Origin: an uncultured Draconibacterium sp.
GTDB lineage: Bacteria > Bacteroidota > Bacteroidia > Bacteroidales > Prolixibacteraceae
Length of the DNA stretch: 64,000 nucleotides
Direction of reading: 5' to 3'
Assembly: GCF_913060805.1 (NCBI RefSeq)
Contig: NZ_CAJXTC010000027.1
Location: 1-64,000, forward strand
In this document: piece by piece, positions 1 through 64,000 of the stretch
How positions within the stretch are numbered: the first letter of the stretch is position 1
Layout of the letters: each line of letters opens with the position of its first letter
Notes under the pieces: generated by a model
The model's input: only the letters and a program-made list of their open reading frames with translations
Told to the model about the DNA's origin: nothing
Database searches by the model: none
Program-made: the position numbers and the translations under genes

Positions 1-57
1 CGTCCGCGGCACTGTAGCACAGTAATTCCTGTTATTGCGAGCGTAGCGAAGCAATCT
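1..57. repeat. Right-end fragment of the E palindromic element
   Basis: Positions 31-57 match the right arm (GTCATTGCGAGC...GAAGCAATCT) of the composite palindromic element that recurs at 9.8-15.5 kb. The first bases (GTCCGC at 2-7) may be the end of its central hairpin. The rest lies outside the window. Confidence 0.6.
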
Positions 58-62
58 GTTAT

Positions 63-215
63 CCACCACCCCACCGCCGTAAACGCGGTCCTCCCCTCCT
101 GGCAGGAGGGGAAACTTCATGCTATATCAACTAACCATTTCCTACTCAACCACTGGCTCCATTTCTCCTCCTCTCAGGAGGAGTACTCCCGATCGAATCG
201 GGAGGGAGGTGGTGG
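63..215. repeat. MITE-like palindromic repeat, family R, copy 1
   Basis: It begins CCACCACC and ends GGTGGTGG, giving inverted ends. Inside are a hairpin of CCCCTCC and GGAGGGG near 92-112 and one of CTCCTCC and GGAGGAG near 168-183. A CCCGAT...ATCGGG palindrome sits near the right end. Related copies lie at 15545 and 17405. No reading frame with gene-like character is inside. Positions 216-340 hold nothing I can recognise. Confidence 0.75.
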
Positions 216-340
216 TTGCCCTGCTACATAACATATTGATAACCAAATCCATTTTCCATAATTTTATAAGCGTTAAAAACCAAAACACGGTTAACCCAGA
301 GCCCTCTGAAATTACCGTAACATTTTAACACCTACTGACC

Positions 341-433
341 ACATGCTACAGGGATAGCATGTACACGCCATTATAGAAAAGTGGCGTGCATACGAAAAAG
401 GCCACCTGCGCCCTGATAAGCTTGCAGATGGCC
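341..433 (+). other. Three consecutive hairpins upstream of a small gene
   Basis: Three stem-loops follow each other. Positions 341-362 have an 8-bp stem (ACATGCTA with TAGCATGT) and a 6-nt loop. Positions 364-388 have a 7-bp stem (CACGCCA with TGGCGTG). Positions 400-433 have a 9-bp stem with one mismatch (GGCCA and CTGC with GCAG and TGGCC). The last ends 35 nt before the ATG at 469. This could be a structured leader or a mobile-element end; I cannot tell which. Confidence 0.55.
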
Positions 434-468
434 CGATGTTTAAATTTATCATTAAAACACTTTGCAAT

Positions 469-825
469 ATGGCAAAAATGACTGAATCGGGAAAGCGCGA
501 TTTTGTTTCGCAGATGATTACTATTCTGCAGCAAAATACCACGCTTCTTACTGATGCCGGTTTCGATCCGACAGCAAAAATCACTCAGCTCGATACTGAG
601 TTAACTGCTGCCGACGATGCCGAAGGTCGCCAAATCGATGCAAAAGCCGCTGCTAAAATTGCTACGCGTGAAGCTACGCAAACGCTAAAAACGGCTTACG
701 ACGATGGTTCGGCTACCGTAGAGATCATTGCCGGTTTTCTGGGCAAAGACCATCCATTGGTTCAGGAGCTCCGGAAACTGCGCAAGTCGAATGGCAAGTC
801 GGAGAAACCATCCGGCGACGCTTAA
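469..825 (+). CDS. Small helical protein of unknown function
   Basis: A 118-aa protein I do not recognise. It is rich in Ala, Thr, Asp and Lys, has no signal peptide or membrane segment, and reads as mostly helical. The second half has a basic tail (LRKLRKSNGKSEK). The family look is of short hypothetical proteins with a conserved end resembling LGKDHPLVQELRKLRK. I chose ATG 469 (MAKMTES...). An in-frame ATG at 436 would add a hydrophobic 11-residue stretch starting only 3 nt after the upstream hairpin, which seems less natural. The gene stands alone, preceded by three hairpins and followed by a terminator-like hairpin and a palindromic array. Nothing in the sequence indicates its function. 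Confidence 0.6.
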   Translation: MAKMTESGKRDFVSQMITILQQNTTLLTDAGFDPTAKITQLDTELTAADDAEGRQIDAKAAAKIATREATQTLKTAYDDGSATVEIIAGFLGKDHPLVQELRKLRKSNGKSEKPSGDA

Positions 826-842
826 ACACCGTCTTTTTTAAG

Positions 843-872
843 AAGCCATCTTGTATTTCAGGGTGGCTTTTT
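843..872 (+). terminator. Rho-independent terminator of the small gene
   Basis: AAGCCATC (843-850) pairs with GGTGGCTT (862-869, one G-T pair) and is followed by a T run. It lies 18 nt after the stop codon at 825. Confidence 0.7.
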
Positions 873-948
873 AAGTTGCTGATTCGCCAAAGTGGCTTAC
901 CGCTTTTCTCCCCCTACAAATAGTAATTTTCACCTGCTTTTTTAGTCC

Positions 949-1210
949 GTGCCCTCAGGGGCGAAGCCTGTGCCCCTACTTTTTTGCTTCGTGCCCCTTG
1001 GGGATGGTATTGCGCCCCTTGGGGATCGTTTCCCGAAAACAGGGGCGCGCTTTGTGCCCCTTGGGGATTGTTTCATGCCCCATGGGGATGGCTTTGCGAA
1101 AACGGGGGCATGCTTTGCACCCCTTGGGGATTGTTCCGTGCCCCTTGGTGCAAGGCTTGCCGAGACAGGGGATTATCGTGTGCCCTCAGGGGATTGCTCT
1201 TCGCCCCTGA
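949..1210. repeat. Array of short GC-rich palindromes (CCCCTTGGGG type)
   Basis: A unit close to GTGCCCCTTGGGGATTG recurs at 991, 1010, 1054, 1074 and 1117, with partial copies at 949, 1139 and 1179. The cores CCCCTTGGGG, CCCCATGGGG and CCCTCAGGGG are palindromic or nearly so. Spacers of about 5-30 bp carry related words such as CTTTGCGAAAACGGGGG. The array lacks stop codons in the three plus-strand frames, so it looks coding, but the translations are just repeats. It lies between the small gene and the convergent HNH gene. Confidence 0.75.
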
Positions 1211-1263
1211 CTTTAGAAGTTGCTGAAAGGCTTGTGGATAAAGGGATGGAAAAAATTTTTGAC

Positions 1264-2226
1264 TTAGAACCCGAATTTTAAACGATGTTCTCGAAAGTGT
1301 TTCAACGATGGATGAAATCGATTTTCGTCAGGAAGCAAAATCTCGGAATTCTCGTATTGCCGGATACCTGATTCGGGATTAAAGTCTTTTAGTTTGGGAT
1401 GAACTAAAATTTTATACTTATCGGAAATGGCAATCAAGCCCCGATCGAAAGCACGATGAAAAGTGGGAGAAAGTGCTAAACCGTTTCTTATTGAATCGTT
1501 GTAAGTTTCGGCAAATGGTGAAATATGGCAGGCATCAACCAATGAACGGTTTTTAACATCGGCAACCTTTAATCCTGTTACGGCACATTGATTATCGTAC
1601 ACCTCCAAAATAGCTTTCCGAAATACAGAACTTCGCATTACTACAAACTCATCACGTATCTCTTTGGGCTGTTCATCGATGGTTTGTTTTACTTTGCGTG
1701 CGTAGTTTTGTTCGGGATCGTAAAGTATTTGTTGCTTAATTCTCGTTGAATAGGCTTCTCGTTTTGCGTATTCTGTTACTCGACGAATGCCAAAATAGTG
1801 TTCGAGAATAGCAGCCTTTATTTCTTCACGTTTTATCGGATCTGACAAGGCAATGTACAACTCATCAGAAAGTGTAGCAGCACAAACTGTCTCGCTCAAT
1901 GCCCGATAACTTTTTATCGATTTGCTTTTAGTAGTTGGAATTTCCCTACCGGGGTAGGTAATCAGTTTCCAAAATTGACCTTTTTCGTTTTTTAAATGAA
2001 AAAACGGTAGTGCAAAAGTGGCTACATGAGGTGTTTTAACCAATGCATCCCAATTGTCTAGAAAGTGTTGAACCAAGTCATCGGTAATTTCAATCCAGTT
2101 TTCATAAATTTCTCCTGCTTCAAACGAATCGATCACCGCCAATAATAGAATTGGCTTATGGGGCGCTTTACCGTATTTGGTAACGCCTTGATTTAGGGTG
2201 AAGATATGTTGGAGAATATTGCTCAT
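1264..2226 (-). CDS. HNH endonuclease, restriction type
   Basis: A 320-aa nuclease. The C-terminal HNH fold (about residues 200-290) shows H234 in DACHISPF, N248 in RNGLAL and H257 in FHRAFDRG. This is the pattern of the HNH_2 class that binds one divalent metal and cuts DNA. The N-terminal 100 residues carry KAPHKPILLLAVID and a later PFFHL...FWKL pattern. That resembles the N-domain of HNH enzymes such as ScoMcrA, which reads phosphorothioate-modified DNA; this resemblance is my inference from motif memory. The gene starts 9 nt after the stop of the helicase gene, so the two are probably one operon. It would act in the cytoplasm as a restriction nuclease. No methyltransferase is encoded beside it. 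Confidence 0.85.
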   Translation of the reverse strand: MSNILQHIFTLNQGVTKYGKAPHKPILLLAVIDSFEAGEIYENWIEITDDLVQHFLDNWDALVKTPHVATFALPFFHLKNEKGQFWKLITYPGREIPTTKSKSIKSYRALSETVCAATLSDELYIALSDPIKREEIKAAILEHYFGIRRVTEYAKREAYSTRIKQQILYDPEQNYARKVKQTIDEQPKEIRDEFVVMRSSVFRKAILEVYDNQCAVTGLKVADVKNRSLVDACHISPFAETYNDSIRNGLALSPTFHRAFDRGLIAISDKYKILVHPKLKDFNPESGIRQYENSEILLPDENRFHPSLKHFREHRLKFGF

Positions 2227-2235
2227 TATTGAAAA

Positions 2236-5200
2236 TTAACCTACAGCCATTTTTGCCGACTGTTTCCATAAATATGGAGGCATCGGTTCGTCCAAAGCCC
2301 ATTTAATGTTCATAGGTTTTGACCCTGAATACTCAGTTATTTTTCCTTCACCTAAGAATACATATCCCATTGTATTTCCAAATTCATCGTTCTTTCTTTC
2401 CCTGACAAACAATAAAATTATTTTCCCAGTTTCGAGGTGACGAATATAGCCTAATCCTTTTCCCCTATCTGGTCTTGAAGCATTTTGAGTCTGCCAATGA
2501 AAAAGTGTTTCACTAATGGCATAATCTTCATATAATGTCGATGGAGAAAAGTCTTTTTCTGACTTAATTAAGTCAATGAATAAAACGTCAGTATTCAATT
2601 TCTTGTTATCGGCATTTCCCTCGCGATTAGTTGATTTTTTTTCAAATGTACTATGTCCGAATGCTGTCAGAATCTGTTCACGGGTATATCGGCTATGAAG
2701 TTTTAATGGTTGCGAATATGGAAGTTTGATATCACTTTCTAAGAAATCAATTTTGTCAATTAATAATTCTAGAATCTCAATAATTTCTTCGACTAACACC
2801 TCATTCTTTCCAATTGTTCTGATGCTTTTCTCTAACGAGGAAAAACCACCAGCAGTTTGCCAAACATCATAATGCAGCATTAAACACATCAATCTTTGTT
2901 CTTCATTAAGAGCATTCAAATCAACTTTGAATCCTTTTTTCGCCAAATTCAAAATAAATTGAAAGTAAGAATTTGAGTTACATGAAAGCCATTTTTTGTT
3001 AATTGCTCTATAAATTTCTTTTTCATTTTCATCAGAAAAATTTTCGATCTGGCCTGCTTCTGCGCATAACCTTTTCCAATTGTCTCTCTTGTAGATTAAT
3101 TGTAAAGGAATATGGTACAAGTTTGTAAAATTCTTAAGCGTTAATGGCAAAGACGTTTGATGCTTATAATTACGGATTTTTGCAAGTAGCTTATTTCTAT
3201 TAATTGAAGTCGCATTAATAATATTTTGGAGAATAAAGTCTTTCGCTTGTTTTTCCAAAACGATAGAGCAGCCAAGTGGTAAATGAGGAAAATCGTCTCC
3301 AATTTCTTTTTTTATGGAAGTATTAGTTTTCCCTACCAAAGCTCTGAATTTTCCTTCATAATCATATTCTGGTCTTGAGTTTCCAACAAAATCAAGAACA
3401 GTTAAACAATCTTTATTATCTGCCAAGCGTAAACCTCTTCCTAACTGCTGAAGAAAAACAGTTAAGCTTTCTGTCGGTCGTAAAAATAACACAGTATCAA
3501 TTTCAGGGATATCTACACCTTCATTAAAAATATCTACTACAAATAAGTAATTGATTTTCTTTTCCAGTAATTTTTTTCTTAATTCTTCCCGATCCGCATT
3601 TCTTGAACTAACTAAATAATCGGCTTTCAGACCGGCTAAAGTAAATTTTTCGGCCATATACTGTGCATGTGCCTGTGTTACGCAGAAACCAAGAGCTCTT
3701 ACATCATTTATATCGGTTATGTATTTTTCAAGATTTGAAAGTATTTCTCCAACTCGTTTATCATTTTGAGTATACAGCTTTGTTAATTCACTTGGCAAAT
3801 ACCTCCCATTTTGCCACGTAACATCTGACAAATCAATACTATCAGTTATTCCAAAATACTGAAACGGGCAAAGTAATTTACGATTTAAAGCTTGTGGTAA
3901 TCTAATTTCCGCAGCAATAACATCTGAAAAATCTTTCAAGATATCTTCATTGTCCATTCTTTCTGGAGTTGCTGTTAATCCTAAAAGAATTTTAGGATTG
4001 AAGTGTTTAAGAATAGAACGATAGCTGGATGCAGCGATATGATGAACTTCATCAATTATTATATAATCGTAATAATTCGATGAAAGTTGAAGGGAGTCAA
4101 TTCTATTGTTCAATGTTTGCACCGAAGCAAATAGAAAATCATATTTTTCTGGTTCAAGGCCATCAACCCATAATTCCCCAAAATTATTATCTCTTAGAAC
4201 ACCTTGAAATGTTGCTTGTGCTTGTTGAAGTATCTCTTTCCGGTGAGCTACAAATAATAATTTTGAATTAGAATTCTGTTGCTTAAATTTCTTGTAGTCA
4301 AAAGCCGAAATAACTGTCTTACCAGTTCCGGTTGCTGCCACCACTAGGTTTTTAAAACGATTATGCACCAATCTTTCAGCTTCAAGCTTTTCTAAAATTT
4401 CTTCTTGATACGGGAATGGCTTTATATCAAAATAGGCGGTAAGGTTATTATTCGTTCCTGTTCTTTCTCTTCTCAAAGCAACTCTTAACTTCTCTTTATG
4501 CCGAGATTTATCAAAAGATTCAAACTCTTTGTCTTGCCAGTAAGTATCAAATGTCTTTTGGAATTTATCAATGATATGACCTACTTCTTTTGTGGTAACT
4601 TTCATGTTCCATTCTAACCCGTTTGTTAAAGCAGAACGCGATATATTAGAAGAACCAATGTAACCTGTGTGAAATCCTGTATTTCGATAAAACAAATATG
4701 CTTTTGCATGCAAACGCTCATTATCCGTGTTATACGAAACCTTTATTTCTGTATTTTTTAATCCCGATAAAAATTCAACTGCCTTTAGGTCGGTAGCTCC
4801 CATGTACGAGGTTGTAATTATCTTTAATTCTCCGCCTCTTTCAGTAAATTCAATGAGTTCTTTTTCAAATATCCTTATCCCTGTCCACTTTATAAACGAA
4901 ACAAGGAAACTTACTTTATCAGAAGAAAGTATTTCCTTCTTAATTTCACTTTCAAGAGAAACACCTGCATTATTTCCAGTAAATAATTCGCTTTGAGAAA
5001 GCCTAGTGTAAGGTGTAATTTCTTTTAGATATTTATCAAAGTTCGAGAAACGCGGATCTATTTTTGAGAAAATTGCCGTAAGAATTTTTGCTTCTGTTAA
5101 AATCAAATCATTATCAAATTCTTCATTATTAAGCTCTGTACTTAAAAGCCTGATAATCTTATTTGAAATTTCAATTTGCTTCTCAATACTATCATCGCCA

Positions 5201-5376
5201 GAAATTAAACTCAAAGCAAATTGTATTCTTTCAATTAAATATTGTGATAAAACTTTGGATGCTTCACTCTTATCAACTTTTGTCTGTTTAATGTGAAATT
5301 CATTTTTATCAAGCTCATTCAATTTGGAATCAATCAGCTTATTTATGAGTTGTTCGTAGAGGCCAAGATTAGTCAT
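2236..5376 (-). CDS. PLD-nuclease/DEAD-box helicase with DUF3427
   Basis: A 1046-aa multidomain protein. Residues 130-290 form a phospholipase D-type nuclease half-site (H223-A-K225, then GSSNIS at 241-246). Residues 320-700 are an SF2 helicase with Walker A ATGTGKT (348-354), DEVHH (442-446), TAT (468-470) and the motif VI-like QQLGRGLRL. The C-terminal 300 residues match DUF3427, ending in the LFVRERK...GYVFLGEG pattern. Proteins of this architecture are commonly found in defence islands and are presumed to unwind and cut foreign or modified DNA. Here the HNH gene follows after 9 nt. Coding is more AT-rich than in the neighbours at 6-9 kb, which suggests transfer. A TAAATTTG promoter box lies just upstream at 5401-5408. 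Confidence 0.85.
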   Translation of the reverse strand: MTNLGLYEQLINKLIDSKLNELDKNEFHIKQTKVDKSEASKVLSQYLIERIQFALSLISGDDSIEKQIEISNKIIRLLSTELNNEEFDNDLILTEAKILTAIFSKIDPRFSNFDKYLKEITPYTRLSQSELFTGNNAGVSLESEIKKEILSSDKVSFLVSFIKWTGIRIFEKELIEFTERGGELKIITTSYMGATDLKAVEFLSGLKNTEIKVSYNTDNERLHAKAYLFYRNTGFHTGYIGSSNISRSALTNGLEWNMKVTTKEVGHIIDKFQKTFDTYWQDKEFESFDKSRHKEKLRVALRRERTGTNNNLTAYFDIKPFPYQEEILEKLEAERLVHNRFKNLVVAATGTGKTVISAFDYKKFKQQNSNSKLLFVAHRKEILQQAQATFQGVLRDNNFGELWVDGLEPEKYDFLFASVQTLNNRIDSLQLSSNYYDYIIIDEVHHIAASSYRSILKHFNPKILLGLTATPERMDNEDILKDFSDVIAAEIRLPQALNRKLLCPFQYFGITDSIDLSDVTWQNGRYLPSELTKLYTQNDKRVGEILSNLEKYITDINDVRALGFCVTQAHAQYMAEKFTLAGLKADYLVSSRNADREELRKKLLEKKINYLFVVDIFNEGVDIPEIDTVLFLRPTESLTVFLQQLGRGLRLADNKDCLTVLDFVGNSRPEYDYEGKFRALVGKTNTSIKKEIGDDFPHLPLGCSIVLEKQAKDFILQNIINATSINRNKLLAKIRNYKHQTSLPLTLKNFTNLYHIPLQLIYKRDNWKRLCAEAGQIENFSDENEKEIYRAINKKWLSCNSNSYFQFILNLAKKGFKVDLNALNEEQRLMCLMLHYDVWQTAGGFSSLEKSIRTIGKNEVLVEEIIEILELLIDKIDFLESDIKLPYSQPLKLHSRYTREQILTAFGHSTFEKKSTNREGNADNKKLNTDVLFIDLIKSEKDFSPSTLYEDYAISETLFHWQTQNASRPDRGKGLGYIRHLETGKIILLFVRERKNDEFGNTMGYVFLGEGKITEYSGSKPMNIKWALDEPMPPYLWKQSAKMAVG

Positions 5377-5400
5377 ATTATATTTTCGGAATTATACTTT

Positions 5401-5408
5401 CAAATTTA
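5401..5408 (-). promoter_or_regulatory. -7 promoter box for the helicase gene
   Basis: On the minus strand the bases read TAAATTTG, an exact match to the Bacteroidota -7 pattern TAnnTTTG, 25 nt before the start codon at 5376. A TTG lies upstream with a 17-nt gap, so the -33 element is weak. Confidence 0.45.
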
Positions 5409-5424
5409 ATAGATTATGTTTAAA

Positions 5425-5736
5425 TCAAGAATTATTTCCCGAAGAATGAATCCTTGTATTTGAACAATTATGAATAAGTTCGGCCAACATTTCTGCCTCA
5501 ATTTTACTTCTTACATCTGCGATACATTTTACACCTCCACCCAACTGATGTAAATAAACACTCCAAAAAGATTCCATTCCTTCTTGGATTACCTCACACA
5601 CTCCCTTTTCAATTTCTATAATTGGATGTACCTCAATATCATTCCATGGAGTCATTGCTTGGTTAGGATAAAACTCTGGAAGTTCCATTGAATCATCCAC
5701 ATCACTCATTAATTCTATCGACACATATATTTTCAT
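5425..5736 (-). CDS. Small protein of unknown function
   Basis: A 103-aa acidic protein with no recognised domain. It has an N-terminal strand (MKIYVSIELMSD) and a Pro/Trp-rich middle (YPNQAMTPWND). A C-terminal helix carries a Glu/Ala/Ile-rich stretch (KIEAEMLAELIHN). It has no signal peptide. An upstream ATG at 5757 would add seven residues (MAGYFYN); I prefer 5736. It sits between the vsr relic and the helicase gene, on the same strand and 48 nt from the helicase start. It may be cargo of the restriction island or a neutral passenger; nothing visible decides. Confidence 0.5.
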   Translation of the reverse strand: MKIYVSIELMSDVDDSMELPEFYPNQAMTPWNDIEVHPIIEIEKGVCEVIQEGMESFWSVYLHQLGGGVKCIADVRSKIEAEMLAELIHNCSNTRIHSSGNNS

Positions 5737-5775
5737 ATTGTAAAAATATCCAGCCAAATAATCTTTGTCAACGGA

Positions 5776-5907
5776 CTATAAGTAACATGGGAAAAAACTT
5801 CCGCACCAACATTTAGCTCCGCTGATTTTCATTTCAGGCTTAGTGTTCTTGCCCTTAATGCGGCTCATATTATACGAGCGGGTTGTTTTGTTGTGTACGT
5901 CGGCCAT
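5776..5907 (-). pseudogene. Relic of very short patch repair endonuclease (vsr)
   Basis: From an ATG at 5907 the frame reads MADVHNKTTRSYNMSRIKGK followed by NTKPEM. This is the characteristic first 26 residues of Vsr, the T:G mismatch endonuclease that accompanies 5-methylcytosine methyltransferases. After KPEM the match stops and the frame ends at 43 aa, whereas intact Vsr is about 140-150 aa. The catalytic core (the PD and FVHGCFWH regions) is absent downstream. The remaining bases run straight into an unrelated ORF. I infer a deletion remnant of a former restriction-modification locus. No partner methyltransferase remains in the window. Confidence 0.75.
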
Positions 5908-6097
5908 GACTCTAAAGTAAAAAGGCAAAAGTAGAAAGACAAAGTTGCCGGTTGGGATTTTCAGCAAATGCGGTGGGCCGTTTATTTTCTAAAAGAAGTA
6001 TAGCGGGCACTGAAAATCAGTCGTTTGTTTTTAAAACCGGGCAAAATGCACTAAATTTAATAGAGATAACTGAATTGTAAACTAACCACATAGTAAC

Positions 6098-6895
6098 ATG
6101 CCGGTAAATTACAAGAGTTACATTGCAAAACCCGCCTTTCCGCTTTTCCTGGTGCTGTTGCTAAGCATTTCCTTTCCCAGTCAGAAAATTTTTGCCCAGT
6201 CGGTGATCTACAAAACCGACGGAACCACCCTAAAAGCTTACCGCTTAACAAAGGCGGGGCAAACCCGGTCGTATAAATTATCCGACGATCCCGACGCACC
6301 TTTCCTTAACATCAGGCGAAGTGAAATGGATAGTGTTCGATACGAAGACGGCAGCATGGAGCGTTTCTTTTCGAATATTATGCTCCCCGAAACCGAAACT
6401 CCGCGCGTAAAAATGAGAAAGAACCTGATCGGGATAAATCTGTGGCCGGTGTTTTACGGAGACATTGAAATTTTATACGAGCGCCGTATTGGTAAACACC
6501 TGGGGTTTAAGAATAACTTTTTATTCCGGCGGTCGGACAGTAATGCGTACGGCAATTATTACGAAACCGTGGATTATACTATAAACTCCGGGTTGAATTA
6601 CTATTTCCTGGAGTCTGATCTTTACCGGCTCGGTGTGGGAGCGGCCTATAATTTCGGGCAGTACGAGTACGTGGTAAACGAGTATACCGAAGTATATGAT
6701 CCGTATACCGACTATTACTATACCGATTATACTCCTTCCTCCGAAAAACGGACCACAGGCACCGTCGTTCTGAACGGGTCGGTAACGGCCAAGATCCACG
6801 ACCGACTGTACATTACATTTGAACTCGATGTTCCGCTTTATAATCATCCCCCGGCCGATGTAATTTTTAAAACCGAATTCGCCATCAATTTCTAA
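6098..6895 (+). CDS. Predicted outer-membrane beta-barrel protein
   Basis: A 265-aa exported protein. Residues 1-34 are a signal peptide (hydrophobic core FPLFLVLLLSISF, cleavage after FAQ). Residues 35-95 form a small beta domain with a recurring Bacteroidota pattern (YKTDGTTLKAY ... YEDGSMERFF). From residue 108 the sequence alternates polar and aromatic residues as in a small beta-barrel (NLIGINLWPVFYGDIEILYE). It contains a Tyr/Asp-rich loop and ends in FAINF, an outer-membrane-like C-terminus. The next gene follows after 10 nt and the radical SAM gene after that, so these three likely form one transcript. No substrate can be named. Confidence 0.7.
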   Translation: MPVNYKSYIAKPAFPLFLVLLLSISFPSQKIFAQSVIYKTDGTTLKAYRLTKAGQTRSYKLSDDPDAPFLNIRRSEMDSVRYEDGSMERFFSNIMLPETETPRVKMRKNLIGINLWPVFYGDIEILYERRIGKHLGFKNNFLFRRSDSNAYGNYYETVDYTINSGLNYYFLESDLYRLGVGAAYNFGQYEYVVNEYTEVYDPYTDYYYTDYTPSSEKRTTGTVVLNGSVTAKIHDRLYITFELDVPLYNHPPADVIFKTEFAINF

Positions 6896-6905
6896 TATCA
6901 CAATT

Positions 6906-8615
6906 ATGAAAGATCAGATTTACCCAAAAGTACGGAAGCAAACCGGCAGCGATCAGCTAAAATTTCGCCGCTGGTCGACCGGGATGAAGCTTATTTCCTG
7001 GCTATTGATCGTGTGTATGCTGAACCTGTTTTCGGGCTGCATGAACTATTTCAAGGTTAAAAAAGCCAGTGGTTCGGTGGTCGAGAATATCGACACTTAT
7101 ACCAGTCAGCAAAAAACCATTGTGCTTCATTACGGCGATGATGCCTGGGTACTCGGCGCCATCGACCTAAAGACAGACACACTTAAAGCAGCTACCTACG
7201 AGGAGTATGTTCTTACTGTTCAAAACCCGGTAAAACCCGACAAAGCCAACCGCTACCGCACAAAAACGCCTAACGAAAGTGCCGTATTAAACGAAGTGCA
7301 TATTTATACCACCGATGTAAACCGCTATGAAGGCACCCTAAAAGTAGCCGTTCCTTTAGACCGGATTGAGAAAATTGAGGTGTACGAAAAAGACAAGGCT
7401 GCCACAACCGGATCGTGGGTACTTGGAACCCTGGGTGCCACAGCCGGAGCATTTCTTTTGCTGGCGGTTATTGTTGCGCTCGTAAAATCGTCGTGTCCGT
7501 TTATTTATACCTGGGATGGCGAACAGTATACGCTGGCCGGAGAAATCTACAGCGGGAGCATTCAGCCGCAACTCGAAAGGCACGACTTTTTAAAACTGCC
7601 GGTTTACAGGAATCAGAACAACACCTATCAGTTAAAAATTGCCAACGAGGTAAAAGAAATTCAGCATACCAATCTTATGGAGCTATGGGTTTTTGATCAT
7701 TCCTCCGATCTGAATATCTGGGTGGATAAATACGGGAAATATCATACGGCTGAGCAGCTTTTATCGCCCGTGTCGGCCACCGGTTTCGATGGAACTGATC
7801 TCTCTGCCCTGATTGCCGAAACCGACAGCTTGTTTTTTACCGGCCGCATTGGCAATGAGGAATTACCGCTCACCGATGGAATGATACTGGAATTTCCGAA
7901 ACCGGAGAATGCCACCACTGCGAAAGTAATGATAAGGGCGAAGAACTCGTTTGTGCTCGATTATATGATCAACCAGTTTTACGATCAGTTTGGCGACCTG
8001 TACAAACGATGGAGCAGGAAGCAGCAGAAAGCTCCTGAAGAGCAGCTGCGGCAATGGACGGCCGACCAGAACATTCCGTTAAGCTTATCGGTAGAGCGAA
8101 ACGGCGAATGGGAGACGGTGGATTATTACAACGTGATCGGCCCGATGGCATTTAAGGAAGACATTCTTTCGTTTCCGTTAACCGGAACAGAAAGCAACCC
8201 GGTAAAAATTAAACTCGAAGCGGGAAACTTTTTCTGGGACATCGATTATGTGGGAATCGATTATTCTGCCGACCGCGAGCTGGACTACACCGTTGTATCG
8301 GCAACATCGGCTGTCGATCAGTCGGGGAAAGACATTAAAAAGAAAATACTGGCCGACGATGGCCGCTATTACGATCAGCCCAAAGTGGGCAACTATGCGA
8401 AGCTAAGTTTCGATCTTCCCGCAAATTTGGAAGAATCGCGTTCCGTTTTTCTGCACAGCAAAGGCTGGTACCATATCCTGCGCGATACCGAGGGCACTCC
8501 GGATATCGAATACTTACAAACATTCAGAGAGCCCGGGCGTTTCAACCTTTTTGTGAATGAATACATGCAGCAAATGGTGGAGCTTCAGAACAAGAACCTG
8601 GTTCCTAAACAATAA
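6906..8615 (+). CDS. Large lipoprotein with membrane segment, unknown function
   Basis: A 569-aa protein with a lipoprotein signal (MKLISWLLIVCMLNLFSGC, lipobox FSGC) starting at residue 27. An alternative start at 6984 would place this signal at the N-terminus. A hydrophobic helix follows near residues 178-195 (AFLLLAVIVALVK), directly before CPFIYTWDGEQYTLAGEIY. This pattern recurs in Bacteroidota hypothetical proteins. The remainder looks like beta-rich periplasmic domains. It lies between the barrel gene (10 nt upstream) and the radical SAM gene (11 nt downstream). Its role is unknown; co-occurrence suggests an envelope module with those two. Confidence 0.6.
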   Translation: MKDQIYPKVRKQTGSDQLKFRRWSTGMKLISWLLIVCMLNLFSGCMNYFKVKKASGSVVENIDTYTSQQKTIVLHYGDDAWVLGAIDLKTDTLKAATYEEYVLTVQNPVKPDKANRYRTKTPNESAVLNEVHIYTTDVNRYEGTLKVAVPLDRIEKIEVYEKDKAATTGSWVLGTLGATAGAFLLLAVIVALVKSSCPFIYTWDGEQYTLAGEIYSGSIQPQLERHDFLKLPVYRNQNNTYQLKIANEVKEIQHTNLMELWVFDHSSDLNIWVDKYGKYHTAEQLLSPVSATGFDGTDLSALIAETDSLFFTGRIGNEELPLTDGMILEFPKPENATTAKVMIRAKNSFVLDYMINQFYDQFGDLYKRWSRKQQKAPEEQLRQWTADQNIPLSLSVERNGEWETVDYYNVIGPMAFKEDILSFPLTGTESNPVKIKLEAGNFFWDIDYVGIDYSADRELDYTVVSATSAVDQSGKDIKKKILADDGRYYDQPKVGNYAKLSFDLPANLEESRSVFLHSKGWYHILRDTEGTPDIEYLQTFREPGRFNLFVNEYMQQMVELQNKNLVPKQ

Positions 8616-8626
8616 AAACCGACCAA

Positions 8627-9823
8627 GTGAAAGAAAAGCAAGAAAGAATACCGGAACTTATTAATGGCCGGAAAGTATGGTTCCTGGTGCGGCGGCTGCG
8701 TGTTTTTATCTTCTGGCAAATACTGAAAGTCAACCGCAATCCACTGACAGCGGTGAAGGAAGTAAAGCGGCTAAAAAAACTCCGAAGTTCGGTGCATGGC
8801 GATCAGCGGATACGCAAGCTGGTAAAATCGGGCCGGCTCTACTACTGGGTAACCGATTTCCCCGGACTTCCGTCGGCCAACCTGAAAAAGGTAATGCAGC
8901 AGGAGTTCTACCGAAATAAAAGTGGGGCCGGAAGCGGGAATCCGGCAATAATTCCACAGCAAACCATTATCTGGGGAATTACCAACCGCTGCCAACTGCA
9001 ATGTTCGCATTGTTACGACTGGGACAATATCGACAGCAAAGACCACCTTTCGCTCGATCAGCTAAAAGAGATTTTGCAAAAGATTGAAGAGCAGGGCATA
9101 CGGCATGTGCAGCTGAGCGGTGGCGAGCCGCTTACCCGCTTCAACGATATGATATCGATTCTGGAGGAAGCTGCCTCGCGCATTGATTTCTGGTTGCTGA
9201 CTTCGGGTTTTGGCTTGACGGAAGAAAAAGCCAGGGCGCTAAAAAAAGCGGGATTGGTAGGGGCAAACATCAGTCTCGATCACTGGGATGAAGACGAACA
9301 CAACCGGTTCAGAAATAATCCCCATAGTTTTGAGTGGGTATTAAAAGCCGTTGAAAACTGCCGTAAAGCCGGGATACTGGTGAGTCTTTCGATGTGTGCC
9401 ACCCGCGAATTTACGAGCAAAGAAAATCTTGAAAAATACATTAAGCTGGCCAAAAACGTGGGTGCACATTTTATCCGTATCCTCGAAGCCCGGCAGGTGG
9501 GGCGTTTTGCTGACAAGCCTGTTCATTTGGGAAAAGACAGGATCGATATGATCAGTGATTTTGTCATCCGGATGAACACCGAACCGCAGTTTAACGATTA
9601 CCCCATTGTGGTGTTCTATGGCTATCATCAGCGAAAACTGGGGTGCATGGGGGCCGGGAACCGCTACCTTTACATCGATGCCAACGGCGATTTTCATGCC
9701 TGTCCGTTTTGCCGCGGGAGACGGGGAAATGCACTGACCGCTTCGTTTAACAGCTCGATTGAAAAACTGAGGGCCGAAGGCTGCCAGGCCTTTAAAACGG
9801 TTTCGGTTGGTGAGGAGTTGTAA
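8627..9823 (+). CDS. Radical SAM protein with C-terminal Cys motif
   Basis: A 398-aa enzyme with a GTG start, 11 nt after the lipoprotein gene. The radical SAM cluster motif is C122-x3-C126-x2-C129 (RCQLQCSHC), followed by SGGEP (164-168) for SAM binding. The C-terminal part carries C340, C359 and C362 in GC...HACPFC, like SPASM or twitch extensions that hold an extra Fe-S cluster. The N-terminal 105 residues are basic and unlike known RiPP-recognition domains. Family members modify peptides or act on sugars and cofactors; the substrate is unknown here. No short precursor-peptide gene is visible nearby. It is the last gene of the three-gene unit and is followed by the repeat region. Confidence 0.8.
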   Translation: MKEKQERIPELINGRKVWFLVRRLRVFIFWQILKVNRNPLTAVKEVKRLKKLRSSVHGDQRIRKLVKSGRLYYWVTDFPGLPSANLKKVMQQEFYRNKSGAGSGNPAIIPQQTIIWGITNRCQLQCSHCYDWDNIDSKDHLSLDQLKEILQKIEEQGIRHVQLSGGEPLTRFNDMISILEEAASRIDFWLLTSGFGLTEEKARALKKAGLVGANISLDHWDEDEHNRFRNNPHSFEWVLKAVENCRKAGILVSLSMCATREFTSKENLEKYIKLAKNVGAHFIRILEARQVGRFADKPVHLGKDRIDMISDFVIRMNTEPQFNDYPIVVFYGYHQRKLGCMGAGNRYLYIDANGDFHACPFCRGRRGNALTASFNSSIEKLRAEGCQAFKTVSVGEEL

Positions 9824-9863
9824 CCGCAGTCATTGGTTGGTAGTCATTGGTCATTGGTATTGA

Positions 9864-10200
9864 AGGGATTACTTCGGTCGTTCCTCCCTCGCAATAACAA
9901 AACTTGAATATTAAACTGGCAGCGGACAATGACTTAATTCATTCTGGCACAATTGTCGCCTGTCCGCTGCCCAATATTCTAACGCATTTGTCATTGCGAG
10001 CCGACGTAGGAGGTGAAGCAATCTAAAACTTAATACGGATTAACGAGAGATTACTTCGGTCGTCCCTCCCTCGTAATGACAAATCTTGAATAAAAAGAAA
10101 GCAGCGGACAATGAACTCATTCATCCCGACACGATTGTCGCCTGTCCGCTGCCCAATACGTCGCAATACGATGGTCATTGCGAGCGTAGCGAAGCAATCT
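9864..10200. repeat. E-element doublet D1 (two composite palindromes)
   Basis: Two elements, 9864-10024 and 10048-10200. Each has a left arm (AGATTACTTCGGTC...TCGTAATGAC), a central hairpin (GGCAGCGGACA...TGTCCGCTGCC, at 9918-9972 and 10101-10154) and a right arm (GTCATTGCGAG...GAAGCAATCT). The right arm is complementary to the left arm, so the whole element is an inverted repeat with a hairpin inside. The second right arm ends on the stop codon of the GIY-YIG gene. Bases 9829-9860 hold short repeats of GTCATTGGT. Confidence 0.9.
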
Positions 10201-10489
10201 AATTCTTAAGCATTAAATCTTTCCATTCAGGATTGCGGCTATTTATTAGGTCAATCTTCTTCTGGCGAGAACCGGCTTTTATTTGTTTCTCGCGAGCAAT
10301 AGCATCAGTTATGTCCTGAAATAATTCGTAATAAACCAATTTGTTTATCCGGTATTTCGAGGTAAAAGAGTTCTTGAAAAAACCGCTTTTATGTTGCTGC
10401 ATTCGCTGTGTTAGATCGCTGGTTATCCCCACATAAAGCACTGAATTACCTGCATTTGATAAGATATAAACGTAAGATTCCTTTTTCAT
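10199..10489 (-). CDS. GIY-YIG nuclease, YhbQ/UPF0213-like, copy 1
   Basis: A 96-aa single-domain GIY-YIG protein. YVYIL near residues 6-10 and YVGIT at 19-23 are the GIY and YIG elements. The catalytic Arg is in DLTQR, and the C-terminal part has the AIAREKQIKAGSRQKKIDLI pattern of the YhbQ-like class. Such proteins hydrolyse DNA phosphodiesters; the cellular role of the class is poorly known. It shares about 87 of 96 residues with the copy at 12724, and the last 31 residues are identical. Its TAG stop lies inside the right arm of the preceding palindrome, and further palindromes follow its start. It looks like part of a mobile or amplifying unit (inference). Confidence 0.9.
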   Translation of the reverse strand: MKKESYVYILSNAGNSVLYVGITSDLTQRMQQHKSGFFKNSFTSKYRINKLVYYELFQDITDAIAREKQIKAGSRQKKIDLINSRNPEWKDLMLKN

Positions 10490-10574
10490 GTCTTGGGAAT
10501 TTCATGTAAAGTTATGAATTGATTGCTTCGGTCACAAATCCTCAGCTCCTCGTTTGTAACAATGGGTGGAAAAG

Positions 10575-10918
10575 AGATTGCTTCGGTCGCTTTACTCCCT
10601 CGCAATGACAATCATTAGCATTGTAAAGGGCAGCGGACAACAATTATCCTCATCCGGGCATGGATGTCTCCTGTCCGCTGCCCAATATTTCAACGCATTT
10701 GTCATTGCGAGCCGACGTAGAAGGTGAAGCAATCTAAAACTTATTACTATTTACCAAATGAAAAGAGATTACTTCGGTCGTCCCTCCCTCGTAATGACGA
10801 ACATACATAAAAAAAACAGCAGCGGACAATGAACTCATTCATCCGGACACGATCCTCTCCTGTCCGCTGCCCAATACGTCACAATACGACGGTCATTGCA
10901 AACGGAGCGAAGCAATCT
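10575..10918. repeat. E-element doublet D2
   Basis: Elements 10575-10735 and 10766-10918, with central hairpins at 10629-10683 and 10818-10872, are arranged as in D1 and in the same orientation. A further hairpin lies before them near 10520-10560 (GTCACAAA with TTTGTAAC). Nothing else is seen between the GIY-YIG gene and the M24 peptidase gene, whose stop is 23 nt after D2. Confidence 0.9.
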
Positions 10919-10940
10919 ATTCGTTACTGCATTCACTTAC

Positions 10941-12302
10941 TTACTCAATAGTAGACAGCGAACGTGGGATAGTCATGAGTTCGGTTTGGCGTCCATCGAT
11001 ATAACGCACGGTATCGCCATCGAAAAAGGCATCTTCTTCGAGCATAATGCGTATCTCCTTGTTCCACTCGCTGATTGTTACCGCAGCGTTTAGCTCAATG
11101 GCATAGGCGGTATTGGCATAAAGCGGGTAGTCGCCGGCCCCGGGAACGCCGTCCTGCTGGTCCCACAACCCGATGGTTGGCCCGGCAGCATGCCCGTGAA
11201 AGCCGAGAGGATGGGTATAAATACTTGCTTTTAAACCCTCGGCCTTACATTGTGCGAGCGCGGCTTTTAGTATGTCGTTACCCGATAAACCGGCTTTAAA
11301 GTTGGAGGTAAAAATATCCTGCACGCGGTTGGCGGTTTTTAAGGCGGCCTTCAGATAAGGGGGTGCCGTAGTTTCGCCCGGCTGAAGCACATAGGCATGT
11401 TGCTGCGTGTCGGTATTCAGGCGCAGGTAGGTAATGCCAAAATCGACATGTAAGAGGTCGCCCGGCAGAATAACCTGCTCGTCGGGATTTTCGGAGAAGG
11501 CCTGCAAATGATCGAACTTTTTGGTGTCGGCACGTTGAATTTCCACCGATGGATGAAACCAGGTGGTAAATCCCAGTTCGCGAATGCGGTTGCGGTACCA
11601 CCACACCACATCGTTGGTAGTGCTTACGCCCGGCTGAATTACTTTTTCGGAAAATCCTTCAGCAATGATCTGGTGCGCCATACGTACAATATTCGGGTAA
11701 ACGATCATTTCGGAGGGGGTGCGCGTTTCGAGCCACCCGATAGCCACGTTTTCGGCACTTACCACCCGCGAGCGGTAGTTGTCGGGCAGCACCTCCATCA
11801 GCTGGTCGTAAAGTGTGGATGACAGTCCGTCGGCCAGCGCAAAAGTCTCCGATTTGTTGATACCTATTTTCGCCGGATCTTTGGCGGCAATGATCTCTGA
11901 CAACGCTTTCCACTGATCGGGCTGCTCCTCTTTATTCCAAATGGTTTTAAAAGTATTGCCGGTGTCGTAGCGTGACACACCAAAGGTTTCGAGTGGCTTT
12001 CCGTCGCCCGGATCGTAAGCGATTAACATGGTGGTTCGTCGGGCCGATTGCCAGGTGGCCGGCAACAGAGTTTTTATCACCGGATCTTCGTTGTATTCGC
12101 GGGCCATCACCAGCCACATATCCACACCGGCCCGGCGCATTACTTCGGGCAATACGGTTTCTACCCGTTCTTCGAGCCAAACATCTACCACTTCGGCACG
12201 TTGTTGCATGTCGAGCGTTTTTGGGAAATACGGGTTTTGTGCAAAAGCCGGAAAACAAAAAAGAATAAACAATACTAACAGGGTGGATTTTTGGTTTGTC
12301 AT
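10941..12302 (-). CDS. Exported M24-family Xaa-Pro aminopeptidase-like protein
   Basis: A 453-aa protein with a signal peptide (LLVLFILFCFPAFAQ, residues 8-22), so it is periplasmic or secreted. The C-terminal half is the M24 pita-bread fold. It shows D287 in HVDFG, D298 in LNTDT, a His cluster in HPLGFHGH (364-371), E403 in ELNAAV and a Glu in MLEEDAFF (about 422). Together these give the usual two-metal set. The N-terminal half fits the creatinase/prolidase N-domain. It likely removes N-terminal residues before proline from peptides. The gene is monocistronic and is bracketed on both sides by near-identical repeat/GIY-YIG units. Confidence 0.85.
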   Translation of the reverse strand: MTNQKSTLLVLFILFCFPAFAQNPYFPKTLDMQQRAEVVDVWLEERVETVLPEVMRRAGVDMWLVMAREYNEDPVIKTLLPATWQSARRTTMLIAYDPGDGKPLETFGVSRYDTGNTFKTIWNKEEQPDQWKALSEIIAAKDPAKIGINKSETFALADGLSSTLYDQLMEVLPDNYRSRVVSAENVAIGWLETRTPSEMIVYPNIVRMAHQIIAEGFSEKVIQPGVSTTNDVVWWYRNRIRELGFTTWFHPSVEIQRADTKKFDHLQAFSENPDEQVILPGDLLHVDFGITYLRLNTDTQQHAYVLQPGETTAPPYLKAALKTANRVQDIFTSNFKAGLSGNDILKAALAQCKAEGLKASIYTHPLGFHGHAAGPTIGLWDQQDGVPGAGDYPLYANTAYAIELNAAVTISEWNKEIRIMLEEDAFFDGDTVRYIDGRQTELMTIPRSLSTIE

Positions 12303-12371
12303 AGGAACGGATTTATGATGATTTTACTTTTTGATTAAACAGCTTTTAAATGTAGTAAATTTTGAGGGATG

Positions 12372-12725
12372 AGATTGCTTCGGTCTCCGTCGGCTGACGG
12401 ATCTCTCGCAATGACAAAATATTTATTTTAAGAATGGCAGCGGACAATGAACTCATTCATCCGGACACGATTGTCTCCTGTCCGCTGCCCAATATCCCAA
12501 CGCATTCGTCATTGCGAGCCGACGTAGGAGGTGAAGCAATCTAAAACTTATTACTAATTACCAAATGAAAAGAGATTACTTCGGTCGTTCCTCCCTCGTA
12601 ATGACAAAACTTGAATATAAAGTTGGCAGCGGACAAAGAAAAAGTTAATCCGGGCACGACTCACTCTTGTCCGCTGCCCAGTACACTCCAATTACGCAGT
12701 CATTGCGAGCGTAGCGAAGCAATCT
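12372..12725. repeat. E-element doublet D3
   Basis: Elements 12372-12542 and 12573-12725, with central hairpins at 12436-12490 and 12625-12679. The first left arm carries a variant tip with its own hairpin (TCCGTCGGCTGACGGA). The last right arm again ends on the stop codon of a GIY-YIG gene. Confidence 0.9.
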
Positions 12726-13014
12726 AATTCTTAAGCATTAAATCTTTCCACTCAGGATTTCGGCTATTTATGAGGTCAATCTTTTTCTGCCGGGAACCGG
12801 CTTTTATTTGTTTCTCACGAGTAATAGCATCGGTTATATCCTGAAACAACTCGTAATAAACCAATTTGTTAATCCGGTATTTCGAGGTAAATGAGTTTTT
12901 GAAAAATCCGCTTCTGTGTTGTTGAATTCGCTGTGTAAGATCGCTGGTAACACCTACATAAAGCACTGATTTGGTTGTATTTGTTAAGATATAAACGTAA
13001 GCTTCTTTTTTCAT
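12724..13014 (-). CDS. GIY-YIG nuclease, YhbQ/UPF0213-like, copy 2
   Basis: A second 96-aa GIY-YIG protein with YVYIL, YVGVT, DLTQR and the REKQIKAGSRQKK tail. It differs from copy 1 at about nine positions, mostly in the first 34 residues, and all motif residues are kept, so both look functional. The stop codon is within the right arm of the upstream palindrome, as for copy 1. Flanking order is also the same: doublet, GIY-YIG gene, small hairpin, doublet. The retained protein identity against drifting spacers hints at purifying selection or recent duplication (inference). Confidence 0.9.
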   Translation of the reverse strand: MKKEAYVYILTNTTKSVLYVGVTSDLTQRIQQHRSGFFKNSFTSKYRINKLVYYELFQDITDAITREKQIKAGSRQKKIDLINSRNPEWKDLMLKN

Positions 13015-13101
13015 GATTTGGGAATTTCAGGTAAAGATATGAATAGATTGCTTTGGTCACAAGTTCCTCTCTGCACATCGTTCGTAACAAGGGTAGAAGA
13101 G

Positions 13102-13459
13102 AGATTACTTCGGTCGTTCCTCCCTCGTAATGACAAATTTGATGTTTGAGAAGGCAGCGGACAATGAACTTGTTTATCCCGGCATGATCCTCTCCTGTCC
13201 GCTGCCCAATATTCTAACGCATTTGTCATTGCGAGCCGACGTAAGAGGTGAAGCAATCTAAAACTTATTACTAATTACGAAATGAAAAGAGATTACTTCG
13301 GTCGTCCCTCCCTCGTAATGACACGAATTTATTATTGAATCGGCAGCGGACAATGAACTCTAATTCCGTCCATGATTCTTTCTTGTCCGCTGCCCCTCCT
13401 ACAAGATAGTACGCGTCATTGCGATCCCGATGAGTAAAATGAATCGGGAGAAGCAATCC
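13102..13459. repeat. E-element doublet D4
   Basis: Elements 13102-13259 and 13288-13459, with central hairpins at 13153-13207 and 13342-13395. The final right arm has a replaced tip: CCCGATGAG...GAATCGGG takes the place of the usual CGTAGC or CGACGTAGGAGG tip. A small hairpin (GGTCACAA...TCGTAACAA type) lies at about 13054-13090. Confidence 0.9.
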
Positions 13460-13478
13460 AACCGTTTAAAGACATTGC

Positions 13479-14471
13479 TTACCTAAAAACAAATTCCTTC
13501 ACCAAAATCTCACTAATCTCGCCGGCCACTTCAAGAGCGGCATTTCGGCCGGTATCGTGGAAGAGGACTTTTTCGCTTTTTTTGTCTCTCAGGGTAATGT
13601 CGAGTTCAGAGGTCATACTTTCGCTGATGCGACCATCCATAAAACCGGCTATGGGTGATGCCAGCTCGGTAGCCAAATGGCGGTGTGCCACTACTTCGAG
13701 GCGGTATTTTTTGTTTTCCATCAGCAATTCTACCTGCTGTTTGTCGGCCAGCGAGCGCAACAGTTTTGTGCCGTTATAGGTGGTAAACTGAAACAGCTTC
13801 CCGTTGACATACAAACCGGCAATAAAGCCCACAAAGGAACTCCGTAACCACGGAATTTTGGCCACTGATGCTTTAAAGGAAATTCCCGGCCGGGAAAAGT
13901 GGTTCGACTGCATCCAGAAATAGGCCGATGGAAAGGAATGGCCCCAGTCTTTTTCGATATAACCACGTCCGCCGCTAAAATCGACCGGTCGCCCGTGAAT
14001 AGTTAAGGTGCCCTCCAACTCGTGATCCATGCTGACGATGCCGTGGTAGCACTCCATAAAGGGCACAAAAGTATAGGGCCCCATAATACCCGGCGAGTTC
14101 CACTTACTGGGCCAGGGAACCGTATTTTTAAACTGCAGTGTTCCGGAATAATCGTTAAGAGTCAGTTGCATGCTGTGCCTGGTAAATTTACTTCTGTCGA
14201 CACCAACAGTGAAAGAACCGGATGTGGCGGTAAAAGCTTCGGCAGGGAACTGAATGTATTCTGCTGTTTGCACCTTTCCGTCGAGCACCTGTATAAAAGC
14301 ATGTTGATTGCCCTGCTCGTCCATGGCAATACCGGGGATAAAGGCAAAAGCCTCCTTCCCTCCGGCCGACACAAATTTATAGTACCAGCCTTCGAAATAC
14401 CGTTTGCTGCGCCCCCAGCCGTGGTAACGCTCGGGGTGAAACAAAGCTTTTATTTGGTTGATCGGATGCAT
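13479..14471 (-). CDS. Tocopherol cyclase-like family protein
   Basis: A 330-aa protein that begins FHPERYHGWGRSKRYFEGWY and contains AFIPGIAMDEQGNQHAF and GRGYIEKDWGHSFPSAYFW. These are hallmarks of the tocopherol-cyclase-like family (PF14249 class). Plant members close the chromanol ring; bacterial members have no settled substrate, so the call is at family level only. No signal peptide is present. I use the ATG at 14471; a TTG at 14489 would add six residues. The gene stands alone between palindromic elements, on the minus strand. Confidence 0.75.
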   Translation of the reverse strand: MHPINQIKALFHPERYHGWGRSKRYFEGWYYKFVSAGGKEAFAFIPGIAMDEQGNQHAFIQVLDGKVQTAEYIQFPAEAFTATSGSFTVGVDRSKFTRHSMQLTLNDYSGTLQFKNTVPWPSKWNSPGIMGPYTFVPFMECYHGIVSMDHELEGTLTIHGRPVDFSGGRGYIEKDWGHSFPSAYFWMQSNHFSRPGISFKASVAKIPWLRSSFVGFIAGLYVNGKLFQFTTYNGTKLLRSLADKQQVELLMENKKYRLEVVAHRHLATELASPIAGFMDGRISESMTSELDITLRDKKSEKVLFHDTGRNAALEVAGEISEILVKEFVFR

Positions 14472-14561
14472 GATGCTTAAAGATAGCAAGAATATTGTTG
14501 CACTTAACCACGCGAAGCCCCGAAACTTCGGGCGCGCGGTAGCAAGGATAGAATAGAGTCC

Positions 14562-14745
14562 AGATTGCTTCGGTCTCCGTCGGCTGACGGATCCCTCGCA
14601 ATGACAGGATGTGAATATTTAGAATAGCAGCGGACATCAAACACATTCATCCCGGCACGATTCTCTCCTGTCCGCTGCCCAAATATCCCAACACCGTAGT
14701 CATTGCGATACCGATCCAGTTTTCTGGCATCGGGAGAAGCAATCT
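14562..14745. repeat. Single E element (E9)
   Basis: The left arm at 14562 carries the CCGTCGGCTGACGG tip. The central hairpin is GCAGCGGACA...TGTCCGCTGCCC at 14627-14680. The right arm at 14699-14745 has a CCGATCCAG...CATCGG tip. It lies between the tocopherol-cyclase-like gene and the CIA30 gene. Confidence 0.85.
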
Positions 14746-14800
14746 AACTTACCCCTCGTTGCAAAAGAGGGGTATAATGTATTCCGATTGTCAGCTGCTC

Positions 14801-15298
14801 TTATTCCTCCAGTAACTGAATTTTGTCGATTTCGATACGAAAGGCCTCTTCTTTTTTATTACCAATGAGCAAGGCAAATTCTTCAATTTCCCCTCCCGCA
14901 AAATTGGGCATATCGAGGGTACGCCCGCGGAATGAAGGGTACATGTCGCTTAAGGGAACTTTGATATCCTGCCAGTCGCCATTGGTGGAAAAATAGGCAA
15001 TGTATGAGTAGTAGTCGTCAGCCCGGTTTTTAATGCGCACCTGGTAACGTTTTCCATCGCCCTTCACCCGCAGCGAAAGGAATGTAAAGCCAGTGGTTTC
15101 AAGCGGAGGAAAGCGGTAGTGTACCGATGAAAATCCTCCGTTGTTTTCGAGCGATACCTGTCCCTGAAAAACAGCGTTGCCTTGTTCGTTGAGCTTAAAC
15201 GAGCAGGTAGAACGCCCACCCATTACATCATCGTTAACGGTATACCAACCATCAAGCGTGGCAGTTTTTGTAAAATCGTACAATACTAAGGTGTTCAT
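14801..15298 (-). CDS. CIA30-domain protein
   Basis: A 165-aa protein of the complex I intermediate-associated 30 (NDUFAF1) family. It has DFTKTATLDGWYTVNDDVMGG near the start. GFSSVHYRF, SLRVKGDGKRYQVRIKN and the closing EIDKIQL strand form the galactose-binding-like jelly roll. In mitochondria the family helps complex I assembly; bacterial members are uncharacterised, so no function is assigned. ATG 15298 gives a cytoplasmic protein. ATG 15331 would add MVVFILITFLQ, a weak hydrophobic leader. It stands alone. Confidence 0.75.
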   Translation of the reverse strand: MNTLVLYDFTKTATLDGWYTVNDDVMGGRSTCSFKLNEQGNAVFQGQVSLENNGGFSSVHYRFPPLETTGFTFLSLRVKGDGKRYQVRIKNRADDYYSYIAYFSTNGDWQDIKVPLSDMYPSFRGRTLDMPNFAGGEIEEFALLIGNKKEEAFRIEIDKIQLLEE

Positions 15299-15427
15299 TT
15301 GTAAAAAAGTGATTAAGATGAATACTACCATTTTGCAGGGATTTCAGTTACGGACGATCGGCTACACAAGTGCCCATAAACCTTCTGTTATCCTTACTAA
15401 GGTAAGGAAAAATTGGGAAGGTGGAAG

Positions 15428-15499
15428 AGATTACTTTGGTCGTTTCACTACCTTACAATTGCGATCCCGATGAGTAAAACGAATCGGGAGAAGCAATCT
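15428..15499. repeat. Reduced E element (E10) without central hairpin
   Basis: Left arm AGATTACTTTGGTCG and right arm GAAGCAATCT-type ends are joined directly, with a CCCGATGAG...GAATCGGG tip. The GCAGCGGACA hairpin is missing. It is a minimal derivative of the E family. Positions 15332-15427 hold nothing else recognisable. Confidence 0.7.
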
Positions 15500-15544
15500 A
15501 ACCACCCCGTCAGCAAAAACCATATTGATCCTACTGTATTTCGT

Positions 15545-15793
15545 CACCACCCCACCGCCGTAAACGCGGTACCCCCCTCCTGGACCCCCTTTGTCGGCCA
15601 GCGCGCGAGCCTTACCCTGACATTTCCCCCAAATGGGGGAAACAAAGCGGAATATCTGATTTTGTGGAGGGGAAACGTTCGTGCTAATGGCTTATTGGGT
15701 ATCACAGAAATTGAATTGAAATACAAATAGTTTCTCCTCCTAACAGGAGGAATACCGCTGATGTAGTGCAACGGAATCAGTGGGGAGGTGGTG
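15545..15793. repeat. MITE-like repeat, family R, copy 2 (interrupted)
   Basis: The ends are CACCACCCCACCG and GGGGAGGTGGTG, as in copy 1. The left CCCTCC/GGAGGGG hairpin is split by about 85 bp (about 15585-15668). The inserted stretch has its own CCCCC...GGGGG hairpin at about 15626-15642. The right half carries the CTCCTCC/GGAGGA hairpin and a CCGCTGAT...ATCAGTGG palindrome. Confidence 0.75.
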
Positions 15794-15820
15794 TTTCGTT
15801 ACAAACGATGGGTAAAAAGA

Positions 15821-15856
15821 ATAAAGGTGCGACACTGTGTGGTGTCGCACCTTTAT
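15821..15856. terminator. Bidirectional terminator hairpin
   Basis: ATAAAGGTGCGACAC (15821-15835) is perfectly complementary to GTGTCGCACCTTTAT (15842-15856), with a 6-nt loop. It lies 62 nt downstream of the minus-strand PQQ-propeller gene. Confidence 0.75.
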
Positions 15857-15917
15857 ATCCCGGAATATTTTCTAGAAACGTTTAAATCCTCTGGATTTTA
15901 TTTTTGTGGTTATGAAC

Positions 15918-17207
15918 CTAACTTTCTTTCAGCTCCACACAAACCAATTTCTCGTTGTCGCGGGCGAGGAGTTTGCCGTTGGCGTAGGCCATTGGTGACC
16001 AGGCTTGTGAACCTTTCATGGTAAAAAACGAAGCTTTGCCTACTTCTTTGTAGCTTTCGGGGGTGGGCTCGATGAGGTGCAGATCGCCGTTTTTACCGTT
16101 TTGGTTAATGATCATTCCGTCGATCATGATAATGGCTCCCAGCTCAAAACCCGGTGCAGATTTCTCGGGCCAGCAGCTTTCGCCCTGCCAGTTTAAACAC
16201 GACATTTCGTTTACACGATGGTTGTTATTCAGGTAAATATGCTCGCCGATCACCACCGGAGGATGCATTTTACATCCGGCTTCTTCGGTACGGAACAGTT
16301 CGTTGAGATTGTATGATTCGCCTTCCTTGTTCACTTCCAAGAGAATGGTAACCGGTTCGTATACGTCTTTGTAGGCGCACGAGGTGAGCAGCAAATGGGT
16401 ATTAACAACTGCTACCGGAGGCGCAATACACGCAAACGAATCGAAGCCTTTGTAACTCCACAGTTCTTTACCCGTTTTTACTTCAAAGGACACTACCTCA
16501 TCGGTGGAAAATCCATCGCCTTTTACACACGAGCTGGTCATGATCACCTGCTCCACACCGCCATAGTTGCCCAATATGGGCGACACATGAAAACGGTAAC
16601 CTGTCAGTCTGCGGCTTTCCCAAACAACCTCGCCACTGAGTTTATTGTAGGCTACTACCCCGGCTTTTTCGCCTTGCGGAGCTACAATTACCAAATCGCC
16701 GGTCACGATTGGTGATGCTGAAAATCCCCAGTTGTCGAGTTCGCCACCGTAGTCGGCCAGCAGGTTATGCGACCAAACGGCTTGCTGTGTTTTTTTATCG
16801 ATACAATGAAAGTGCCCGTGCGGACCAACACACCACACATAGTTATCGTCAACCACCGGCACCGCGCGTGAACCCGGGTAAGGCAGTTCACCTTCAGCTT
16901 CGTAACTGTAGTTCCATTTTTCGGCTCCGGTTTCCAGGTCGATGCAGCGTAACACATCGCTTTCACCTTTAATGCGGTCGAGGACAAACACCTCGTTGTT
17001 ATATACTGCAGCTCCACCAAAGCCTGGTCCTAACGGGAATTCCCAGGCTTTATCAGGGCCGGTTTCGGGCCACTCGCGCATTATTCCTGCATCGGTGATT
17101 GTGGCATTTCTGTCGGGGCCAAGGTATTGTGGCCAGTTGTTTCCTTTTTGCTGCGAACAGCTTACTAAAATAAATGTAAATACGGCTAGAAATAGTCGAT
17201 TCTTCAT
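15918..17207 (-). CDS. PQQ-like beta-propeller lipoprotein
   Basis: A 429-aa exported lipoprotein (signal MKNRLFLAVFTFILVSC, lipid Cys 17). The mature part shows repeating propeller blades such as LRCIDLETGAEKWNYSYE, FHCIDKKTQQAVWSHN, VVAYNKLSGEVVWES and FEVKTGKELWSY. This is the Ala/Gly-x-W-x PQQ/BamB-like pattern, about seven blades. WPQYLGPDRNA at the start is typical of the periplasmic PQQ-binding-like proteins found in Bacteroidota and Planctomycetes. The role may be scaffolding or an enzyme accessory; PQQ binding is not implied. It is monocistronic. A TATTTTTG box lies at 17233-17240 on its strand. Confidence 0.8.
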   Translation of the reverse strand: MKNRLFLAVFTFILVSCSQQKGNNWPQYLGPDRNATITDAGIMREWPETGPDKAWEFPLGPGFGGAAVYNNEVFVLDRIKGESDVLRCIDLETGAEKWNYSYEAEGELPYPGSRAVPVVDDNYVWCVGPHGHFHCIDKKTQQAVWSHNLLADYGGELDNWGFSASPIVTGDLVIVAPQGEKAGVVAYNKLSGEVVWESRRLTGYRFHVSPILGNYGGVEQVIMTSSCVKGDGFSTDEVVSFEVKTGKELWSYKGFDSFACIAPPVAVVNTHLLLTSCAYKDVYEPVTILLEVNKEGESYNLNELFRTEEAGCKMHPPVVIGEHIYLNNNHRVNEMSCLNWQGESCWPEKSAPGFELGAIIMIDGMIINQNGKNGDLHLIEPTPESYKEVGKASFFTMKGSQAWSPMAYANGKLLARDNEKLVCVELKES

Positions 17208-17319
17208 GATGAGATTATAAAATGGTTTTTTTCAAAAATAGCAAAAAAGTAGTGGAAGAAAATGGGGTTGAGGTTAATGGGGTGTTAAGTATTATCACAA
17301 ATTGAACTGGCATGCGTGC

Positions 17320-17382
17320 GTTTCTCCTCCTTTGAGAAGGAGTACTCACAATGGAGTCCAATGAAATCGTGATGACGGAGGT
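17320..17382. repeat. Half copy of family R repeat
   Basis: Contains the right-half hairpin (TCTCCTCC...GGAGTACT) and the degenerate tail ending GGAGGTG, but no left half. It lies immediately before a full copy. Confidence 0.55.
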
Positions 17383-17404
17383 GTTTAATATGTTGTGATG
17401 TTTA

Positions 17405-17591
17405 CACCGCCCCACCGCTGTAAACGCGGTACCCCCCTCCTGAGAGGAGGGGAATTGAAAATCAGGGTAGCTAAATTTTCGTGCTATAGGCTTGGTTCAA
17501 GTCCAAAATTTGAATTGACACACGAACGTTTCTCCTCCTTGAAGGAGGAGTACCGCTGATGGAACGTAGTGGAATCGGTGGGGAGGTGGTG
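17405..17591. repeat. MITE-like repeat, family R, copy 3
   Basis: The ends are CACCGCCCCACCG and GGGGAGGTGGTG. The left hairpin is CCCCTCC...GGAGGGG and the right hairpin is CTCCTCC...GGAGGAG, and a CCGCTGAT...ATCGGTGG palindrome precedes the right end. The middle (about 17455-17530) differs from copy 1 and resembles copy 2. Confidence 0.75.
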
Positions 17592-17602
17592 ATTAAAGCA
17601 AT

Positions 17603-18715
17603 TTAAACAACCTTCTTAACCCCCGGCACCAAACGGATCAGCCAGGCCAGTGCAAAACAAACCGTTAATGCTACGGGTGCCAACACAATTAATTTTAGCA
17701 GCTGATTGATGTTTTGCCAGCCCACAAAAAGGGCGCTTAATGCTACAATTATTGGTGCATGAAAAATAAAAACCCCGTAAGCACTACCGGATAATTGCTG
17801 CGCCAAAACACCTTGTTTATTGAAATATCTTTTTGCCAGGCCAAACAGCCCGATGATCATAGCCACACAAACCAGTTGCTCCCATATTGCCCAGACAAAA
17901 CTTTGCCAGGTTGCACCTCCCACAAAAGCTTCTATTCCTCTTTCTTTTCCACCAAAATAAAGCACTACAGGCAGAGCGATCCAGATCATAAGCTGGGCAA
18001 AAATAAACCAACGTTTTGCACTTTTAACACTAATGGCTTCGAGCCAGTTGTTGTTATAGGCGATAACGCCAAATACAAGCATTACGATGTACTGCACAAA
18101 AAACGGAAACTGTAATCCGGTATGCGGCAGGCTCCATCCTACCGGCAACCAAAGCCGGATAATATACTGGCTTAACCCAACAATAAATGCTCCTAACACC
18201 AACTTCCCGGTACCCGGAAAATTCATTTTGATGTTCCATTTCAGCCTACTTATTGGCAGGTAAATCAGGGTAAAGATCAGTAGTGTTTCAACAAACCACA
18301 GCGGACCGAAACCCCGTGCACGCTGATTGCCAAGGAAACCCAGAAATGTTACCGCTTCGTGTTTGATAAAATAGTAGTGAATGAAATTGGTTAGTGGATT
18401 CAAAAAGAAATAAAAGACGAGCAATGGGATTCCCAAACGAACCAGGCGGTCTTTTAAAAACCGGCCCGTTGTTTTTCGTTTTATGGAAGCGGCGGTAAAA
18501 TAGGCCGATATAAAAAAGAACATGCCCATAAAAAAGGCCTGGTTGGTAATGTTAAACATGGCCTGAATGATCATTTCCGGCATTCCGGCTTCCGATTCGT
18601 TGTAATACCAGTCGCCAGGCGCTCCGTAGGTGATGTTAAAATGTAGCAATACAACCAAACAGATAAGAAAAATACGGAGGTTGTCGATGTAATACAGGCG
18701 TGATGTTGATGACAT
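17603..18715 (-). CDS. Acyltransferase 3 family membrane protein
   Basis: A 370-aa integral membrane protein with about ten hydrophobic helices. The N-terminus RLYYIDNLRIFLICLVVLLH and the RLGIPLLVFYFFLNP block are typical of the acyltransferase-3 (OafA/OpgC-like) family. These proteins move acyl groups onto sugars or other periplasmic acceptors. The acceptor cannot be told. I start at ATG 18715 because the family homology begins there; ATG 18814 would add 33 poorly conserved residues. The gene ends 11 nt from the R repeat and appears to be a single transcription unit. Confidence 0.8.
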   Translation of the reverse strand: MSSTSRLYYIDNLRIFLICLVVLLHFNITYGAPGDWYYNESEAGMPEMIIQAMFNITNQAFFMGMFFFISAYFTAASIKRKTTGRFLKDRLVRLGIPLLVFYFFLNPLTNFIHYYFIKHEAVTFLGFLGNQRARGFGPLWFVETLLIFTLIYLPISRLKWNIKMNFPGTGKLVLGAFIVGLSQYIIRLWLPVGWSLPHTGLQFPFFVQYIVMLVFGVIAYNNNWLEAISVKSAKRWFIFAQLMIWIALPVVLYFGGKERGIEAFVGGATWQSFVWAIWEQLVCVAMIIGLFGLAKRYFNKQGVLAQQLSGSAYGVFIFHAPIIVALSALFVGWQNINQLLKLIVLAPVALTVCFALAWLIRLVPGVKKVV

Positions 18716-18993
18716 GGCAGTGGTAGTTTTTAGTTTGTCTAATTCATTTTGGCTTAAACGGGATTCCTGCAAATCAGGTTTCCCAATATCCGGTACAAAA
18801 ATTACAAGTATCATCCATTTTGCGAAATCATTTCGATAAACAACTATAAATAAAGGACTAACGATAATAGATTAAGGATTAATGAATTGCTGTTGGGCAT
18901 TTTAAAGGAGTTGAACTTTACCGCAAATAACACTTTGATAACCAATTCTATCGGATTTCGTAAAGACAAGAGTAAATCAAAAAAATTAACCAA

Positions 18994-19758
18994 ATGAAAA
19001 CAACAGGAATTATTGTTTGTCTATTCCTTTTTATGGGAATTGTTTCACTCCAGGCACAGGAAACACCTGCCATGCCTGAGAACTTTTTAGTCATTGAAGA
19101 GTTTGTACAACCTGCCGATTTAGCGGAGTTCAGAGAAGTACAGCAGGAGGGTATTGACCTCTGGAAAAAAATAAATTTCGATTTGCCGGTTTTTGCCTAC
19201 TCAACCGATGTAAGTTCGTTTTACTGGGTAGTGCCCTTCGAGAATTTTGCATCTCTGGACCCAATGTTTGCCAAAATGGGCGAATTATCCAACAAAATGA
19301 AAGAAGAGGGTTTTGATGCCGAAGCTAAATTCCGTGATCTTTCTACCATGCGCCAAACCATTATCCACTGGGAAAAAGACTTGTCGTATCACCCCAATGG
19401 TGCCGGTATGCAAACCATAGACAACAGGTATTGCGAATGGACCTTTTTCTATTTAAAAGCCGGCCATGAAAAGGAAATGGCAGATGCTGTGAAAAAATAC
19501 ATCGAATTTAGCGAGAACATTGATGAAGAATGGAGTTGGGATTTATATAGCGTTATGATTGGCTACGACTCTCCTTGCTGGGTAGTTATGGATCGCTCTG
19601 AGAGTCCTTTGTCAATGCGCACACTGGAAGCATCGCTTCAGGAAAATCATTCGGAGAAACTAACCGAGTTATGGGGAAATATTCAACCACACCTCCGCAA
19701 AATGGAAGTGGTAACCGGATGGTTCCAGCCCGACTGGTCGTTGAATTTTGAACAATAA
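18994..19758 (+). CDS. Exported protein with two related halves
   Basis: A 254-aa protein with a signal peptide (MKTTGIIVCLFLFMGIVSLQAQ). The mature part reads as two similar alpha+beta modules. FLVIEEFVQPADLAEFREV...FYWVVPFENFASLD is at about 29-100. CEWTFFYLKAGHEKEMADAV...CWVVMDRSESP follows at about 148-210. This resembles tandem dimeric ferredoxin-like (NIPSNAP/ABM-type) folds, by eye only. No catalytic residues are evident. It is followed by a strong terminator, so it is probably transcribed alone. Function unknown. Confidence 0.65.
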   Translation: MKTTGIIVCLFLFMGIVSLQAQETPAMPENFLVIEEFVQPADLAEFREVQQEGIDLWKKINFDLPVFAYSTDVSSFYWVVPFENFASLDPMFAKMGELSNKMKEEGFDAEAKFRDLSTMRQTIIHWEKDLSYHPNGAGMQTIDNRYCEWTFFYLKAGHEKEMADAVKKYIEFSENIDEEWSWDLYSVMIGYDSPCWVVMDRSESPLSMRTLEASLQENHSEKLTELWGNIQPHLRKMEVVTGWFQPDWSLNFEQ

Positions 19759-19789
19759 AAGTCAGCTCTGATTGAAAGAATATAAAATT

Positions 19790-19829
19790 GGTGAGACGGT
19801 TGAATTGAATCAATAGCAACCGTCTCACC
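19790..19829. terminator. Terminator-like hairpin
   Basis: GGTGAGACGGTTG (19790-19802) pairs perfectly with CAACCGTCTCACC (19817-19829) around a 14-nt loop. It lies 31 nt after the stop of the exported protein. A clear T run is missing. A second, weaker hairpin (CCTGG...CCAGG) lies at about 19951-19977. Confidence 0.6.
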
Positions 19830-20014
19830 ATCCATACTAAAACGAACATCAACCCCACCAAAACGGTGCTACCTTTTGCACAAAACAGGTTGGCACTCAA
19901 CTATTTTGAGTCTCCAATTGTTTTAGAAACAGGGACAGATGAAAGACCTGGCATTATGTTATAAACAATGTACCAGGCCTAATAACGATTAATTAGAAAT
20001 TTTAGAAAAAACAG

Positions 20015-20218
20015 ATGAAGAAAAACATGGGAATCGTTGACAGGAGCCTAAGAATTATTGTGGCCGCAGTACTTGCTGTACTTTATTTTACAGGAACTGT
20101 AAGTGGAACGCTGGGAATCGTTTTACTGGTAGTTGCAATCGTTTTTTTGCTTACCAGTATTTTTAGTTTTTGCCCAATGTATTTGCCACTCGGACTAAAA
20201 ACAAAAAAGGACAGTTAA
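20015..20218 (+). CDS. DUF2892 membrane protein
   Basis: A 67-aa protein matching DUF2892 (YgaP-tail-like). It opens MKKNMGIVDRSLRIIVAAVL and has two membrane helices (about 14-28 and 33-50). The SFCPMYLPLGLKTKK ending is the common CP-x-Y motif. The family is inner-membrane and often sits near rhodanese or sulfur genes; no such partner is here. Its function is not known. It is separated by about 80 nt from the downstream cupredoxin gene. Confidence 0.85.
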   Translation: MKKNMGIVDRSLRIIVAAVLAVLYFTGTVSGTLGIVLLVVAIVFLLTSIFSFCPMYLPLGLKTKKDS

Positions 20219-20296
20219 CAACAGATTTGCCTCTTTTTTTCTTCAGATTAAAGATATAAGTATCTTCTAATCCATTAAAATTTAAAATAGAGGCCT

Positions 20297-21562
20297 ATGA
20301 AAACAAATTTTACTTTACTCGGAAAACTTAGCGGATTATTATTAGTACTTGTGCTAATTTCTGCTGCAGTAACCCATGCACAAACCACACACAATGTGCA
20401 GGTTACAAACAATGTTTTTACTCCCAGCGTACTAACCATTAATGTTGGCGATGTTGTTGAATGGAGAAATATCGAAGGCTCGCACAATGTAAATGGTACT
20501 ACCTCTACGTACCCCGATAATCCGGAATCGTTTGGAAATCAAGTTGGATCGGGGTGGACCTACTCTCATACTTTTACTACTGCCGGAACGTACGAATATC
20601 AATGCGATCCGCATGCCGGACAGGGAATGCGTGGTACAATCGAGGTACAATCGGGAGAAGATGACGGCAAGCATATGCTTACCGTTCAGTTTACCGGCAT
20701 GAATCCACATGTTGGGCAAATGCTTTACCTCTCGCTAGTTGAAAAAGATTCAGGGATGGAGGTTGAGAGAACCACAGAAACTGTCAGTGCCGAATTTCAG
20801 GTACAGGTTTCAGGGCTGGAGACAGGCCACTCGTACTTTGTAAATTTCTTTGCCGACCATAACGGAAACGGATCATACGACGCTCCGCCAACAGACCATG
20901 CCTGGCAAATGGAGCTCGACAATGTAACGGGTGATGAAACACTAAACTTTGCCCACAATACGAACTTTACCGACATTATGTGGCAAAATAAGCTAACGGT
21001 GCAGTTCTTGGGAATGACTCCTCACATTGGTCAAAGCCTTAATCTTTGGGTAATTGATGAAAGCGATGGAGAGGAATTATTCACTACAGAAGTTACGGTT
21101 GAAGAGGAATTTGAAATTGTGGCTTACGGAATTGAAACCGGTAAATCATACACCATTGATTTTTATGCCGACCACAACAGCAGCGGTAGTTACGATGCGC
21201 CGCCAACTGATCACGCCTGGCGTTTGGAGCTCAATAATGTAGCTGGCGATACCGTTCTGAATTTCAGTCACAATACAAATTTCACCGACATTTTTAATGT
21301 AACCAGTGTTAGTGATCTGCAACTTAATTCTTTCACCATGTATCCGAATCCTGCAAGCGATAAAGTTACACTTGAATTCGATGATCTAAATAATAATGTT
21401 TTGGTTCGGATGATCGATATCAGTGGAAAAACACGTTCGGTTAGCCAAACCAATATCGGCAACAGGACCGAACTCGATATTTCTCATTTGCCACAAGGAT
21501 TGTACTTTGTTCAATTACAAGACGGCGACCAGCTGCAAATCCGGAAACTAATTAAACGGTAA
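20297..21562 (+). CDS. T9SS-exported cupredoxin with two repeat domains
   Basis: A 421-aa secreted protein. The signal peptide ends at about residue 29. Residues 31-118 are a plastocyanin-like cupredoxin with the full type-1 copper set H63, C103, H106 and M111 (GSHN; QCDPHAGQGM). Residues 122-231 and 232-339 are a tandem duplication. Each unit opens LTVQF-GM-PH-GQ and holds ADHN--GSYDAPPTDHAW, a calcium-loop-like motif. Residues 341-421 form a type IX secretion sorting domain (FTMYPNPASDKV ... LPQGLYFVQL ... KLIKR). It is probably surface-attached or released and could carry electrons or bind copper; the partner is unknown. Transcription ends at the hairpin at 21605. Confidence 0.85.
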   Translation: MKTNFTLLGKLSGLLLVLVLISAAVTHAQTTHNVQVTNNVFTPSVLTINVGDVVEWRNIEGSHNVNGTTSTYPDNPESFGNQVGSGWTYSHTFTTAGTYEYQCDPHAGQGMRGTIEVQSGEDDGKHMLTVQFTGMNPHVGQMLYLSLVEKDSGMEVERTTETVSAEFQVQVSGLETGHSYFVNFFADHNGNGSYDAPPTDHAWQMELDNVTGDETLNFAHNTNFTDIMWQNKLTVQFLGMTPHIGQSLNLWVIDESDGEELFTTEVTVEEEFEIVAYGIETGKSYTIDFYADHNSSGSYDAPPTDHAWRLELNNVAGDTVLNFSHNTNFTDIFNVTSVSDLQLNSFTMYPNPASDKVTLEFDDLNNNVLVRMIDISGKTRSVSQTNIGNRTELDISHLPQGLYFVQLQDGDQLQIRKLIKR

Positions 21563-21604
21563 TTCGGCCTTTCAAGTTAAAATACGATCCTGGATGGACA
21601 GCAT

Positions 21605-21643
21605 AAAAAACGCCTGTAGAAGCAATTTTCACAGGCGTTTTTT
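21605..21643. terminator. Bidirectional terminator between convergent genes
   Basis: AAAAAACGCCTGT (21605-21617) pairs with ACAGGCGTTTTTT (21631-21643). It has U-run equivalents on both strands. It serves the cupredoxin gene (plus) and the SRPBCC gene (minus), whose stop codon is 2 nt away. Confidence 0.9.
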
Positions 21644-21644
21644 A

Positions 21645-22106
21645 TTATCGCGGAAATATCTCCTCAAATGCCTTTGTCCGGTAATCAAAAATCTCTTCCA
21701 GTTTTTTGTGAATGACCAGTGCATTGGCGATTTGCCCAAGGAAACCCAGCGGCGGACTGTAACTAACAATGTCTTTCATTAACACGCCGCCCTCTACCGA
21801 CTCAATGTGGTGCTCGTGGTGCCAGAGTTTATAAGGCCCAACACGCTGCTCATCTACAAAATACTTTTGCGGCACCACATGCGTAATTTCGGTTACCCAG
21901 GTGGTAGGAATTCCCAAAAGCGGCCGCACGGTGTAGGCAATGATCATTCCTTCGTAAGCCGCTTTAGACAAACCGGGAGTACGGATGTCAAAACCCATGT
22001 AATCCGGAGTGATACGTTTCAGGTTTTGTGGTGTGGAAATAAAATCCCACACCTCGTCGATGGTACTATTTATAAGCTGTTCGCGTCTGAATTGATAGAA
22101 TGCCAT
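21645..22106 (-). CDS. SRPBCC (START-like) family protein
   Basis: A 153-aa protein of the SRPBCC ligand-binding fold. The start FRREQLINSTIDEVWDFIST and the end LEEIFDYRTKAFEEIFP are typical of the polyketide-cyclase-like/coenzyme Q-binding subset found beside SDR and lipocalin genes. It has no signal peptide. The cavity ligand is unknown, probably a hydrophobic molecule. It starts 3 nt after the stop of the lipocalin gene and is most likely cotranscribed with it. Confidence 0.85.
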   Translation of the reverse strand: MAFYQFRREQLINSTIDEVWDFISTPQNLKRITPDYMGFDIRTPGLSKAAYEGMIIAYTVRPLLGIPTTWVTEITHVVPQKYFVDEQRVGPYKLWHHEHHIESVEGGVLMKDIVSYSPPLGFLGQIANALVIHKKLEEIFDYRTKAFEEIFPR

Positions 22107-22108
22107 TG

Positions 22109-22702
22109 TTAACTGTTTTGCTTTTGTTTCACTTTAATCAGTGCTGAAGTATCATATCCCCGATCAGCAATACGTTTTAGCAAATCGTTGTACACTGCAG
22201 GTTCCATTTGTGGAGTTCTACTCAATATCCAAAGGTATTTGTCGGTACTGCTGCCAATAACTGCCCATTGGTAATCCTCATCCAATTCCAGCACATAATA
22301 ATCGCCATAAAATATCCAGAAAAAGGAGACCTTTAGTTTTGCAGGATCGTTTTCCGGGTCGGGAATTTTTGCTTTTCCAATCGCTTCAGAATATTCACCG
22401 TCGAGTGTATCTTGGTAGCCGCTGTTAACGACCTTGATTTTGCCGTCGGGACGCATCGAATAATTGGCTGTAACACCAACCATTCCCCGCTCAAAACGAT
22501 GATCGTAACGGGCAATTTCGTACCAGGTTCCCAGGTACTTTTGGAGGTCTAGTTCCTTAACTACACTGTTATCTATCATTTGCTTTTGCCCTGAACAGCC
22601 GGTAAATAAACCGCTTATTATAAAACTAAGCAGAATTAGCGAAACCGACCAATTCGGTTGAGACATAGCTATTCTTTTCATGTTTTGTTTAATCATACTC
22701 AT
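22109..22702 (-). CDS. blc: Bacterial lipocalin (Blc-type lipoprotein)
   Basis: A 197-aa outer-membrane lipocalin. The lipoprotein signal ends at LFTGC. The mature part begins LDLQKYLGTWYEIARYDHRF, which contains the lipocalin signature GTWYEIAR. It continues with the Blc-typical AKLKVSFFWIFYGDYYVLEL and YLWILSRTP. Blc binds fatty acids or lysophospholipids and helps maintain the envelope under stress. Possible starts are 22702, 22681 and 22666; the choice does not change the lipobox. It leads a two-gene unit with the SRPBCC gene. Confidence 0.85.
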   Translation of the reverse strand: MSMIKQNMKRIAMSQPNWSVSLILLSFIISGLFTGCSGQKQMIDNSVVKELDLQKYLGTWYEIARYDHRFERGMVGVTANYSMRPDGKIKVVNSGYQDTLDGEYSEAIGKAKIPDPENDPAKLKVSFFWIFYGDYYVLELDEDYQWAVIGSSTDKYLWILSRTPQMEPAVYNDLLKRIADRGYDTSALIKVKQKQNS

Positions 22703-22797
22703 AAAACACTAAACAATGTGTTTGGTTCGGTTGAAGGGAGAACTATTTTAGAGATTACTTCGGTACCCAAATCCATCGAAGTGACTATTATTTTTAA

Positions 22798-22884
22798 GAC
22801 CCTGAAACAAGTTCAGGGTGACGTTCTAAGTTTTTTGCAGGCTTAATTAAATTCGTCATGCTAAACTTGTTTCAGCATCTTCAT
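22798..22884. repeat. Short palindromic repeat pair (CCTGAAACAAGTTCAGG type)
   Basis: AGACCCTGAAACAAGTTCAG at about 22798 and CATGCTAAACTTGTTTCAGC at about 22859 are inverted relatives. Each is also a small hairpin. This word is frequent in Bacteroidota intergenic DNA. A fragment of an E left arm (AGATTACTTCGGT) lies before it at about 22752. Confidence 0.55.
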
Positions 22885-22946
22885 CTTCATCCAATTATAA
22901 ATCTGGTTCCAAACGGTAGAGAAGCAGTCTTTTAAATTAAAAGCCC

Positions 22947-22979
22947 TTGTTTCCTGATATTGAAAATTTTATATCTTCG
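22947..22979 (+). promoter_or_regulatory. Promoter upstream of the preQ1 riboswitch
   Basis: TATCTTCG at 22972-22979 matches the -7 pattern TAnnTTTG at 7 of 8 positions. TTGTTT begins 25 nt earlier at 22947. Transcription would start just before the aptamer. Confidence 0.45.
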
Positions 22980-22992
22980 CGGCGTATTAACC

Positions 22993-23024
22993 ACGTGTTC
23001 TTGATAACCACGTAAAAAACAAGA
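22993..23024 (+). promoter_or_regulatory. preQ1-I riboswitch candidate
   Basis: ACGTG (22993-22997) pairs with CACGT (23009-23013) as P1 around an 11-nt loop TTCTTGATAAC. An A-rich tail (six A) follows. TCTTG in the loop (22999-23003) can pair with CAAGA (23020-23024) as the pseudoknot P2. This is the layout of the preQ1-I aptamer, which binds 7-aminomethyl-7-deazaguanine. The P2 strand ends 2 nt before the ATG of yhhQ, so ligand binding would block translation. The neighbouring genes (yhhQ, queC, queF) make and import preQ1, as expected. Confidence 0.75.
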
Positions 23025-23026
23025 AA

Positions 23027-23707
23027 ATGAAAAACAAAGTATCCGTTCTGTTTATGCTTGCAGGTATTCTTTTCGCCACCTGCTTATTGATTTCCAACAT
23101 TCTTGCTTCAAAAATTATGATGATCGGTCCGTGGTCAGCCCCGGCCGGAGTTTTGATCTTTCCACTGGCATACATCATTAACGATGTGCTGGTTGAAGTG
23201 TGGGGTTACCAGAAAACCCGCCTCATTATTTGGGCAGGATTTGGAGTAAATGTGCTCGCCGTAGTGTTCTTTACACTTGCAATTACAGTAAATGCCGCGC
23301 CTTTCTGGGAAAACCAGGATGCCTTTGCAACTGTTTTGGGCAGTACTCCGCGAATTGTAGCTGCCAGTATGCTGGCCTACCTTATGGGTTCATTCCTGAA
23401 TGCTTATGTAATGAGCAAGTTTAAAGTGCTAACAAAAGGAAAAGGCTTTTCCATACGCGCAGTAGTTTCTACGCTTGTTGGCGAAGGTGCCGATTCGGCT
23501 ATTTTTATTACCATTGCCTTTGCCGGAATGTTTCCTGTTAATGCGCTGATAACTATGATCATTACTCAGGCAATCATCAAAACCGTGTACGAAATTGCCG
23601 TGCTTCCACTAACCATTTGGGTGGTTGGTAAAGTAAAAAAACTGGAAGGCATCGACACTTACGATTACCAGATCTCATACAATCCGTTTAAACTGAGACA
23701 GGTTTAA
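23027..23707 (+). CDS. yhhQ: Queuosine precursor transporter, YhhQ family
   Basis: A 226-aa inner-membrane protein of the COG1738 family with about six helices. Characteristic stretches are ILASKIMMIG, PAGVLIFPLAYIINDVLVEV, LGSTPRI and the GEGADSAIFITIAF segment. YhhQ imports queuosine precursors (preQ0, preQ1) for tRNA wobble modification. It is the first gene behind the preQ1-I candidate. queC follows after 91 nt and queF after that. Start ATG 23027 fits the riboswitch geometry. Confidence 0.85.
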   Translation: MKNKVSVLFMLAGILFATCLLISNILASKIMMIGPWSAPAGVLIFPLAYIINDVLVEVWGYQKTRLIIWAGFGVNVLAVVFFTLAITVNAAPFWENQDAFATVLGSTPRIVAASMLAYLMGSFLNAYVMSKFKVLTKGKGFSIRAVVSTLVGEGADSAIFITIAFAGMFPVNALITMIITQAIIKTVYEIAVLPLTIWVVGKVKKLEGIDTYDYQISYNPFKLRQV

Positions 23708-23798
23708 AAATTGAAAGTAGAAAGGCAAAAGGGAGAAGGCAAAAGTTAGATTTAACTTATCCCGATCTTCTCCATTCATTCTATTAAAACATTTTAAA

Positions 23799-24482
23799 AT
23801 GACATCAACAGATAAGAAAAAAGCGCTGGTGGTTTTTTCGGGTGGACAGGATTCTACTACCTGCCTGTTTTGGGCAAAACGTGAATTCGACGAAGTTTAT
23901 GCGATTGCATTTAACTATGGGCAGCGCCATGCTATTGAGCTGGATTCTGCAAAATCGATTGCTGAAAATGCCGGTGTGCCTTTGCAGGTATTTTCGATGG
24001 ACCTGATCTCACAACTCAGCCAGAATTCGTTAACGCACCACAGCATGCAGGTGGATCGCCATAAACCGAACAACACGCCTCCTAACACGCTGGTGGAAGG
24101 CCGAAACATGCTGTTTTTAACCTACGCCGCCATTTTTGCCAAAGTGCACAATATACACCACCTGGTAACGGGTGTTGGTCAGGCCGATTTTAGCGGCTAC
24201 CCCGATTGCCGGAATGATTTTATCGTGTCGCTGAATGAAACGCTGAACCTGTCGATGGATTATCCGTATCAAATCCATACACCGCTGATGTGGAAGAACA
24301 AAAGCGAAATCTGGCAGATGGCCGACGAACTGGGCGTTCTTGAATTGGTACAGAACGAAACGGTTACCTGCTACAATGGCGTTAAAGGCTCAGGATGCGG
24401 AGAATGCCCGGCTTGTGAGCTGCGGAATAAAGGATTGGAGAAGTATTTGGAAAAGAGAGGACTTAAAGGATTGAATGAATAA
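23799..24482 (+). CDS. queC: 7-cyano-7-deazaguanine synthase QueC
   Basis: A 227-aa enzyme making preQ0 from 7-carboxy-7-deazaguanine, ammonia and ATP. The PP-loop SGGQDS is at 14-19. The zinc site is C191, C200, C203 and C206 ([12 protein letters not shown]). FNYGQRH (38-44) and [14 protein letters not shown] (125-138) are standard QueC blocks. Length is normal. The upstream steps (queD, queE) are not in this window. It is followed by a palindrome and queF. Confidence 0.95.
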
Positions 24483-24487
24483 TGACT

Positions 24488-24542
24488 GTCAGTCTGAGCG
24501 GAGTCGAAGACTGAATAACACTTCGACTCTGCTCAGTGTGAC
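24488..24542. repeat. REP-like hairpin between queC and queF
   Basis: GTCAGTCTGAGCGGAGTCGAAG and CTTCGACTCTGCTCAGTGTGAC are inverted around an 11-nt loop, with few mismatches. This word is a common Bacteroidota intergenic repeat. It sits in the queC-queF spacer and could tune downstream expression. Confidence 0.75.
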
Positions 24543-24558
24543 AACTAAATGCAGAATT

Positions 24559-25029
24559 ATGAGCGAATTAAAACACCTGGGAAACGAAACGAATTACGAT
24601 TTTAACTATCGGCCGGATGTGCTGGAATCGTTTGATAACAAACACCCTGAAAATGATTACTGGGTAAAATTTAACTGCCCCGAGTTTACCAGCCTGTGCC
24701 CCATTACCGGGCAGCCCGATTTTGCAACCATCTACCTCAGTTACATCCCTGATGAAAAGTTGGTAGAAAGCAAAAGCCTGAAGCTTTATTTGTTTAGTTT
24801 CCGTAACCACGGTGCTTTTCACGAAGATTGTATCAACATCATTATGAAAGACCTGATCGCTTTAATGAATCCAAAATACATTGAAGTGTGGGGGAAATTT
24901 TTGCCTCGTGGCGGCCTCAGCATCGATCCTTTTTCAAACTACGGAAAACCGGGGACGAAATACGAAGAGATGGCCTGGTTTCGAATGCAGAACCATGATT
25001 TAAATCCGGAGAAGATTGACAACCGATAA
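24559..25029 (+). CDS. queF: NADPH-dependent 7-cyano-7-deazaguanine reductase QueF
   Basis: A 156-aa unimodular QueF that reduces preQ0 to preQ1. The catalytic Cys is C47 in [16 protein letters not shown], with the conserved Asp 54. FHEDC and [17 protein letters not shown] are family blocks. I start at ATG 24559 ([12 protein letters not shown]). A longer frame from 24475 would translate through the REP hairpin and is rejected. With QueC it completes preQ0-to-preQ1 conversion in the cytoplasm. Confidence 0.95.
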
Positions 25030-25126
25030 AAGTTTATAATAATATTCTTGATTCCAAGAATTCATATACTGGAAGACGAGTGAATTAACCTAATACTTAT
25101 TTTCAATTGAAGTCTACTCTCACAAT

Positions 25127-25487
25127 GTCTTTCCAGACAGGAAATCCTTTTTCCTATAGCTGAAAAAGGATTCAAAAAAGCCACCGCTGACGATAAAAAA
25201 CTAAAAATAAATTCCTTTCACTAAAATCAAGAAACTCCTCCTTTTAGACCTTCATTCTTCAGGTCTAACGATCGTCAAACAAACTTGATTTCTTTACGTT
25301 CTCTACATTTATTTTCTTAACGCTTTTTCTCGAAGGCGGACCTAAAGGCAAATCTTGTGCGGGCTCGTCAAAAATCCGTCAGTCGGGCTAATTAGTTACA
25401 TTGAAAAAACGCAAAGGTTATTTTTTGACAAGATTTTTGCTTTCTTTTGATCGACTGCAAAAGAAAGAGCCCGTCTGGCTTGAAGAC
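25127..25487. repeat. Large structured repeat, family M, copy 1
   Basis: About 361 bp, nearly the same as 52126-52512. The ends are inverted: CCAGACAGGAAATCCTTTTT at the left pairs imperfectly with the right end AAAGAAAGAGCCCGTCTGG. Inside are a hairpin AATCCTTTTTC/GAAAAAGGATT (about 25146-25174) and one of AGACCT/AGGTCT (about 25243-25264). A pair GCTCGTCAAAAATC/TTTTTTGACAAG forms a longer fold. It contains no long frame. Bases 25030-25126 and 25488-25561 hold nothing recognised. Confidence 0.8.
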
Positions 25488-25561
25488 CAAAGCTACTTAA
25501 ACAATCAAACAATACAATTCAACTGGCAATTTCTAAATAACATCAAACAAATCATCTTTTT

Positions 25562-26635
<1,074 letters not shown>

Positions 26636-26688
26636 CTACTCCATAAAAATCATTCAAGAATCTGGCAATAAATAATAATTATGAGAGA

Positions 26689-26757
26689 ATTTGAACCCCT
26701 CCTGGCCTCCCCAAAGGGGAGGAATTGTCCCCCTTCGGGGGATTTAGGGGGTCAAAT
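26689..26757. repeat. Three-way-junction palindromic repeat
   Basis: The outer stem ATTTGA and CCCCT pairs with AGGGG and TCAAAT. It encloses two hairpins, CCTCCCCAAAGGGGAGG and CCCCCTTCGGGGG. This is a common intergenic repeat type in Bacteroidota. Confidence 0.7.
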
Positions 26758-26784
26758 GATTATATCACAAATGAACTTTTCAAC

Positions 26785-26817
26785 AAAAAAAGCAGACCCG
26801 AAATAAGCCTGCTTTTT
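26785..26817. terminator. Terminator of the Gfo/Idh/MocA gene
   Basis: AAAAAAGCAG (26786-26795) pairs with CTGCTTTTT (26809-26817), with runs suited to termination in both directions. It lies 24 nt after the stop of the minus-strand oxidoreductase. Confidence 0.75.
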
Positions 26818-26840
26818 CAAAATATATGGTATTTATCCTT

Positions 26841-28154
26841 TTAAACTTTAGGCAATTCCCATGGTACACGGTAAGTTGGCACCAACAATTCGTTGGCAGC
26901 ATCGTTACCAATAAACTTGCTGTTGTCGGCATCCCAGTAAAGGCGCTGGCCTGTTTTTAAGGCCATATTACCCAGGTGAGCCACACGAGCAGTATTGGCA
27001 GCAATTTCAACGCTACAGTTTGTATTCTGATCGTTATCTTTAATACAATCGATAAAGTTTTCCATGTGGTTGTTCAATCCCTGACCATCGCCTTTTTTCA
27101 GTTCAACGCGTTCCATTCTTGGGTTTCTGCCACCTTCAGGAATAACTTCCCAGCCGTTACGGTCAACCACCAAAGTTCCGTTTTCTCCAACGTAGCCTAC
27201 ACCGTGGCTGCGGCCGTAGTAACCTCCGTCGATTCCTAAACCATGATCCCAAAGCAAGGTATAATCGTCGAATTCGTAAAGCGCCTGCATGCTGTCAGGA
27301 GTTTCGCAAGCATCATCAGGATAACCAAATTTGCCACCCATTGCCATAATCGATTTTGGCGCTTTGGCTTTCATTCCGTATAAACCGTAGTCGATGATGT
27401 GTACACCCCAGTCGGTCATTAAACCACCGGCATAATCCCAGAACCAGCGGAAATTAAAGTGAAAACGGTTCGGGTTAAACGGACGTGCTTTTGCCGGTCC
27501 TAACCACATATCGTAATCAACACCTGCCGGAACAGGTCCGTCGGGCATTACCGGAATCGATTTCATCCAACCCTGGTACGACCAGCAACGTACGGTACGA
27601 ATTTTACCCAGCGCGCCGGTGTAAACAAAATCAACAGCATCTTTCCAGTGCTTGTCGCTACGCTGCCACTGCCCTACCTGGGCAATTGTTCCGTAACGAT
27701 TCCAGGCACGTTCCATAATGTTGATCTCTTCGATGTAGTTTGCCAGCGGTTTTTCACAGAAAATATGTTTTCCTTCCTGTGCTGCATACACAAATGGCAG
27801 ACAGTGCCAGTGGTCGGGAGTACCGATAATGATCACATCAATACCGGGTTCTTCCAGCAATTTTCTGAAATCTTTAAATCCCTTTGGTTTTGTTCCCTGA
27901 ATTTTCTCAACGTCGGCAATACGTTGATTCAGAATCTTGTCATCCACATCGCAAATGGCCGCGCACTCCGTATTTTTTTGTTTCAAAAAAGCTTGAAGAT
28001 CAGTAAAACCCTGACCTTTTGCCCCTATCAAACCGCAAACTAATTTTTCGTTTGCACCCGAGCACGATTCCATCGCTAAAGGCATACTCGACGCAATCCC
28101 TACGCCAGCTGTTGCCATTGCCGATGTTTTAATAAAATCTCTCCTGTTAGTCAT
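26841..28154 (-). CDS. Tat-exported Gfo/Idh/MocA oxidoreductase
   Basis: A 437-aa NAD(P)-dependent oxidoreductase. A twin-arginine signal (MTNRRDFIKTSAMATAGVG) shows export in a folded state. The Rossmann part has CGLIGAKGQGF and the CEKPLA motif (EGKHIFCEKPLANY), with the downstream Lys expected at the active site. The C-terminal domain has WFWDYAGGLMTDWGVHIIDY, typical of this family in Bacteroidota. It acts on an unknown sugar or sugar derivative. Another family member and a TIM-barrel isomerase lie just upstream on the same strand. It is followed by a terminator. Confidence 0.85.
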   Translation of the reverse strand: MTNRRDFIKTSAMATAGVGIASSMPLAMESCSGANEKLVCGLIGAKGQGFTDLQAFLKQKNTECAAICDVDDKILNQRIADVEKIQGTKPKGFKDFRKLLEEPGIDVIIIGTPDHWHCLPFVYAAQEGKHIFCEKPLANYIEEINIMERAWNRYGTIAQVGQWQRSDKHWKDAVDFVYTGALGKIRTVRCWSYQGWMKSIPVMPDGPVPAGVDYDMWLGPAKARPFNPNRFHFNFRWFWDYAGGLMTDWGVHIIDYGLYGMKAKAPKSIMAMGGKFGYPDDACETPDSMQALYEFDDYTLLWDHGLGIDGGYYGRSHGVGYVGENGTLVVDRNGWEVIPEGGRNPRMERVELKKGDGQGLNNHMENFIDCIKDNDQNTNCSVEIAANTARVAHLGNMALKTGQRLYWDADNSKFIGNDAANELLVPTYRVPWELPKV

Positions 28155-28341
28155 TTTTATTTAGTTGGTATTAGAAAATAAATCTTATTTCATGGTATTT
28201 AGCTCAAGAAGAACTCCTTTTGCGTAACCGACCCCAAATTTGTAGATTTATTTTAAGTTATCCATTTTTAATGCTTACTTTTTGCCCAGCTACTCACACA
28301 TTATTAATGTATTCTACAACACAATATGTAAAACTGAATAC

Positions 28342-28749
28342 TTATTCAAACTCAATTTTATCCTTTTTTCGGTACACCGTTCCTTTAAAATGGGCGATGT
28401 GTTCATTCGCTTCGTTGGTAATCTCCACCAGGTAAGTACCCAGTTTTCCGTTTAACGAGATCTCCTTTGCCACAGCCGTTAATGTACCGCTTGATGTGGC
28501 TTTAAAAAACGAAATCTCAGCATCAATCGCCAAGGCCACTCTGCCATGCGAATTGGATGCAACGGCAAAAGTAAAATCAGCCAACGTGAACAAAGCTCCG
28601 CCATGAACAATTCCGACTGAATTATAGTGACTTGGTTTAATTTCCATGCTCGATTTTGCATATCCGGGTTCTGCTTCCACTAATTTTATCCCGTTGTTGG
28701 CGGCAAACACATCCTTCCCAAATGTTTTATGGTATTTTGAATCGGTCAT
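28342..28749 (-). CDS. PaaI-like hotdog thioesterase
   Basis: A 135-aa hotdog-fold protein. The core is GIVHGGALFTLADFTFAVASN, the PaaI/YdiI signature with catalytic region HGG. It would hydrolyse an acyl- or aryl-CoA thioester in the cytoplasm as a multimer. It is flanked by sugar-metabolism genes on the same strand without tight coupling (187 nt before the Gfo gene, 91 nt from the isomerase gene). The substrate is unknown. Confidence 0.85.
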   Translation of the reverse strand: MTDSKYHKTFGKDVFAANNGIKLVEAEPGYAKSSMEIKPSHYNSVGIVHGGALFTLADFTFAVASNSHGRVALAIDAEISFFKATSSGTLTAVAKEISLNGKLGTYLVEITNEANEHIAHFKGTVYRKKDKIEFE

Positions 28750-28779
28750 TCTTTTTTGAGTTTAATTTTCGTGAAAGTA

Positions 28780-28817
28780 CGAAAAAAAGAAAGCCGGAAA
28801 CATTGTTGCTCCCGGCC
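28780..28817 (-). terminator. Terminator of the sugar isomerase gene
   Basis: On the minus strand AGCCGG-type arms (28792-28797 and 28811-28816) form a hairpin followed by TTTCTTTTTTTCG. It lies about 25 nt after the isomerase stop. Confidence 0.65.
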
Positions 28818-28840
28818 TGAAAAGTCTTCTTCTCGTTCTT

Positions 28841-29836
28841 TTAATCTTTTTGCATCGCATCGTCAAACGCAATATTCGACGGTGCAAAATCAACCTTTTT
28901 AACAAATTCGCAGGATTCTGCAGCCCCGGCTTCACGATCCATGCCGCTGTCTTCCCATTCTACAGAAAGAGGTCCGTTATAACCGATATCATTCAGTGCG
29001 CGAATAATGTTCTCGAACCCGATCTTTCCACGTCCCATACTACGGAAATTCCAGTAACGGCGGTTATCACCAAATTCCATGTGCCCGCCAAAAACACCAA
29101 CTCCGGTTGGTACATCGCTCCAATACACATCTTTCATGTGCACATGGAAAATACGATCGGCAAACTCGTAGATAAAGCGCACATAATCCACATGCTGGTA
29201 ACCCAAATGGCTAGGATCGTAGTTGTAACCAAAGGCAGGATGATAATCCAATGCTTTTAGCGCCAGATGTGCCGTGTGAATATCAAAAGCTATTTCCGTT
29301 GGATGCACTTCCAATGCATATTTTACACCCAGACTCTGGTACTCGTCGAGAATCGGTTTCCAACGGCGTGCAAATTCGGCATAACCTTCTTCAATCATTT
29401 CGGCTGATACCGGCGGAAACGAATAAAGCATGTGCCAAATCGGGCTTCCGGTAAATCCAACCACGGTATCTACTCCCAAACGTTTTGCCACTTCGGCTGT
29501 TTTTACCATTTCTTCGGCTGCACGCTGACGTACACCTTCCGGATCGCCATCGCCCCAGACATGAGCACTAGCAATGTTTTTATGCCGCAGATCGATAGGA
29601 TCGCAAACACACTGACTGTCCAAATGCGTTGAGATCGTATATAGCGCGAGATCGTATTTATTGAGTAATTCTCTTCTGCTGTCGCAGTATGCCTGATCGG
29701 CTTTCGGAACATTAATGTGATCGCCCCAGGTGCAAAGCTCCAAACCATCGTAGCCAAATTGTTTTGCTTTCTGACACATGGTTTCAATGGGAAGATCGGC
29801 CCATTGTGCGGTATAAAGTGTTACTGGTCTTGCCAT
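28841..29836 (-). CDS. Sugar phosphate isomerase/epimerase (TIM barrel)
   Basis: A 331-aa xylose-isomerase-like TIM-barrel protein. It has [12 protein letters not shown] near residue 30, [24 protein letters not shown] (metal Glu), [19 protein letters not shown] and [15 protein letters not shown]. This is the metal-site order of the AP_endonuc_2 family (IolE/IolH-like). It probably isomerises or epimerises a sugar or inositol derivative. The Gfo/Idh/MocA gene at 29907 precedes it on the same strand by 70 nt, with a hairpin between them. Together they suggest an oxidised-sugar pathway. Confidence 0.85.
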
Positions 29837-29870
29837 TATTGTTGTAGTTTTTAGTTCATATTTATTTTAT

Positions 29871-29899
29871 TGAGCAGGTGACTTGAAGTCACCTGCTCA
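29871..29899. other. Strong intercistronic hairpin
   Basis: TGAGCAGGTGAC (29871-29882) pairs perfectly with GTCACCTGCTCA (29888-29899) around TTGAA. It lies between the Gfo/Idh/MocA stop and the isomerase start. It may terminate or stabilise the messenger; no strong T run follows on the minus strand. Confidence 0.55.
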
Positions 29900-29906
29900 A
29901 TTATTT

Positions 29907-31079
29907 CTAATCGATTGTTTCGCCAAATTTTACCCATTTCACCTCATCGTTATACCCGGCACTAACTACCGTATCGATGAACTGCATTCCACGAATACCG
30001 TCCTCAACTCCCGGAAAATCGAGCATTTCGGGTGTAGGCTCTTCTCCGTTGGCTTTGGCTCGAACAGTAAGTGCAAAATTACGGTAGATGTTGGCAAACG
30101 CTTCCAGGTAACCTTCAGGGTGACCCCCCGGAGTTCGTGTATTATGCAATGCTCCCGGAGCATCGAGGTTTGTTCCCGTTCGCAATACTTGCATAGGCTG
30201 ATCGATCCATTTTAAGATCAAGGTATTGGGTTCGTGCTGGTGCCATTCCAGGCCACCATTTTCGCCGTAAACACGGATTTTAATTCCGTTTTCTTCGCCG
30301 GCCGCAATTTGCGATGCCGTTAACACACCGTGTGCCCCGTTGTTAAAACGCAGAAATGCGGATCCGTCATCATCGAGCAAACGATTGGGAACAAAAACAT
30401 TTAAGTCGGCACAAATTTCGGTTACCTGCAATCCGGAAATGTATTCTGCTAATTGATGTGCATGAGTTCCAATGTCGCCCATGCAACCGGCTTTTCCCGA
30501 GCGTTTTGGATCGGTACGCCAACCGGCTTGTTGGTTATCGGTATCTTCCAGTTTTGTTGCCAGCCAACCTTGCGGGTATTCCACGTATATTTTCCTGATG
30601 GTACCAAACTTACCATCGGCAACCATTTGCCGGGCCTGTTTAACCGCTGGATAACCGGAATAAGTATGCGTTAATGCAAAGGTTAAACCAGTTTCCGCAA
30701 TTTTATCTTTTAATTGTAAAGCCTCATCAAGTGTAAAAGTAATCGGCTTATCGAGCACTACATTAAATCCGTGTTCCAAAGCTTTCACTGCCGGATCGAA
30801 ATGCATGTGATTTGGTGTTACGATAGCTACAAAATCCATTCGTTCACCTTCGGGCAATTGCGCCTCCTTTTCATACATTTCCTGGTAAGTGCCGTAAACA
30901 CGGTCTTCGGGAAGGAAAAGTGCTTTTCCTGATTCCTTTGATCGGGTGGGATCGGAGCTAAAACAGCCGCAAACCATTTCTATCTGGTTGTCCATTAATG
31001 CTGCTGTGCGGTGAACTGCCCCGATAAAAGCACCGGAGCCTCCGCCAACCATTCCCATTCGAAGTTTTCGATTCATCAT
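29907..31079 (-). CDS. Cytosolic Gfo/Idh/MocA oxidoreductase
   Basis: A 390-aa NAD(P)-dependent oxidoreductase without a signal peptide. GMVGGGSGAFIG is the nucleotide-binding loop, DKPITFTL is the EKP-type motif variant, and GDIGTHAHQLAEY is the C-terminal-domain block. The long form with WRTDPKRSGKAGCMGDIG resembles members acting on inositol-type or glycosyl sugars. It leads a probable unit with the TIM-barrel isomerase. The substrate is unknown; it likely oxidises a hydroxyl of a sugar to a ketone. Confidence 0.85.
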   Translation of the reverse strand: MMNRKLRMGMVGGGSGAFIGAVHRTAALMDNQIEMVCGCFSSDPTRSKESGKALFLPEDRVYGTYQEMYEKEAQLPEGERMDFVAIVTPNHMHFDPAVKALEHGFNVVLDKPITFTLDEALQLKDKIAETGLTFALTHTYSGYPAVKQARQMVADGKFGTIRKIYVEYPQGWLATKLEDTDNQQAGWRTDPKRSGKAGCMGDIGTHAHQLAEYISGLQVTEICADLNVFVPNRLLDDDGSAFLRFNNGAHGVLTASQIAAGEENGIKIRVYGENGGLEWHQHEPNTLILKWIDQPMQVLRTGTNLDAPGALHNTRTPGGHPEGYLEAFANIYRNFALTVRAKANGEEPTPEMLDFPGVEDGIRGMQFIDTVVSAGYNDEVKWVKFGETID

Positions 31080-31279
31080 GATCTATTAGTTTTTGTTGAT
31101 CTAGTTTATAAATGTAAGAACTCTTTTTTTAGGAAGCAACAGACACAGGTGTACTTCTGCATCCCGTTTTTACAGGATACTGCCTATAAAATGAAAGACA
31201 AACACAACAACTTTTGCTGTGTTGTGACCTCCTTATTATAAGGATTCATAAAACCCGGTTTTTACCTATTCAGGTTGAT

Positions 31280-33661
31280 CTAAAATTCGATAATAATTCC
31301 GATGGTTGGCAAAACCGTTCCCGACCTGCTTTCAATTTCATTCAGCACATAACGCGTTCCGTTGTCGGTTGTGAGAAAATTACCGTTGGCATCTTCGGCA
31401 CGAACAACAATATCGTTTTCCTGGGCCTGGAAATTGTAGAGGTTCTGAATGTCGATGTAGAATTTCGCGGTGAGTTTATCGAAATAATAGGATTTATCCA
31501 CCCGGATATCGAGCTGATGAAAAGGATCGAAGCGTTTGGCATTTAACTGCGTATAATCGTAATACGGACCGCCCTGCAAATCCCAGGCTTCAACCAGCGA
31601 CGATTTTTCGATATCCCACGGCGTATAAGGTAAACCACCCACAAAACGCCAGCGTGCACCAACGCGCCAGTTGCGTTTCAGGTCTTTTGTGGTGGTAAGT
31701 GTGATCAGGTGTTTGGCATCCCAACTTGAGGGAATGTAAGCGCCTTCTCCGTCTTTAAATTCGCTGCGCACCAAAGTGTACGACAGGTTAAAATTAAATC
31801 CATCAGTTGAATTAATACGCGCCTGAAACTCGGCTCCGTACGCTCTTCCATCGGAAGTTGAGGTTACTTCTTCGTCGCCAACCACGCCAAAATCAGCTCC
31901 CAGATTCGCCAGACTTACCTGGTCATTCACAGAAAACGGATACTGGGAATAACCTTTCCAGAATGCTTCGGCCGATAACTGAACCGCTGGTCGGGGACGA
32001 TACTCCAAACCACCAATAACATGATCTACTGCAATGTATTTCAGGTTGTTGGCTTTGTTCACTAAAACATCGTTCTCCTTGTAACCCAGCGTTGTATAGG
32101 CCGGCAACTGGTAATAACGTCCGGTGTTAAAATTCAGGCTCCACTGATCGGTTAACGAATACGATGCCGAAAAACGTGGCGAAAATTGATTCAAAATATT
32201 CTTCATGCTCGACGAGTAATTATTCGCATCTGCGCGCACACCCAGCGACAAAGCCAAACGTTCGCTAAAAACCGATTTACTGAGCTGTGCAAACAGTCCG
32301 TATTTTACCAGGTTAAGATCGGTGTTGTACATCACATCAACCGGCTGACCCTCGTAAAAACGGCGGAATTGCGAGCTGTTTTTATAGCTCACAAAATCGA
32401 GGTTGGCTCCAAAATTCAATTTAAAACCATCCATTCGCGATGTGTTCTCGAAACGAAACTTGTTTTCGGCCTCCTGCGAATCGTAATCCAGAATTTTGTT
32501 CTCCTCCGAACTTTCGTCGTTATCGAGGTATTTGTAGGCGTTATTATCTAAATGACTGCGACTTACCACAAAAGTCTGGTAACTGTTGTCGCGGTAATGT
32601 TTGTAAACCGCACCCACCGTGTACGACCATTGTTTGTTCACCGGAATTTCGCTAAGAATGTACTTTTGCTCATCGTCCGGATCTTCAATATCTTCATTTA
32701 ACTCAAACAAATCGTTGGCTCCCAAACCGATTAGTGTCAACTCATTCTTTTTATCGAAACGAGTGCGTACTTTAAATTGCATATCGGTAAATGTGGGTAA
32801 AAACGGCAATTCCAGCGCGCTAAACAAAAACTGTAGATATGACTGGCGTACCGACACAACAAAGTTTGTTTTTTCACCAATGGGGCCATCCAAAGTTGCG
32901 GCAACTTCCGATGCACCAAGTGTTCCATGAAAATTCAGTTTCTCTTCGTTTCCATCGATCTGGTAAAATTCCATCACGCCACTTAGCGCATTTCCACGAT
33001 TGGCCGGGAAAGCGCCCGAGTAATAATTTACTTCGCGAATAAAATCGGCATTTAAAATACCAACCGGGCCGCCCGAAGCGCCTTGTGTGGCGAAGTGGTT
33101 GATAAACGGCACCTCCACACCATCGAGGTAAAAACGACTTTCCGATGGGCCGCCACCACGAATGATAATATCGTTTCGGAAAGCGGGCGTCGACTGCACA
33201 CCAGGGAACGACTGAATGATTTTTGAAATATCGCGGTTGGCACCGGGGCTTTTTTCAATTTCGCCAATGCCAATACTACGCAGCGAAACCGGGCTTTCAA
33301 TGGTTTTTCGGTATGGCGAAGCGGTAACTGTAACCTCATCCAGTTCTGATACCGCCTTTTGCAACAATATTTCTACAAAAGCAGTGCTCGAATTATTTAC
33401 CTCTACCTCCGATGAAATGGCCTTTTTATAACCAACAAAACTGGCTTCGATACGAATAAAACCCGGGGTCAGGTTTCTGAACTCGAAATGACCTGTTTCG
33501 TCTGTTACCGTTCCGTTTGAAGTACCCGAAACCAGCACATTTACAAAAGGTAAGGGCTCGTTACTAACGGCATCTACAACTTTTCCGGTTAATGCGGCAT
33601 TTTGTGCAAGCATCCATAGTGGCAATCCAAATAAAAGTAAAATTAATCCGACTTTCTTCAT
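31280..33661 (-). CDS. TonB-dependent receptor with CarboxypepD_reg domain
   Basis: A 793-aa outer-membrane receptor. The signal peptide ends LWMLAQ (about residue 20). Residues 22-105 are a carboxypeptidase-regulatory-like domain (LTGKVVDAVSNEPLPFVNVL). The plug follows from about 115 (LDEVTVTASPYRKTIESPVS ... IIIRGGGPSESRFYLDGVEV). A 22-strand barrel ends in GIIIEF. It lacks a SusC motif and no SusD partner is present, so it is not a classical polysaccharide locus. The substrate is unknown. A TAGTTTTG box lies 35 nt upstream. Confidence 0.85.
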   Translation of the reverse strand: MKKVGLILLLFGLPLWMLAQNAALTGKVVDAVSNEPLPFVNVLVSGTSNGTVTDETGHFEFRNLTPGFIRIEASFVGYKKAISSEVEVNNSSTAFVEILLQKAVSELDEVTVTASPYRKTIESPVSLRSIGIGEIEKSPGANRDISKIIQSFPGVQSTPAFRNDIIIRGGGPSESRFYLDGVEVPFINHFATQGASGGPVGILNADFIREVNYYSGAFPANRGNALSGVMEFYQIDGNEEKLNFHGTLGASEVAATLDGPIGEKTNFVVSVRQSYLQFLFSALELPFLPTFTDMQFKVRTRFDKKNELTLIGLGANDLFELNEDIEDPDDEQKYILSEIPVNKQWSYTVGAVYKHYRDNSYQTFVVSRSHLDNNAYKYLDNDESSEENKILDYDSQEAENKFRFENTSRMDGFKLNFGANLDFVSYKNSSQFRRFYEGQPVDVMYNTDLNLVKYGLFAQLSKSVFSERLALSLGVRADANNYSSSMKNILNQFSPRFSASYSLTDQWSLNFNTGRYYQLPAYTTLGYKENDVLVNKANNLKYIAVDHVIGGLEYRPRPAVQLSAEAFWKGYSQYPFSVNDQVSLANLGADFGVVGDEEVTSTSDGRAYGAEFQARINSTDGFNFNLSYTLVRSEFKDGEGAYIPSSWDAKHLITLTTTKDLKRNWRVGARWRFVGGLPYTPWDIEKSSLVEAWDLQGGPYYDYTQLNAKRFDPFHQLDIRVDKSYYFDKLTAKFYIDIQNLYNFQAQENDIVVRAEDANGNFLTTDNGTRYVLNEIESRSGTVLPTIGIIIEF

Positions 33662-33695
33662 TGATTTTGTTTAAATTTTGTGTCAAATCCTCAAA

Positions 33696-33703
33696 CAAAA
33701 CTA
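33696..33703 (-). promoter_or_regulatory. -7 box for the TonB receptor gene
   Basis: The minus strand reads TAGTTTTG, an exact TAnnTTTG match, 35 nt before the ATG at 33661. The -33 element is not clear. Confidence 0.45.
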
Positions 33704-33767
33704 AGTAATAAAAGTTGAGAAAGGATTATTGTTTTTATAAATTAGCCATCGAAAAATTGAAAAGCAA

Positions 33768-34223
33768 ATGCGTGTTGTCATTCAAAAAGTAAAAGAAGCC
33801 TCGGTGACGGTTGAAGGCGAAAAAATATCGGCCATAAAAAATGGTTTGTTAATTCTGGTGGGAATTGAAAACGAAGATACACAGGAAGACATTGATTACC
33901 TGGTAAAAAAGTCGACACAATTGCGTGTTTTCGACGATGAGAACGGAGTGATGAATCGCTCGGTAATTGATGTTGACGGAGACATTATTGTGGTAAGCCA
34001 GTTTACACTTCAGGCCAACACCAAAAAGGGTAATCGTCCGTCGTACATTCGGGCTGCCAAACCCGACATTTCAATCCCGATGTACGAAAAATTTGTGGCT
34101 GCGATGGAAACCGCTCTCGGTAAAAAAATTGGAACCGGAAAATTTGGTGCCATGATGGATGTTGCGCTGATCAACGACGGTCCGGTAACCATTATCATCG
34201 ATTCGAAACAAAAGGATTTTTAG
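33768..34223 (+). CDS. dtd: D-aminoacyl-tRNA deacylase
   Basis: A 151-aa DTD that removes D-amino acids (and glycine from tRNA-Ala) from tRNA. It has MRVVIQKVKEASVTV at the start, the SQFTL motif (catalytic Thr region) and the cross-subunit GPVTIIIDS near the end. It is a cytoplasmic homodimer of normal length. The MazG-like gene follows after 27 nt, probably in the same transcript. Confidence 0.95.
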   Translation: MRVVIQKVKEASVTVEGEKISAIKNGLLILVGIENEDTQEDIDYLVKKSTQLRVFDDENGVMNRSVIDVDGDIIVVSQFTLQANTKKGNRPSYIRAAKPDISIPMYEKFVAAMETALGKKIGTGKFGAMMDVALINDGPVTIIIDSKQKDF

Positions 34224-34250
34224 CCTGTTTCATCAGTTAAACATGTGAAA

Positions 34251-34589
34251 ATGAAAAACGAACTTACTATCTCCGAAGCCCAAAAACAGGTTGATGATTG
34301 GATAAAAACCATTGGCGTGCGCTACTTCAGCGAATTAACAAATATGGCAGTTCTTACCGAAGAAGTGGGTGAGCTGGCGCGTATTATGGCCCGGAAATAT
34401 GGCGACCAGTCGTTTAAAAAGTCGGACGAAGAATATAACCTTGCCGACGAAATGGCTGATGTTCTTTGGGTGTTGATTTGCCTGGCCAATCAAACCGGTG
34501 TTGATCTGAACGAAGCATTTCTGAAAAATATGGAGAAAAAAACCAAACGCGATGGCGATAGGCATAAAAACAATGACAAATTGAAATAA
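34251..34589 (+). CDS. MazG-like nucleotide pyrophosphohydrolase
   Basis: A 112-aa all-helical MazG-type protein. LTEEVGELARI and ADEMADVLWVL give the ExxE...ExxD magnesium set. It would hydrolyse a (d)NTP to the monophosphate and pyrophosphate, a housecleaning role. I start at ATG 34251; GTG 34245 would add two residues. It is probably cotranscribed with dtd. The region to 34841 holds no other gene. Confidence 0.85.
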   Translation: MKNELTISEAQKQVDDWIKTIGVRYFSELTNMAVLTEEVGELARIMARKYGDQSFKKSDEEYNLADEMADVLWVLICLANQTGVDLNEAFLKNMEKKTKRDGDRHKNNDKLK

Positions 34590-34841
34590 GCCATTTTTCC
34601 TGAAATCTGCACTTTTGTTATTTTGAAATATTATTCAGGTCTTTGGAATAAAATTTACAGAAAAACCAGCAAAATCTTATTCAATTAAAAAAATCCGAAA
34701 TTACTCGTACGTTATAAAACATTTATTACAAAAGGGTTTCATGATTAATTTCTTACTTTCATTAAAGAAAAATCGCTTACTTTGCTAGTGCAACAAAAGT
34801 TGCAAATAGAATACAAAACAAGCAGACTTAAAACGTATACA

Positions 34842-35861
34842 ATGGAAAATCTCGATTGGAAAAACATTGGGTTTGGATACCGTGACACGGACTATAACGT
34901 TCGTTGCTATTACCGCGACGGCAAGTGGGGAGAACTTGAAATCAGCTCATCAAACGTCATTAATATTCACATGTCGGCAACGGCATTGCATTATGGACAG
35001 GAAGCTTTTGAAGGACTAAAAGCCTTTAAAGGAAAAGATGGAAAGGTCAGGGTCTTCCGCATGGATGAAAATGCCAAACGTATGCAAAATTCTGCCGATG
35101 GTATTCTGATGCAGAAACTTCCGGTTGAGAAATTTCAGGAGGCCGTTCGAATGGCTGTTAAAATGAATGAGCGTTTTGTTCCGCCCTACGAATCGGGTGC
35201 GGCATTGTACATTCGTCCGCTGTTAATTGGTACCGGACCACAAATTGGTGTTGCTCCGGCCGAAGAGTACCTGTTTATGGTATTTGTTATGCCTGTTGGT
35301 CCTTATTTCCCTGAAGGATTTAAACCTACCAACCTGGTAATTTATCGCGAATTCGACCGCGCTGCTCCGCAAGGAACAGGAAAATATAAAGTTGGCGGAA
35401 ACTACGCTGCCAGTATGTACGAAGGCAAAAAAGCCAAGAAAAACGGTTTCTCGGCTGTACTTTATCTCGACAGTAAAGAGAAAAAATACATCGACGAATG
35501 TGGACCGGCCAACTTCTTTGGCATAAAAAACAACACTTACATTACTCCGGAATCAGCTTCTATTCTTCCATCGATCACCAACAAAAGCCTTATTGTTTTG
35601 GCCGAAGAAATGGGATTGAACGTTGAGCGCCGCAGAGTTCCGTACGAAGAACTGGCAGAGTTTGACGAAGTAGGAGCTTGTGGAACCGCTGCAGTAATTT
35701 CGCCAATTAAAGGTATTTACGACAACGACAACGACAAGTGGTTCAAGTACGGCAACCAGGAAGAAGCCGGCGAATGGTCGACAAAATTATACAACAAATT
35801 GCGCGCTATTCAATATGGCGACGAGCCCGACACACACGGTTGGGTGGAGATAATTGAGTAA
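34842..35861 (+). CDS. ilvE: Branched-chain amino acid aminotransferase
   Basis: A 339-aa fold-type IV PLP enzyme transferring the amino group of Val, Leu and Ile. It has HYGQEAFEGLKAFKG near the N-terminus, RPLLIGTGPQIGV, and the PLP Lys in GTGKYKVGGNYAAS. ECGPANFFGI and GACGTAAVISPI are the closing PLP-contact motifs. The length and the KVGGNYA pattern fit the larger BCAT class (mitochondrial-like). I start at ATG 34842; the in-frame extension from 34782 reads through the leader. A TTACTTTG sequence near 34776 may be part of its promoter. Confidence 0.95.
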   Translation: MENLDWKNIGFGYRDTDYNVRCYYRDGKWGELEISSSNVINIHMSATALHYGQEAFEGLKAFKGKDGKVRVFRMDENAKRMQNSADGILMQKLPVEKFQEAVRMAVKMNERFVPPYESGAALYIRPLLIGTGPQIGVAPAEEYLFMVFVMPVGPYFPEGFKPTNLVIYREFDRAAPQGTGKYKVGGNYAASMYEGKKAKKNGFSAVLYLDSKEKKYIDECGPANFFGIKNNTYITPESASILPSITNKSLIVLAEEMGLNVERRRVPYEELAEFDEVGACGTAAVISPIKGIYDNDNDKWFKYGNQEEAGEWSTKLYNKLRAIQYGDEPDTHGWVEIIE

Positions 35862-35868
35862 AAACGGG

Positions 35869-35892
35869 TTAAGCGGATTATATCCGCTTTTA
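35869..35892 (+). terminator. First hairpin after ilvE
   Basis: AAGCGGAT (35871-35878) pairs with ATCCGCTT (35882-35889) and is followed by TTT, 9 nt after the stop. A small GCGGTTACAAACCGC hairpin follows at about 35899. Confidence 0.55.
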
Positions 35893-35928
35893 ACAATGCG
35901 GTTACAAACCGCAGAACCCAAAAGATAT

Positions 35929-35958
35929 AAAGCTTCGAAAAAATTCGGAGCTTTTTTT
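35929..35958 (+). terminator. Second ilvE terminator
   Basis: AAGCTTCGAA pairs with TTCGGAGCTT with one mismatch and is followed by seven T. It is the stronger of the two terminators in this gap. Confidence 0.75.
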
Positions 35959-36020
35959 ATTTATACTGTAACTATCTCAAAACTTATCCGTCGTATGTTA
36001 CGAACGAGGTTCAGAAACAA

Positions 36021-36506
36021 ATGACAATTACCGAATATAACCTTGCAGTTGACAATTACTCAGATCGTCTGTACCGCTTTGTACTGAAAAGTATAAAAGA
36101 TGTGCATATGGCTGAAGATATTGTGCAGGATAGTTTCGAGAAATTGTGGAAGAACCGCGAGAATGTGGATGGCACGAAAGTAAAATCGTACCTTTTTACC
36201 ACTGCCTACCACACGATGATTGACCGCATTCGAAAGGAAAAACGTTCGGCGTTTACTGAAGATTTGAGCTTGCCGGAAGAAGGCCGCGAAGGCAATTATT
36301 CCGACTTGAGCGAAATACTGACTGAAGCCGTAAACAAACTACCGGAGATTCAACGAATGGTAGTGTTGTTGCGCGATTACGAAGGATACAACTACCAGGA
36401 AATTGGCGAGCTGACGAATTTAAGCGAGTCGCAGGTGAAGGTGTATATTTATCGTGCAAGGTTGTTTTTGAAGAAATATATTGGCAGCATTGAGGCTGTG
36501 GCATAA
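36021..36506 (+). CDS. ECF-type RNA polymerase sigma factor
   Basis: A 161-aa sigma-70 family factor of the extracytoplasmic-function group. Region 2 is at about 10-75 (HMAEDIVQDSFEKLWKNREN). Region 4 is at about 100-155 (LPEIQRMVVLLRDYEGYNYQ, then LTNLSESQVKVYIYRAR). It lacks region 3. The next gene encodes a one-helix membrane protein and the third an outer-membrane barrel, giving a sigma/anti-sigma/target unit. It likely responds to envelope signals through the second gene product. Confidence 0.9.
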   Translation: MTITEYNLAVDNYSDRLYRFVLKSIKDVHMAEDIVQDSFEKLWKNRENVDGTKVKSYLFTTAYHTMIDRIRKEKRSAFTEDLSLPEEGREGNYSDLSEILTEAVNKLPEIQRMVVLLRDYEGYNYQEIGELTNLSESQVKVYIYRARLFLKKYIGSIEAVA

Positions 36507-36548
36507 CCCCTCAAACTCGCCTAAAGGGGAAAAGGAGAAAGGACGGAC

Positions 36549-37589
36549 ATGAAGGAGATTAACAGAACAAATTACGAAGCATATTTTATCGATTACCTCG
36601 AGGGGAACCTCGATGAAGGGATGATCGATAGCTTTATTGCGTTTCTGAAAGCGAACCCCGACCTGAAACAAGAACTGGAACTTTATGAGCCAATTTCGTT
36701 GGAGCCTGAAAAGATTGCGTTCAGCAATAAAACAGAACTTTATAAAAGCAATTTCGATAATGAAGAAGCTTTTGACAATGCTGCGATTGCATTGCTGGAA
36801 GGCGATTTAAGCGCGAACGAAAAACAGGAGTTTGAAACCTATCTTGCCAGTCATCCCGAAAAGGAAAAACAAGCCGCAGCTTTCCAAAACACCATTTTAA
36901 CAGCTGATGAAAACATCGTTTTTGCGCATAAGAAAAAGCTGTACAAAAAGGCCCCGGGAAAAACTATTCTGCTCTGGACAAGCCGTGTGGCAGCGGTTTT
37001 AGTTCTTGGTCTTGTAATTTTTAACCTTGTAAATCGCAACAATACGGCTGTAGAAAACACTTCGCAGCAAATTGCAGAAGTGGAAAAAGCGCCTCAAAAA
37101 ACCATTGAAGAAACACCGGAAATACTATCTGAGAATAACGAGCAAGTTGAAGAAAATACACCAATCGAAGCTCCTGTTCCTGTAGAAGAGATCAGTCCGA
37201 AAGAACTTATCATCGAAGATAATATTGTTGAAAATAACGCCACTTCGGCTCCAGACGAGTTACTGGCCATGCGCGAAACACTTATCGTTCCTGATGAGAT
37301 GCAACCTATTAACGCCTCCTTAGATGTTGAACAAGCAAACACATCCCTGGCGACAATGTACATCATCTATCCGGCCGAAACTTACGATAATGAAATGCTT
37401 TTGGCCGACCGCGTGAAAGATAAACTCAATTTGCGTAAGATCTCAAAAGCCGGTCTCAATCTGATTGCCAACCTATCCGACGACCGTTTTGAATACGAAA
37501 CCAACGACAACGGGAAAGTAGTAAATTACACGTACGAATCGCGTTTGCTGGCCTTTTCTATTCCGGGTAAAAACGAAGCTGGTGAATAA
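36549..37589 (+). CDS. Putative membrane anti-sigma factor with duplicated N-domain
   Basis: A 346-aa protein with one membrane helix at about 139-161 (TILLWTSRVAAVLVLGLVIF). The cytoplasmic part contains two similar modules. YEAYFIDYLEGNLDEG...FLKANPDL...KTELYK covers about 9-66, and FDNAAIALLEGDLSAN...YLASHPEK...KKKLYK covers about 75-133. The periplasmic part has an acidic Glu/Pro-rich stretch (about 170-225) and an ordered C-terminus. No zinc-finger or FecR domain is visible, so the anti-sigma role is inferred from position 42 nt after the sigma gene and from the helix layout. Confidence 0.65.
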   Translation: MKEINRTNYEAYFIDYLEGNLDEGMIDSFIAFLKANPDLKQELELYEPISLEPEKIAFSNKTELYKSNFDNEEAFDNAAIALLEGDLSANEKQEFETYLASHPEKEKQAAAFQNTILTADENIVFAHKKKLYKKAPGKTILLWTSRVAAVLVLGLVIFNLVNRNNTAVENTSQQIAEVEKAPQKTIEETPEILSENNEQVEENTPIEAPVPVEEISPKELIIEDNIVENNATSAPDELLAMRETLIVPDEMQPINASLDVEQANTSLATMYIIYPAETYDNEMLLADRVKDKLNLRKISKAGLNLIANLSDDRFEYETNDNGKVVNYTYESRLLAFSIPGKNEAGE

Positions 37590-37661
37590 ATTTGAAATTT
37601 CCCTGTAACTTTTAAAACCAGCAGTCCGTCACAGCATCAGAAACATTTAAACGAAAAGACA

Positions 37662-38597
37662 ATGAAACAATTATTGACACTAATTTTATGTTGCGCACTA
37701 AGCACAAATCTATTCGCACAAACCGATACCACTGAGGTTAAAGTATTAAAAAAGAATGTAGTTACTGTTGTTGAGGACGACGATAAAGTACAGGTTGTTG
37801 TTGGCGACGGCGTTGAAGTTATTACCGACGACTGGGGCGACACGACTCATGTGCGCATTGGCCGTCGTACATTTAAAGTTATCGAAGGCCATAACGGAAC
37901 TTACGTTAGAGTTGAAAAAGATGAAAATCGCCAGAAATGGTCGGGACGATTTAATCCACACTGGGCAGGCCTTGAAGTTGGTGTAAACATTATGACCGGA
38001 ACAGATTATTCAATCTACGATGGCGATTACGAAGACTTTGGCGATTTTCTTGATTTGAATCCGGGCAAATCGTTATCCTGGAACCTGAACTTTGCCGAAT
38101 TCGCATTTAAAAACGAACGCAAAACATTTGGTGTGGTAACCGGTCTTGGTTTGAGTTTTAACGACTATACTTTTAACGATCCTGTAACCATTGAAAAGCT
38201 GGATGGTGGCGGAATGACAGTTCCTGTATACTTACCTAACGACAGCGAAGGCCGCGGAATTAAAAAATCGAAATTGCATGTAAATTATATTACCGCACCT
38301 TTGATGCTTGAAGTGAAAACGCCACTTCGTATGGGTAGTTCTCGTTTGTACCTGGCCGGTGGTGTTATCGGCAGTCTTTACCTGGGCTCGCACACCAAAT
38401 ACAAATATTACAAAGGCGGCAAAGAAAAGTCGAAAAGTGGTTACAACATTAACCAGTGGAAATACGAACTTACCGGACGTATTGGTTTTGGCGACTTCTG
38501 CATTTTTGCCAACTACAGCATGACATCGTTATTTAAAGATGGCAGAGGACCTGAGGCTTATCCATTGATGATCGGCGTTTCGTTCCCGAATATTTAG
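37662..38597 (+). CDS. Outer-membrane beta-barrel protein, PorT-like
   Basis: A 311-aa exported protein with a signal peptide (MKQLLTLILCCALSTNLFAQ). Residues 21-95 form a Val/Asp-rich beta domain (VVTVVEDDDKVQVVVGDGVE). From about 98 the strand pattern (HWAGLEVGVNIM ... WKYELTGRIGFG ... MIGVSFPNI) fits an 8-10 strand barrel. It is probably the effector gene of the sigma/anti-sigma unit. Its function is unknown. A strong terminator follows. Confidence 0.7.
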   Translation: MKQLLTLILCCALSTNLFAQTDTTEVKVLKKNVVTVVEDDDKVQVVVGDGVEVITDDWGDTTHVRIGRRTFKVIEGHNGTYVRVEKDENRQKWSGRFNPHWAGLEVGVNIMTGTDYSIYDGDYEDFGDFLDLNPGKSLSWNLNFAEFAFKNERKTFGVVTGLGLSFNDYTFNDPVTIEKLDGGGMTVPVYLPNDSEGRGIKKSKLHVNYITAPLMLEVKTPLRMGSSRLYLAGGVIGSLYLGSHTKYKYYKGGKEKSKSGYNINQWKYELTGRIGFGDFCIFANYSMTSLFKDGRGPEAYPLMIGVSFPNI

Positions 38598-38622
38598 AAA
38601 TCAAAAAACATATATAACTCAT

Positions 38623-38653
38623 ATCCCCGGTAATTTTTGCCGGGGATTTTTTT
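38623..38653 (+). terminator. Terminator of the sigma-factor unit
   Basis: ATCCCCGG (38623-38630) pairs with CCGGGGAT (38640-38647) and is followed by six T. Confidence 0.9.
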
Positions 38654-38685
38654 GCTTTAACCGTTGCTTCGCGTACATTTAATCC

Positions 38686-39282
38686 GTGGAAATCATTCGT
38701 TTAATACCGCTGATCGGCTTTTTGCTTTTTTGTTTGCAGATTGGCATCCGTGCTTTTGTTTTGCAACGAAAAGGAACACGTTTGTCTGGCGGAAAAAAGC
38801 AGTCCTCAAAAGGAATTAGCACGGTTTTACTTACCGCTTTCTTCGTGGTGTTTTTAAACGAACTGGTTTACAAAGCAGGGCTTATTCGTTTTTCCATCAT
38901 TCCCAACGTACTACAACCTTTACTTGCCGGAAAGATTATTCTGGTGATTAGCGGAATCGTTCTTATTTTATTGGGTAATCTGTTCATGCTGCTTACTTTG
39001 CGTGCATTAAATCAATCGTTACGTTTTGGATTAAACAGGAGCAATTTAGGCAAACTGGTAACTTCCGGAATTTACGCCAGTTCGCGCAATCCGTTTTTTG
39101 TGGCTATCAACTGTTTGTTTGTTGGAATCGGTCTGGTATTTCCCACTCCATTTTTTATCGTAATAAGCTTACTGGCGCTCGTTTCCATACATTTTTTTAT
39201 ATTGAAAGAAGAGCGTTTTATGCACCAAAATTACGGAGAGGAATATAAAAACTATGCAAAAAACGTAAGGCGTTATTTCTGA
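38686..39282 (+). CDS. Isoprenylcysteine methyltransferase-like membrane protein
   Basis: A 198-aa inner-membrane protein with about five helices and a GTG start. The C-terminal part has LVTSGIYASSRNPFFVAINCLFV and ILKEERFMHQNYGEEYKNYA. This is the RHP-type SAM-binding block of the ICMT/phospholipid methyltransferase family, here with the SRNP variant. Bacterial substrates are unknown. The last 10 nt overlap the 3-prime end of the convergent ATPase gene. Confidence 0.8.
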   Translation: MEIIRLIPLIGFLLFCLQIGIRAFVLQRKGTRLSGGKKQSSKGISTVLLTAFFVVFLNELVYKAGLIRFSIIPNVLQPLLAGKIILVISGIVLILLGNLFMLLTLRALNQSLRFGLNRSNLGKLVTSGIYASSRNPFFVAINCLFVGIGLVFPTPFFIVISLLALVSIHFFILKEERFMHQNYGEEYKNYAKNVRRYF

Positions 39283-40481
39283 GTGGCAAACTGATGAAAC
39301 GGCAGCACATGAATCGTTTTATCGTCGCGAATAAATGTGTCAGTTTGGTTTAAAGTTACCAAAGTTCCTTCGTTGAAACCAAAGAATTCCATAGCCTCCA
39401 GCAATCCATTTACTTCCTGCTCCAGCTTATCCTGTTCCAGTGTGGCACACACCTGCACGGCAACTTTCGCCTGATCTTTCCCAAAGCCAATAAAGTCGCA
39501 GTACCCATCTTCTGAAAAATAGAAGATTTCAGTGTATTTCGATTGCAAATACAGAAACACCAGATTTTCGAGCAGCTGCTCCGTTTTTTCGCTGATATTA
39601 AAAGTTGCGGCGCTAACAAAACCCGTGTCGGCCACATATATTTTGCGCGGGTTTACCAGCTGTTTGCGTAGCGAGTAGCTGAATTTTGGAACGTAGTACA
39701 TTAAAAAACCGGTCTCCAGATAATTCAGATAATCTACTGCCGTAGTGGTTGTTTTTATCCCTAAGACGTTCTTTAGCTGGTTTGCGGTAATCATTTCCCC
39801 AACGTGGCGCAGCAAATGCAAACTAAGCCGTTTAAACGCCCTCAAATCCCGAATTCCATTGGTTAATCCAATCTCTCGTACGACAATGTCGTCAAATAAC
39901 TGGCCTAAAAATTCATCACGGTTTGTTTCTGGTATAAAAAAACCGCCTTTTGCCATATAGTCCATCACCGAACTTTCATCCCGCTCCAGCGAATGGAACG
40001 AACAGAATTCATCATACGACAGCGGAGTAATCACTTTGCTGATGTACCTTCCGGTCAAACTTCTGCCCTTTTCATTATTTAGTATTCCGGCATTCGAAGT
40101 TGTGAAAATCACACGAAAGTCTTCATCCAATTTCTGACGGATGTAATCCTGCCAGCCTTCCATAGATGTAATTCCATCTAACAGTAATATTTTGCTTTCA
40201 GCTGCGGCAATGATTTCATCCAGCTTAAAAAAATCGTTCTGATCAAAACCATAAAATCCGGGATGCCGGAAATTAACGTAAAAAGCAGCAGCTGAATACT
40301 GATTTTTTAACTGATACAGCACCGATTTTTTTCCGGTTCGTTTTAAACCGGTTATAATAATTAACTCACTTTTATCATTCTGTATTTGATCAACCAACTC
40401 CCGTTTTATATAAGAACCAATTTGATCAGAAGGAATTTTTTGTGAATCTATAAGTATTTTTAAGTCTGATTTTAAAATCAT
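39273..40481 (-). CDS. AAA ATPase with DUF4143 domain
   Basis: A 402-aa protein of the AAA_14/DUF4143 family. The Walker A is GLKRTGKKS (about 46-54) and the Walker B is KILLLDGI. The C-terminal DUF4143 part has YLNYLETGFLMYYVPKFSYS and the DxGF region (VADTGFVSA). Family members are widespread accessory ATPases of unknown purpose, sometimes seen as toxin-like or regulatory. The gene ends inside the convergent methyltransferase-like gene. A TATATTTG box lies 17 nt upstream. Confidence 0.85.
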   Translation of the reverse strand: MILKSDLKILIDSQKIPSDQIGSYIKRELVDQIQNDKSELIIITGLKRTGKKSVLYQLKNQYSAAAFYVNFRHPGFYGFDQNDFFKLDEIIAAAESKILLLDGITSMEGWQDYIRQKLDEDFRVIFTTSNAGILNNEKGRSLTGRYISKVITPLSYDEFCSFHSLERDESSVMDYMAKGGFFIPETNRDEFLGQLFDDIVVREIGLTNGIRDLRAFKRLSLHLLRHVGEMITANQLKNVLGIKTTTTAVDYLNYLETGFLMYYVPKFSYSLRKQLVNPRKIYVADTGFVSAATFNISEKTEQLLENLVFLYLQSKYTEIFYFSEDGYCDFIGFGKDQAKVAVQVCATLEQDKLEQEVNGLLEAMEFFGFNEGTLVTLNQTDTFIRDDKTIHVLPFHQFATQK

Positions 40482-40497
40482 TACACTCTATTTATTA

Positions 40498-40505
40498 CAA
40501 ATATA
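40498..40505 (-). promoter_or_regulatory. -7 box for the AAA/DUF4143 gene
   Basis: The minus strand reads TATATTTG, an exact TAnnTTTG match, 17 nt before the ATG. The surrounding DNA (40500-40600) is very AT-rich. Confidence 0.5.
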
Positions 40506-40660
40506 TGTTTTTTCTGTTTATTATTATATATTCTTATCTATTATAAATAGATAAGATGAATAATAAGTAAAAACATACAATAAAATCACTAAATACATCA
40601 GCAATACAACGGTTTATGAGTTTCCAAATTCATTCCCCCAAATGAGTGTTTATCCGGAAC

Positions 40661-40700
40661 ATCAATTCGTTTACCCCACCCCTAAAGGGTGCGAATTGAT
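40661..40700. repeat. Hairpin remnant in the 40.5-41.0 kb gap
   Basis: ATCAATTCG (40661-40669) pairs with CGAATTGAT (40692-40700) around an inner CACCCCTAAAGGGTG hairpin. It resembles the three-way-junction repeat at 26689 and is partly decayed. The rest of 40506-40918 shows no gene or clear element. Confidence 0.5.
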
Positions 40701-40918
40701 TATCACTGCTCCTTTGAGGGACGGGGTACTCAGGGAGAATCAATTTGCAGATCGAGGAATATTACTAACGAATCAGAATAGGTAATTAAGAGCAGAATCC
40801 ATTTTACAAGACACAACGCATCATTAGCCCCTTAAAAAAGATCGTTCTGAAAGGAAACAGCCATTAAAAGTAGCCTGTAGAGAATAGCCTGACATCGCAA
40901 CCAGCAAATCAAAAGCCA

Positions 40919-40960
40919 ACAAAAAAGGGATAAAAGCCAATCGGCTCCTATCCCTTTTTC
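40919..40960 (-). terminator. Terminator of the amidohydrolase gene
   Basis: AAAAAAGGGATA (40921-40932) pairs with TATCCCTTTTT (40949-40959), and an inner AGCC/GGCT extends the stem. It lies about 20 nt beyond the minus-strand stop. Confidence 0.8.
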
Positions 40961-40978
40961 ATGAGTGAATATTAATTT

Positions 40979-42613
40979 CTATAACTCAAACACTTTTGCG
41001 CCGGCGCTCCAGGTACTTAGTATTTGCGTGTTTAATACTTCTTTTGGTTGGGCTTTCATCAAATCGGTGTCTAATATTATAAAGTCGGCCCACATTCCCG
41101 GGGTTAAAGCACCCTTCTCATCTTCTTCGAACGATGATTTGGCAGCCCAGCTTGTCATAGCACGCAGCGTTTGTTCGCGTGTAAGTCCCTCATCTTTGTG
41201 CCAGCCACCTTCAGGCCAACCTTCATGATCGGTGCGAAATACCGCCGAATAGAAGGTATACAACGGATAAATATTTTCTACAGGGAAATCGGTTCCGGCT
41301 GGCACCCATCCCAATTGATTTAGCAAGGTTTGATAAGCGTAAGCACCTTTTATACGCTCCGGCCCCAAACGATCTTCAGCCCACGGCATATCGCTGGTGC
41401 AGTGTGTTGGCTGAATGGATGGCACAACGGAAAATTCGGCAAACTTTGTAAAATCATCGTCATTAATGATCTGCGAATGTTCAATTCGCCAGCGACGATC
41501 GTTCTTACCTTTCAAAAACTTGCCGTAGGTATCCAGCATTAAACGGTTACCACCATCGCCAATGGCATGTGTTGCAACCGCAAAATTATTGTCGTAGGCC
41601 AGCTGGCAAATCATATCGTAATACTCCTGCGTTTCAATTTGCAGGCCGGTGTTTCCTTTGTCATCCGAATAATCGGTCATTAGCAATGCACCTCTTGATC
41701 CCAGCGCACCATCGGCATAAATTTTTATGGTATTCACCAACAAACGATCGGTTTTGTAAGCTTCTCCCTTTTTTACAAAATAATCGAAATTCTCCTGCGT
41801 AGGATTCAGCATGGCGTTCACCCGCATTTTTAAGTTGCCGGCTCCCTGCATTTCATCCATCAATAGAATGGTTGACTTATCCAATCCGCAGTCGGTAACC
41901 GATGTCAGTCCGGCAGCAAAACAGTTTTTCTGCGCTTCCAGCAAACCTTTTTCCTGCTGCTCTGGAGTAATTTCCGGAATCAGTTTTCCAACAAATCCCA
42001 TGGCGTTGTCGATCAGAACTCCGGTAGGTTCGCCATTTTTCAGCAACACTTCCCCACCCTGAACTTTGGTGTTTTCCGAAATCCCTGCCAGCTCCAGTAC
42101 TTTCGAGTTGCACCAACCGGCATGTCCGTCAACACGAACCAGGTAAACAGGAATATCGGGGAATAACTCATCCAGCTTTGATTTGTCAGGAAAACGGGTG
42201 TCTTCCCAATCATTCTGATCCCAGCTGCGCCCCAAAATCCATTCGCCACCAAATTTATCGTGGTGTTCTTTTAACAGCGCGTATATTTCGTCCGGACTTT
42301 TTGTTCCGCGCAAATCAGCATATTGCATCAAACCCTGTGCATAACCGTTAAAATGGCAGTGCGCGTCGTTAAAACCCGGGTAAATAAACTTCCCATCAGC
42401 ATCAATAATATTATCCGAATCGTATTTATCAAGAATTTCCTGCGACGAACCAACAGCCACAACTTTCCCATCTTTTACAGCAAATGCCTCGGCAGTTGCA
42501 AACTCCTCATCAACGGTATAAACCATTCCTCCCGAAACAACCAGGTCAACTTTTTCTTTTTTTACACACGATATCATCACAAATAGTAAAATTAATGCCT
42601 TAAAAAATTTCAT
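40979..42613 (-). CDS. Amidohydrolase family lipoprotein, YtcJ-like
   Basis: A 544-aa metal-dependent hydrolase of the YtcJ/Amidohydro_3 group. The lipoprotein signal MKFFKALILLFVMISC places it in the periplasm, which is uncommon for the fold. GFNDAHCHFNGY supplies the metal His pair, and ATHAIGDGGNRLML and RWRIEHSQII supply later His ligands. PAGTDFPVENIYPLYTF is the closing block. The substrate is unknown; family members hydrolyse amides or carbamates. I start at ATG 42613; an in-frame extension to 42637 adds MWLIKKRN. Confidence 0.85.
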   Translation of the reverse strand: MKFFKALILLFVMISCVKKEKVDLVVSGGMVYTVDEEFATAEAFAVKDGKVVAVGSSQEILDKYDSDNIIDADGKFIYPGFNDAHCHFNGYAQGLMQYADLRGTKSPDEIYALLKEHHDKFGGEWILGRSWDQNDWEDTRFPDKSKLDELFPDIPVYLVRVDGHAGWCNSKVLELAGISENTKVQGGEVLLKNGEPTGVLIDNAMGFVGKLIPEITPEQQEKGLLEAQKNCFAAGLTSVTDCGLDKSTILLMDEMQGAGNLKMRVNAMLNPTQENFDYFVKKGEAYKTDRLLVNTIKIYADGALGSRGALLMTDYSDDKGNTGLQIETQEYYDMICQLAYDNNFAVATHAIGDGGNRLMLDTYGKFLKGKNDRRWRIEHSQIINDDDFTKFAEFSVVPSIQPTHCTSDMPWAEDRLGPERIKGAYAYQTLLNQLGWVPAGTDFPVENIYPLYTFYSAVFRTDHEGWPEGGWHKDEGLTREQTLRAMTSWAAKSSFEEDEKGALTPGMWADFIILDTDLMKAQPKEVLNTQILSTWSAGAKVFEL

Positions 42614-42701
42614 ATTTCTTTTTTTGATTAGCCACAAATGTAAGCTTTTCGGGCATATTTTAAAACAGCAAATCCGAAGGGCTTTTCCGACGATATATTA
42701 T

Positions 42702-42709
42702 TATATTTG
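42702..42709 (+). promoter_or_regulatory. -7 promoter box of the haem block
   Basis: TATATTTG at 42702-42709 matches TAnnTTTG exactly, 27 nt before the ATG of the small membrane gene. The -33 element is weak (TTTT at 42683). Confidence 0.5.
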
Positions 42710-42736
42710 CGCGACTTACAGAAACTTAAAAACTAA

Positions 42737-43075
42737 ATGTTTACAGTCGGCATATTTACAACGCATTTCCCCTACCTGGTGTTTATTGCCTGTTATGCCT
42801 GGTTTTTGCTTTTTGGTGTTGAGCAGGCTCATGAAGGGAAAATACAAATTGCCGAAAAATCGATCCAGATCGAGTACCACGTAAATCATGCACATGCCAA
42901 TGCTGAAAGGTCGCTGGCATTTTTCGATCAGCCCGAAATTGATTTTGAAAGCCACAACAATTGCGATAATCTTTGCAGTAATCAAAAGTGGAAAGTCCAT
43001 CAATCGCTCCGCTTTTATGCTAAAGATATAATTCTCGATTCCCTGTTTTGCCGTCCACCGCCTGCCATGGCATAA
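42737..43075 (+). CDS. Small membrane protein at head of haem block
   Basis: A 112-aa protein I do not recognise. One hydrophobic segment (YLVFIACYAWFLLFGV, about 13-28) is followed by an acidic-to-His-rich soluble part (HVNHAHANAERSLAFF) and two Cys (CDNLC). This His/Cys content could bind metal or haem, which is inference only. It has its own promoter-like box and lies 119 nt before the TonB receptor gene, on the same strand. It could also be a chance frame; gene-like promoter placement is the main support. Confidence 0.5.
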   Translation: MFTVGIFTTHFPYLVFIACYAWFLLFGVEQAHEGKIQIAEKSIQIEYHVNHAHANAERSLAFFDQPEIDFESHNNCDNLCSNQKWKVHQSLRFYAKDIILDSLFCRPPPAMA

Positions 43076-43194
43076 AGCTTTATGATAAAGAAATTTACCT
43101 CCATTTCTCCAATAGGAATGACCCTTTTATCTATTCTGTGAAAAAATTAACAAAATTCGTTATATTTTGTTAAGTGGATGAACAACTTAAAAAA

Positions 43195-45294
43195 ATGAAA
43201 AAAATCAATTTTCTGCTTGTCTTCATTTTATTGATTGCAGGCTACGCAAACGCCCAAAATATCAGGGTAATAACCGACACCACCCAAACGAACGATATTT
43301 TAATCGACGAGATTACCGTTAAATCGGCAAAAGAACTTCCGCGAGTGAAGGACGTTCCGGCATCGATTTCGCTTATTTCAGCACGAATGATCGCCAACGA
43401 CGAAATCACCAGCCTGGCTGATATTTCATCAAAAGTGCCCAACTTTTTTATGATGGATTACGGCTCGAAACTACAATCGCCGGTGTTTATCCGAGGAATT
43501 GGTTCGCGTCTTGGTTCGCCATCGGTTGGATTGTACGTTGACAATGTGCCGTATTTTGAGAAAACAACTTTTGGTTTCGACTTCTTCGATATCGACCGAA
43601 TTGAAGTACTTCGCGGACCACAAGGAACGTTGTACGGACGAAATACCATGGGCGGAATCATTAACGTATTCAGTAAATCGCCGCTTTATTTCGAAGGAAC
43701 AAATATGAACCTGTCGGCCGGAACACACGGCTACTACAACGTAAACGTTAACCATTACAACAAAATCAGCGATAAAGTTGGCTTTTCGCTAAGTGGCAAC
43801 TACATGGCGCACGACGGCTATTTTACCAACGAATTTGATGGCGACCCGGCAGATGATCAGTACTCTTTTAGCCTTCGCGGACGCCTGGTTTGGAAGATAT
43901 CGGATCAGCTAACACTTGAAAACATCGCCACTTACGAAAACAGTGAGCAGTACGGATTTCCGTATGCACTTTACAACACCGAAACAAATACTTCGGGCAA
44001 AGTCAACTACAACCAGGCAAGCAGTTATAAACGCGATTTGTTTTCGGACGGATTGATTTTTAAATACCGCACCGACGATTTTGAACTGACATCGACAACC
44101 AGTTACCAGTATTACGATGGTGTTATGGCGGTTGACCAGGACTTTACCGCCGACTCGGTTTACTTTTTCGAAATTGGCGATAACCAGGATATGTGGTCGC
44201 AGGAATTTGTGGCAAAATCGCTGAATAACGAACGTTACAACTGGTTATTCGGGGCCTATGGTTTTTACCAGACCATGGACCAGAAAACCTTTGGCGACCT
44301 GTACCGCTCGAATATGCAACAAGATATCAGAAGTAAATTCGATATCTCAGGTTTTGCACTTTTCCACCAATCTACGATAAACAACTTTTTGATTGAAAAA
44401 CTGACTTTAACTGCCGGAATCCGACTGGATGTTGAGAAAGACAAACTGGATTATTCAATGGCTATGTCAGTTGGCGGAGGCCCGTGGAATACATCAATTT
44501 CAGAAAATTACGAAGAAACATTCACGGAAATCCTTCCGAAAGTGGCTTTAAAATACGAGTTCAACAACGAATTTAACACTTACGCAACCGTGTCGAAAGG
44601 ATATAAATCGGGTGGATTTAACACCAACTCATCGGTAGATTTGGAAAACCGTTCGTACGATGCCGAGCAAAGCTGGAACTACGAGTGGGGATTTAAATCG
44701 TCGTTGGCAAACCACCGTTTGTATTTTGATGCCGCCTTGTTTTACATCGACTGGCAAGACCAGCAAATTGACGTACCTGTTCCGGGAGGCCGCGGAAACA
44801 TGAAAAACAACGCCGGAGAATCGGTTAGCAAAGGAGTGGAATTGTTTGTGAGAGCCCGCCCGGTAGATAACCTGGAAGCAACAATTGGATACGGTTATAC
44901 AAAAGCCACTTTTTCGGATTATGTGGTTAGCGACGAGCTGAATTACAACGACAATTATATTCCTTATGTGCCTCGCTCGACGGTTAATGCCAGCATTAAC
45001 AAAACCTTTGAGTTCGAGAACAACTTCCTTGAAAAAATGGTTGCTCATCTTTCGTACCGCGGAGTTGGAAAACACTACTGGGACTTGAACAATTCGTTGT
45101 ACCAGGATTATTATGGTTTGGTTGATGCCAAAGTATCTTTCTTCTCGGGCAAATTTCAATTTGATATATGGGCGAAGAATATTTTGGATACCTCGTACAA
45201 TTCCTATTATTTTGAGATTTCATCGCTTCAAAACGCTTATACCCAGTTGGGAAAACCTGCAACGGCGGGTGTAAATTTGAAGGTAAATTTCTAA
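43195..45294 (+). CDS. TonB-dependent receptor, siderophore/haem type
   Basis: A 699-aa outer-membrane receptor. The signal peptide is KINFLLVFILLIAGYANAQ. It goes directly to the plug (DEITVKSAKELPRVKDVPAS ... FIRGIGSRLGSPSVGLYVDN ... IEVLRGPQGTLYGRNTMGG). It has no carboxypeptidase-like N-domain, as in receptors for siderophores, haem or vitamin-like ligands. The barrel ends GVNLKVNF. I start at ATG 43195; GTG 43174 would precede the signal peptide by seven residues. The MFS permease gene starts 1 nt after the stop, and haem-synthesis genes follow. The ligand is therefore probably a porphyrin or iron chelate. Confidence 0.85.
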   Translation: MKKINFLLVFILLIAGYANAQNIRVITDTTQTNDILIDEITVKSAKELPRVKDVPASISLISARMIANDEITSLADISSKVPNFFMMDYGSKLQSPVFIRGIGSRLGSPSVGLYVDNVPYFEKTTFGFDFFDIDRIEVLRGPQGTLYGRNTMGGIINVFSKSPLYFEGTNMNLSAGTHGYYNVNVNHYNKISDKVGFSLSGNYMAHDGYFTNEFDGDPADDQYSFSLRGRLVWKISDQLTLENIATYENSEQYGFPYALYNTETNTSGKVNYNQASSYKRDLFSDGLIFKYRTDDFELTSTTSYQYYDGVMAVDQDFTADSVYFFEIGDNQDMWSQEFVAKSLNNERYNWLFGAYGFYQTMDQKTFGDLYRSNMQQDIRSKFDISGFALFHQSTINNFLIEKLTLTAGIRLDVEKDKLDYSMAMSVGGGPWNTSISENYEETFTEILPKVALKYEFNNEFNTYATVSKGYKSGGFNTNSSVDLENRSYDAEQSWNYEWGFKSSLANHRLYFDAALFYIDWQDQQIDVPVPGGRGNMKNNAGESVSKGVELFVRARPVDNLEATIGYGYTKATFSDYVVSDELNYNDNYIPYVPRSTVNASINKTFEFENNFLEKMVAHLSYRGVGKHYWDLNNSLYQDYYGLVDAKVSFFSGKFQFDIWAKNILDTSYNSYYFEISSLQNAYTQLGKPATAGVNLKVNF

Positions 45295-45295
45295 C

Positions 45296-46519
45296 ATGAG
45301 AAATAGCGAAATAAAAAAATATTATACGCTGCTGAGCCTTTATTTGGCGCAGTCGATCCCGATGAGTTTTTTCTCTACGGTGATCCCCGTGATCATGCGA
45401 ATGGAGAACTACTCGCTGGAATCCATCGGTTATATTCAATTGATAAAACTGCCGTGGATTCTGAAAATGTTGTGGGCGCCGCTGGTGGATAAAACCAGTA
45501 AAAACAAACGGCACTACCGCCGCTGGATCATCATGTCGGAGGCGTTTTATGCATTGATAATTATGAGCATCGGATACTTAAACCTGCAAACCGATTTTAC
45601 CACCATTATTGTGCTGATGGTGATTGCATTTACGGCATCGGCAACGCAGGATATTGCCACCGATGCATTCGCCATTCTTATTCTGAATAAAAACGAACGC
45701 AGCCTGGGAAACAGCATGCAATCGGCCGGTAGTTTTATCGGAACCATGATGGGCAGCGGTGTTTTACTCATTATCTACCATTATTTTGGTTGGTTGTGGT
45801 TGTTACGCTCGCTTGGATTGTTTGTATTGTTTGCGCTCATTCCTGTATCGTTGTACAACGCACGAAACGGAAAAGAACCTGATCGTTCAACAAAAAATGT
45901 ATCGCCACTGGAGTTTATTTACTTTTTCAGGCAGAAAAAAATTGGCGCGCACCTTTTGTTGCTCTTCCTGTTTTATTCAGGAATAATCGGGATTTTAACC
46001 ATGATAAAACCCTACTTTGTTGATTTGGGTTACGACATTAAAGAAATTGGAATCATCTCCGGAATATTCGGAACCGCCTGCGGTGTTTTAATGACCGTAC
46101 CTGCAGGATTTCTGCTCCGCAAAAAAGGAATTACCAAAGCGGTGTGGATCTTTCCGGTAATAAATGTGCTGGTGGCCACTTTCTTTTTCGGACTAACCTA
46201 TACCAATCATGCCTTGTGGCTGGTTTATTTGGGTGTTGCGCTGCTTTGGGGAGCTTACGCCATGTCGTCGGTATTTGTATATACCATGAGCATGCACGTA
46301 GTTCGAAAAGGGCGCGAAGGAACCGATTTTACCATTCAAATAGTAATTACACACCTCAGCAGCCTTGTTATTGCAATAATGAGCGGAAAAGTGGCCGATG
46401 CGCTTACTTACCGCGGGCTGTTTGCCATAGAAATTGGGCTCGGAATACTAATTCTTGCCCTCTTACCATTTATCTTCAGAAAAAGTTTTTACCTGAAGTA
46501 TGAACAAGAAACCGATTAA
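45296..46519 (+). CDS. MFS permease of the AmpG/RhtX type
   Basis: A 407-aa inner-membrane protein with 12 helices. The start LSLYLAQSIPMSFFSTVIPV, the LPWILKMLWAPLVDK loop and ATQDIATDAFAI are typical of the PAT (AmpG, FptX/RhtX) subgroup of the major facilitator superfamily. These carry muropeptides, acetyl-CoA or siderophores. Placement 1 nt after the TonB receptor and 19 nt before hemN suggests uptake of the same ligand across the inner membrane. A peptidoglycan-recycling role (AmpG) is the alternative. Confidence 0.8.
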   Translation: MRNSEIKKYYTLLSLYLAQSIPMSFFSTVIPVIMRMENYSLESIGYIQLIKLPWILKMLWAPLVDKTSKNKRHYRRWIIMSEAFYALIIMSIGYLNLQTDFTTIIVLMVIAFTASATQDIATDAFAILILNKNERSLGNSMQSAGSFIGTMMGSGVLLIIYHYFGWLWLLRSLGLFVLFALIPVSLYNARNGKEPDRSTKNVSPLEFIYFFRQKKIGAHLLLLFLFYSGIIGILTMIKPYFVDLGYDIKEIGIISGIFGTACGVLMTVPAGFLLRKKGITKAVWIFPVINVLVATFFFGLTYTNHALWLVYLGVALLWGAYAMSSVFVYTMSMHVVRKGREGTDFTIQIVITHLSSLVIAIMSGKVADALTYRGLFAIEIGLGILILALLPFIFRKSFYLKYEQETD

Positions 46520-46538
46520 GACTATTTAATTTAGTACA

Positions 46539-47915
46539 ATGAAAGTATCACAAAAGTTAATAGAAAAATACAACACCCCGGTACCGCGATACACCAGTTA
46601 TCCGCCGGCCAACTTTTTTTCACCGGAATTTACTCCGGAACAGTACGTGAAGGTGTTGGAGCAATCCAATTCAGAGAATCCACAGAATATTTCCATTTAT
46701 ATTCATATCCCGTTTTGCCCGAAGATCTGTTATTTCTGCGGCTGCAACACGCACCTTACGCGCGACAAAAACAAAATGGAAGTTTATGTTGACGCGCTGA
46801 AAAAAGAGATCCGCATGGTGAAAAAGTTGCTGAGCGACGACCGTAAAGTGTCGCAGGTGCACTGGGGAGGCGGAACCCCGAACTCGTTGTCGATCGAGTT
46901 GGTGGAAGACATTATGAACGTGATTCATGAGCTTTTCGAGTTTATTCCAAAGCCGGAAATTGCCATGGAATGTCACCCGGCAATGCTCGATCAGAATTAT
47001 ATCGATCGTTTGGTAGCGCTGAAGTTTAACCGCTTTAGCTTGGGTATTCAGGATTTTAATAAAGAGGTGCTGGACAATGTAAACCGCGATCCGTCGATTC
47101 TTCCCGAGGAAGATTTGGTGGCCATGATCCGCAGCCACGAAGGTACCAGCGTGAATTTCGATTTTATCTACGGTCTGCCGTTTCAGGATGAAGAGTCGTT
47201 TGCAAAAACCATTGAGCGCGCCATCAGTCTTTCGCCCGATCGTTTGGTAACGTTCTCATATGCGCACGTGCCTTGGGTGAAAAAAGCACAAAAAATATTG
47301 GATGCACGCGGTTTGCCATCAGCAACAAAAAAGCTGGCCATGTTCGAGGTTGGTTATCGTTTGTTGACTGAAAACGGTTACGATGCCATTGGTCTCGACC
47401 ACTTTGCCCGCCCCGATGACGAGCTAAGCATTGCTTTTAAAAACAAAACGCTGCACCGTAATTTCCAGGGTTATTGCACCCGCGAAACAACCGGTCAGGT
47501 TTACGCTTTTGGAGCTACCGGAATCAGCCAGCTGGAAAATGCCTATGCACAAAATGCAAAGGACACGAATACCTACGTTGACCAGATCAACAGCGGGAAA
47601 TTCACCATTGAAAAGGGTTATCAGCTGAATGAAACAGAGAAGATCATTCGCCACGTCATCAACGAAGTGATGTGCAACTATTATATTTCGTGGGAAGAAG
47701 CAGCACAAATGCTAAAAACGTCTACCGATGTAATAAAACAAAGCATTATTTACGATGAGTCGTTCCTGGCCGGTTTTGTTGAAGAAGGACTTTTATCGCT
47801 TTCGAAAGACGAACTGCATGTTAGCGAACAAGGACGGTTTTTTGTACGAAACATCGCTGCCAGCTTGGATCCGAACATGCGGAATGCAACCTTAAAATTC
47901 TCAAAAGCACTATAA
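46539..47915 (+). CDS. hemN: Oxygen-independent coproporphyrinogen III oxidase HemN
   Basis: A 458-aa radical SAM enzyme that decarboxylates coproporphyrinogen III to protoporphyrinogen IX without oxygen. C60-x3-C64-x2-C67-x-C69 (FCPKICYFCGC) and the N-terminal PRYTSYPPANFF mark true HemN rather than HemW. GGGTPNSL is the SAM loop, and GLDHFARPDDEL with the FQGY region lies in the C-terminal HemN domain. It is in line with hemG and hemH, and gives haem under anoxia. Confidence 0.95.
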   Translation: MKVSQKLIEKYNTPVPRYTSYPPANFFSPEFTPEQYVKVLEQSNSENPQNISIYIHIPFCPKICYFCGCNTHLTRDKNKMEVYVDALKKEIRMVKKLLSDDRKVSQVHWGGGTPNSLSIELVEDIMNVIHELFEFIPKPEIAMECHPAMLDQNYIDRLVALKFNRFSLGIQDFNKEVLDNVNRDPSILPEEDLVAMIRSHEGTSVNFDFIYGLPFQDEESFAKTIERAISLSPDRLVTFSYAHVPWVKKAQKILDARGLPSATKKLAMFEVGYRLLTENGYDAIGLDHFARPDDELSIAFKNKTLHRNFQGYCTRETTGQVYAFGATGISQLENAYAQNAKDTNTYVDQINSGKFTIEKGYQLNETEKIIRHVINEVMCNYYISWEEAAQMLKTSTDVIKQSIIYDESFLAGFVEEGLLSLSKDELHVSEQGRFFVRNIAASLDPNMRNATLKFSKAL

Positions 47916-47920
47916 AAACC

Positions 47921-49279
47921 ATGCAAAAAAACCAACTAAACATTGCCGTAATAGGGGCAGGACTAACCGGACTTACAACAGCTTATTACCTTAAAAAATT
48001 TGGTTTTAAGGTGCAGGTTTTAGAAAAGAACAACCATGCCGGAGGTGTGATTCAGACCCACCGGAAAAATGGTTTTGTTTTCGAATCGGGGCCAAATACC
48101 GGCTCGATGGGACAGGAAGAAGCTGCCGAGCTTTTTGAAGATTTGGCAGATGATTGTACACTTGAATACGCCAACAAAAGTGCCGAAGCGCGCTGGATTT
48201 GGCTAAACGGCAAGTGGCACGAAATGGAAATGGGCGGAATAAAAGCCGTCACCACTCCCCTTTTTACCTGGTACGACAAGTTCCGTATTCTTGGCGAACC
48301 TTTTCGTAAACCGGGAACTGATCCGAACGAAACAATTGCCGATATGGTGCGCCGCCGAATGGGTAAAAGCTTTCTGCGAAATGCTATCGATCCCTTTCTG
48401 TCGGGCGTTTATGCCGGCGATCCGGAGAAACTGGTAACTCGTTTTGCTTTACCAAAACTTTACTGGCTGGAGCAAAACTACGGCAGTTTTATTGGCGGAA
48501 GTATCAAACAAAAGAAAGCACGCAAAAAGGAACCGCCACGAAAAGCTAATCGACAGGTATTTTCGGTTGAAAACGGGCTGGATAACCTGATTGTAGCGCT
48601 GGTAAAAAATATCGGAGACGAAAATATTAAGCTGGGCTGTAAAAATCTGGAGGTTAAAAAAGAAGGTGATTTTGAATATTCACTTGATGGACAAAATTTT
48701 ACCCATGTTATTTCAGCCGCCGGATCGCATGCTTTACCGGGTCTGTTTCCATTCTTACCAAAAGAGAAACTTCAGCCAATTCAAAAAATGAATTATGCCA
48801 AAGTTACCCAGGTGGTGCTTGGCTTTAACAACTGGAAAGGCATCCCGATCAAATCGTTTGGAGGACTGGTTCCTTCGGCAGAAAAACGCGATGTGCTGGG
48901 TATTCTGTTACCGGGTTCGTTTCTGAAAAACCGCGCACCGGAAAACGGAGCGTTGTTATCGGTGTTTATGGGAGGTATTAAAAGGCCGGAAATGTTCGAA
49001 TATTCCGATGATAAAATAATAGAAATTGCAGAGCGCGAAGTACGCGAAATGATGGGACTCGATAGTTTTGAGCCCGATCTGATGGAGATTTTCCGTTATC
49101 CGCATGCTATTCCGCAATACAGTTTCGAAAGCGAAGAAAAAGTACAGGCCATAAGCGATATGGAGACCAAATTTAAAGGGCTGACACTCGCCGGAAACAT
49201 GCGCGACGGTATTGGAATGGCCGACCGAATAAAACAAGGAAGAACAATTGCTAACCAATTTGCAACAGATTATTTATGA
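47921..49279 (+). CDS. hemG: Protoporphyrinogen oxidase (HemY-type, hemG)
   Basis: A 452-aa FAD enzyme oxidising protoporphyrinogen IX to protoporphyrin IX. The FAD loop is GAGLTGLTTAYYLKK (12-26), with LEKNNHAGGVIQT after it. GVYAGDPEKL, and GNMRDGIGMADRIKQG near the C-terminus, are PPOX blocks. It starts 5 nt after hemN and its last codons overlap hemH by 4 nt (ATGA), so translation is probably coupled. Oxygen-dependent HemY types use O2; how this works under anoxia cannot be read from the sequence. Confidence 0.9.
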   Translation: MQKNQLNIAVIGAGLTGLTTAYYLKKFGFKVQVLEKNNHAGGVIQTHRKNGFVFESGPNTGSMGQEEAAELFEDLADDCTLEYANKSAEARWIWLNGKWHEMEMGGIKAVTTPLFTWYDKFRILGEPFRKPGTDPNETIADMVRRRMGKSFLRNAIDPFLSGVYAGDPEKLVTRFALPKLYWLEQNYGSFIGGSIKQKKARKKEPPRKANRQVFSVENGLDNLIVALVKNIGDENIKLGCKNLEVKKEGDFEYSLDGQNFTHVISAAGSHALPGLFPFLPKEKLQPIQKMNYAKVTQVVLGFNNWKGIPIKSFGGLVPSAEKRDVLGILLPGSFLKNRAPENGALLSVFMGGIKRPEMFEYSDDKIIEIAEREVREMMGLDSFEPDLMEIFRYPHAIPQYSFESEEKVQAISDMETKFKGLTLAGNMRDGIGMADRIKQGRTIANQFATDYL

Positions 49280-50292
49280 AGGCGAAAACAGCAGTTTTAT
49301 TGATGAACGTTGGGAGTCCCGACAAGCCAACCGTACCGGCGGTTCGGAAATACCTGACCGAGTTTTTAAACGATGAACGTGTTATCGATCTTCCGTACCT
49401 GTTGCGGAAATTCCTGGTAAACGTTATCATCATTCCGTTTAGGGCAAAAAATTCAACCAAATTATACCGGCAATTGTGGACCCAAAAAGGTTCGCCGCTG
49501 ATTTATATTTCTGAAGAATTAAAGGAAAAACTTCAGGAAGAATTGGGTGACAATTACGAAGTTTTTATGGGAATGCGTTACGGAAATCCGGGATATAAGG
49601 CCGCTTTGGCAGCCATTAAAAAGAAAGGCTTTGAAAAGCTGATTCTGCTGCCGTTGTTTCCACAGCATGCCATGTCAACCACTGAAACATCGTTTGTTGC
49701 GGCTCAAAAAGAAATTAAAAAGCTGGGAATAAAAGCAGAGGTAAGTGAGGTTGGACAATTTTACCAGGATCCGAAATTTATTGATGCTTTTGCCGAGCGA
49801 ATCTCGCAATACAACCTGGAGGATTACGACCACATTATTCTTTCGTACCACGGATTGCCGAACCGGCATTTGGAAAAGTGCCATCCGGGAATTAAAGTGG
49901 AAAATTGCAGCTGCCAAAATGCAATGCCGGAACACGGTGCGATGTGTTACCGCGCTACGGTTTACGAAACTTCGCGTTTGCTAGCCGCCAAATTAAACCT
50001 AAAGCCGGAGCAGTATTCCGTAGGTTTTCAGTCGCGTTTATCGAAAAACTGGTTGACACCATTTACCGATGAATTGCTGGGAGAGTTGCTCGAAAAAGGC
50101 AAAAAGAAAATACTGATTGCTGCGCCGTCGTTTGTTACCGACTGCCTGGAAACAACGCTGGAACTTGGCGTGGAATATGGCGAAGAATTCCTGGAAAAAG
50201 GAGGCGAAAAACTGCAATTGGTTGATAGTTTGAACACCGAAAAAAGCTGGGTAGAAACACTTGCATACCTGGTACGAAAAGGAGTTTCATAA
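49276..50292 (+). CDS. hemH: Ferrochelatase HemH with possible Fe-S ligands
   Basis: A 338-aa enzyme inserting ferrous iron into protoporphyrin IX. The catalytic His is H192 in LSYHGLP. VLLMNVGSPDKP (7-18) and MGMRYGNP are substrate-site blocks. Four cysteines, C202, C211, C213 and C224, cluster after the catalytic His (KCHPG..NCSC..MCYRA), as in bacterial ferrochelatases carrying an internal [2Fe-2S] cluster; this assignment is inference. The start overlaps hemG by 4 nt. Confidence 0.95.
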   Translation: MKAKTAVLLMNVGSPDKPTVPAVRKYLTEFLNDERVIDLPYLLRKFLVNVIIIPFRAKNSTKLYRQLWTQKGSPLIYISEELKEKLQEELGDNYEVFMGMRYGNPGYKAALAAIKKKGFEKLILLPLFPQHAMSTTETSFVAAQKEIKKLGIKAEVSEVGQFYQDPKFIDAFAERISQYNLEDYDHIILSYHGLPNRHLEKCHPGIKVENCSCQNAMPEHGAMCYRATVYETSRLLAAKLNLKPEQYSVGFQSRLSKNWLTPFTDELLGELLEKGKKKILIAAPSFVTDCLETTLELGVEYGEEFLEKGGEKLQLVDSLNTEKSWVETLAYLVRKGVS

Positions 50293-50302
50293 AAACGGAA
50301 GC

Positions 50303-50572
50303 ATGCATAATCACGAGTGGCATTTATTATACACCTGTTTGGCAACCTTTGTGATTTGCCTGCCTTTTGGTTACCTGCGCGGCGGTTTCCGCAAGCTTTC
50401 GTTTTGGTGGTTTGTAGCTATTCATGCTCCGGTTCCGTTGATTATTCTAATCCGTAAATTTTTCGACATCCAACTCAGCTGGGGCCTTGCTCCCTTTCTT
50501 TTCGGAAGCTTTTTTCTGGGCCAGTTTGTTGGCCGGAAAATCTACGCAATAAAACCCTGGAGACGAAAATAG
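50303..50572 (+). CDS. Small membrane protein at end of haem block
   Basis: An 89-aa protein with three predicted hydrophobic segments (LLYTCLATFVICLPFGY, FVAIHAPVPLIILI, FLFGSFFLGQFVG). GYLRGGFRKLSFWW separates the first two. I do not recognise a family. It starts 10 nt after hemH on the same strand and is likely cotranscribed. ATG 50303 is preferred; a frame from 50261 overlaps hemH. Its stop is 9 nt from the convergent aldehyde dehydrogenase gene. Confidence 0.65.
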   Translation: MHNHEWHLLYTCLATFVICLPFGYLRGGFRKLSFWWFVAIHAPVPLIILIRKFFDIQLSWGLAPFLFGSFFLGQFVGRKIYAIKPWRRK

Positions 50573-50581
50573 ACCGACCGT

Positions 50582-51946
50582 TTATTTTACAAAAACGGTT
50601 TTTACATTCATAAATTCCTTGATACCGTGCACCGAAAGTTCACGGCCAAATCCGCTGGTTTTTATTCCGCCAAAAGGTAAACGCGGGTCTGATTTCACAA
50701 AATCGTTTACAAAACACGCACCGGCTTCCAGTTCAATTTCGGCGATGTGTTCGCCTTTTTTAAGATTTTGAGTGAACACTGCAGCTCCCAATCCGAAATC
50801 GGTATCGTTTGCCACGCGAATAGCTTCTTCCTGGTCTTTTACTTTTATTACCGACGCCACCGGACCAAACAGTTCTTCTTCGTAAGCCGGCATTCCCGGT
50901 TGTACATTCTCCAAAATGGTTGGCGGATAAAAAGCACCTTTCCGATGTGGAATTTCGCCGCCTATAATCACTTCAGCGCCTTTCTTCACCGAATCAACAA
51001 CCTGCTGGTGTAATTCGTCACGCAGATCTTCGCGCGCCATTGGCCCCATAGTGCTTTCCTCGTCAAACGGATCGCCAAAGTGTGCAGCATTCATTTCGTG
51101 AGTAAAAAGCTCGAGGAAATGCCCGTAAACCGCCTCCTCAACGATAAAACGTTTGGCACCGATACAACTTTGTCCGGCATTTAACAGGCGACCTGCAGCA
51201 CATGTTTTTGCGGCCATTTCAAGGTCAGCATCTTTTAAAATCAGGTACGGATCGCTGCCACCCAGTTCCAGTACACATTTTTTTAATTCGGCTCCGGCAA
51301 TTGCTGCAACACTTTTTCCCGCCGGAGTACTTCCGGTTAAACTCACTGCTTTTATCGCTTTGTGTTTGATTACTTTTTCAACCATCGAACTGCCAATCAT
51401 CAGCGAACGAAATACGTTTTCAGGAAAACCGGCCTCGCGGAAAATCTCTTCGATAGCCATGGAACAGCCCGGCACATTGCTGGCATGTTTCAGTACGGCT
51501 GTGTTGCCCGCCATAAGCGTTGGAGCTGCAAAACGAAATACCTGCCAAAACGGAAAATTCCAGGGCATAACGGCCAAAATCGTTCCCAGCGGCTGATACG
51601 AAACATACGATTTGCTGGCTTGTGTAGCGATAGTTTCGTTTTCGAGAAACGATTCGGCATTTGCAGCATAATATTCGCAAACCCAGGCACACTTTTCAAT
51701 TTCAGCAATTCCTTCGTTTTTAACTTTACCCATTTCCTGCGCCATGAGCAAAGCCAACTCTTCTTTTTTGCTGCGTAAAATACTGGCTGCATTTTGCATT
51801 AATTGCCCCCTGTGATGAAAGGAAGTACTTCGCCAATGATGCCAGATTTTATCTACTGAATTGATGATTTTTTCTACGCCTTCTTCCGAGTGTTTTTGAT
51901 AGGTTTTTACTATTTCGTTGGTTACCGGATTAATCGATTTTAACAT
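50582..51946 (-). CDS. NAD(P)-dependent succinate-semialdehyde dehydrogenase-like
   Basis: A 454-aa aldehyde dehydrogenase. The catalytic Cys lies in NAGQSCIGAKRF, the general-base Glu in LELGGSDPYLIL, and the cofactor block is VMPWNFPFWQVFRFAAPTL. The closing block is LPFGGIKTSGFGREL. The pattern FGAxxx...RLPFGGIK...LS fits the GabD/Sad succinate-semialdehyde branch. It would oxidise succinate semialdehyde or a related short aldehyde in the cytoplasm. It is monocistronic on the minus strand. Confidence 0.85.
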   Translation of the reverse strand: MLKSINPVTNEIVKTYQKHSEEGVEKIINSVDKIWHHWRSTSFHHRGQLMQNAASILRSKKEELALLMAQEMGKVKNEGIAEIEKCAWVCEYYAANAESFLENETIATQASKSYVSYQPLGTILAVMPWNFPFWQVFRFAAPTLMAGNTAVLKHASNVPGCSMAIEEIFREAGFPENVFRSLMIGSSMVEKVIKHKAIKAVSLTGSTPAGKSVAAIAGAELKKCVLELGGSDPYLILKDADLEMAAKTCAAGRLLNAGQSCIGAKRFIVEEAVYGHFLELFTHEMNAAHFGDPFDEESTMGPMAREDLRDELHQQVVDSVKKGAEVIIGGEIPHRKGAFYPPTILENVQPGMPAYEEELFGPVASVIKVKDQEEAIRVANDTDFGLGAAVFTQNLKKGEHIAEIELEAGACFVNDFVKSDPRLPFGGIKTSGFGRELSVHGIKEFMNVKTVFVK

Positions 51947-52125
51947 AGTGAGATTCTTTAATAACCTTTAAAATTATAAAAGTTTCAGGACTTCGTTAGC
52001 CCCAAAACATTTTAATTTAAGTATGATTCTTATAAAGTAATGTGTTTGATAAACTTCTCTCGATATTGCAATAGGTAATCAGCTTTATTTCTATTACATA
52101 ACAAATTCAAGTTGATGATCATTTG

Positions 52126-52512
52126 GTCTTTCCAGACAGGAAATCCTTTTTCCTATAGCTGAAAAAGGATTCAAAAAAGCCACCGCTGACGATAAAAAAC
52201 TAAAAATAAATTCCTTTCACTAAAATCAAGAAACTTCCCGATGCTACCGATCGGGACAGGCTCTCCTTTTAGACCTTCATTCTTCAGGGCTAACGAGCGT
52301 CAAACAGACTTGATTTTTTCACGTTCTCTACATTCATTTTCTTAACGCTTTTTCTCGAAGGCGGACTTGACGGCAAATTTGGTGCGGGCTCGTCAAAAAT
52401 CCGTCAGTCGGGCTAAACCGCTTCATTGAAAAAACACAAAGGTTATTTTTTGACAAGATTTTTGGTTCCTTTTGATCGAATGCAAAAGGAACTGCCCGTC
52501 TGGCATAAAGAC
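52126..52512. repeat. Large structured repeat, family M, copy 2
   Basis: 387 bp, matching copy 1 at 25127-25487 in the same orientation. A 26-bp insert with a CCCGATGCTACCGATCGGG palindrome is present at about 52232-52258, at a site that is empty in copy 1. The end inversion CCAGACAGG...CCGTCTGG is kept. A frame inside (52426-52608) covers only repeat sequence. Bases 51947-52125 hold nothing recognised. Confidence 0.8.
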
Positions 52513-52565
52513 AAAAAGCAACCTCGTTATAAGATTGCTTTCAATATATTTTCAGAAAATAAAAT

Positions 52566-52982
52566 TTATTCCACTATCCTTATCTCTGTTTTCATTTCCA
52601 TAGCCTGACGGTAAACGGCACTAACACCACAGTATTTTTCTTCCGAGAGTTTAACGGCTTTCTCCAGTTTTGCCATCGGAAGATCTTTTCCTTTAAACTG
52701 GTACACGATAGTCATTTTGTTGTAATATTTCGGATGTTCTTCGGTCAATTCACCCTCAACAATTACATTAAAAGCTTCCAGTTCCACCTTCATTTTTTTC
52801 AGAATCATTACCACATCAATACCCGTACAACCGGCAAGTGCTGTCAACATTAATTTCTTCGGACGCGGTCCTAAATCGCTGCCACCCACTTCTTCTGTGG
52901 CGTCGATAACAACTTTGTGTCCATCCATATCCGCTTCGAAAGCCAGCTTGTCGGTCCAGGCCATATCTACTACATGCTTCAT
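52566..52982 (-). CDS. OsmC family peroxiredoxin-like protein
   Basis: A 138-aa OsmC/YhfA-type protein. The first redox Cys is in LAGCTGIDVVMILKK and the second in EEKYCGVSAVYR. The family reduces organic hydroperoxides or acts on other electrophiles; the YhfA-like branch is less well defined. It is divergently oriented from the Crp/Fnr gene and shares a 160-nt palindrome-rich spacer with it. A TATATTTG box lies at 53023-53030 on its strand. Confidence 0.85.
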   Translation of the reverse strand: MKHVVDMAWTDKLAFEADMDGHKVVIDATEEVGGSDLGPRPKKLMLTALAGCTGIDVVMILKKMKVELEAFNVIVEGELTEEHPKYYNKMTIVYQFKGKDLPMAKLEKAVKLSEEKYCGVSAVYRQAMEMKTEIRIVE

Positions 52983-53014
52983 AACATCCTTATTTTAAAA
53001 TACTTTACATTAAA

Positions 53015-53058
53015 TTTGTACACAAATATACAACATCTAACTATCTATATAAATAGTT
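53015..53058. promoter_or_regulatory. osmC promoter box and palindromic operator candidate
   Basis: The minus strand reads TATATTTG at 53023-53030 (-7 box of the OsmC gene). The inverted repeat TTTGT-AC-ACAAA lies at 53015-53026. A 20-bp near-perfect palindrome AACTATCTATATAAATAGTT lies at 53039-53058. The Crp/Fnr regulator is transcribed in the other direction from 53143, so autoregulation or OsmC control is plausible (inference). Confidence 0.4.
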
Positions 53059-53142
53059 TTTCGAAATATGCAGATAATTGTATTTTTAAGCCAAAATTAA
53101 AAAAAGGTTATTCCAGTATTAAACGTATAATCAGATCAGGAA

Positions 53143-53844
53143 ATGAGAAGCGCAATTAAAAGGCCGTCGGACGAAGAAACAAATTTGAGTGGTTTTCAAC
53201 TTTTTAAGAAGTTAACCGACGATGAATTTACACGGCTGAATTATGAAAAAACTTGTTCGCTTTATAAAAAAGGCACCATTATTTATCGCGAGGGTAGCCG
53301 GCTAACCGGGTTTTTCTGTGTTACAAGGGGAATTATTAAAATCTTTAAAACAGGAATCGACGGCAAAGAACAAATTATTCGTTTTGCCAAAAAGGGCGAA
53401 ATTATTGCCTATCGGTCGTTGCTGAGCCAGGAACTGGCTTGTACTACAGCCAAAGTAATCGACGATGCCGCGTTGTGTCATGTTCCTTATCAAACCTTGT
53501 TATACCTTATTCAGAACAACTGGCAGTTTTCGCATCACATGTTGCAAATTGTGTGTCGCGAATTACGCGAGGCCAACGATTACATCACCGATATTGCGCA
53601 AAAAACAGTTCGTGAACGACTGGCAGAAGTGCTTCTGCTTTTGAAAGAAAACTTTGAGCTGGATAACCAAAATACGCTACAAATTTCGTTAACACGCGAA
53701 GAGCTGGCCAATATGGTTGGAACCGCAACTGAGTCTGTAATTCGTTTATTATCAGAATTTAAGAACGACAAACTGATTGAATTGCAGGGACGTAAAATTA
53801 AATTTTTAGACATTCCTGCACTAAACCGGGTGGCTAATTTATAA
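53143..53844 (+). CDS. Crp/Fnr family transcriptional regulator
   Basis: A 233-aa regulator. The cyclic-nucleotide-binding-like fold (about 20-145) has IIYREGSRLTGFFCVTRGII and IIRFAKKGEIIAYRSLL. It is followed by a dimer helix and a winged-helix domain with the recognition region ISLTREELANMVGTATESVI and RLLSEFKNDKLIELQGR. There is no N-terminal Cys cluster for an Fe-S site, so it is unlike oxygen-sensing Fnr; the ligand is unknown. It is followed by a terminator and faces the osmC gene divergently. Confidence 0.9.
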   Translation: MRSAIKRPSDEETNLSGFQLFKKLTDDEFTRLNYEKTCSLYKKGTIIYREGSRLTGFFCVTRGIIKIFKTGIDGKEQIIRFAKKGEIIAYRSLLSQELACTTAKVIDDAALCHVPYQTLLYLIQNNWQFSHHMLQIVCRELREANDYITDIAQKTVRERLAEVLLLLKENFELDNQNTLQISLTREELANMVGTATESVIRLLSEFKNDKLIELQGRKIKFLDIPALNRVANL

Positions 53845-53863
53845 GCTTACTACATATTCTCAG

Positions 53864-53888
53864 AAACCGGCTAATGGCCGGTTTTTTT
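53864..53888 (+). terminator. Terminator of the Crp/Fnr gene
   Basis: AAACCGGC pairs with GCCGGTTT around a short loop and is followed by a run of T. Confidence 0.85.
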
Positions 53889-53933
53889 GTATCATTAAAT
53901 CCGTATCTTCATCAAACATAATACTTCAATACT

Positions 53934-54281
53934 ATGAAACTATTTGGTATTCACCTCAACAGACGCACATTTATCCGGTGGAAAATTTACGTCGACCGTG
54001 CACGGATGTACATCGGTTACATCAGTTTTGTGATGATCGCGTTTATGTTTTTAAACGATTTTAAAGACGAAACGATCCGCACTTTCCTCGATGAAAACAA
54101 GCTGATCACTTACCCGGTAATGATGGTTTTGTTTATGGTATTTTCCCTGGTTCTCGGACGGCTTGACACCAAGCTGGGCCTGCGAAAAGAAGAAATGCGC
54201 AATGCAGCCAGCGAAAACCCGGTTACTATGGAAATCCTGCAAAACATCAAAGAAATTAAGCAAAAATTGAATGAAGAATGA
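53934..54281 (+). CDS. Small membrane protein of unknown function
   Basis: A 115-aa protein with two hydrophobic segments (about 27-42 MYIGYISFVMIAFMFL and 62-77 YPVMMVLFMVFSLVLG). A charged C-terminal helix (NPVTMEILQNIKEIKQKLNE) looks like a short coiled coil. This layout is common among Bacteroidota hypothetical proteins. No family name is known to me. A partial inverted repeat (ATGATGAATG...ATTAACGA) follows at about 54275-54383, between it and the convergent EnvC-like gene. Confidence 0.65.
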   Translation: MKLFGIHLNRRTFIRWKIYVDRARMYIGYISFVMIAFMFLNDFKDETIRTFLDENKLITYPVMMVLFMVFSLVLGRLDTKLGLRKEEMRNAASENPVTMEILQNIKEIKQKLNEE

Positions 54282-54390
54282 TGAATGTCGATTAACGATT
54301 TTAGATGGATCAGTTTTGACAAGCAATCAGCTTTCTTAGAATGTACTTCTTAAATCTGCATTCGTTAATCATCATTCAAAATTCACTTTT

Positions 54391-55593
54391 CTAGCGTCCA
54401 ATCCAGTCCTCGGGATCGAGTTTGGTGCTCTCTTTCCAAATCTGAAATTTCAGGATTGATTTGTTGCCGTCTTTGATGTCGGTATAAACGGTGCCAATGG
54501 GTTGTTTTGTCGACACTTTATCGCCCTTTTTAACCACTACTTCGCGAAGATTGGAATAAACACTCAGGTAGGTTCCGTGGCGGATTATAACGGCAGTATT
54601 ACCCCCCGAAATTCCAAACACACGGCTTACTTCGCCATTAAAAACAGCACGTACTTCGGCACCCACATCGGTGGCAATGTTAATGCCGTTGTTCTGCACC
54701 TGCACGTTGGTTAAAACCGGATGTTGGTGTACACCAAAATGCTCCACAATTACGCCTCTTTCCAGCGGCCAGGGTAAGCGCCGTTTGTTTTGTTCAAAAT
54801 TATCGCCAATTAGTTTTTGCTCGGGTGTTAAAGCAAAACCCGAACCTCCGGCTTCCCGATTTTTGCTTGCTTCCTCTTCAATAATCGCCTGAATTTCGCG
54901 CTCCAGTTGCTGCTCAACCTGTCGTTGTTGCTGCAAGGTTTTTTGCAGGCTGCTTTTCTGGTTTTGCAGCTCTTGCAGCTCACTACTTTGTGCACTTCTT
55001 TCCTGATTCAGGTTTATCATTTCCTTTTCGGTCTGTTCTATCAGCGCTTGTTTTGCCAATGTTTGCTGCTCCAGTTTTTGTATACTTTCATCGAGCACTT
55101 CCTGCACAGCATCGATCATTTGAGCCTGATTTTCGCGATACGATTTATAGCGCCGAAAATACAATAAACGGCGATACGCCTGGTTTACATTTTCGGCCGA
55201 TAACAAAAACAACATTTCGTCATACGAATTCAGATTTTTATAAGCCATCCTGATCATCTCGGCGTATTCATTCTTTAATTGCTGAGCGTCGTTTTTAAGC
55301 ATTTCTACAGCCAAATCGTTGTTGGCGATACATTGCTCATAAATTCCGATTTCGTGGTTTATATTCGAAATAAGCGTGTTTCTGGAGCTGATCTTTGTAT
55401 TAATGAGCCGCAGCTTACTCAACGACGAACGTTCGTTTTTTTGCGTTTCGTTGAGCAAACGCGTGGTATACTCGATTTCCTTTTCAGCAGCAGCCTTTTG
55501 TTTTTGCAGTTCCTCGATGGATTGTGCAAACACAGAAAGACTCACCAGCGAAACGGCCAGCGTGACGAATAGTATTTTTATTCGTAAAATCAT
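54391..55593 (-). CDS. EnvC-like amidase activator with degenerate LytM domain
   Basis: A 400-aa periplasmic protein with a signal peptide (ending VFAQ, about residue 24). Residues 25-245 form long coiled coils (IEELQKQKAAAEKEIEYTT and others). The LytM/M23 domain is at about 275-400. The zinc ligands are missing: the HxxxD site reads N302-x2-N305 (NNGINIA) and the HxH site reads K382-F-Q384. It is therefore more likely an EnvC-type activator of a murein amidase than a peptidase. It is the last gene of the dut-TPR-DUF4292 run (25 nt gap). Confidence 0.85.
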   Translation of the reverse strand: MILRIKILFVTLAVSLVSLSVFAQSIEELQKQKAAAEKEIEYTTRLLNETQKNERSSLSKLRLINTKISSRNTLISNINHEIGIYEQCIANNDLAVEMLKNDAQQLKNEYAEMIRMAYKNLNSYDEMLFLLSAENVNQAYRRLLYFRRYKSYRENQAQMIDAVQEVLDESIQKLEQQTLAKQALIEQTEKEMINLNQERSAQSSELQELQNQKSSLQKTLQQQRQVEQQLEREIQAIIEEEASKNREAGGSGFALTPEQKLIGDNFEQNKRRLPWPLERGVIVEHFGVHQHPVLTNVQVQNNGINIATDVGAEVRAVFNGEVSRVFGISGGNTAVIIRHGTYLSVYSNLREVVVKKGDKVSTKQPIGTVYTDIKDGNKSILKFQIWKESTKLDPEDWIGR

Positions 55594-55618
55594 GTTTACG
55601 AATGTATTGATTTAGGAT

Positions 55619-56494
55619 TTAATCTACTCGAATCTCCTCGTATTTTTCCGGAATTTTAATGCTGAAAGAAGTGATCTTGTCGGTTGAAAAACCACTCATC
55701 CTGATTTTCATATCGATTTCTTCTTCAGGCGAATGAAAGTTCATTTCAATGGTTCCCGGATACTCTTTGTTTTCCACTTCTGAATAATCGTCGAAAATAA
55801 GGTTCATATTCCGGTCGTTGGTTTTATCGCTGATCAGCAGACGGTTCAAAGCAAAATTAGCAGGATTAAAAAACATTTTTTGCACGATTAGCGCCTGGTC
55901 GTCGAGTCGTTTTAAACGGCGCTCGGCTTTGTTTTCCTTCTCTTCCAGCTTGCTAAGCTTCCTTGTTTTTTCCGATTGCAGAACATACTGATTGTCTTCA
56001 ATTAACGCATCGAAAGTTTTGAAATCCTTGTCGCGCGGATCATTCCGGTACGAGAAGGCATTGTTTGAAATAATGCTTTGTATGGTCGCAAAATCAAGGT
56101 CGATATTCAGAAAACTGCTGAGGTAGGAATAGTCGTCGATGAAATAATTCCGGTCGATGTAATTCACATATTTAACGCTGTCAGGCGTTAGTAAAACACG
56201 GCCAACAGGAATATTCAGTTTGCTTATCGATACCAGAATACGATCGTCTTTTTTGGCCTTCAGATTGATTTTAAAAGCCGCTTTCGACTGGCTGCTCGAA
56301 AAGTTACAGTTGATACGTTTTATGGTGAGATACTCGTAATCGAATGCGTTTTGCTCGATACGTTTCAGCAATTTGTTGGTACTTATCGGACGAGCGTCAA
56401 CAACTGCTAATTCCGACGGCGCTTTACAGGACGAAACGGCAACCAGCACAGCTGCCATAAACAGGGAAATCCTGAAATATTTAAGAAACTTCAT
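55619..56494 (-). CDS. DUF4292 lipoprotein
   Basis: A 291-aa lipoprotein (signal ending VAVSSC, residues 1-23) of the DUF4292 family, which is restricted to Bacteroidota. NCNFSSSQSKAAFKINLKAKK and RILVSISKLNIPVGRVLLTP are the beginning of the fold. This resembles the LolA/LolB-type open barrel used for lipid or lipoprotein handling (structural inference). It starts 3 nt after the TPR gene and sits between that and the EnvC-like gene. Confidence 0.8.
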   Translation of the reverse strand: MKFLKYFRISLFMAAVLVAVSSCKAPSELAVVDARPISTNKLLKRIEQNAFDYEYLTIKRINCNFSSSQSKAAFKINLKAKKDDRILVSISKLNIPVGRVLLTPDSVKYVNYIDRNYFIDDYSYLSSFLNIDLDFATIQSIISNNAFSYRNDPRDKDFKTFDALIEDNQYVLQSEKTRKLSKLEEKENKAERRLKRLDDQALIVQKMFFNPANFALNRLLISDKTNDRNMNLIFDDYSEVENKEYPGTIEMNFHSPEEEIDMKIRMSGFSTDKITSFSIKIPEKYEEIRVD

Positions 56495-56497
56495 CGC

Positions 56498-58261
56498 CTA
56501 CTCTTCAATGTATTTTTTCTCTGCAATTTTGCGGTCCAGAGTTACCGACTCGCTACCACTCGATTTTGCTTTTTTCCAGTACTCTACGGCCTCGTCAACA
56601 TTGCCTGTTTTGTACAGAATATCGCCATAGTGTTCCAGCAATGTATCACTTTCGTCCTCGCTGTTTTTCATGGCCGAATCCATATAAAATTTGGCCAGCG
56701 TGTACTCGCCTTTTTTAAACAGCACCCAGGCATGTGTATCGAGGTAAGTTGCATTATCCGGAAAGCGCTCAACCACTTTTCCGCTCATACGTTCGGCTTT
56801 GTCGAGCTCAACGCCGTCAACCGATAAATAGTACGCGTAATTGTTCAGTGTAAGGTAGTTATCCGGATCGATTTGTACGGCTTTGTCGAATATTTTGAAT
56901 GCTTCGGTTTTGTTTCCGTTTTTGTAAACGGCCTCGCCTTTTAGCATTAAAAAGTTGGCTTCCAATTGTGGATTTTCGATTACATAATCCATTCCCTCTT
57001 CGCTGAGTTCAATGGTTTCGTCGAATTTCTCCAACTGAACGCAAGCAATTGCTTTAAAGAAATATCCTTGCGGCTGATTCGGGAATAATTCGATGATCTG
57101 CCCGGTATGTTCGTACAACTTATCCCACTGCTGCAGGTCGTTGTCGATGTACATAATCCGTTCCCAAATCATATAATCATTGGGCTCTATTTCAATAGCT
57201 TTTAACAAAGCTTCGCGTCCTTCCGCCAGTTTATTTTCTTTCAACAACGATTCAGCGTGAATGGTATGTACCAACGATTCATCGGGATGCTTTTCCAGCA
57301 AGATGGCAATCAGTTCGTCGCGCTGCTGTTCACTAAGATGCGACTGAGCCGGGTTGGCTGTTAACATCATATACAGCTGCATTTTTGTTTGAATATCAAC
57401 TGCATCGCTTTCAAAACCGGCTTTTGTTTCTTCGAACGACTTTTCAGCCTCACCACTTTCGAGGTAGTAATTGGCCAGCGAAAAGTGTACAAAACCATTT
57501 TCAGGATCCATTTCCTGGATCTTTTTATAGTTTTTCAGCGCACTTTCCGAGTCGCCCTGACTTTGATACAAATCGGCCAGCAAACCGTAATATTTTGCTT
57601 CGTTCGGATCGTTCTCAATCAGTTTATTGATCTCGTCAAAAGCTTTGTCAACCTGCCCTGTTGATACATAAATCTGCTGTTTAGCCACCGAAATCTGCTC
57701 GTTTACGCCGGTTTCTTTTTCCATGCGTTCGTAGGCAGCAATGGCTTCATCGTAACGTTGTGCAGTGGCCAGCAGCGCAGCATTCATGTAAATGTATTCC
57801 AGGTTTTCCGGCTCCATTTTCACCAGCTCGGCATAAAGATCGGCTGCCTCTGAATACTTTCGTGTTTGCTGATAGATTTGCGCCAGCAACAGCTTGTACC
57901 ACGGGTTATCAGCATTTATACTTATTGCTTTTTCCAGCAGCAACGAAGCACTGGTAAAATCGTTATTTGAGGCATGAATATTTGCCAACTCGTACATGGC
58001 TGACGACGAGTTCGGATCAATCTCTAAACAACTCGACAACAATTGAATAGCCTTTTGTGCGTTGCCAAACATTTTCTGTTTTAGCGCCTCCACAAAAAGG
58101 TACTCAAACTCCATCTGCTTTTGATCTACCAATTCGGTAGTGGGTGTATCTATTGCCGCTTTTGCCACTTCCTGTTCTGTAACCTGTTTGGGTCCTGAAC
58201 ATGACACTAAAGCCAGCGAAAAGGCTGCGATACCAAGTCCCTTTATAAAAATTCTCTTCAT
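56498..58261 (-). CDS. TPR-repeat lipoprotein
   Basis: A 587-aa lipoprotein (MKRIFIKGLGIAAFSLALVSC) made of about 14 tetratricopeptide repeats. Examples are ALKQKMFGNAQKAIQLLSSC, LAQIYQQTRKYSEAADLYAE, LADLYQSQGDSESALKNYKK and HYGDILYKTGNVDEAVEYWK. It is probably a periplasmic or outer-membrane scaffold, and neighbours suggest cell-envelope work. I start at ATG 58261; the upstream frame to 58291 overlaps dut. It starts 1 nt after dut. Confidence 0.85.
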   Translation of the reverse strand: MKRIFIKGLGIAAFSLALVSCSGPKQVTEQEVAKAAIDTPTTELVDQKQMEFEYLFVEALKQKMFGNAQKAIQLLSSCLEIDPNSSSAMYELANIHASNNDFTSASLLLEKAISINADNPWYKLLLAQIYQQTRKYSEAADLYAELVKMEPENLEYIYMNAALLATAQRYDEAIAAYERMEKETGVNEQISVAKQQIYVSTGQVDKAFDEINKLIENDPNEAKYYGLLADLYQSQGDSESALKNYKKIQEMDPENGFVHFSLANYYLESGEAEKSFEETKAGFESDAVDIQTKMQLYMMLTANPAQSHLSEQQRDELIAILLEKHPDESLVHTIHAESLLKENKLAEGREALLKAIEIEPNDYMIWERIMYIDNDLQQWDKLYEHTGQIIELFPNQPQGYFFKAIACVQLEKFDETIELSEEGMDYVIENPQLEANFLMLKGEAVYKNGNKTEAFKIFDKAVQIDPDNYLTLNNYAYYLSVDGVELDKAERMSGKVVERFPDNATYLDTHAWVLFKKGEYTLAKFYMDSAMKNSEDESDTLLEHYGDILYKTGNVDEAVEYWKKAKSSGSESVTLDRKIAEKKYIEE

Positions 58262-58262
58262 G

Positions 58263-58700
58263 TTAATGTTTTCCGGTGTGGCCAAAACCACCGACTCCTC
58301 TTTCTGTTTCTTTCAACACTTCTACCAAATCCCATTCCACAGTTTCGTGTGCGGCAATAACCATCTGGCAAATGCGTTCTCCGTTCTCTATAACAAAATC
58401 TTCTTGCGACAGGTTGATGAGAATAACGCCAATTTCTCCACGATAATCGGCATCAATTGTTCCGGGAGTATTTAAAACCGTAATTCCTTTTTTCAAAGCC
58501 AAACCACTGCGCGGACGAACCTGGGCTTCGTAACCCTGAGGCAATTCTATAAATAATCCGGTTGGTACCAATTTCCGCTCGAGCGGCTTTAAAACCACCG
58601 GTTCATCAAGATTTGCGCGTAAGTCCATTCCGGCCGAAAACGCTGTACTGTAGGCCGGTAGTTCATTCTTTGATTTATTAACGATTTTAACCTGCATCAA
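58263..58700 (-). CDS. dut: dUTP diphosphatase
   Basis: A 145-aa trimeric dUTPase with all five motifs: [40 protein letters not shown] and [10 protein letters not shown] (the C-terminal arm). It hydrolyses dUTP to dUMP, keeping uracil out of DNA. It is the first gene of a run with the TPR, DUF4292 and EnvC-like genes, all minus strand and closely spaced. Confidence 0.97.
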
Positions 58701-58806
58701 TCTGTTTTTTTAAAAGAACCGCTAAGATAGATAAATAATGCGTCCGTTCGGTAGGTTTAACAAGATTTATGATTGCGAAGAACTGAATCAACTTATTGTA
58801 TAACAA

Positions 58807-59934
58807 TTATATAATAATTAAGTCGGCCATTATCTCGTCAGAAACAAAAAGCCCTTTTCTGGTGAGCGTAATAATTTCGTTATTGATTTGCAGCACGCCG
58901 GTATCTTTATACCTGGCTAACTGACGGGAAAAATAGTTTGCTTTTTCGCTTCCAAAACGTTGCTCCAATTCCTTTTCCGATACGCCCCATTTGGTACGAA
59001 TCCGGGTTAAAATGTACTCGTTATACTGATCATTTTCGCTCAGTTTTTCTTCCTCGAAATAGGCTTGATTATTGGCCTGTACTTTTATGTAAGCCTCGAC
59101 ACTGGAGTCGTTCCAGCGCCTCGAAACACCATCGAATGAATGCGCTGACGGTCCCAGTCCGAGGTATTTTGTACCCATCCAGTAAGCCGTGTTGTGGCGC
59201 GAATACAGCTGGTCTTTTGCCAGGTTTGAAATTTCATAATGTTCAAAACCATTGGCAATCGACAGATCAACAAGTGTGTTAAACTGGGCAACACTTTCAG
59301 CTTCTTTCAGCTCTTTTAGTGTCCCCTTTTTCAGCCAGGTGTAAAAGGCAGTTCCTTCGTGGTAAGTTAAATGATAAGCCGACAGGTGTTTTACCGGGAG
59401 TTTGAACATCTGGTTCAGGCTTTCTTCCCATTCTTTTGGTGTTAATTCGGGGAGACCGTAAATTAAATCGGCACTTAAATTCGAGAAACCTTCTTTTGCT
59501 GCATTTTCAATGGCTTCAATTGCCTGAGCTGCGTTGTGGCGACGATTCATTTTTTCCAAATGCCGGTTTTGAAAAGCCTGAATTCCGATACTCAAACGAT
59601 TTATTCCCTCCTTTTTTAAAGTTTTCAGGTAATCGTTGCTCAGGTCGTCCGGGTTGGCTTCAAAAGTTATTTCAGCATCCGGGTTAACTTTAAATTCATC
59701 ATTCAGCACAGCCAGTATTTCGGCAATTTCGGGCGCTGTGAGCACTGACGGAGTGCCGCCACCAAAATATATGGTTTCAACCGTTTCGTCGTTCAAGTAG
59801 TTTTTACGTACTTTAGCCTCGTTTTTCAGGGCGCTGATAAAATCGTGCTGCAGCGAAGTATTTACCGTTTTGTAGAAATCGCAGTAATAACATTTCTGAC
59901 GACAGAAAGGAATATGAATGTAAATACCCGCCAT
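58807..59934 (-). CDS. hemW: Radical SAM haem chaperone HemW
   Basis: A 375-aa HemW-type radical SAM protein. C11-x3-C15-x2-C18 (CRQKCYYC) holds the cluster and GGGTPSVL is the SAM loop. The CxC of true HemN is absent (C18 is followed by DF). The C-terminal HNTAYWMGTKYLGLGPSAHS block is HemW-typical. HemW transfers haem to target proteins rather than oxidising coproporphyrinogen. It is divergent from the VanZ-like gene. Together with hemN in this window the two paralogues are clearly separable. Confidence 0.9.
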   Translation of the reverse strand: MAGIYIHIPFCRQKCYYCDFYKTVNTSLQHDFISALKNEAKVRKNYLNDETVETIYFGGGTPSVLTAPEIAEILAVLNDEFKVNPDAEITFEANPDDLSNDYLKTLKKEGINRLSIGIQAFQNRHLEKMNRRHNAAQAIEAIENAAKEGFSNLSADLIYGLPELTPKEWEESLNQMFKLPVKHLSAYHLTYHEGTAFYTWLKKGTLKELKEAESVAQFNTLVDLSIANGFEHYEISNLAKDQLYSRHNTAYWMGTKYLGLGPSAHSFDGVSRRWNDSSVEAYIKVQANNQAYFEEEKLSENDQYNEYILTRIRTKWGVSEKELEQRFGSEKANYFSRQLARYKDTGVLQINNEIITLTRKGLFVSDEIMADLIII

Positions 59935-59973
59935 TACGAGACCTGAAAAATTTAGATTTAAACAATTGAAAAC

Positions 59974-60351
59974 ATGAAGATAGCACCCTACTGGCGACTT
60001 GCAATTTGGTTATTAATAATGCTTTACCTGCTTTTTGTGCCGGCAAATCAACTACCAAGCAAACCATTTATACAAATTCCGAATTTCGATAAAATCGTTC
60101 ATTTCGGGATGTTTTTCATCCTTTGTATGCTAAGCTTCAGGCCGGTAAAACAGTTCACTCCGAACTTTTATTTCTGGACGCCGCTGTTAACATTTGTTGC
60201 CGCCATAGTACTTGAGTACGTTCAGCAAAAAATATCGCCAAGCCGCCACAGCGATGTTTACGACCTTTGGGCTAATGCCGCCGGTTTATCGTTTGCCACC
60301 TTTTTTTATGCCCTCTTTGTAAATAAAAAGTGGCTGGAACGCTTTTTTTAA
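59974..60351 (+). CDS. VanZ family membrane protein
   Basis: A 125-aa membrane protein with about four helices. FDKIVHFGMFFILCMLSF, EYVQQKISPSRHSDVYDLWA and NAAGLSFATFF are the VanZ-family residues (DK..H, E..Q, R..D..D...N..G). The family name comes from a teicoplanin-resistance accessory protein; the general role is unknown. It lies 39 nt from the divergent hemW gene and converges on rrf2. Confidence 0.85.
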   Translation: MKIAPYWRLAIWLLIMLYLLFVPANQLPSKPFIQIPNFDKIVHFGMFFILCMLSFRPVKQFTPNFYFWTPLLTFVAAIVLEYVQQKISPSRHSDVYDLWANAAGLSFATFFYALFVNKKWLERFF

Positions 60352-60378
60352 TCTTCCACGATTAGAATTTCTCCTGCA

Positions 60379-60822
60379 CTAGAGTTTTACCAGATCTTCG
60401 TATTTATCGATGTCTTTTCCGACAGTTTCCAACGAAGTTGTTTTGTAAAAATTCGTAATATCCTGGCGTAACTTCTCGTATTGCGAATGTACCGGACAAA
60501 GTGGTTTCGACGGATCGTGTGTTTTACACGGCTCCAAACTGATCAGACAGTTGGTGAAAAACTCTTCGCCATCAACTTTAATAACAATGTCCCACAACGA
60601 AATTTCAGACGCATCGCGCGATAATGAGAATCCGCCATTCGGTCCTTTTGTAGAAACCAGCAATTTTTGTTTTACCAGGTTTTGCAGGATCTTTCCTAAA
60701 AATGGTGACGATAAACCCAAATCTTCCGAAATCTTTTTGATTCCAACACGTTTGTCTTCTTTCGAAAATTTACCTAGATAAATCAACGCTCTGAGCGCAT
60801 ATTTGCATGTATTCGATAACAT
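60379..60822 (-). CDS. Rrf2 family regulator with Cys triad
   Basis: A 147-aa Rrf2-type winged-helix repressor. The DNA-binding part is at about 25-70 (ISEDLGLSSPFLGKILQNLV, then KGPNGGFSLSRD). C92, C99 and C109 are positioned like the three ligands of IscR or NsrR, with a longer second spacing, so an Fe-S cluster sensor is likely (inference). It starts immediately at the stop of the LutB-like gene, with no gap. The LutB-like gene may be its target, and the sensor may respond to redox or nitric oxide. Confidence 0.9.
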   Translation of the reverse strand: MLSNTCKYALRALIYLGKFSKEDKRVGIKKISEDLGLSSPFLGKILQNLVKQKLLVSTKGPNGGFSLSRDASEISLWDIVIKVDGEEFFTNCLISLEPCKTHDPSKPLCPVHSQYEKLRQDITNFYKTTSLETVGKDIDKYEDLVKL

Positions 60823-62190
60823 CTATTTTAAATTTAAGATTGTTTTACTGTATGATTGCTCTGCAAAAGCCGGAAACTTCTTCTGTTTTCCCAATACATT
60901 TTTGTTGGCTTTTAGCAGCGTATTTTTTACTTTCCCGTTTACCCGATCGAGGTTTTTTCGTTTTTTAAATGCCCATTCGTATGCTTTCATTCCCTTATTC
61001 CAGGAGAAAGTTCCGTGGTTTTCGTCGACTGAAATTTTCCGGTTTAAAAGCAACAAATCGTGCAGCGGAATTTTTACAGGGCAAACATTGGTGCAAGCCC
61101 CGCAAACCGTGCAGGCAAAACTTAAATGATTGTACTTATCAAAGCCTTTCATAAAAGGCGTTATTACCGATCCGATGGGGCCACTGTACGTGGTGTTGTA
61201 CGTGCATCCGCCCACATTTTTATAAATAGGGCAGGCGTTTAAACAAGCACCGCAGCGAATACATTTCAGCGCGTCGACATGTTTTGGTTCGGCAGCAATT
61301 TTTGTGCGGTTATTATCGAGCAAAACCACCACCATTTTTTCCGGTCCATTGGCTTCATTAGCGCGTTTTGATCCGGTAAGCAACGAATTGTACACGGTAA
61401 CCTGTTGTCCGGTTCCCAGCGCCGAAAGCAAGGGAAACATCAGCTGCAAATCGCCGATCGACGGGATCAGTTTTTCAATTCCGGCAATTACAATGTGCAC
61501 TTTCGGGAAGGCCACCGACATAAAACCGTTGCCTTCGTTTTCGGTAAGTGCCACTCCGCCAACATCGGCCACCAAAAAATTAGCGCCCGTTACTCCAACT
61601 TCAGCCGAAGTAAATTTTTCGCGCAATACTTTTCGCACAAATTGGGTTAATTCTGTTGGTGTTGAATCCTCAGGAGTATCAAACTTTTTATGAAAAAGCT
61701 CGGCAACATCTTCTTTCGATTTGTGCATTGCCGGCGTTAAAATATGATACGGTTTTTCGCCGGCCACCTGAACGATAAATTCACCAAGATCGGTTTCAAC
61801 CGGTTCAAAACCAGCTTTCTCCAGATTTTCGTTCAGTTCTATTTCTTCCGAGATCATCGACTTGCTTTTTACCAAAAGCTTAGCCTCATTCCCGGTCAGA
61901 ATTTTTACAATTTCAGAAACAGCTTCTTTGCTGTCGCGTGCCCAAACCACATCAATTCCATTGGCTTTGGCATTGGTTTCAAATGTTTCGAGATAATGCG
62001 CAAGATTGGAAACTACTTTCTTTTTGAGATAAGAAGCACGGTGTTTCGCCAAATCCATATTCCGGTAACGAAGTTTGCCTTTGGCAACAGCTTCGTCGTA
62101 TTTCGAAATATTAAAATTTAAGGTCTTCCGGTGTTTTTTATCAAAAGCAATTTTCGAATCCTTCAGAAATATTTTTTTATGCGCTGTCAT
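60823..62190 (-). CDS. lutB: LutB-like lactate utilisation iron-sulfur protein
   Basis: A 455-aa LutB/YkgF-type protein. The N-terminal LUD domain (about 60-300) has VGVTGANFLVADVGGVALTE. Two [4Fe-4S] motifs follow: C310, C313, C316, C320 and C360, C363, C366, C370. LutB works with LutA and LutC in oxidising L-lactate in the cytoplasm. Neither partner gene is adjacent here, since the gene abuts rpiB and rrf2 with no gap on either side. Electron-transfer function is likely; the lactate role rests on the family. Confidence 0.88.
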   Translation of the reverse strand: MTAHKKIFLKDSKIAFDKKHRKTLNFNISKYDEAVAKGKLRYRNMDLAKHRASYLKKKVVSNLAHYLETFETNAKANGIDVVWARDSKEAVSEIVKILTGNEAKLLVKSKSMISEEIELNENLEKAGFEPVETDLGEFIVQVAGEKPYHILTPAMHKSKEDVAELFHKKFDTPEDSTPTELTQFVRKVLREKFTSAEVGVTGANFLVADVGGVALTENEGNGFMSVAFPKVHIVIAGIEKLIPSIGDLQLMFPLLSALGTGQQVTVYNSLLTGSKRANEANGPEKMVVVLLDNNRTKIAAEPKHVDALKCIRCGACLNACPIYKNVGGCTYNTTYSGPIGSVITPFMKGFDKYNHLSFACTVCGACTNVCPVKIPLHDLLLLNRKISVDENHGTFSWNKGMKAYEWAFKKRKNLDRVNGKVKNTLLKANKNVLGKQKKFPAFAEQSYSKTILNLK

Positions 62191-62643
62191 TTATTTCTCA
62201 ACAGGAATCTGATCTACTCTGCGAGCATGTCTTCCGCCTTCAAAATCTTCGTTCAGAAAAGTTGAAACAATAGCAATGGCTTCTTCATCGCTCACAAAAC
62301 GACCCGGCACTGCACATACATTTGCATTGTTGTGCTGACGCGCCAGTGCAGCAATTTCTTCTTTCCAGCAAACTGCCGAACGTACTCCCTGATGTTTGTT
62401 TGCAGCAATACTGATTCCCTGGCCACTTCCACAAAACGTGATACCAATTTTGTATTCACCACTTTCAATCGCTTCACCCATTTTATGAGCATAAATCGGG
62501 TAGTCTACGCTTTCGTCGGTGTAACATCCAAAATCTTTAAAAGCAATATTGTTATCGCTTAAAAATTTTATAATCACCTGCTTTTTAGCAAAACCGGCAT
62601 GATCGCTTGCCAACGCTATTACTTGTCCCTCTAAATTCTTCAT
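62191..62643 (-). CDS. rpiB: Ribose-5-phosphate isomerase B
   Basis: A 150-aa RpiB/LacAB-family isomerase. IALASDHAGFAKK (the Asp-His pair), TFCGSGQGISIAANK (catalytic Cys and anion loop) and HNNANVCAVPGRFVSDEEA are complete. It interconverts ribose 5-phosphate and ribulose 5-phosphate in the pentose phosphate pathway. It heads a three-gene run (rpiB, lutB, rrf2) with zero spacing. A TAATTTTG box at 62649-62656 on its strand lies so close to the start that a nearly leaderless message is possible. Confidence 0.95.
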   Translation of the reverse strand: MKNLEGQVIALASDHAGFAKKQVIIKFLSDNNIAFKDFGCYTDESVDYPIYAHKMGEAIESGEYKIGITFCGSGQGISIAANKHQGVRSAVCWKEEIAALARQHNNANVCAVPGRFVSDEEAIAIVSTFLNEDFEGGRHARRVDQIPVEK

Positions 62644-62755
62644 TTGTACAAAATTAATACTTTTTGATATTTATTTCATTTATTCCTAATATTTGTTGCA
62701 TGAGAGGAAAACAATAGTAGAATTTACTATCAGTAATAAATTAATATTCAACTTT

Positions 62756-64000
62756 TTACAACTTATTTATAAAGGGAATAAATCGCTTCAACTCGTTTAT
62801 TTCCCATTTAAAAACAAGTACAATAAAGGCCAGTGCTAAAACTAAATTGATTGAATATTTAAGTATTACCTGTAAATCGAGCGTAAATTGAGCGATGCCC
62901 ACAATAACCATGGCGGCCAGAAAATAACTGCCAATTCGTTTGAGATCGTAAGGCACCGGAAAATGTTTTTGCCCAAGAAAATAGGAGATGACCAGCATAA
63001 CCAAAAAGCAGACAAACACTGCAATTGCCGATCCCATATAACCTATAACCGGAATCAGCGCAAGGTTTAAAACCAAGGTGATTGTGGCACCGATTAAAGC
63101 CATATAAGCGCCGTAGCGCGTTTTGTCGGTAAGTTTATACCACAGCGACAGCGTGAAATACATTCCGTAAAAAAGATTGGCCATTAACACAATGGGAACC
63201 ACTTTTAATCCCTCATGATATTCGGTGTCGACAATCACTTTTATAACATCAATAAATAACACCATTCCTATGAAAATAACCAGCCCGAAAATGACAAAGT
63301 ATTTCATTACAACGGCATATATTTTTGGGTCGTCTTTTGATCCTTCGCGGGCAAAAAAGAAGGGTTCGAAAGCATAACGGAACGCCTGAATAAACATATT
63401 CATCAGCACCGCCAGTTTGTAGTTGGCACCGTAAATACCAAGCTGAAACATCGGATCCTGATTCTCTGGCACCAAAAACGGAATCAGCACTTTGTCTATA
63501 TTCTGATTCACCATTCCTGTTAATCCAACTATCAGAATTGGAAAACCATAACTCAACATTTGTTTCAGCAGCTTCTTATCAAACTGAAATGAAATTCTAA
63601 AGATTTCGGGGAGCAGTAAAACCAGGGTTATCAGCGAAGCCAGTAAATTGGAAATAAACACATATCCAACACCGATATCGGCTGAATAAATTGTTGAAAT
63701 TATTGAGTCGGGATTATTAGCTAAAATCTTTGGGCACAAAGAAATAAAGAACAGGTTAAAACCAATGTTAAAACCAATATTTACCAGTTTAATAAAGGCA
63801 AATTTTATGGGCCGGTTATTTAATCGGAGCCGCGCAAAAGGAATGGCTGTAAACGCATCGACACCCAATATTATCGCAAACCACAAAATATACTCCGGGT
63901 GATCGGGATATTGAATCCAGGCGGCTATTTCGTTTCGGAAAGCTGCCGCCAGCAACACAAACGAAAAAGTGGTAAAAAACAAGGATACCATCGATGTGGA
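62756..64000 (-). CDS. Polysaccharide flippase (MATE/Wzx-like), partial
   Basis: The C-terminal part (at least 411 residues) of a multi-helix polysaccharide export protein. Hydrophobic helices recur through the whole length. QMLSYGFPILIVGLTGMVNQ and DKVLIPFLVPE fit the Wzx/PST-type flippase, which moves lipid-linked sugars to the periplasmic face. The true N-terminus lies beyond base 64000; the ATG at 63991 is probably internal. The neighbouring glycan genes cannot be seen. Confidence 0.75.
   Translation of the reverse strand, partial: STSMVSLFFTTFSFVLLAAAFRNEIAAWIQYPDHPEYILWFAIILGVDAFTAIPFARLRLNNRPIKFAFIKLVNIGFNIGFNLFFISLCPKILANNPDSIISTIYSADIGVGYVFISNLLASLITLVLLLPEIFRISFQFDKKLLKQMLSYGFPILIVGLTGMVNQNIDKVLIPFLVPENQDPMFQLGIYGANYKLAVLMNMFIQAFRYAFEPFFFAREGSKDDPKIYAVVMKYFVIFGLVIFIGMVLFIDVIKVIVDTEYHEGLKVVPIVLMANLFYGMYFTLSLWYKLTDKTRYGAYMALIGATITLVLNLALIPVIGYMGSAIAVFVCFLVMLVISYFLGQKHFPVPYDLKRIGSYFLAAMVIVGIAQFTLDLQVILKYSINLVLALAFIVLVFKWEINELKRFIPFINKL

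Follow-up and report, generated by a model that had tools for sequence, protein, structure and literature searches.

The window, i.e. the whole 64,000-nt stretch of DNA from an uncultured Draconibacterium sp. analysed here, carries two small GIY-YIG nuclease genes inside an array of large palindromic repeats, and this raises the question whether nuclease and repeats belong to one system. Both genes exist as described in a sequence-only reading of this DNA; they are encoded on the minus strand, and their products of 96 aa each are 91% identical to each other. The order of doublet, gene, small hairpin, and doublet given there is also correct for both genes, and the TAG stop codons (10199-10201 and 12724-12726) fall inside the terminal AATCTA of a repeat unit. 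The small hairpin is present, and by eye it is an outer repeat that has decayed. When the two modules of about 1.06 kb were compared, homology spanned from outermost REP to outermost REP and the flanks were unrelated. Coordinates are listed in Table 1.

Table 1. Genes and repeat units of the array, in window coordinates
Feature	Position	Strand	Basis
GIY-YIG nuclease gene 1, 96 aa (PF01541)	10199..10489	-	ORF, Pfam match
GIY-YIG nuclease gene 2, 96 aa, 91% identical to gene 1	12724..13014	-	ORF, Pfam match
Unit 1, at the left end of module 1: inner hairpin (9918-9971) between an outer arm and an inverted one	9867..10025	+	
Unit 2: inner hairpin (10100-10153) between an outer arm and an inverted one; the terminal AATCTA of the latter contains the gene 1 stop	10049..10201	+	
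Decayed outer repeat immediately upstream of gene 1 (the small hairpin of the sequence-only reading)	10521..10564	+	by eye
Unit 3, inner hairpin 10629-10682	10576..10736	+	
Unit 4, inner hairpin 10818-10871; right end of module 1	10767..10919	+	
Unit 5, inner hairpin 12436-12489; left end of module 2	12373..12543	+	
Unit 6, inner hairpin 12625-12678; its terminal AATCTA contains the gene 2 stop	12574..12726	+	
Decayed outer repeat immediately upstream of gene 2	13046..13090	+	by eye
Unit 7, inner hairpin 13153-13206	13103..13260	+	
Unit 8, inner hairpin 13342-13394; right end of module 2	13291..13460	+	
Unit 9, copy without gene, inner hairpin 14626-14679	14563..14746	+	

With at most one mismatch allowed, the window contains the sequence GGCAGCGGACA 18 times versus 0.59 expected, a count reached in 0 of 100 shuffles. 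These occurrences form nine arm pairs, eight within 9918-13394 and one at 14626-14679, and represent the inner hairpin of the units. Eighteen perfect inner hairpins were found in the whole genome; among the 16 inspected (all except the copies on C33 and C55), the outer arm is on both sides in 15 and on the right side only in one. It is this outer arm pair, AGATTRCTTCGG..CTCGYAATGAC / GTCATTGCGAG..GAAGCAATCT, that recurs across bacteria. The window genes sit between REP-like hairpins tagged GTC (GTCATTGCGAG..GAAGCAATCT), and the GTC ends face each other (head-to-head) in all nine window units. The flank test suggested earlier, based on GGCAGCGGACA, was aimed at the wrong part, as in the homologous loci that were read the partner is the outer repeat with its GTC tag, which comes in several sequence types; the inner hairpin was rejected as a general partner on the reading of these flanks. 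The ATGCC pattern matches only once in the own genome, beside the paralog L002.

The window proteins match Pfam family PF01541 with 59.8 and 59.0 bits (curated cut-off 22.6), and the Pfam search of both returned GIY-YIG families only, with no Y1 match. Signature residues Y8, Y19, G21, R29, H33, and E67 are invariant in 21 and in 40 sequences. The protein of this subfamily is a single bare domain of about 96-102 aa. The fold of the nuclease is confidently predicted (pLDDT 94), and the nearest solved folds are BH0048 (1zg2), followed by Slx1, a branched-DNA nuclease. Such genes are annotated only as 'GIY-YIG nuclease family protein'.

In a sample of many phyla, a GTC-tagged hairpin was found within 250 bp of the subfamily gene at 68 of 80 loci, versus 62 of the 544 further ORFs at these loci, and hairpins were on both sides at 42 of 80 versus 1 of 544 (Fisher about 1e-41 for each contrast), although these contrasts are partly of intergenic versus coding surroundings, because the control ORFs are mechanical and many have coding flanks. 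The fairer control is a sibling GIY-YIG clade of equal size from the same order, and here hairpins were found at 2 of 30 loci, one of the two among tRNA genes. The association is specific to the subfamily: on a tree of 233 of the 241 unique proteins, repeats lie beside 158 of 203 subfamily members and 1 of 30 members of the sibling clade. With another paralog as query, 25 of 30 loci had hairpins, and in a sample of Alphaproteobacteria 22 of 30, while eight permuted tags gave 0 to 17 of the 80 loci in the same test. The detector, run with controls, required an AT stem start and five perfect pairs; when the stem start was relaxed to A, 70 of 80 loci were positive. A stricter version (GTCAT and six perfect pairs) recognized only 15 of 80 loci and was abandoned because the ATTGC/GCAAT stem has five pairs. 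No hairpin was detected within 250 bp of 45 of the 203 subfamily genes, and genes without palindromes, which had been named as evidence against the pairing, thus exist in part; hairpins visible by eye at L035, L082, and L087 are missed by the detector. For the order loci (L033-L061, n = 29), the 27 with a match of at least 200 nt were counted. A search with the ATTGC motif alone had given the impression that most relatives in the order lack repeats, but 12 flanks were read and other repeat types were present there. In the plasmid collection, CGTC/TGTC palindromes adjoin the gene in seven of eight inspected records, among them N. gonorrhoeae (two records), A. lipoferum, S. meliloti, and N. aromaticivorans, the last with the repeat GTCGCC. 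Phage cargo was also considered and rejected; one viral scan confirmed 10 relatives, and the element therefore looks chromosomal. The flanking on both sides, the failure of the permuted tags, and the low count in the sibling clade all argue against a neighbourhood effect, i.e. REPs and small genes gathering in tolerant intergenic regions and paired without function, and this explanation is very improbable even though REPs are mostly intergenic (PMC3733652, in excerpt).

In its simplest form, the unit consists of a GTC-REP, the gene, and an inverted REP-GAC, and is 393-397 bp long. The REPs occupy its very ends as terminal inverted repeats, and the two ends are identical at 31 of 33 nt in both L064 and L267. 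Filled and empty sites, which the sequence-only reading had asked for in related strains, were both found. The unit is present at Chryseobacterium site 1 in L062, L065, and L072 and absent in L064; at site 2, it is present in L064 and absent in C. oranimense, where a Y1_Tnp ORF was seen; L082 (filled) and L114 (empty) make a second such pair. Among 70 genomes with the orthologous site 1, the GTC-REP-gene-REP-GAC unit is in 31 (21 intact and 10 broken). A solo palindrome stands where the unit was in eight, one of them (L315) degenerate; a doubtful one-end remnant is in 10, some of which (such as L283 and L317) may be chance; and 21 have no trace, i.e. no REP in the first 90 nt, and may be ancestral. 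L299, classed by script as a solo palindrome, was counted by eye as broken because both REPs remain and most of the gene is deleted. The direct repeats of 5 bp, ATTGC or GCAAT, allow slippage by the host, which can yield solo palindromes without the nuclease. At site 1 and at L082/L114, inspection by eye for a target-site duplication gave none that could be defined, because the flanks have diverged.

The intact genes of site 1 are under purifying selection, with a median dN/dS of 0.07 (19 of 21 intact ORFs, 116 of 171 pairs). Strong purifying selection and a fold near Slx1 would also fit a nuclease that serves the host by trimming or resolving hairpins and cruciforms in REP-rich DNA and is kept near REPs by repeat recombination, and in Caulobacter crescentus there is one COG2827 gene with an SOS box (PMC1839093, in excerpt). 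Such a maintenance role is improbable, as the gene is patchily present, is frequently lost and decayed at one and the same site, occurs in up to ten diverged copies within one genome, and has repeats at both of its immediate ends, all unexpected for a housekeeping gene. Another explanation has the CGTC REPs moved in trans by Y1 transposases (RAYT-like or IS200-like), with the GIY-YIG gene as cargo. The Y1_Tnp ORF at site 2 could be taken in its favour, but in the work of Di Nocera et al. no gene for a tyrosine transposase had CGTC repeats on its flanks (PMC3733652, in excerpt), and this explanation is very improbable.

The repeats that flank the gene are also dispersed elsewhere in the genome. 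Among genomes with at least two ATTGC repeats, 13 of 20 have a strong gene match (E<=1e-12), versus 17 of 129 others (p=2e-6), and the ATTGC repeat is present in 35 of 36 gene-bearing genomes, which were hand-chosen. Palindromes without the gene, the other finding that was to speak against the pairing, also exist in part, as 4 of these 20 genomes show no gene match, namely G023, G034, and G053 with two copies each and G066 with 13. Genome G143 has 32 ATTTC repeats and no strong gene, and G065 has 90, none of them seen beside its three genes. Repeat type and gene lineage are coupled: nearest-neighbour proteins share the repeat type in 82 of 162 cases, versus 38.6 in shuffles (maximum 54). Among non-ATTGC types, this coupling is lost once neighbours are limited to less than 80% identity (17 of 87 share the type; shuffles 7.65, maximum 18) or to less than 60% (9 of 87 versus 7.5 in shuffles).

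Free-standing GIY-YIG homing endonuclease genes are an established kind, and the nuclease might similarly be a passenger that targets REPs and spreads into or between existing ones via break repair and recombination, the REPs themselves spreading otherwise. Since REP-gene-REP would be copied whenever a break is repaired between REPs, this explanation accounts for a gene lying between REPs, as well as for type coupling, duplicated modules, tandem copies, and REP-rich genomes without the gene (G066) or without a strong one (G143). It is nevertheless unlikely, although the least so of the alternatives, as the REPs are at the extreme ends of the unit and the 21 site 1 loci without a REP, if ancestral, look as if unit and REPs arrived jointly, whereas the empty allele of a homing endonuclease would be expected to keep an intact recognition site. 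Like the homing endonuclease genes, the gene here is a small, selfish member of the GIY-YIG kind that occupies a given site or is missing from it; it differs in its two inverted hairpin ends, its many gene-less relatives, and its single bare domain.

The preferred reading, with a probability of about 0.6, is that the single-domain GIY-YIG subfamily is a dedicated partner of GTC/CGTC-tagged REPs and that both form a transposon-like, nuclease-driven unit of about 400 bp. The likeness to REP/RAYT units proposed in the sequence-only reading is strongly supported as a cross-phylum association and by filled and empty sites, and the nuclease would most likely be the REP-processing enzyme, doing for these repeats what the Y1 transposase RAYT does for GTAG REPs. 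The association and the discrete unit are observed; REP cleavage, the cut site, the copying step, and the nuclease as the cause of spread are parts that we infer. The two REPs would act as terminal inverted repeats, and the nuclease may cut close to the GTC tag where REPs are extruded as hairpins or cruciforms. Host repair could then copy or move the unit and, in trans, gene-less REP pairs. Such pairs (the units of about 160 bp in the window) and solo REPs would descend from it as non-autonomous elements, in the relation of MITEs to insertion sequences. It speaks against the preferred reading that a hydrolytic nuclease does not itself bring any strand-transfer chemistry.

Known systems share some of these features. 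REP/RAYT units ('REPtrons', GTAG REPs with the Y1 transposase TnpA-REP) also have short tagged head-to-head palindromes, many gene-less copies, and one small nuclease-type gene flanked by repeats, but the repeats found here, by a search for GTC tags, carry GTC (mostly CGTC or TGTC) in place of GTAG, and the protein is GIY-YIG. Bacterial MITEs and small insertion sequences likewise have terminal inverted repeats and gene-less derivatives; unlike them, the GIY-YIG ORF is the sole gene of its unit and no target-site duplication was found. Of the UPF0213/COG2827 proteins (YhbQ, YazA, BH0048) and Slx1, BH0048 and then Slx1 are nearest in fold, but the one sibling small GIY-YIG clade compared lacks the repeats. 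The closest repeats are the CGTC-REPs, defined by a CGTC/TGTC/CCTC tag at one end, an AT stem start, a stem of 8-9 bp, a loop of 4-5, and a mostly head-to-head arrangement; they occur in several phyla, include neisserial dRS3 and rickettsial RPE-4 and RPE-6, and 'apparently lack a dedicated transposase' (PMC3733652, in excerpt). By sequence, the repeats beside the gene appear to match them broadly, with a CGTC/TGTC tag, a CCA-like tail, and head-to-head pairs, and species or groups named in that paper have the gene beside such palindromes. An AT stem start may be a further likeness, but the detector demands it and the repeat of N. aromaticivorans has GTCGCC. The stem and loop dimensions fit many alphaproteobacterial, Azospirillum, and neisserial copies but not the ATTGC type of the window, with five perfect pairs and a long imperfect interior, and this type is therefore CGTC-tagged in the broad sense only. 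In the text of PMC3733652, the term GIY is absent and no associated transposase gene is reported; a clade table in the available part of PMC9465073 has a RAYT and a GIY-YIG gene with no link between them. No paper joining GIY-YIG to REP sequences, extragenic palindromic elements, or dRS3 was found in the open-access literature, and the papers listed there for GIY-YIG together with palindromic repeats, miniature inverted repeats, or RAYT appeared, apart from PMC9465073, to concern other subjects.

A candidate enzyme can now be named for the CGTC-tagged REPs, described in 2013 as having no dedicated transposase. If the reading is true, genes annotated just as members of the nuclease family would gain a role. 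Insertion sequences are typically larger than about 400 bp. The chances are about even that the unit represents a new class of autonomous prokaryotic mobile element, perhaps the smallest known, with a hairpin-end-cutting, single-domain GIY-YIG nuclease as the sole protein and propagation by host repair, and that CGTC REPs across many phyla, including neisserial dRS3, have in it their missing driver. If the unit is autonomous, a lone hydrolytic GIY-YIG nuclease would join the chemistry of prokaryotic mobile elements.

The two GIY-YIG genes of the window encode proteins with 91% identity (dN 0.045, dS 0.56), and both are flanked by repeat units of about 150-185 bp each. Within a unit, an inner hairpin of 52 nt (GCAGCGGACA..TGTCCGCTGC) is enclosed by an outer arm (AGATTRCTTCGG..CTCGYAATGAC) on one side and an inverted one (GTCATTGCGAG..GAAGCAATCT) on the other. 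Of the nine units in the window, eight surround the two genes. In the organism's own genome of 5.48 Mb, the inner hairpin occurs in perfect form 18 times, nine of these in the window, and the outer-repeat pattern GTCATTGCGAN{4,30}GCAATC is matched 33 times. Outer arms were found on both sides of the inner hairpin in 15 of 16 copies examined and on one side in the remaining copy. Homology between the two gene-bearing modules runs from the first to the last outer arm and the flanks are not homologous; the duplicated segment was therefore a unit with outer arms as its boundaries.

Positions of the GIY-YIG genes and of a separate repeat match in the window
Feature	Position	Strand	Description
GIY-YIG gene 1	10199-10489	minus	96 aa
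GIY-YIG gene 2	12724-13014	minus	96 aa
Extra outer-repeat match	34-57		near contig start, no gene in view

The outer arms are REP-like, with a GTC tag, a stem starting with AT, a short tail, and a head-to-head layout. CGTC-tagged REPs have this same anatomy in their published description (Di Nocera et al. 2013, PMC3733652), a text from which the term GIY is absent. The stem and loop length given there differ from those of the ATTGC type of the window (types are named after the stem sequence). The repeats are assigned broadly to CGTC-tagged REPs and the protein to GIY-YIG; they are not filed under REP/RAYT because both the tag and the enzyme fail. No statement of a pairing of GIY-YIG with REP-like repeats was found in searches of the open-access literature in PMC. 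The sequence-only reading, in which palindromes are paired with a GIY-YIG nuclease, was right in kind and the pairing is wider than it supposed, but the partner is the outer GTC-tagged repeat.

A profile of the subfamily of small single-domain nucleases was scanned against a one-genome-per-species collection, and the best 80 loci among the matches listed, from many phyla, were searched for GTC followed by a 5-bp hairpin starting with AT, at most 250 bp from the gene. At these loci, 68 of 80 subfamily genes were positive vs 62 of 544 other ORFs, with repeats on both sides of 42 and 1, respectively; repeat-flanked genes had contributed to the profile, and the tested loci are its best hits. With eight permuted tags, 0 to 17 of the 80 genes score, and 5 to 25 with a looser A-start setting. 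Repeat-positive loci numbered 16 of 27 in the window's order, 25 of 30 (26 at 300 bp) in a phylum sample with the own-genome paralog L005 as query, and 22 of 30, 13 on both sides, in Alphaproteobacteria, where detector settings were fixed in advance. The sibling clade of L001, sampled from the window's order only, had 2 of 30, one of these among tRNA genes. In a tree of 233 proteins, the repeat is present in 158 of 203 outside this clade and in 1 of 30 inside. Repeats per kb near and far from the gene were 3.3 vs 0.37 in Alphaproteobacteria, 5.6 vs 0.34 in the L005 set, and 0.30 vs 0.12 in the sibling clade. Sibling-clade genes also occur in tandem arrays of 2-3 copies (G024:C20, G086:C19, G119:C4, G002:C3), and one copy (L205) is surrounded by arrayed tRNA-like genes, for several of which the anticodon was called as two bases.

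A relative is present in 34 plasmid-collection records, and flanks were examined in eight. CGTC or TGTC palindromes adjoin the gene in Neisseria gonorrhoeae (two chromosome-size records), Azospirillum lipoferum, Sinorhizobium meliloti, Novosphingobium aromaticivorans, Rhizobium sp. CIAT894, and Planktothrix agardhii; none is beside the gene of Rhizobium tumorigenes, also one of the eight. The gonococcal gene lies amid 16 and 11 ATTCCC-N8-GGGAAT repeats within 3.3 kb of the two records, respectively. The N. aromaticivorans palindrome starts with GTCGCC and was recognised by eye, having been missed by the detector. On P. agardhii plasmid p1 (L341), the gene with TGTCATTCTGAG repeats has an MmeI-type restriction gene on one side and DISARM drmA on the other.

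At least two ATTGC repeats were counted in 20 of 149 genomes of the window's order. A strong gene match (E<=1e-12) was present in 13 of these 20 vs 17 of the 129 others (p=2e-6), and a match at E<=1e-3 in 16 vs 51 (p=0.001), all being raw counts that ignore kinship. ATTGC repeats occur in 35 of 36 hand-chosen gene-bearing genomes, in 3 to 574 copies with gene-adjacent ones counted; in the sole exception, L135, the repeat next to the gene is of the ATTCCC type. The 574 matches in the 2.3 Mb of Pumilibacter intestinalis (G380, locus L100) are often in mixed arrays. Genomes G101 and G027, with 162 and 29 ATTTC repeats and no ATTGC match, have genes with ATTTC neighbours, as has paralog L005 in the own genome, where 59 ATTTC repeats occur. 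Against a link of gene and repeat stand G066 (13 ATTGC repeats) and G023, G034, and G053 (two each), all without the gene; G143, with 32 ATTTC repeats and no strong gene; G065, with three genes and 90 ATTTC repeats, none of which was seen next to a gene; and own-genome paralog L002, whose ATGCC pattern occurs in that genome once.

Protein pairs share the repeat type in 0-3% of cases at <40% identity, 50% at 55-60%, and 80% at >80% (25 pairs). Nearest-neighbour proteins have the same type in 82 of 162 cases vs 38.6 in shuffles (maximum 54), and 63 agree when neighbours are restricted to <60% identity (shuffles 38.6, maximum 53). For non-ATTGC types, 22 of 87 agree (shuffles 7.3, maximum 17); with neighbours at <80% (17 agree; shuffles 7.7, maximum 18) or <60% identity (9; shuffles 7.5), there is no clear signal. 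The alphaproteobacterial genome G504 has ten gene copies, six with repeats of differing types and four at which the detector found no repeat.

Gain or loss involves the entire unit. Its simplest form, GTC-REP, gene, REP-GAC, is found in Chryseobacterium, with a length of 397 bp in C. gilvum (L064) and 393 bp in C. oranimense (L065); in both L064 and L267, 31 of 33 nt are identical between the two ends. Site 1, flanked by ribonuclease (PF00545) and barstar (PF01337) genes, is occupied in L062, L065, and L072 and is without the unit in C. gilvum. At site 2 the unit is present in C. gilvum, and in C. oranimense the flanks are about 0.9 kb apart (L065 ~1-335, reverse strand; L345) with no GIY-YIG unit between them. 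An IS200-like Y1 transposase ORF (Y1_Tnp, PF01797) lies in that interval. L082 (filled) and L114 (empty) form a second such pair; in L082 at ~8300-8520, the gene 3' end and its REP appear, by eye, tandemly repeated.

The ribonuclease gene is present in 172 genomes, and site 1 was read in the 70 that score highest. The unit there is intact in 21 and broken in 10 (L299 was reassigned by hand in these site 1 counts); 8 have a solo palindrome with a tag at each end, 10 have a remnant of one end, in some cases perhaps by chance, and 21 show no trace of the unit. Solo palindromes are consistent with deletion between the direct repeats that the two REPs share (ATTGC, or GCAAT); as this requires no nuclease, they are evidence of loss and not of mechanism. 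Many traceless sites have a 212-codon open frame after the ribonuclease gene (read in L271), and these sites may be ancestral. The L271 frame contains HELGHTQGLKHC and is metalloprotease-like by eye; across L267-L336, the unit is repeatedly between barnase-type ribonuclease and barstar genes, with the 212-codon frame there instead in some species. The intact ORFs are under strong constraint, with a median dN/dS of 0.07 (116 usable of 171 pairs, 19 ORFs).

In its predicted structure (mean pLDDT 94), the protein consists of a GIY-YIG domain and nothing more. The nearest solved folds are UPF0213 BH0048, the only one to reach E<=0.001, and then Slx1, a branched-DNA nuclease. Of 147 nearest repeats within 40 bp, 94 have the GTC tag pointing outward from the gene (p=0.0009), as unit ends should, and the signal is blurred because the repeats pair head to head. 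Most probably, the nuclease would cut close to the GTC tag of a REP extruded as a hairpin or cruciform, and host repair would do the copying. The pairing of GIY-YIG nuclease and repeat may work like REP/RAYT.
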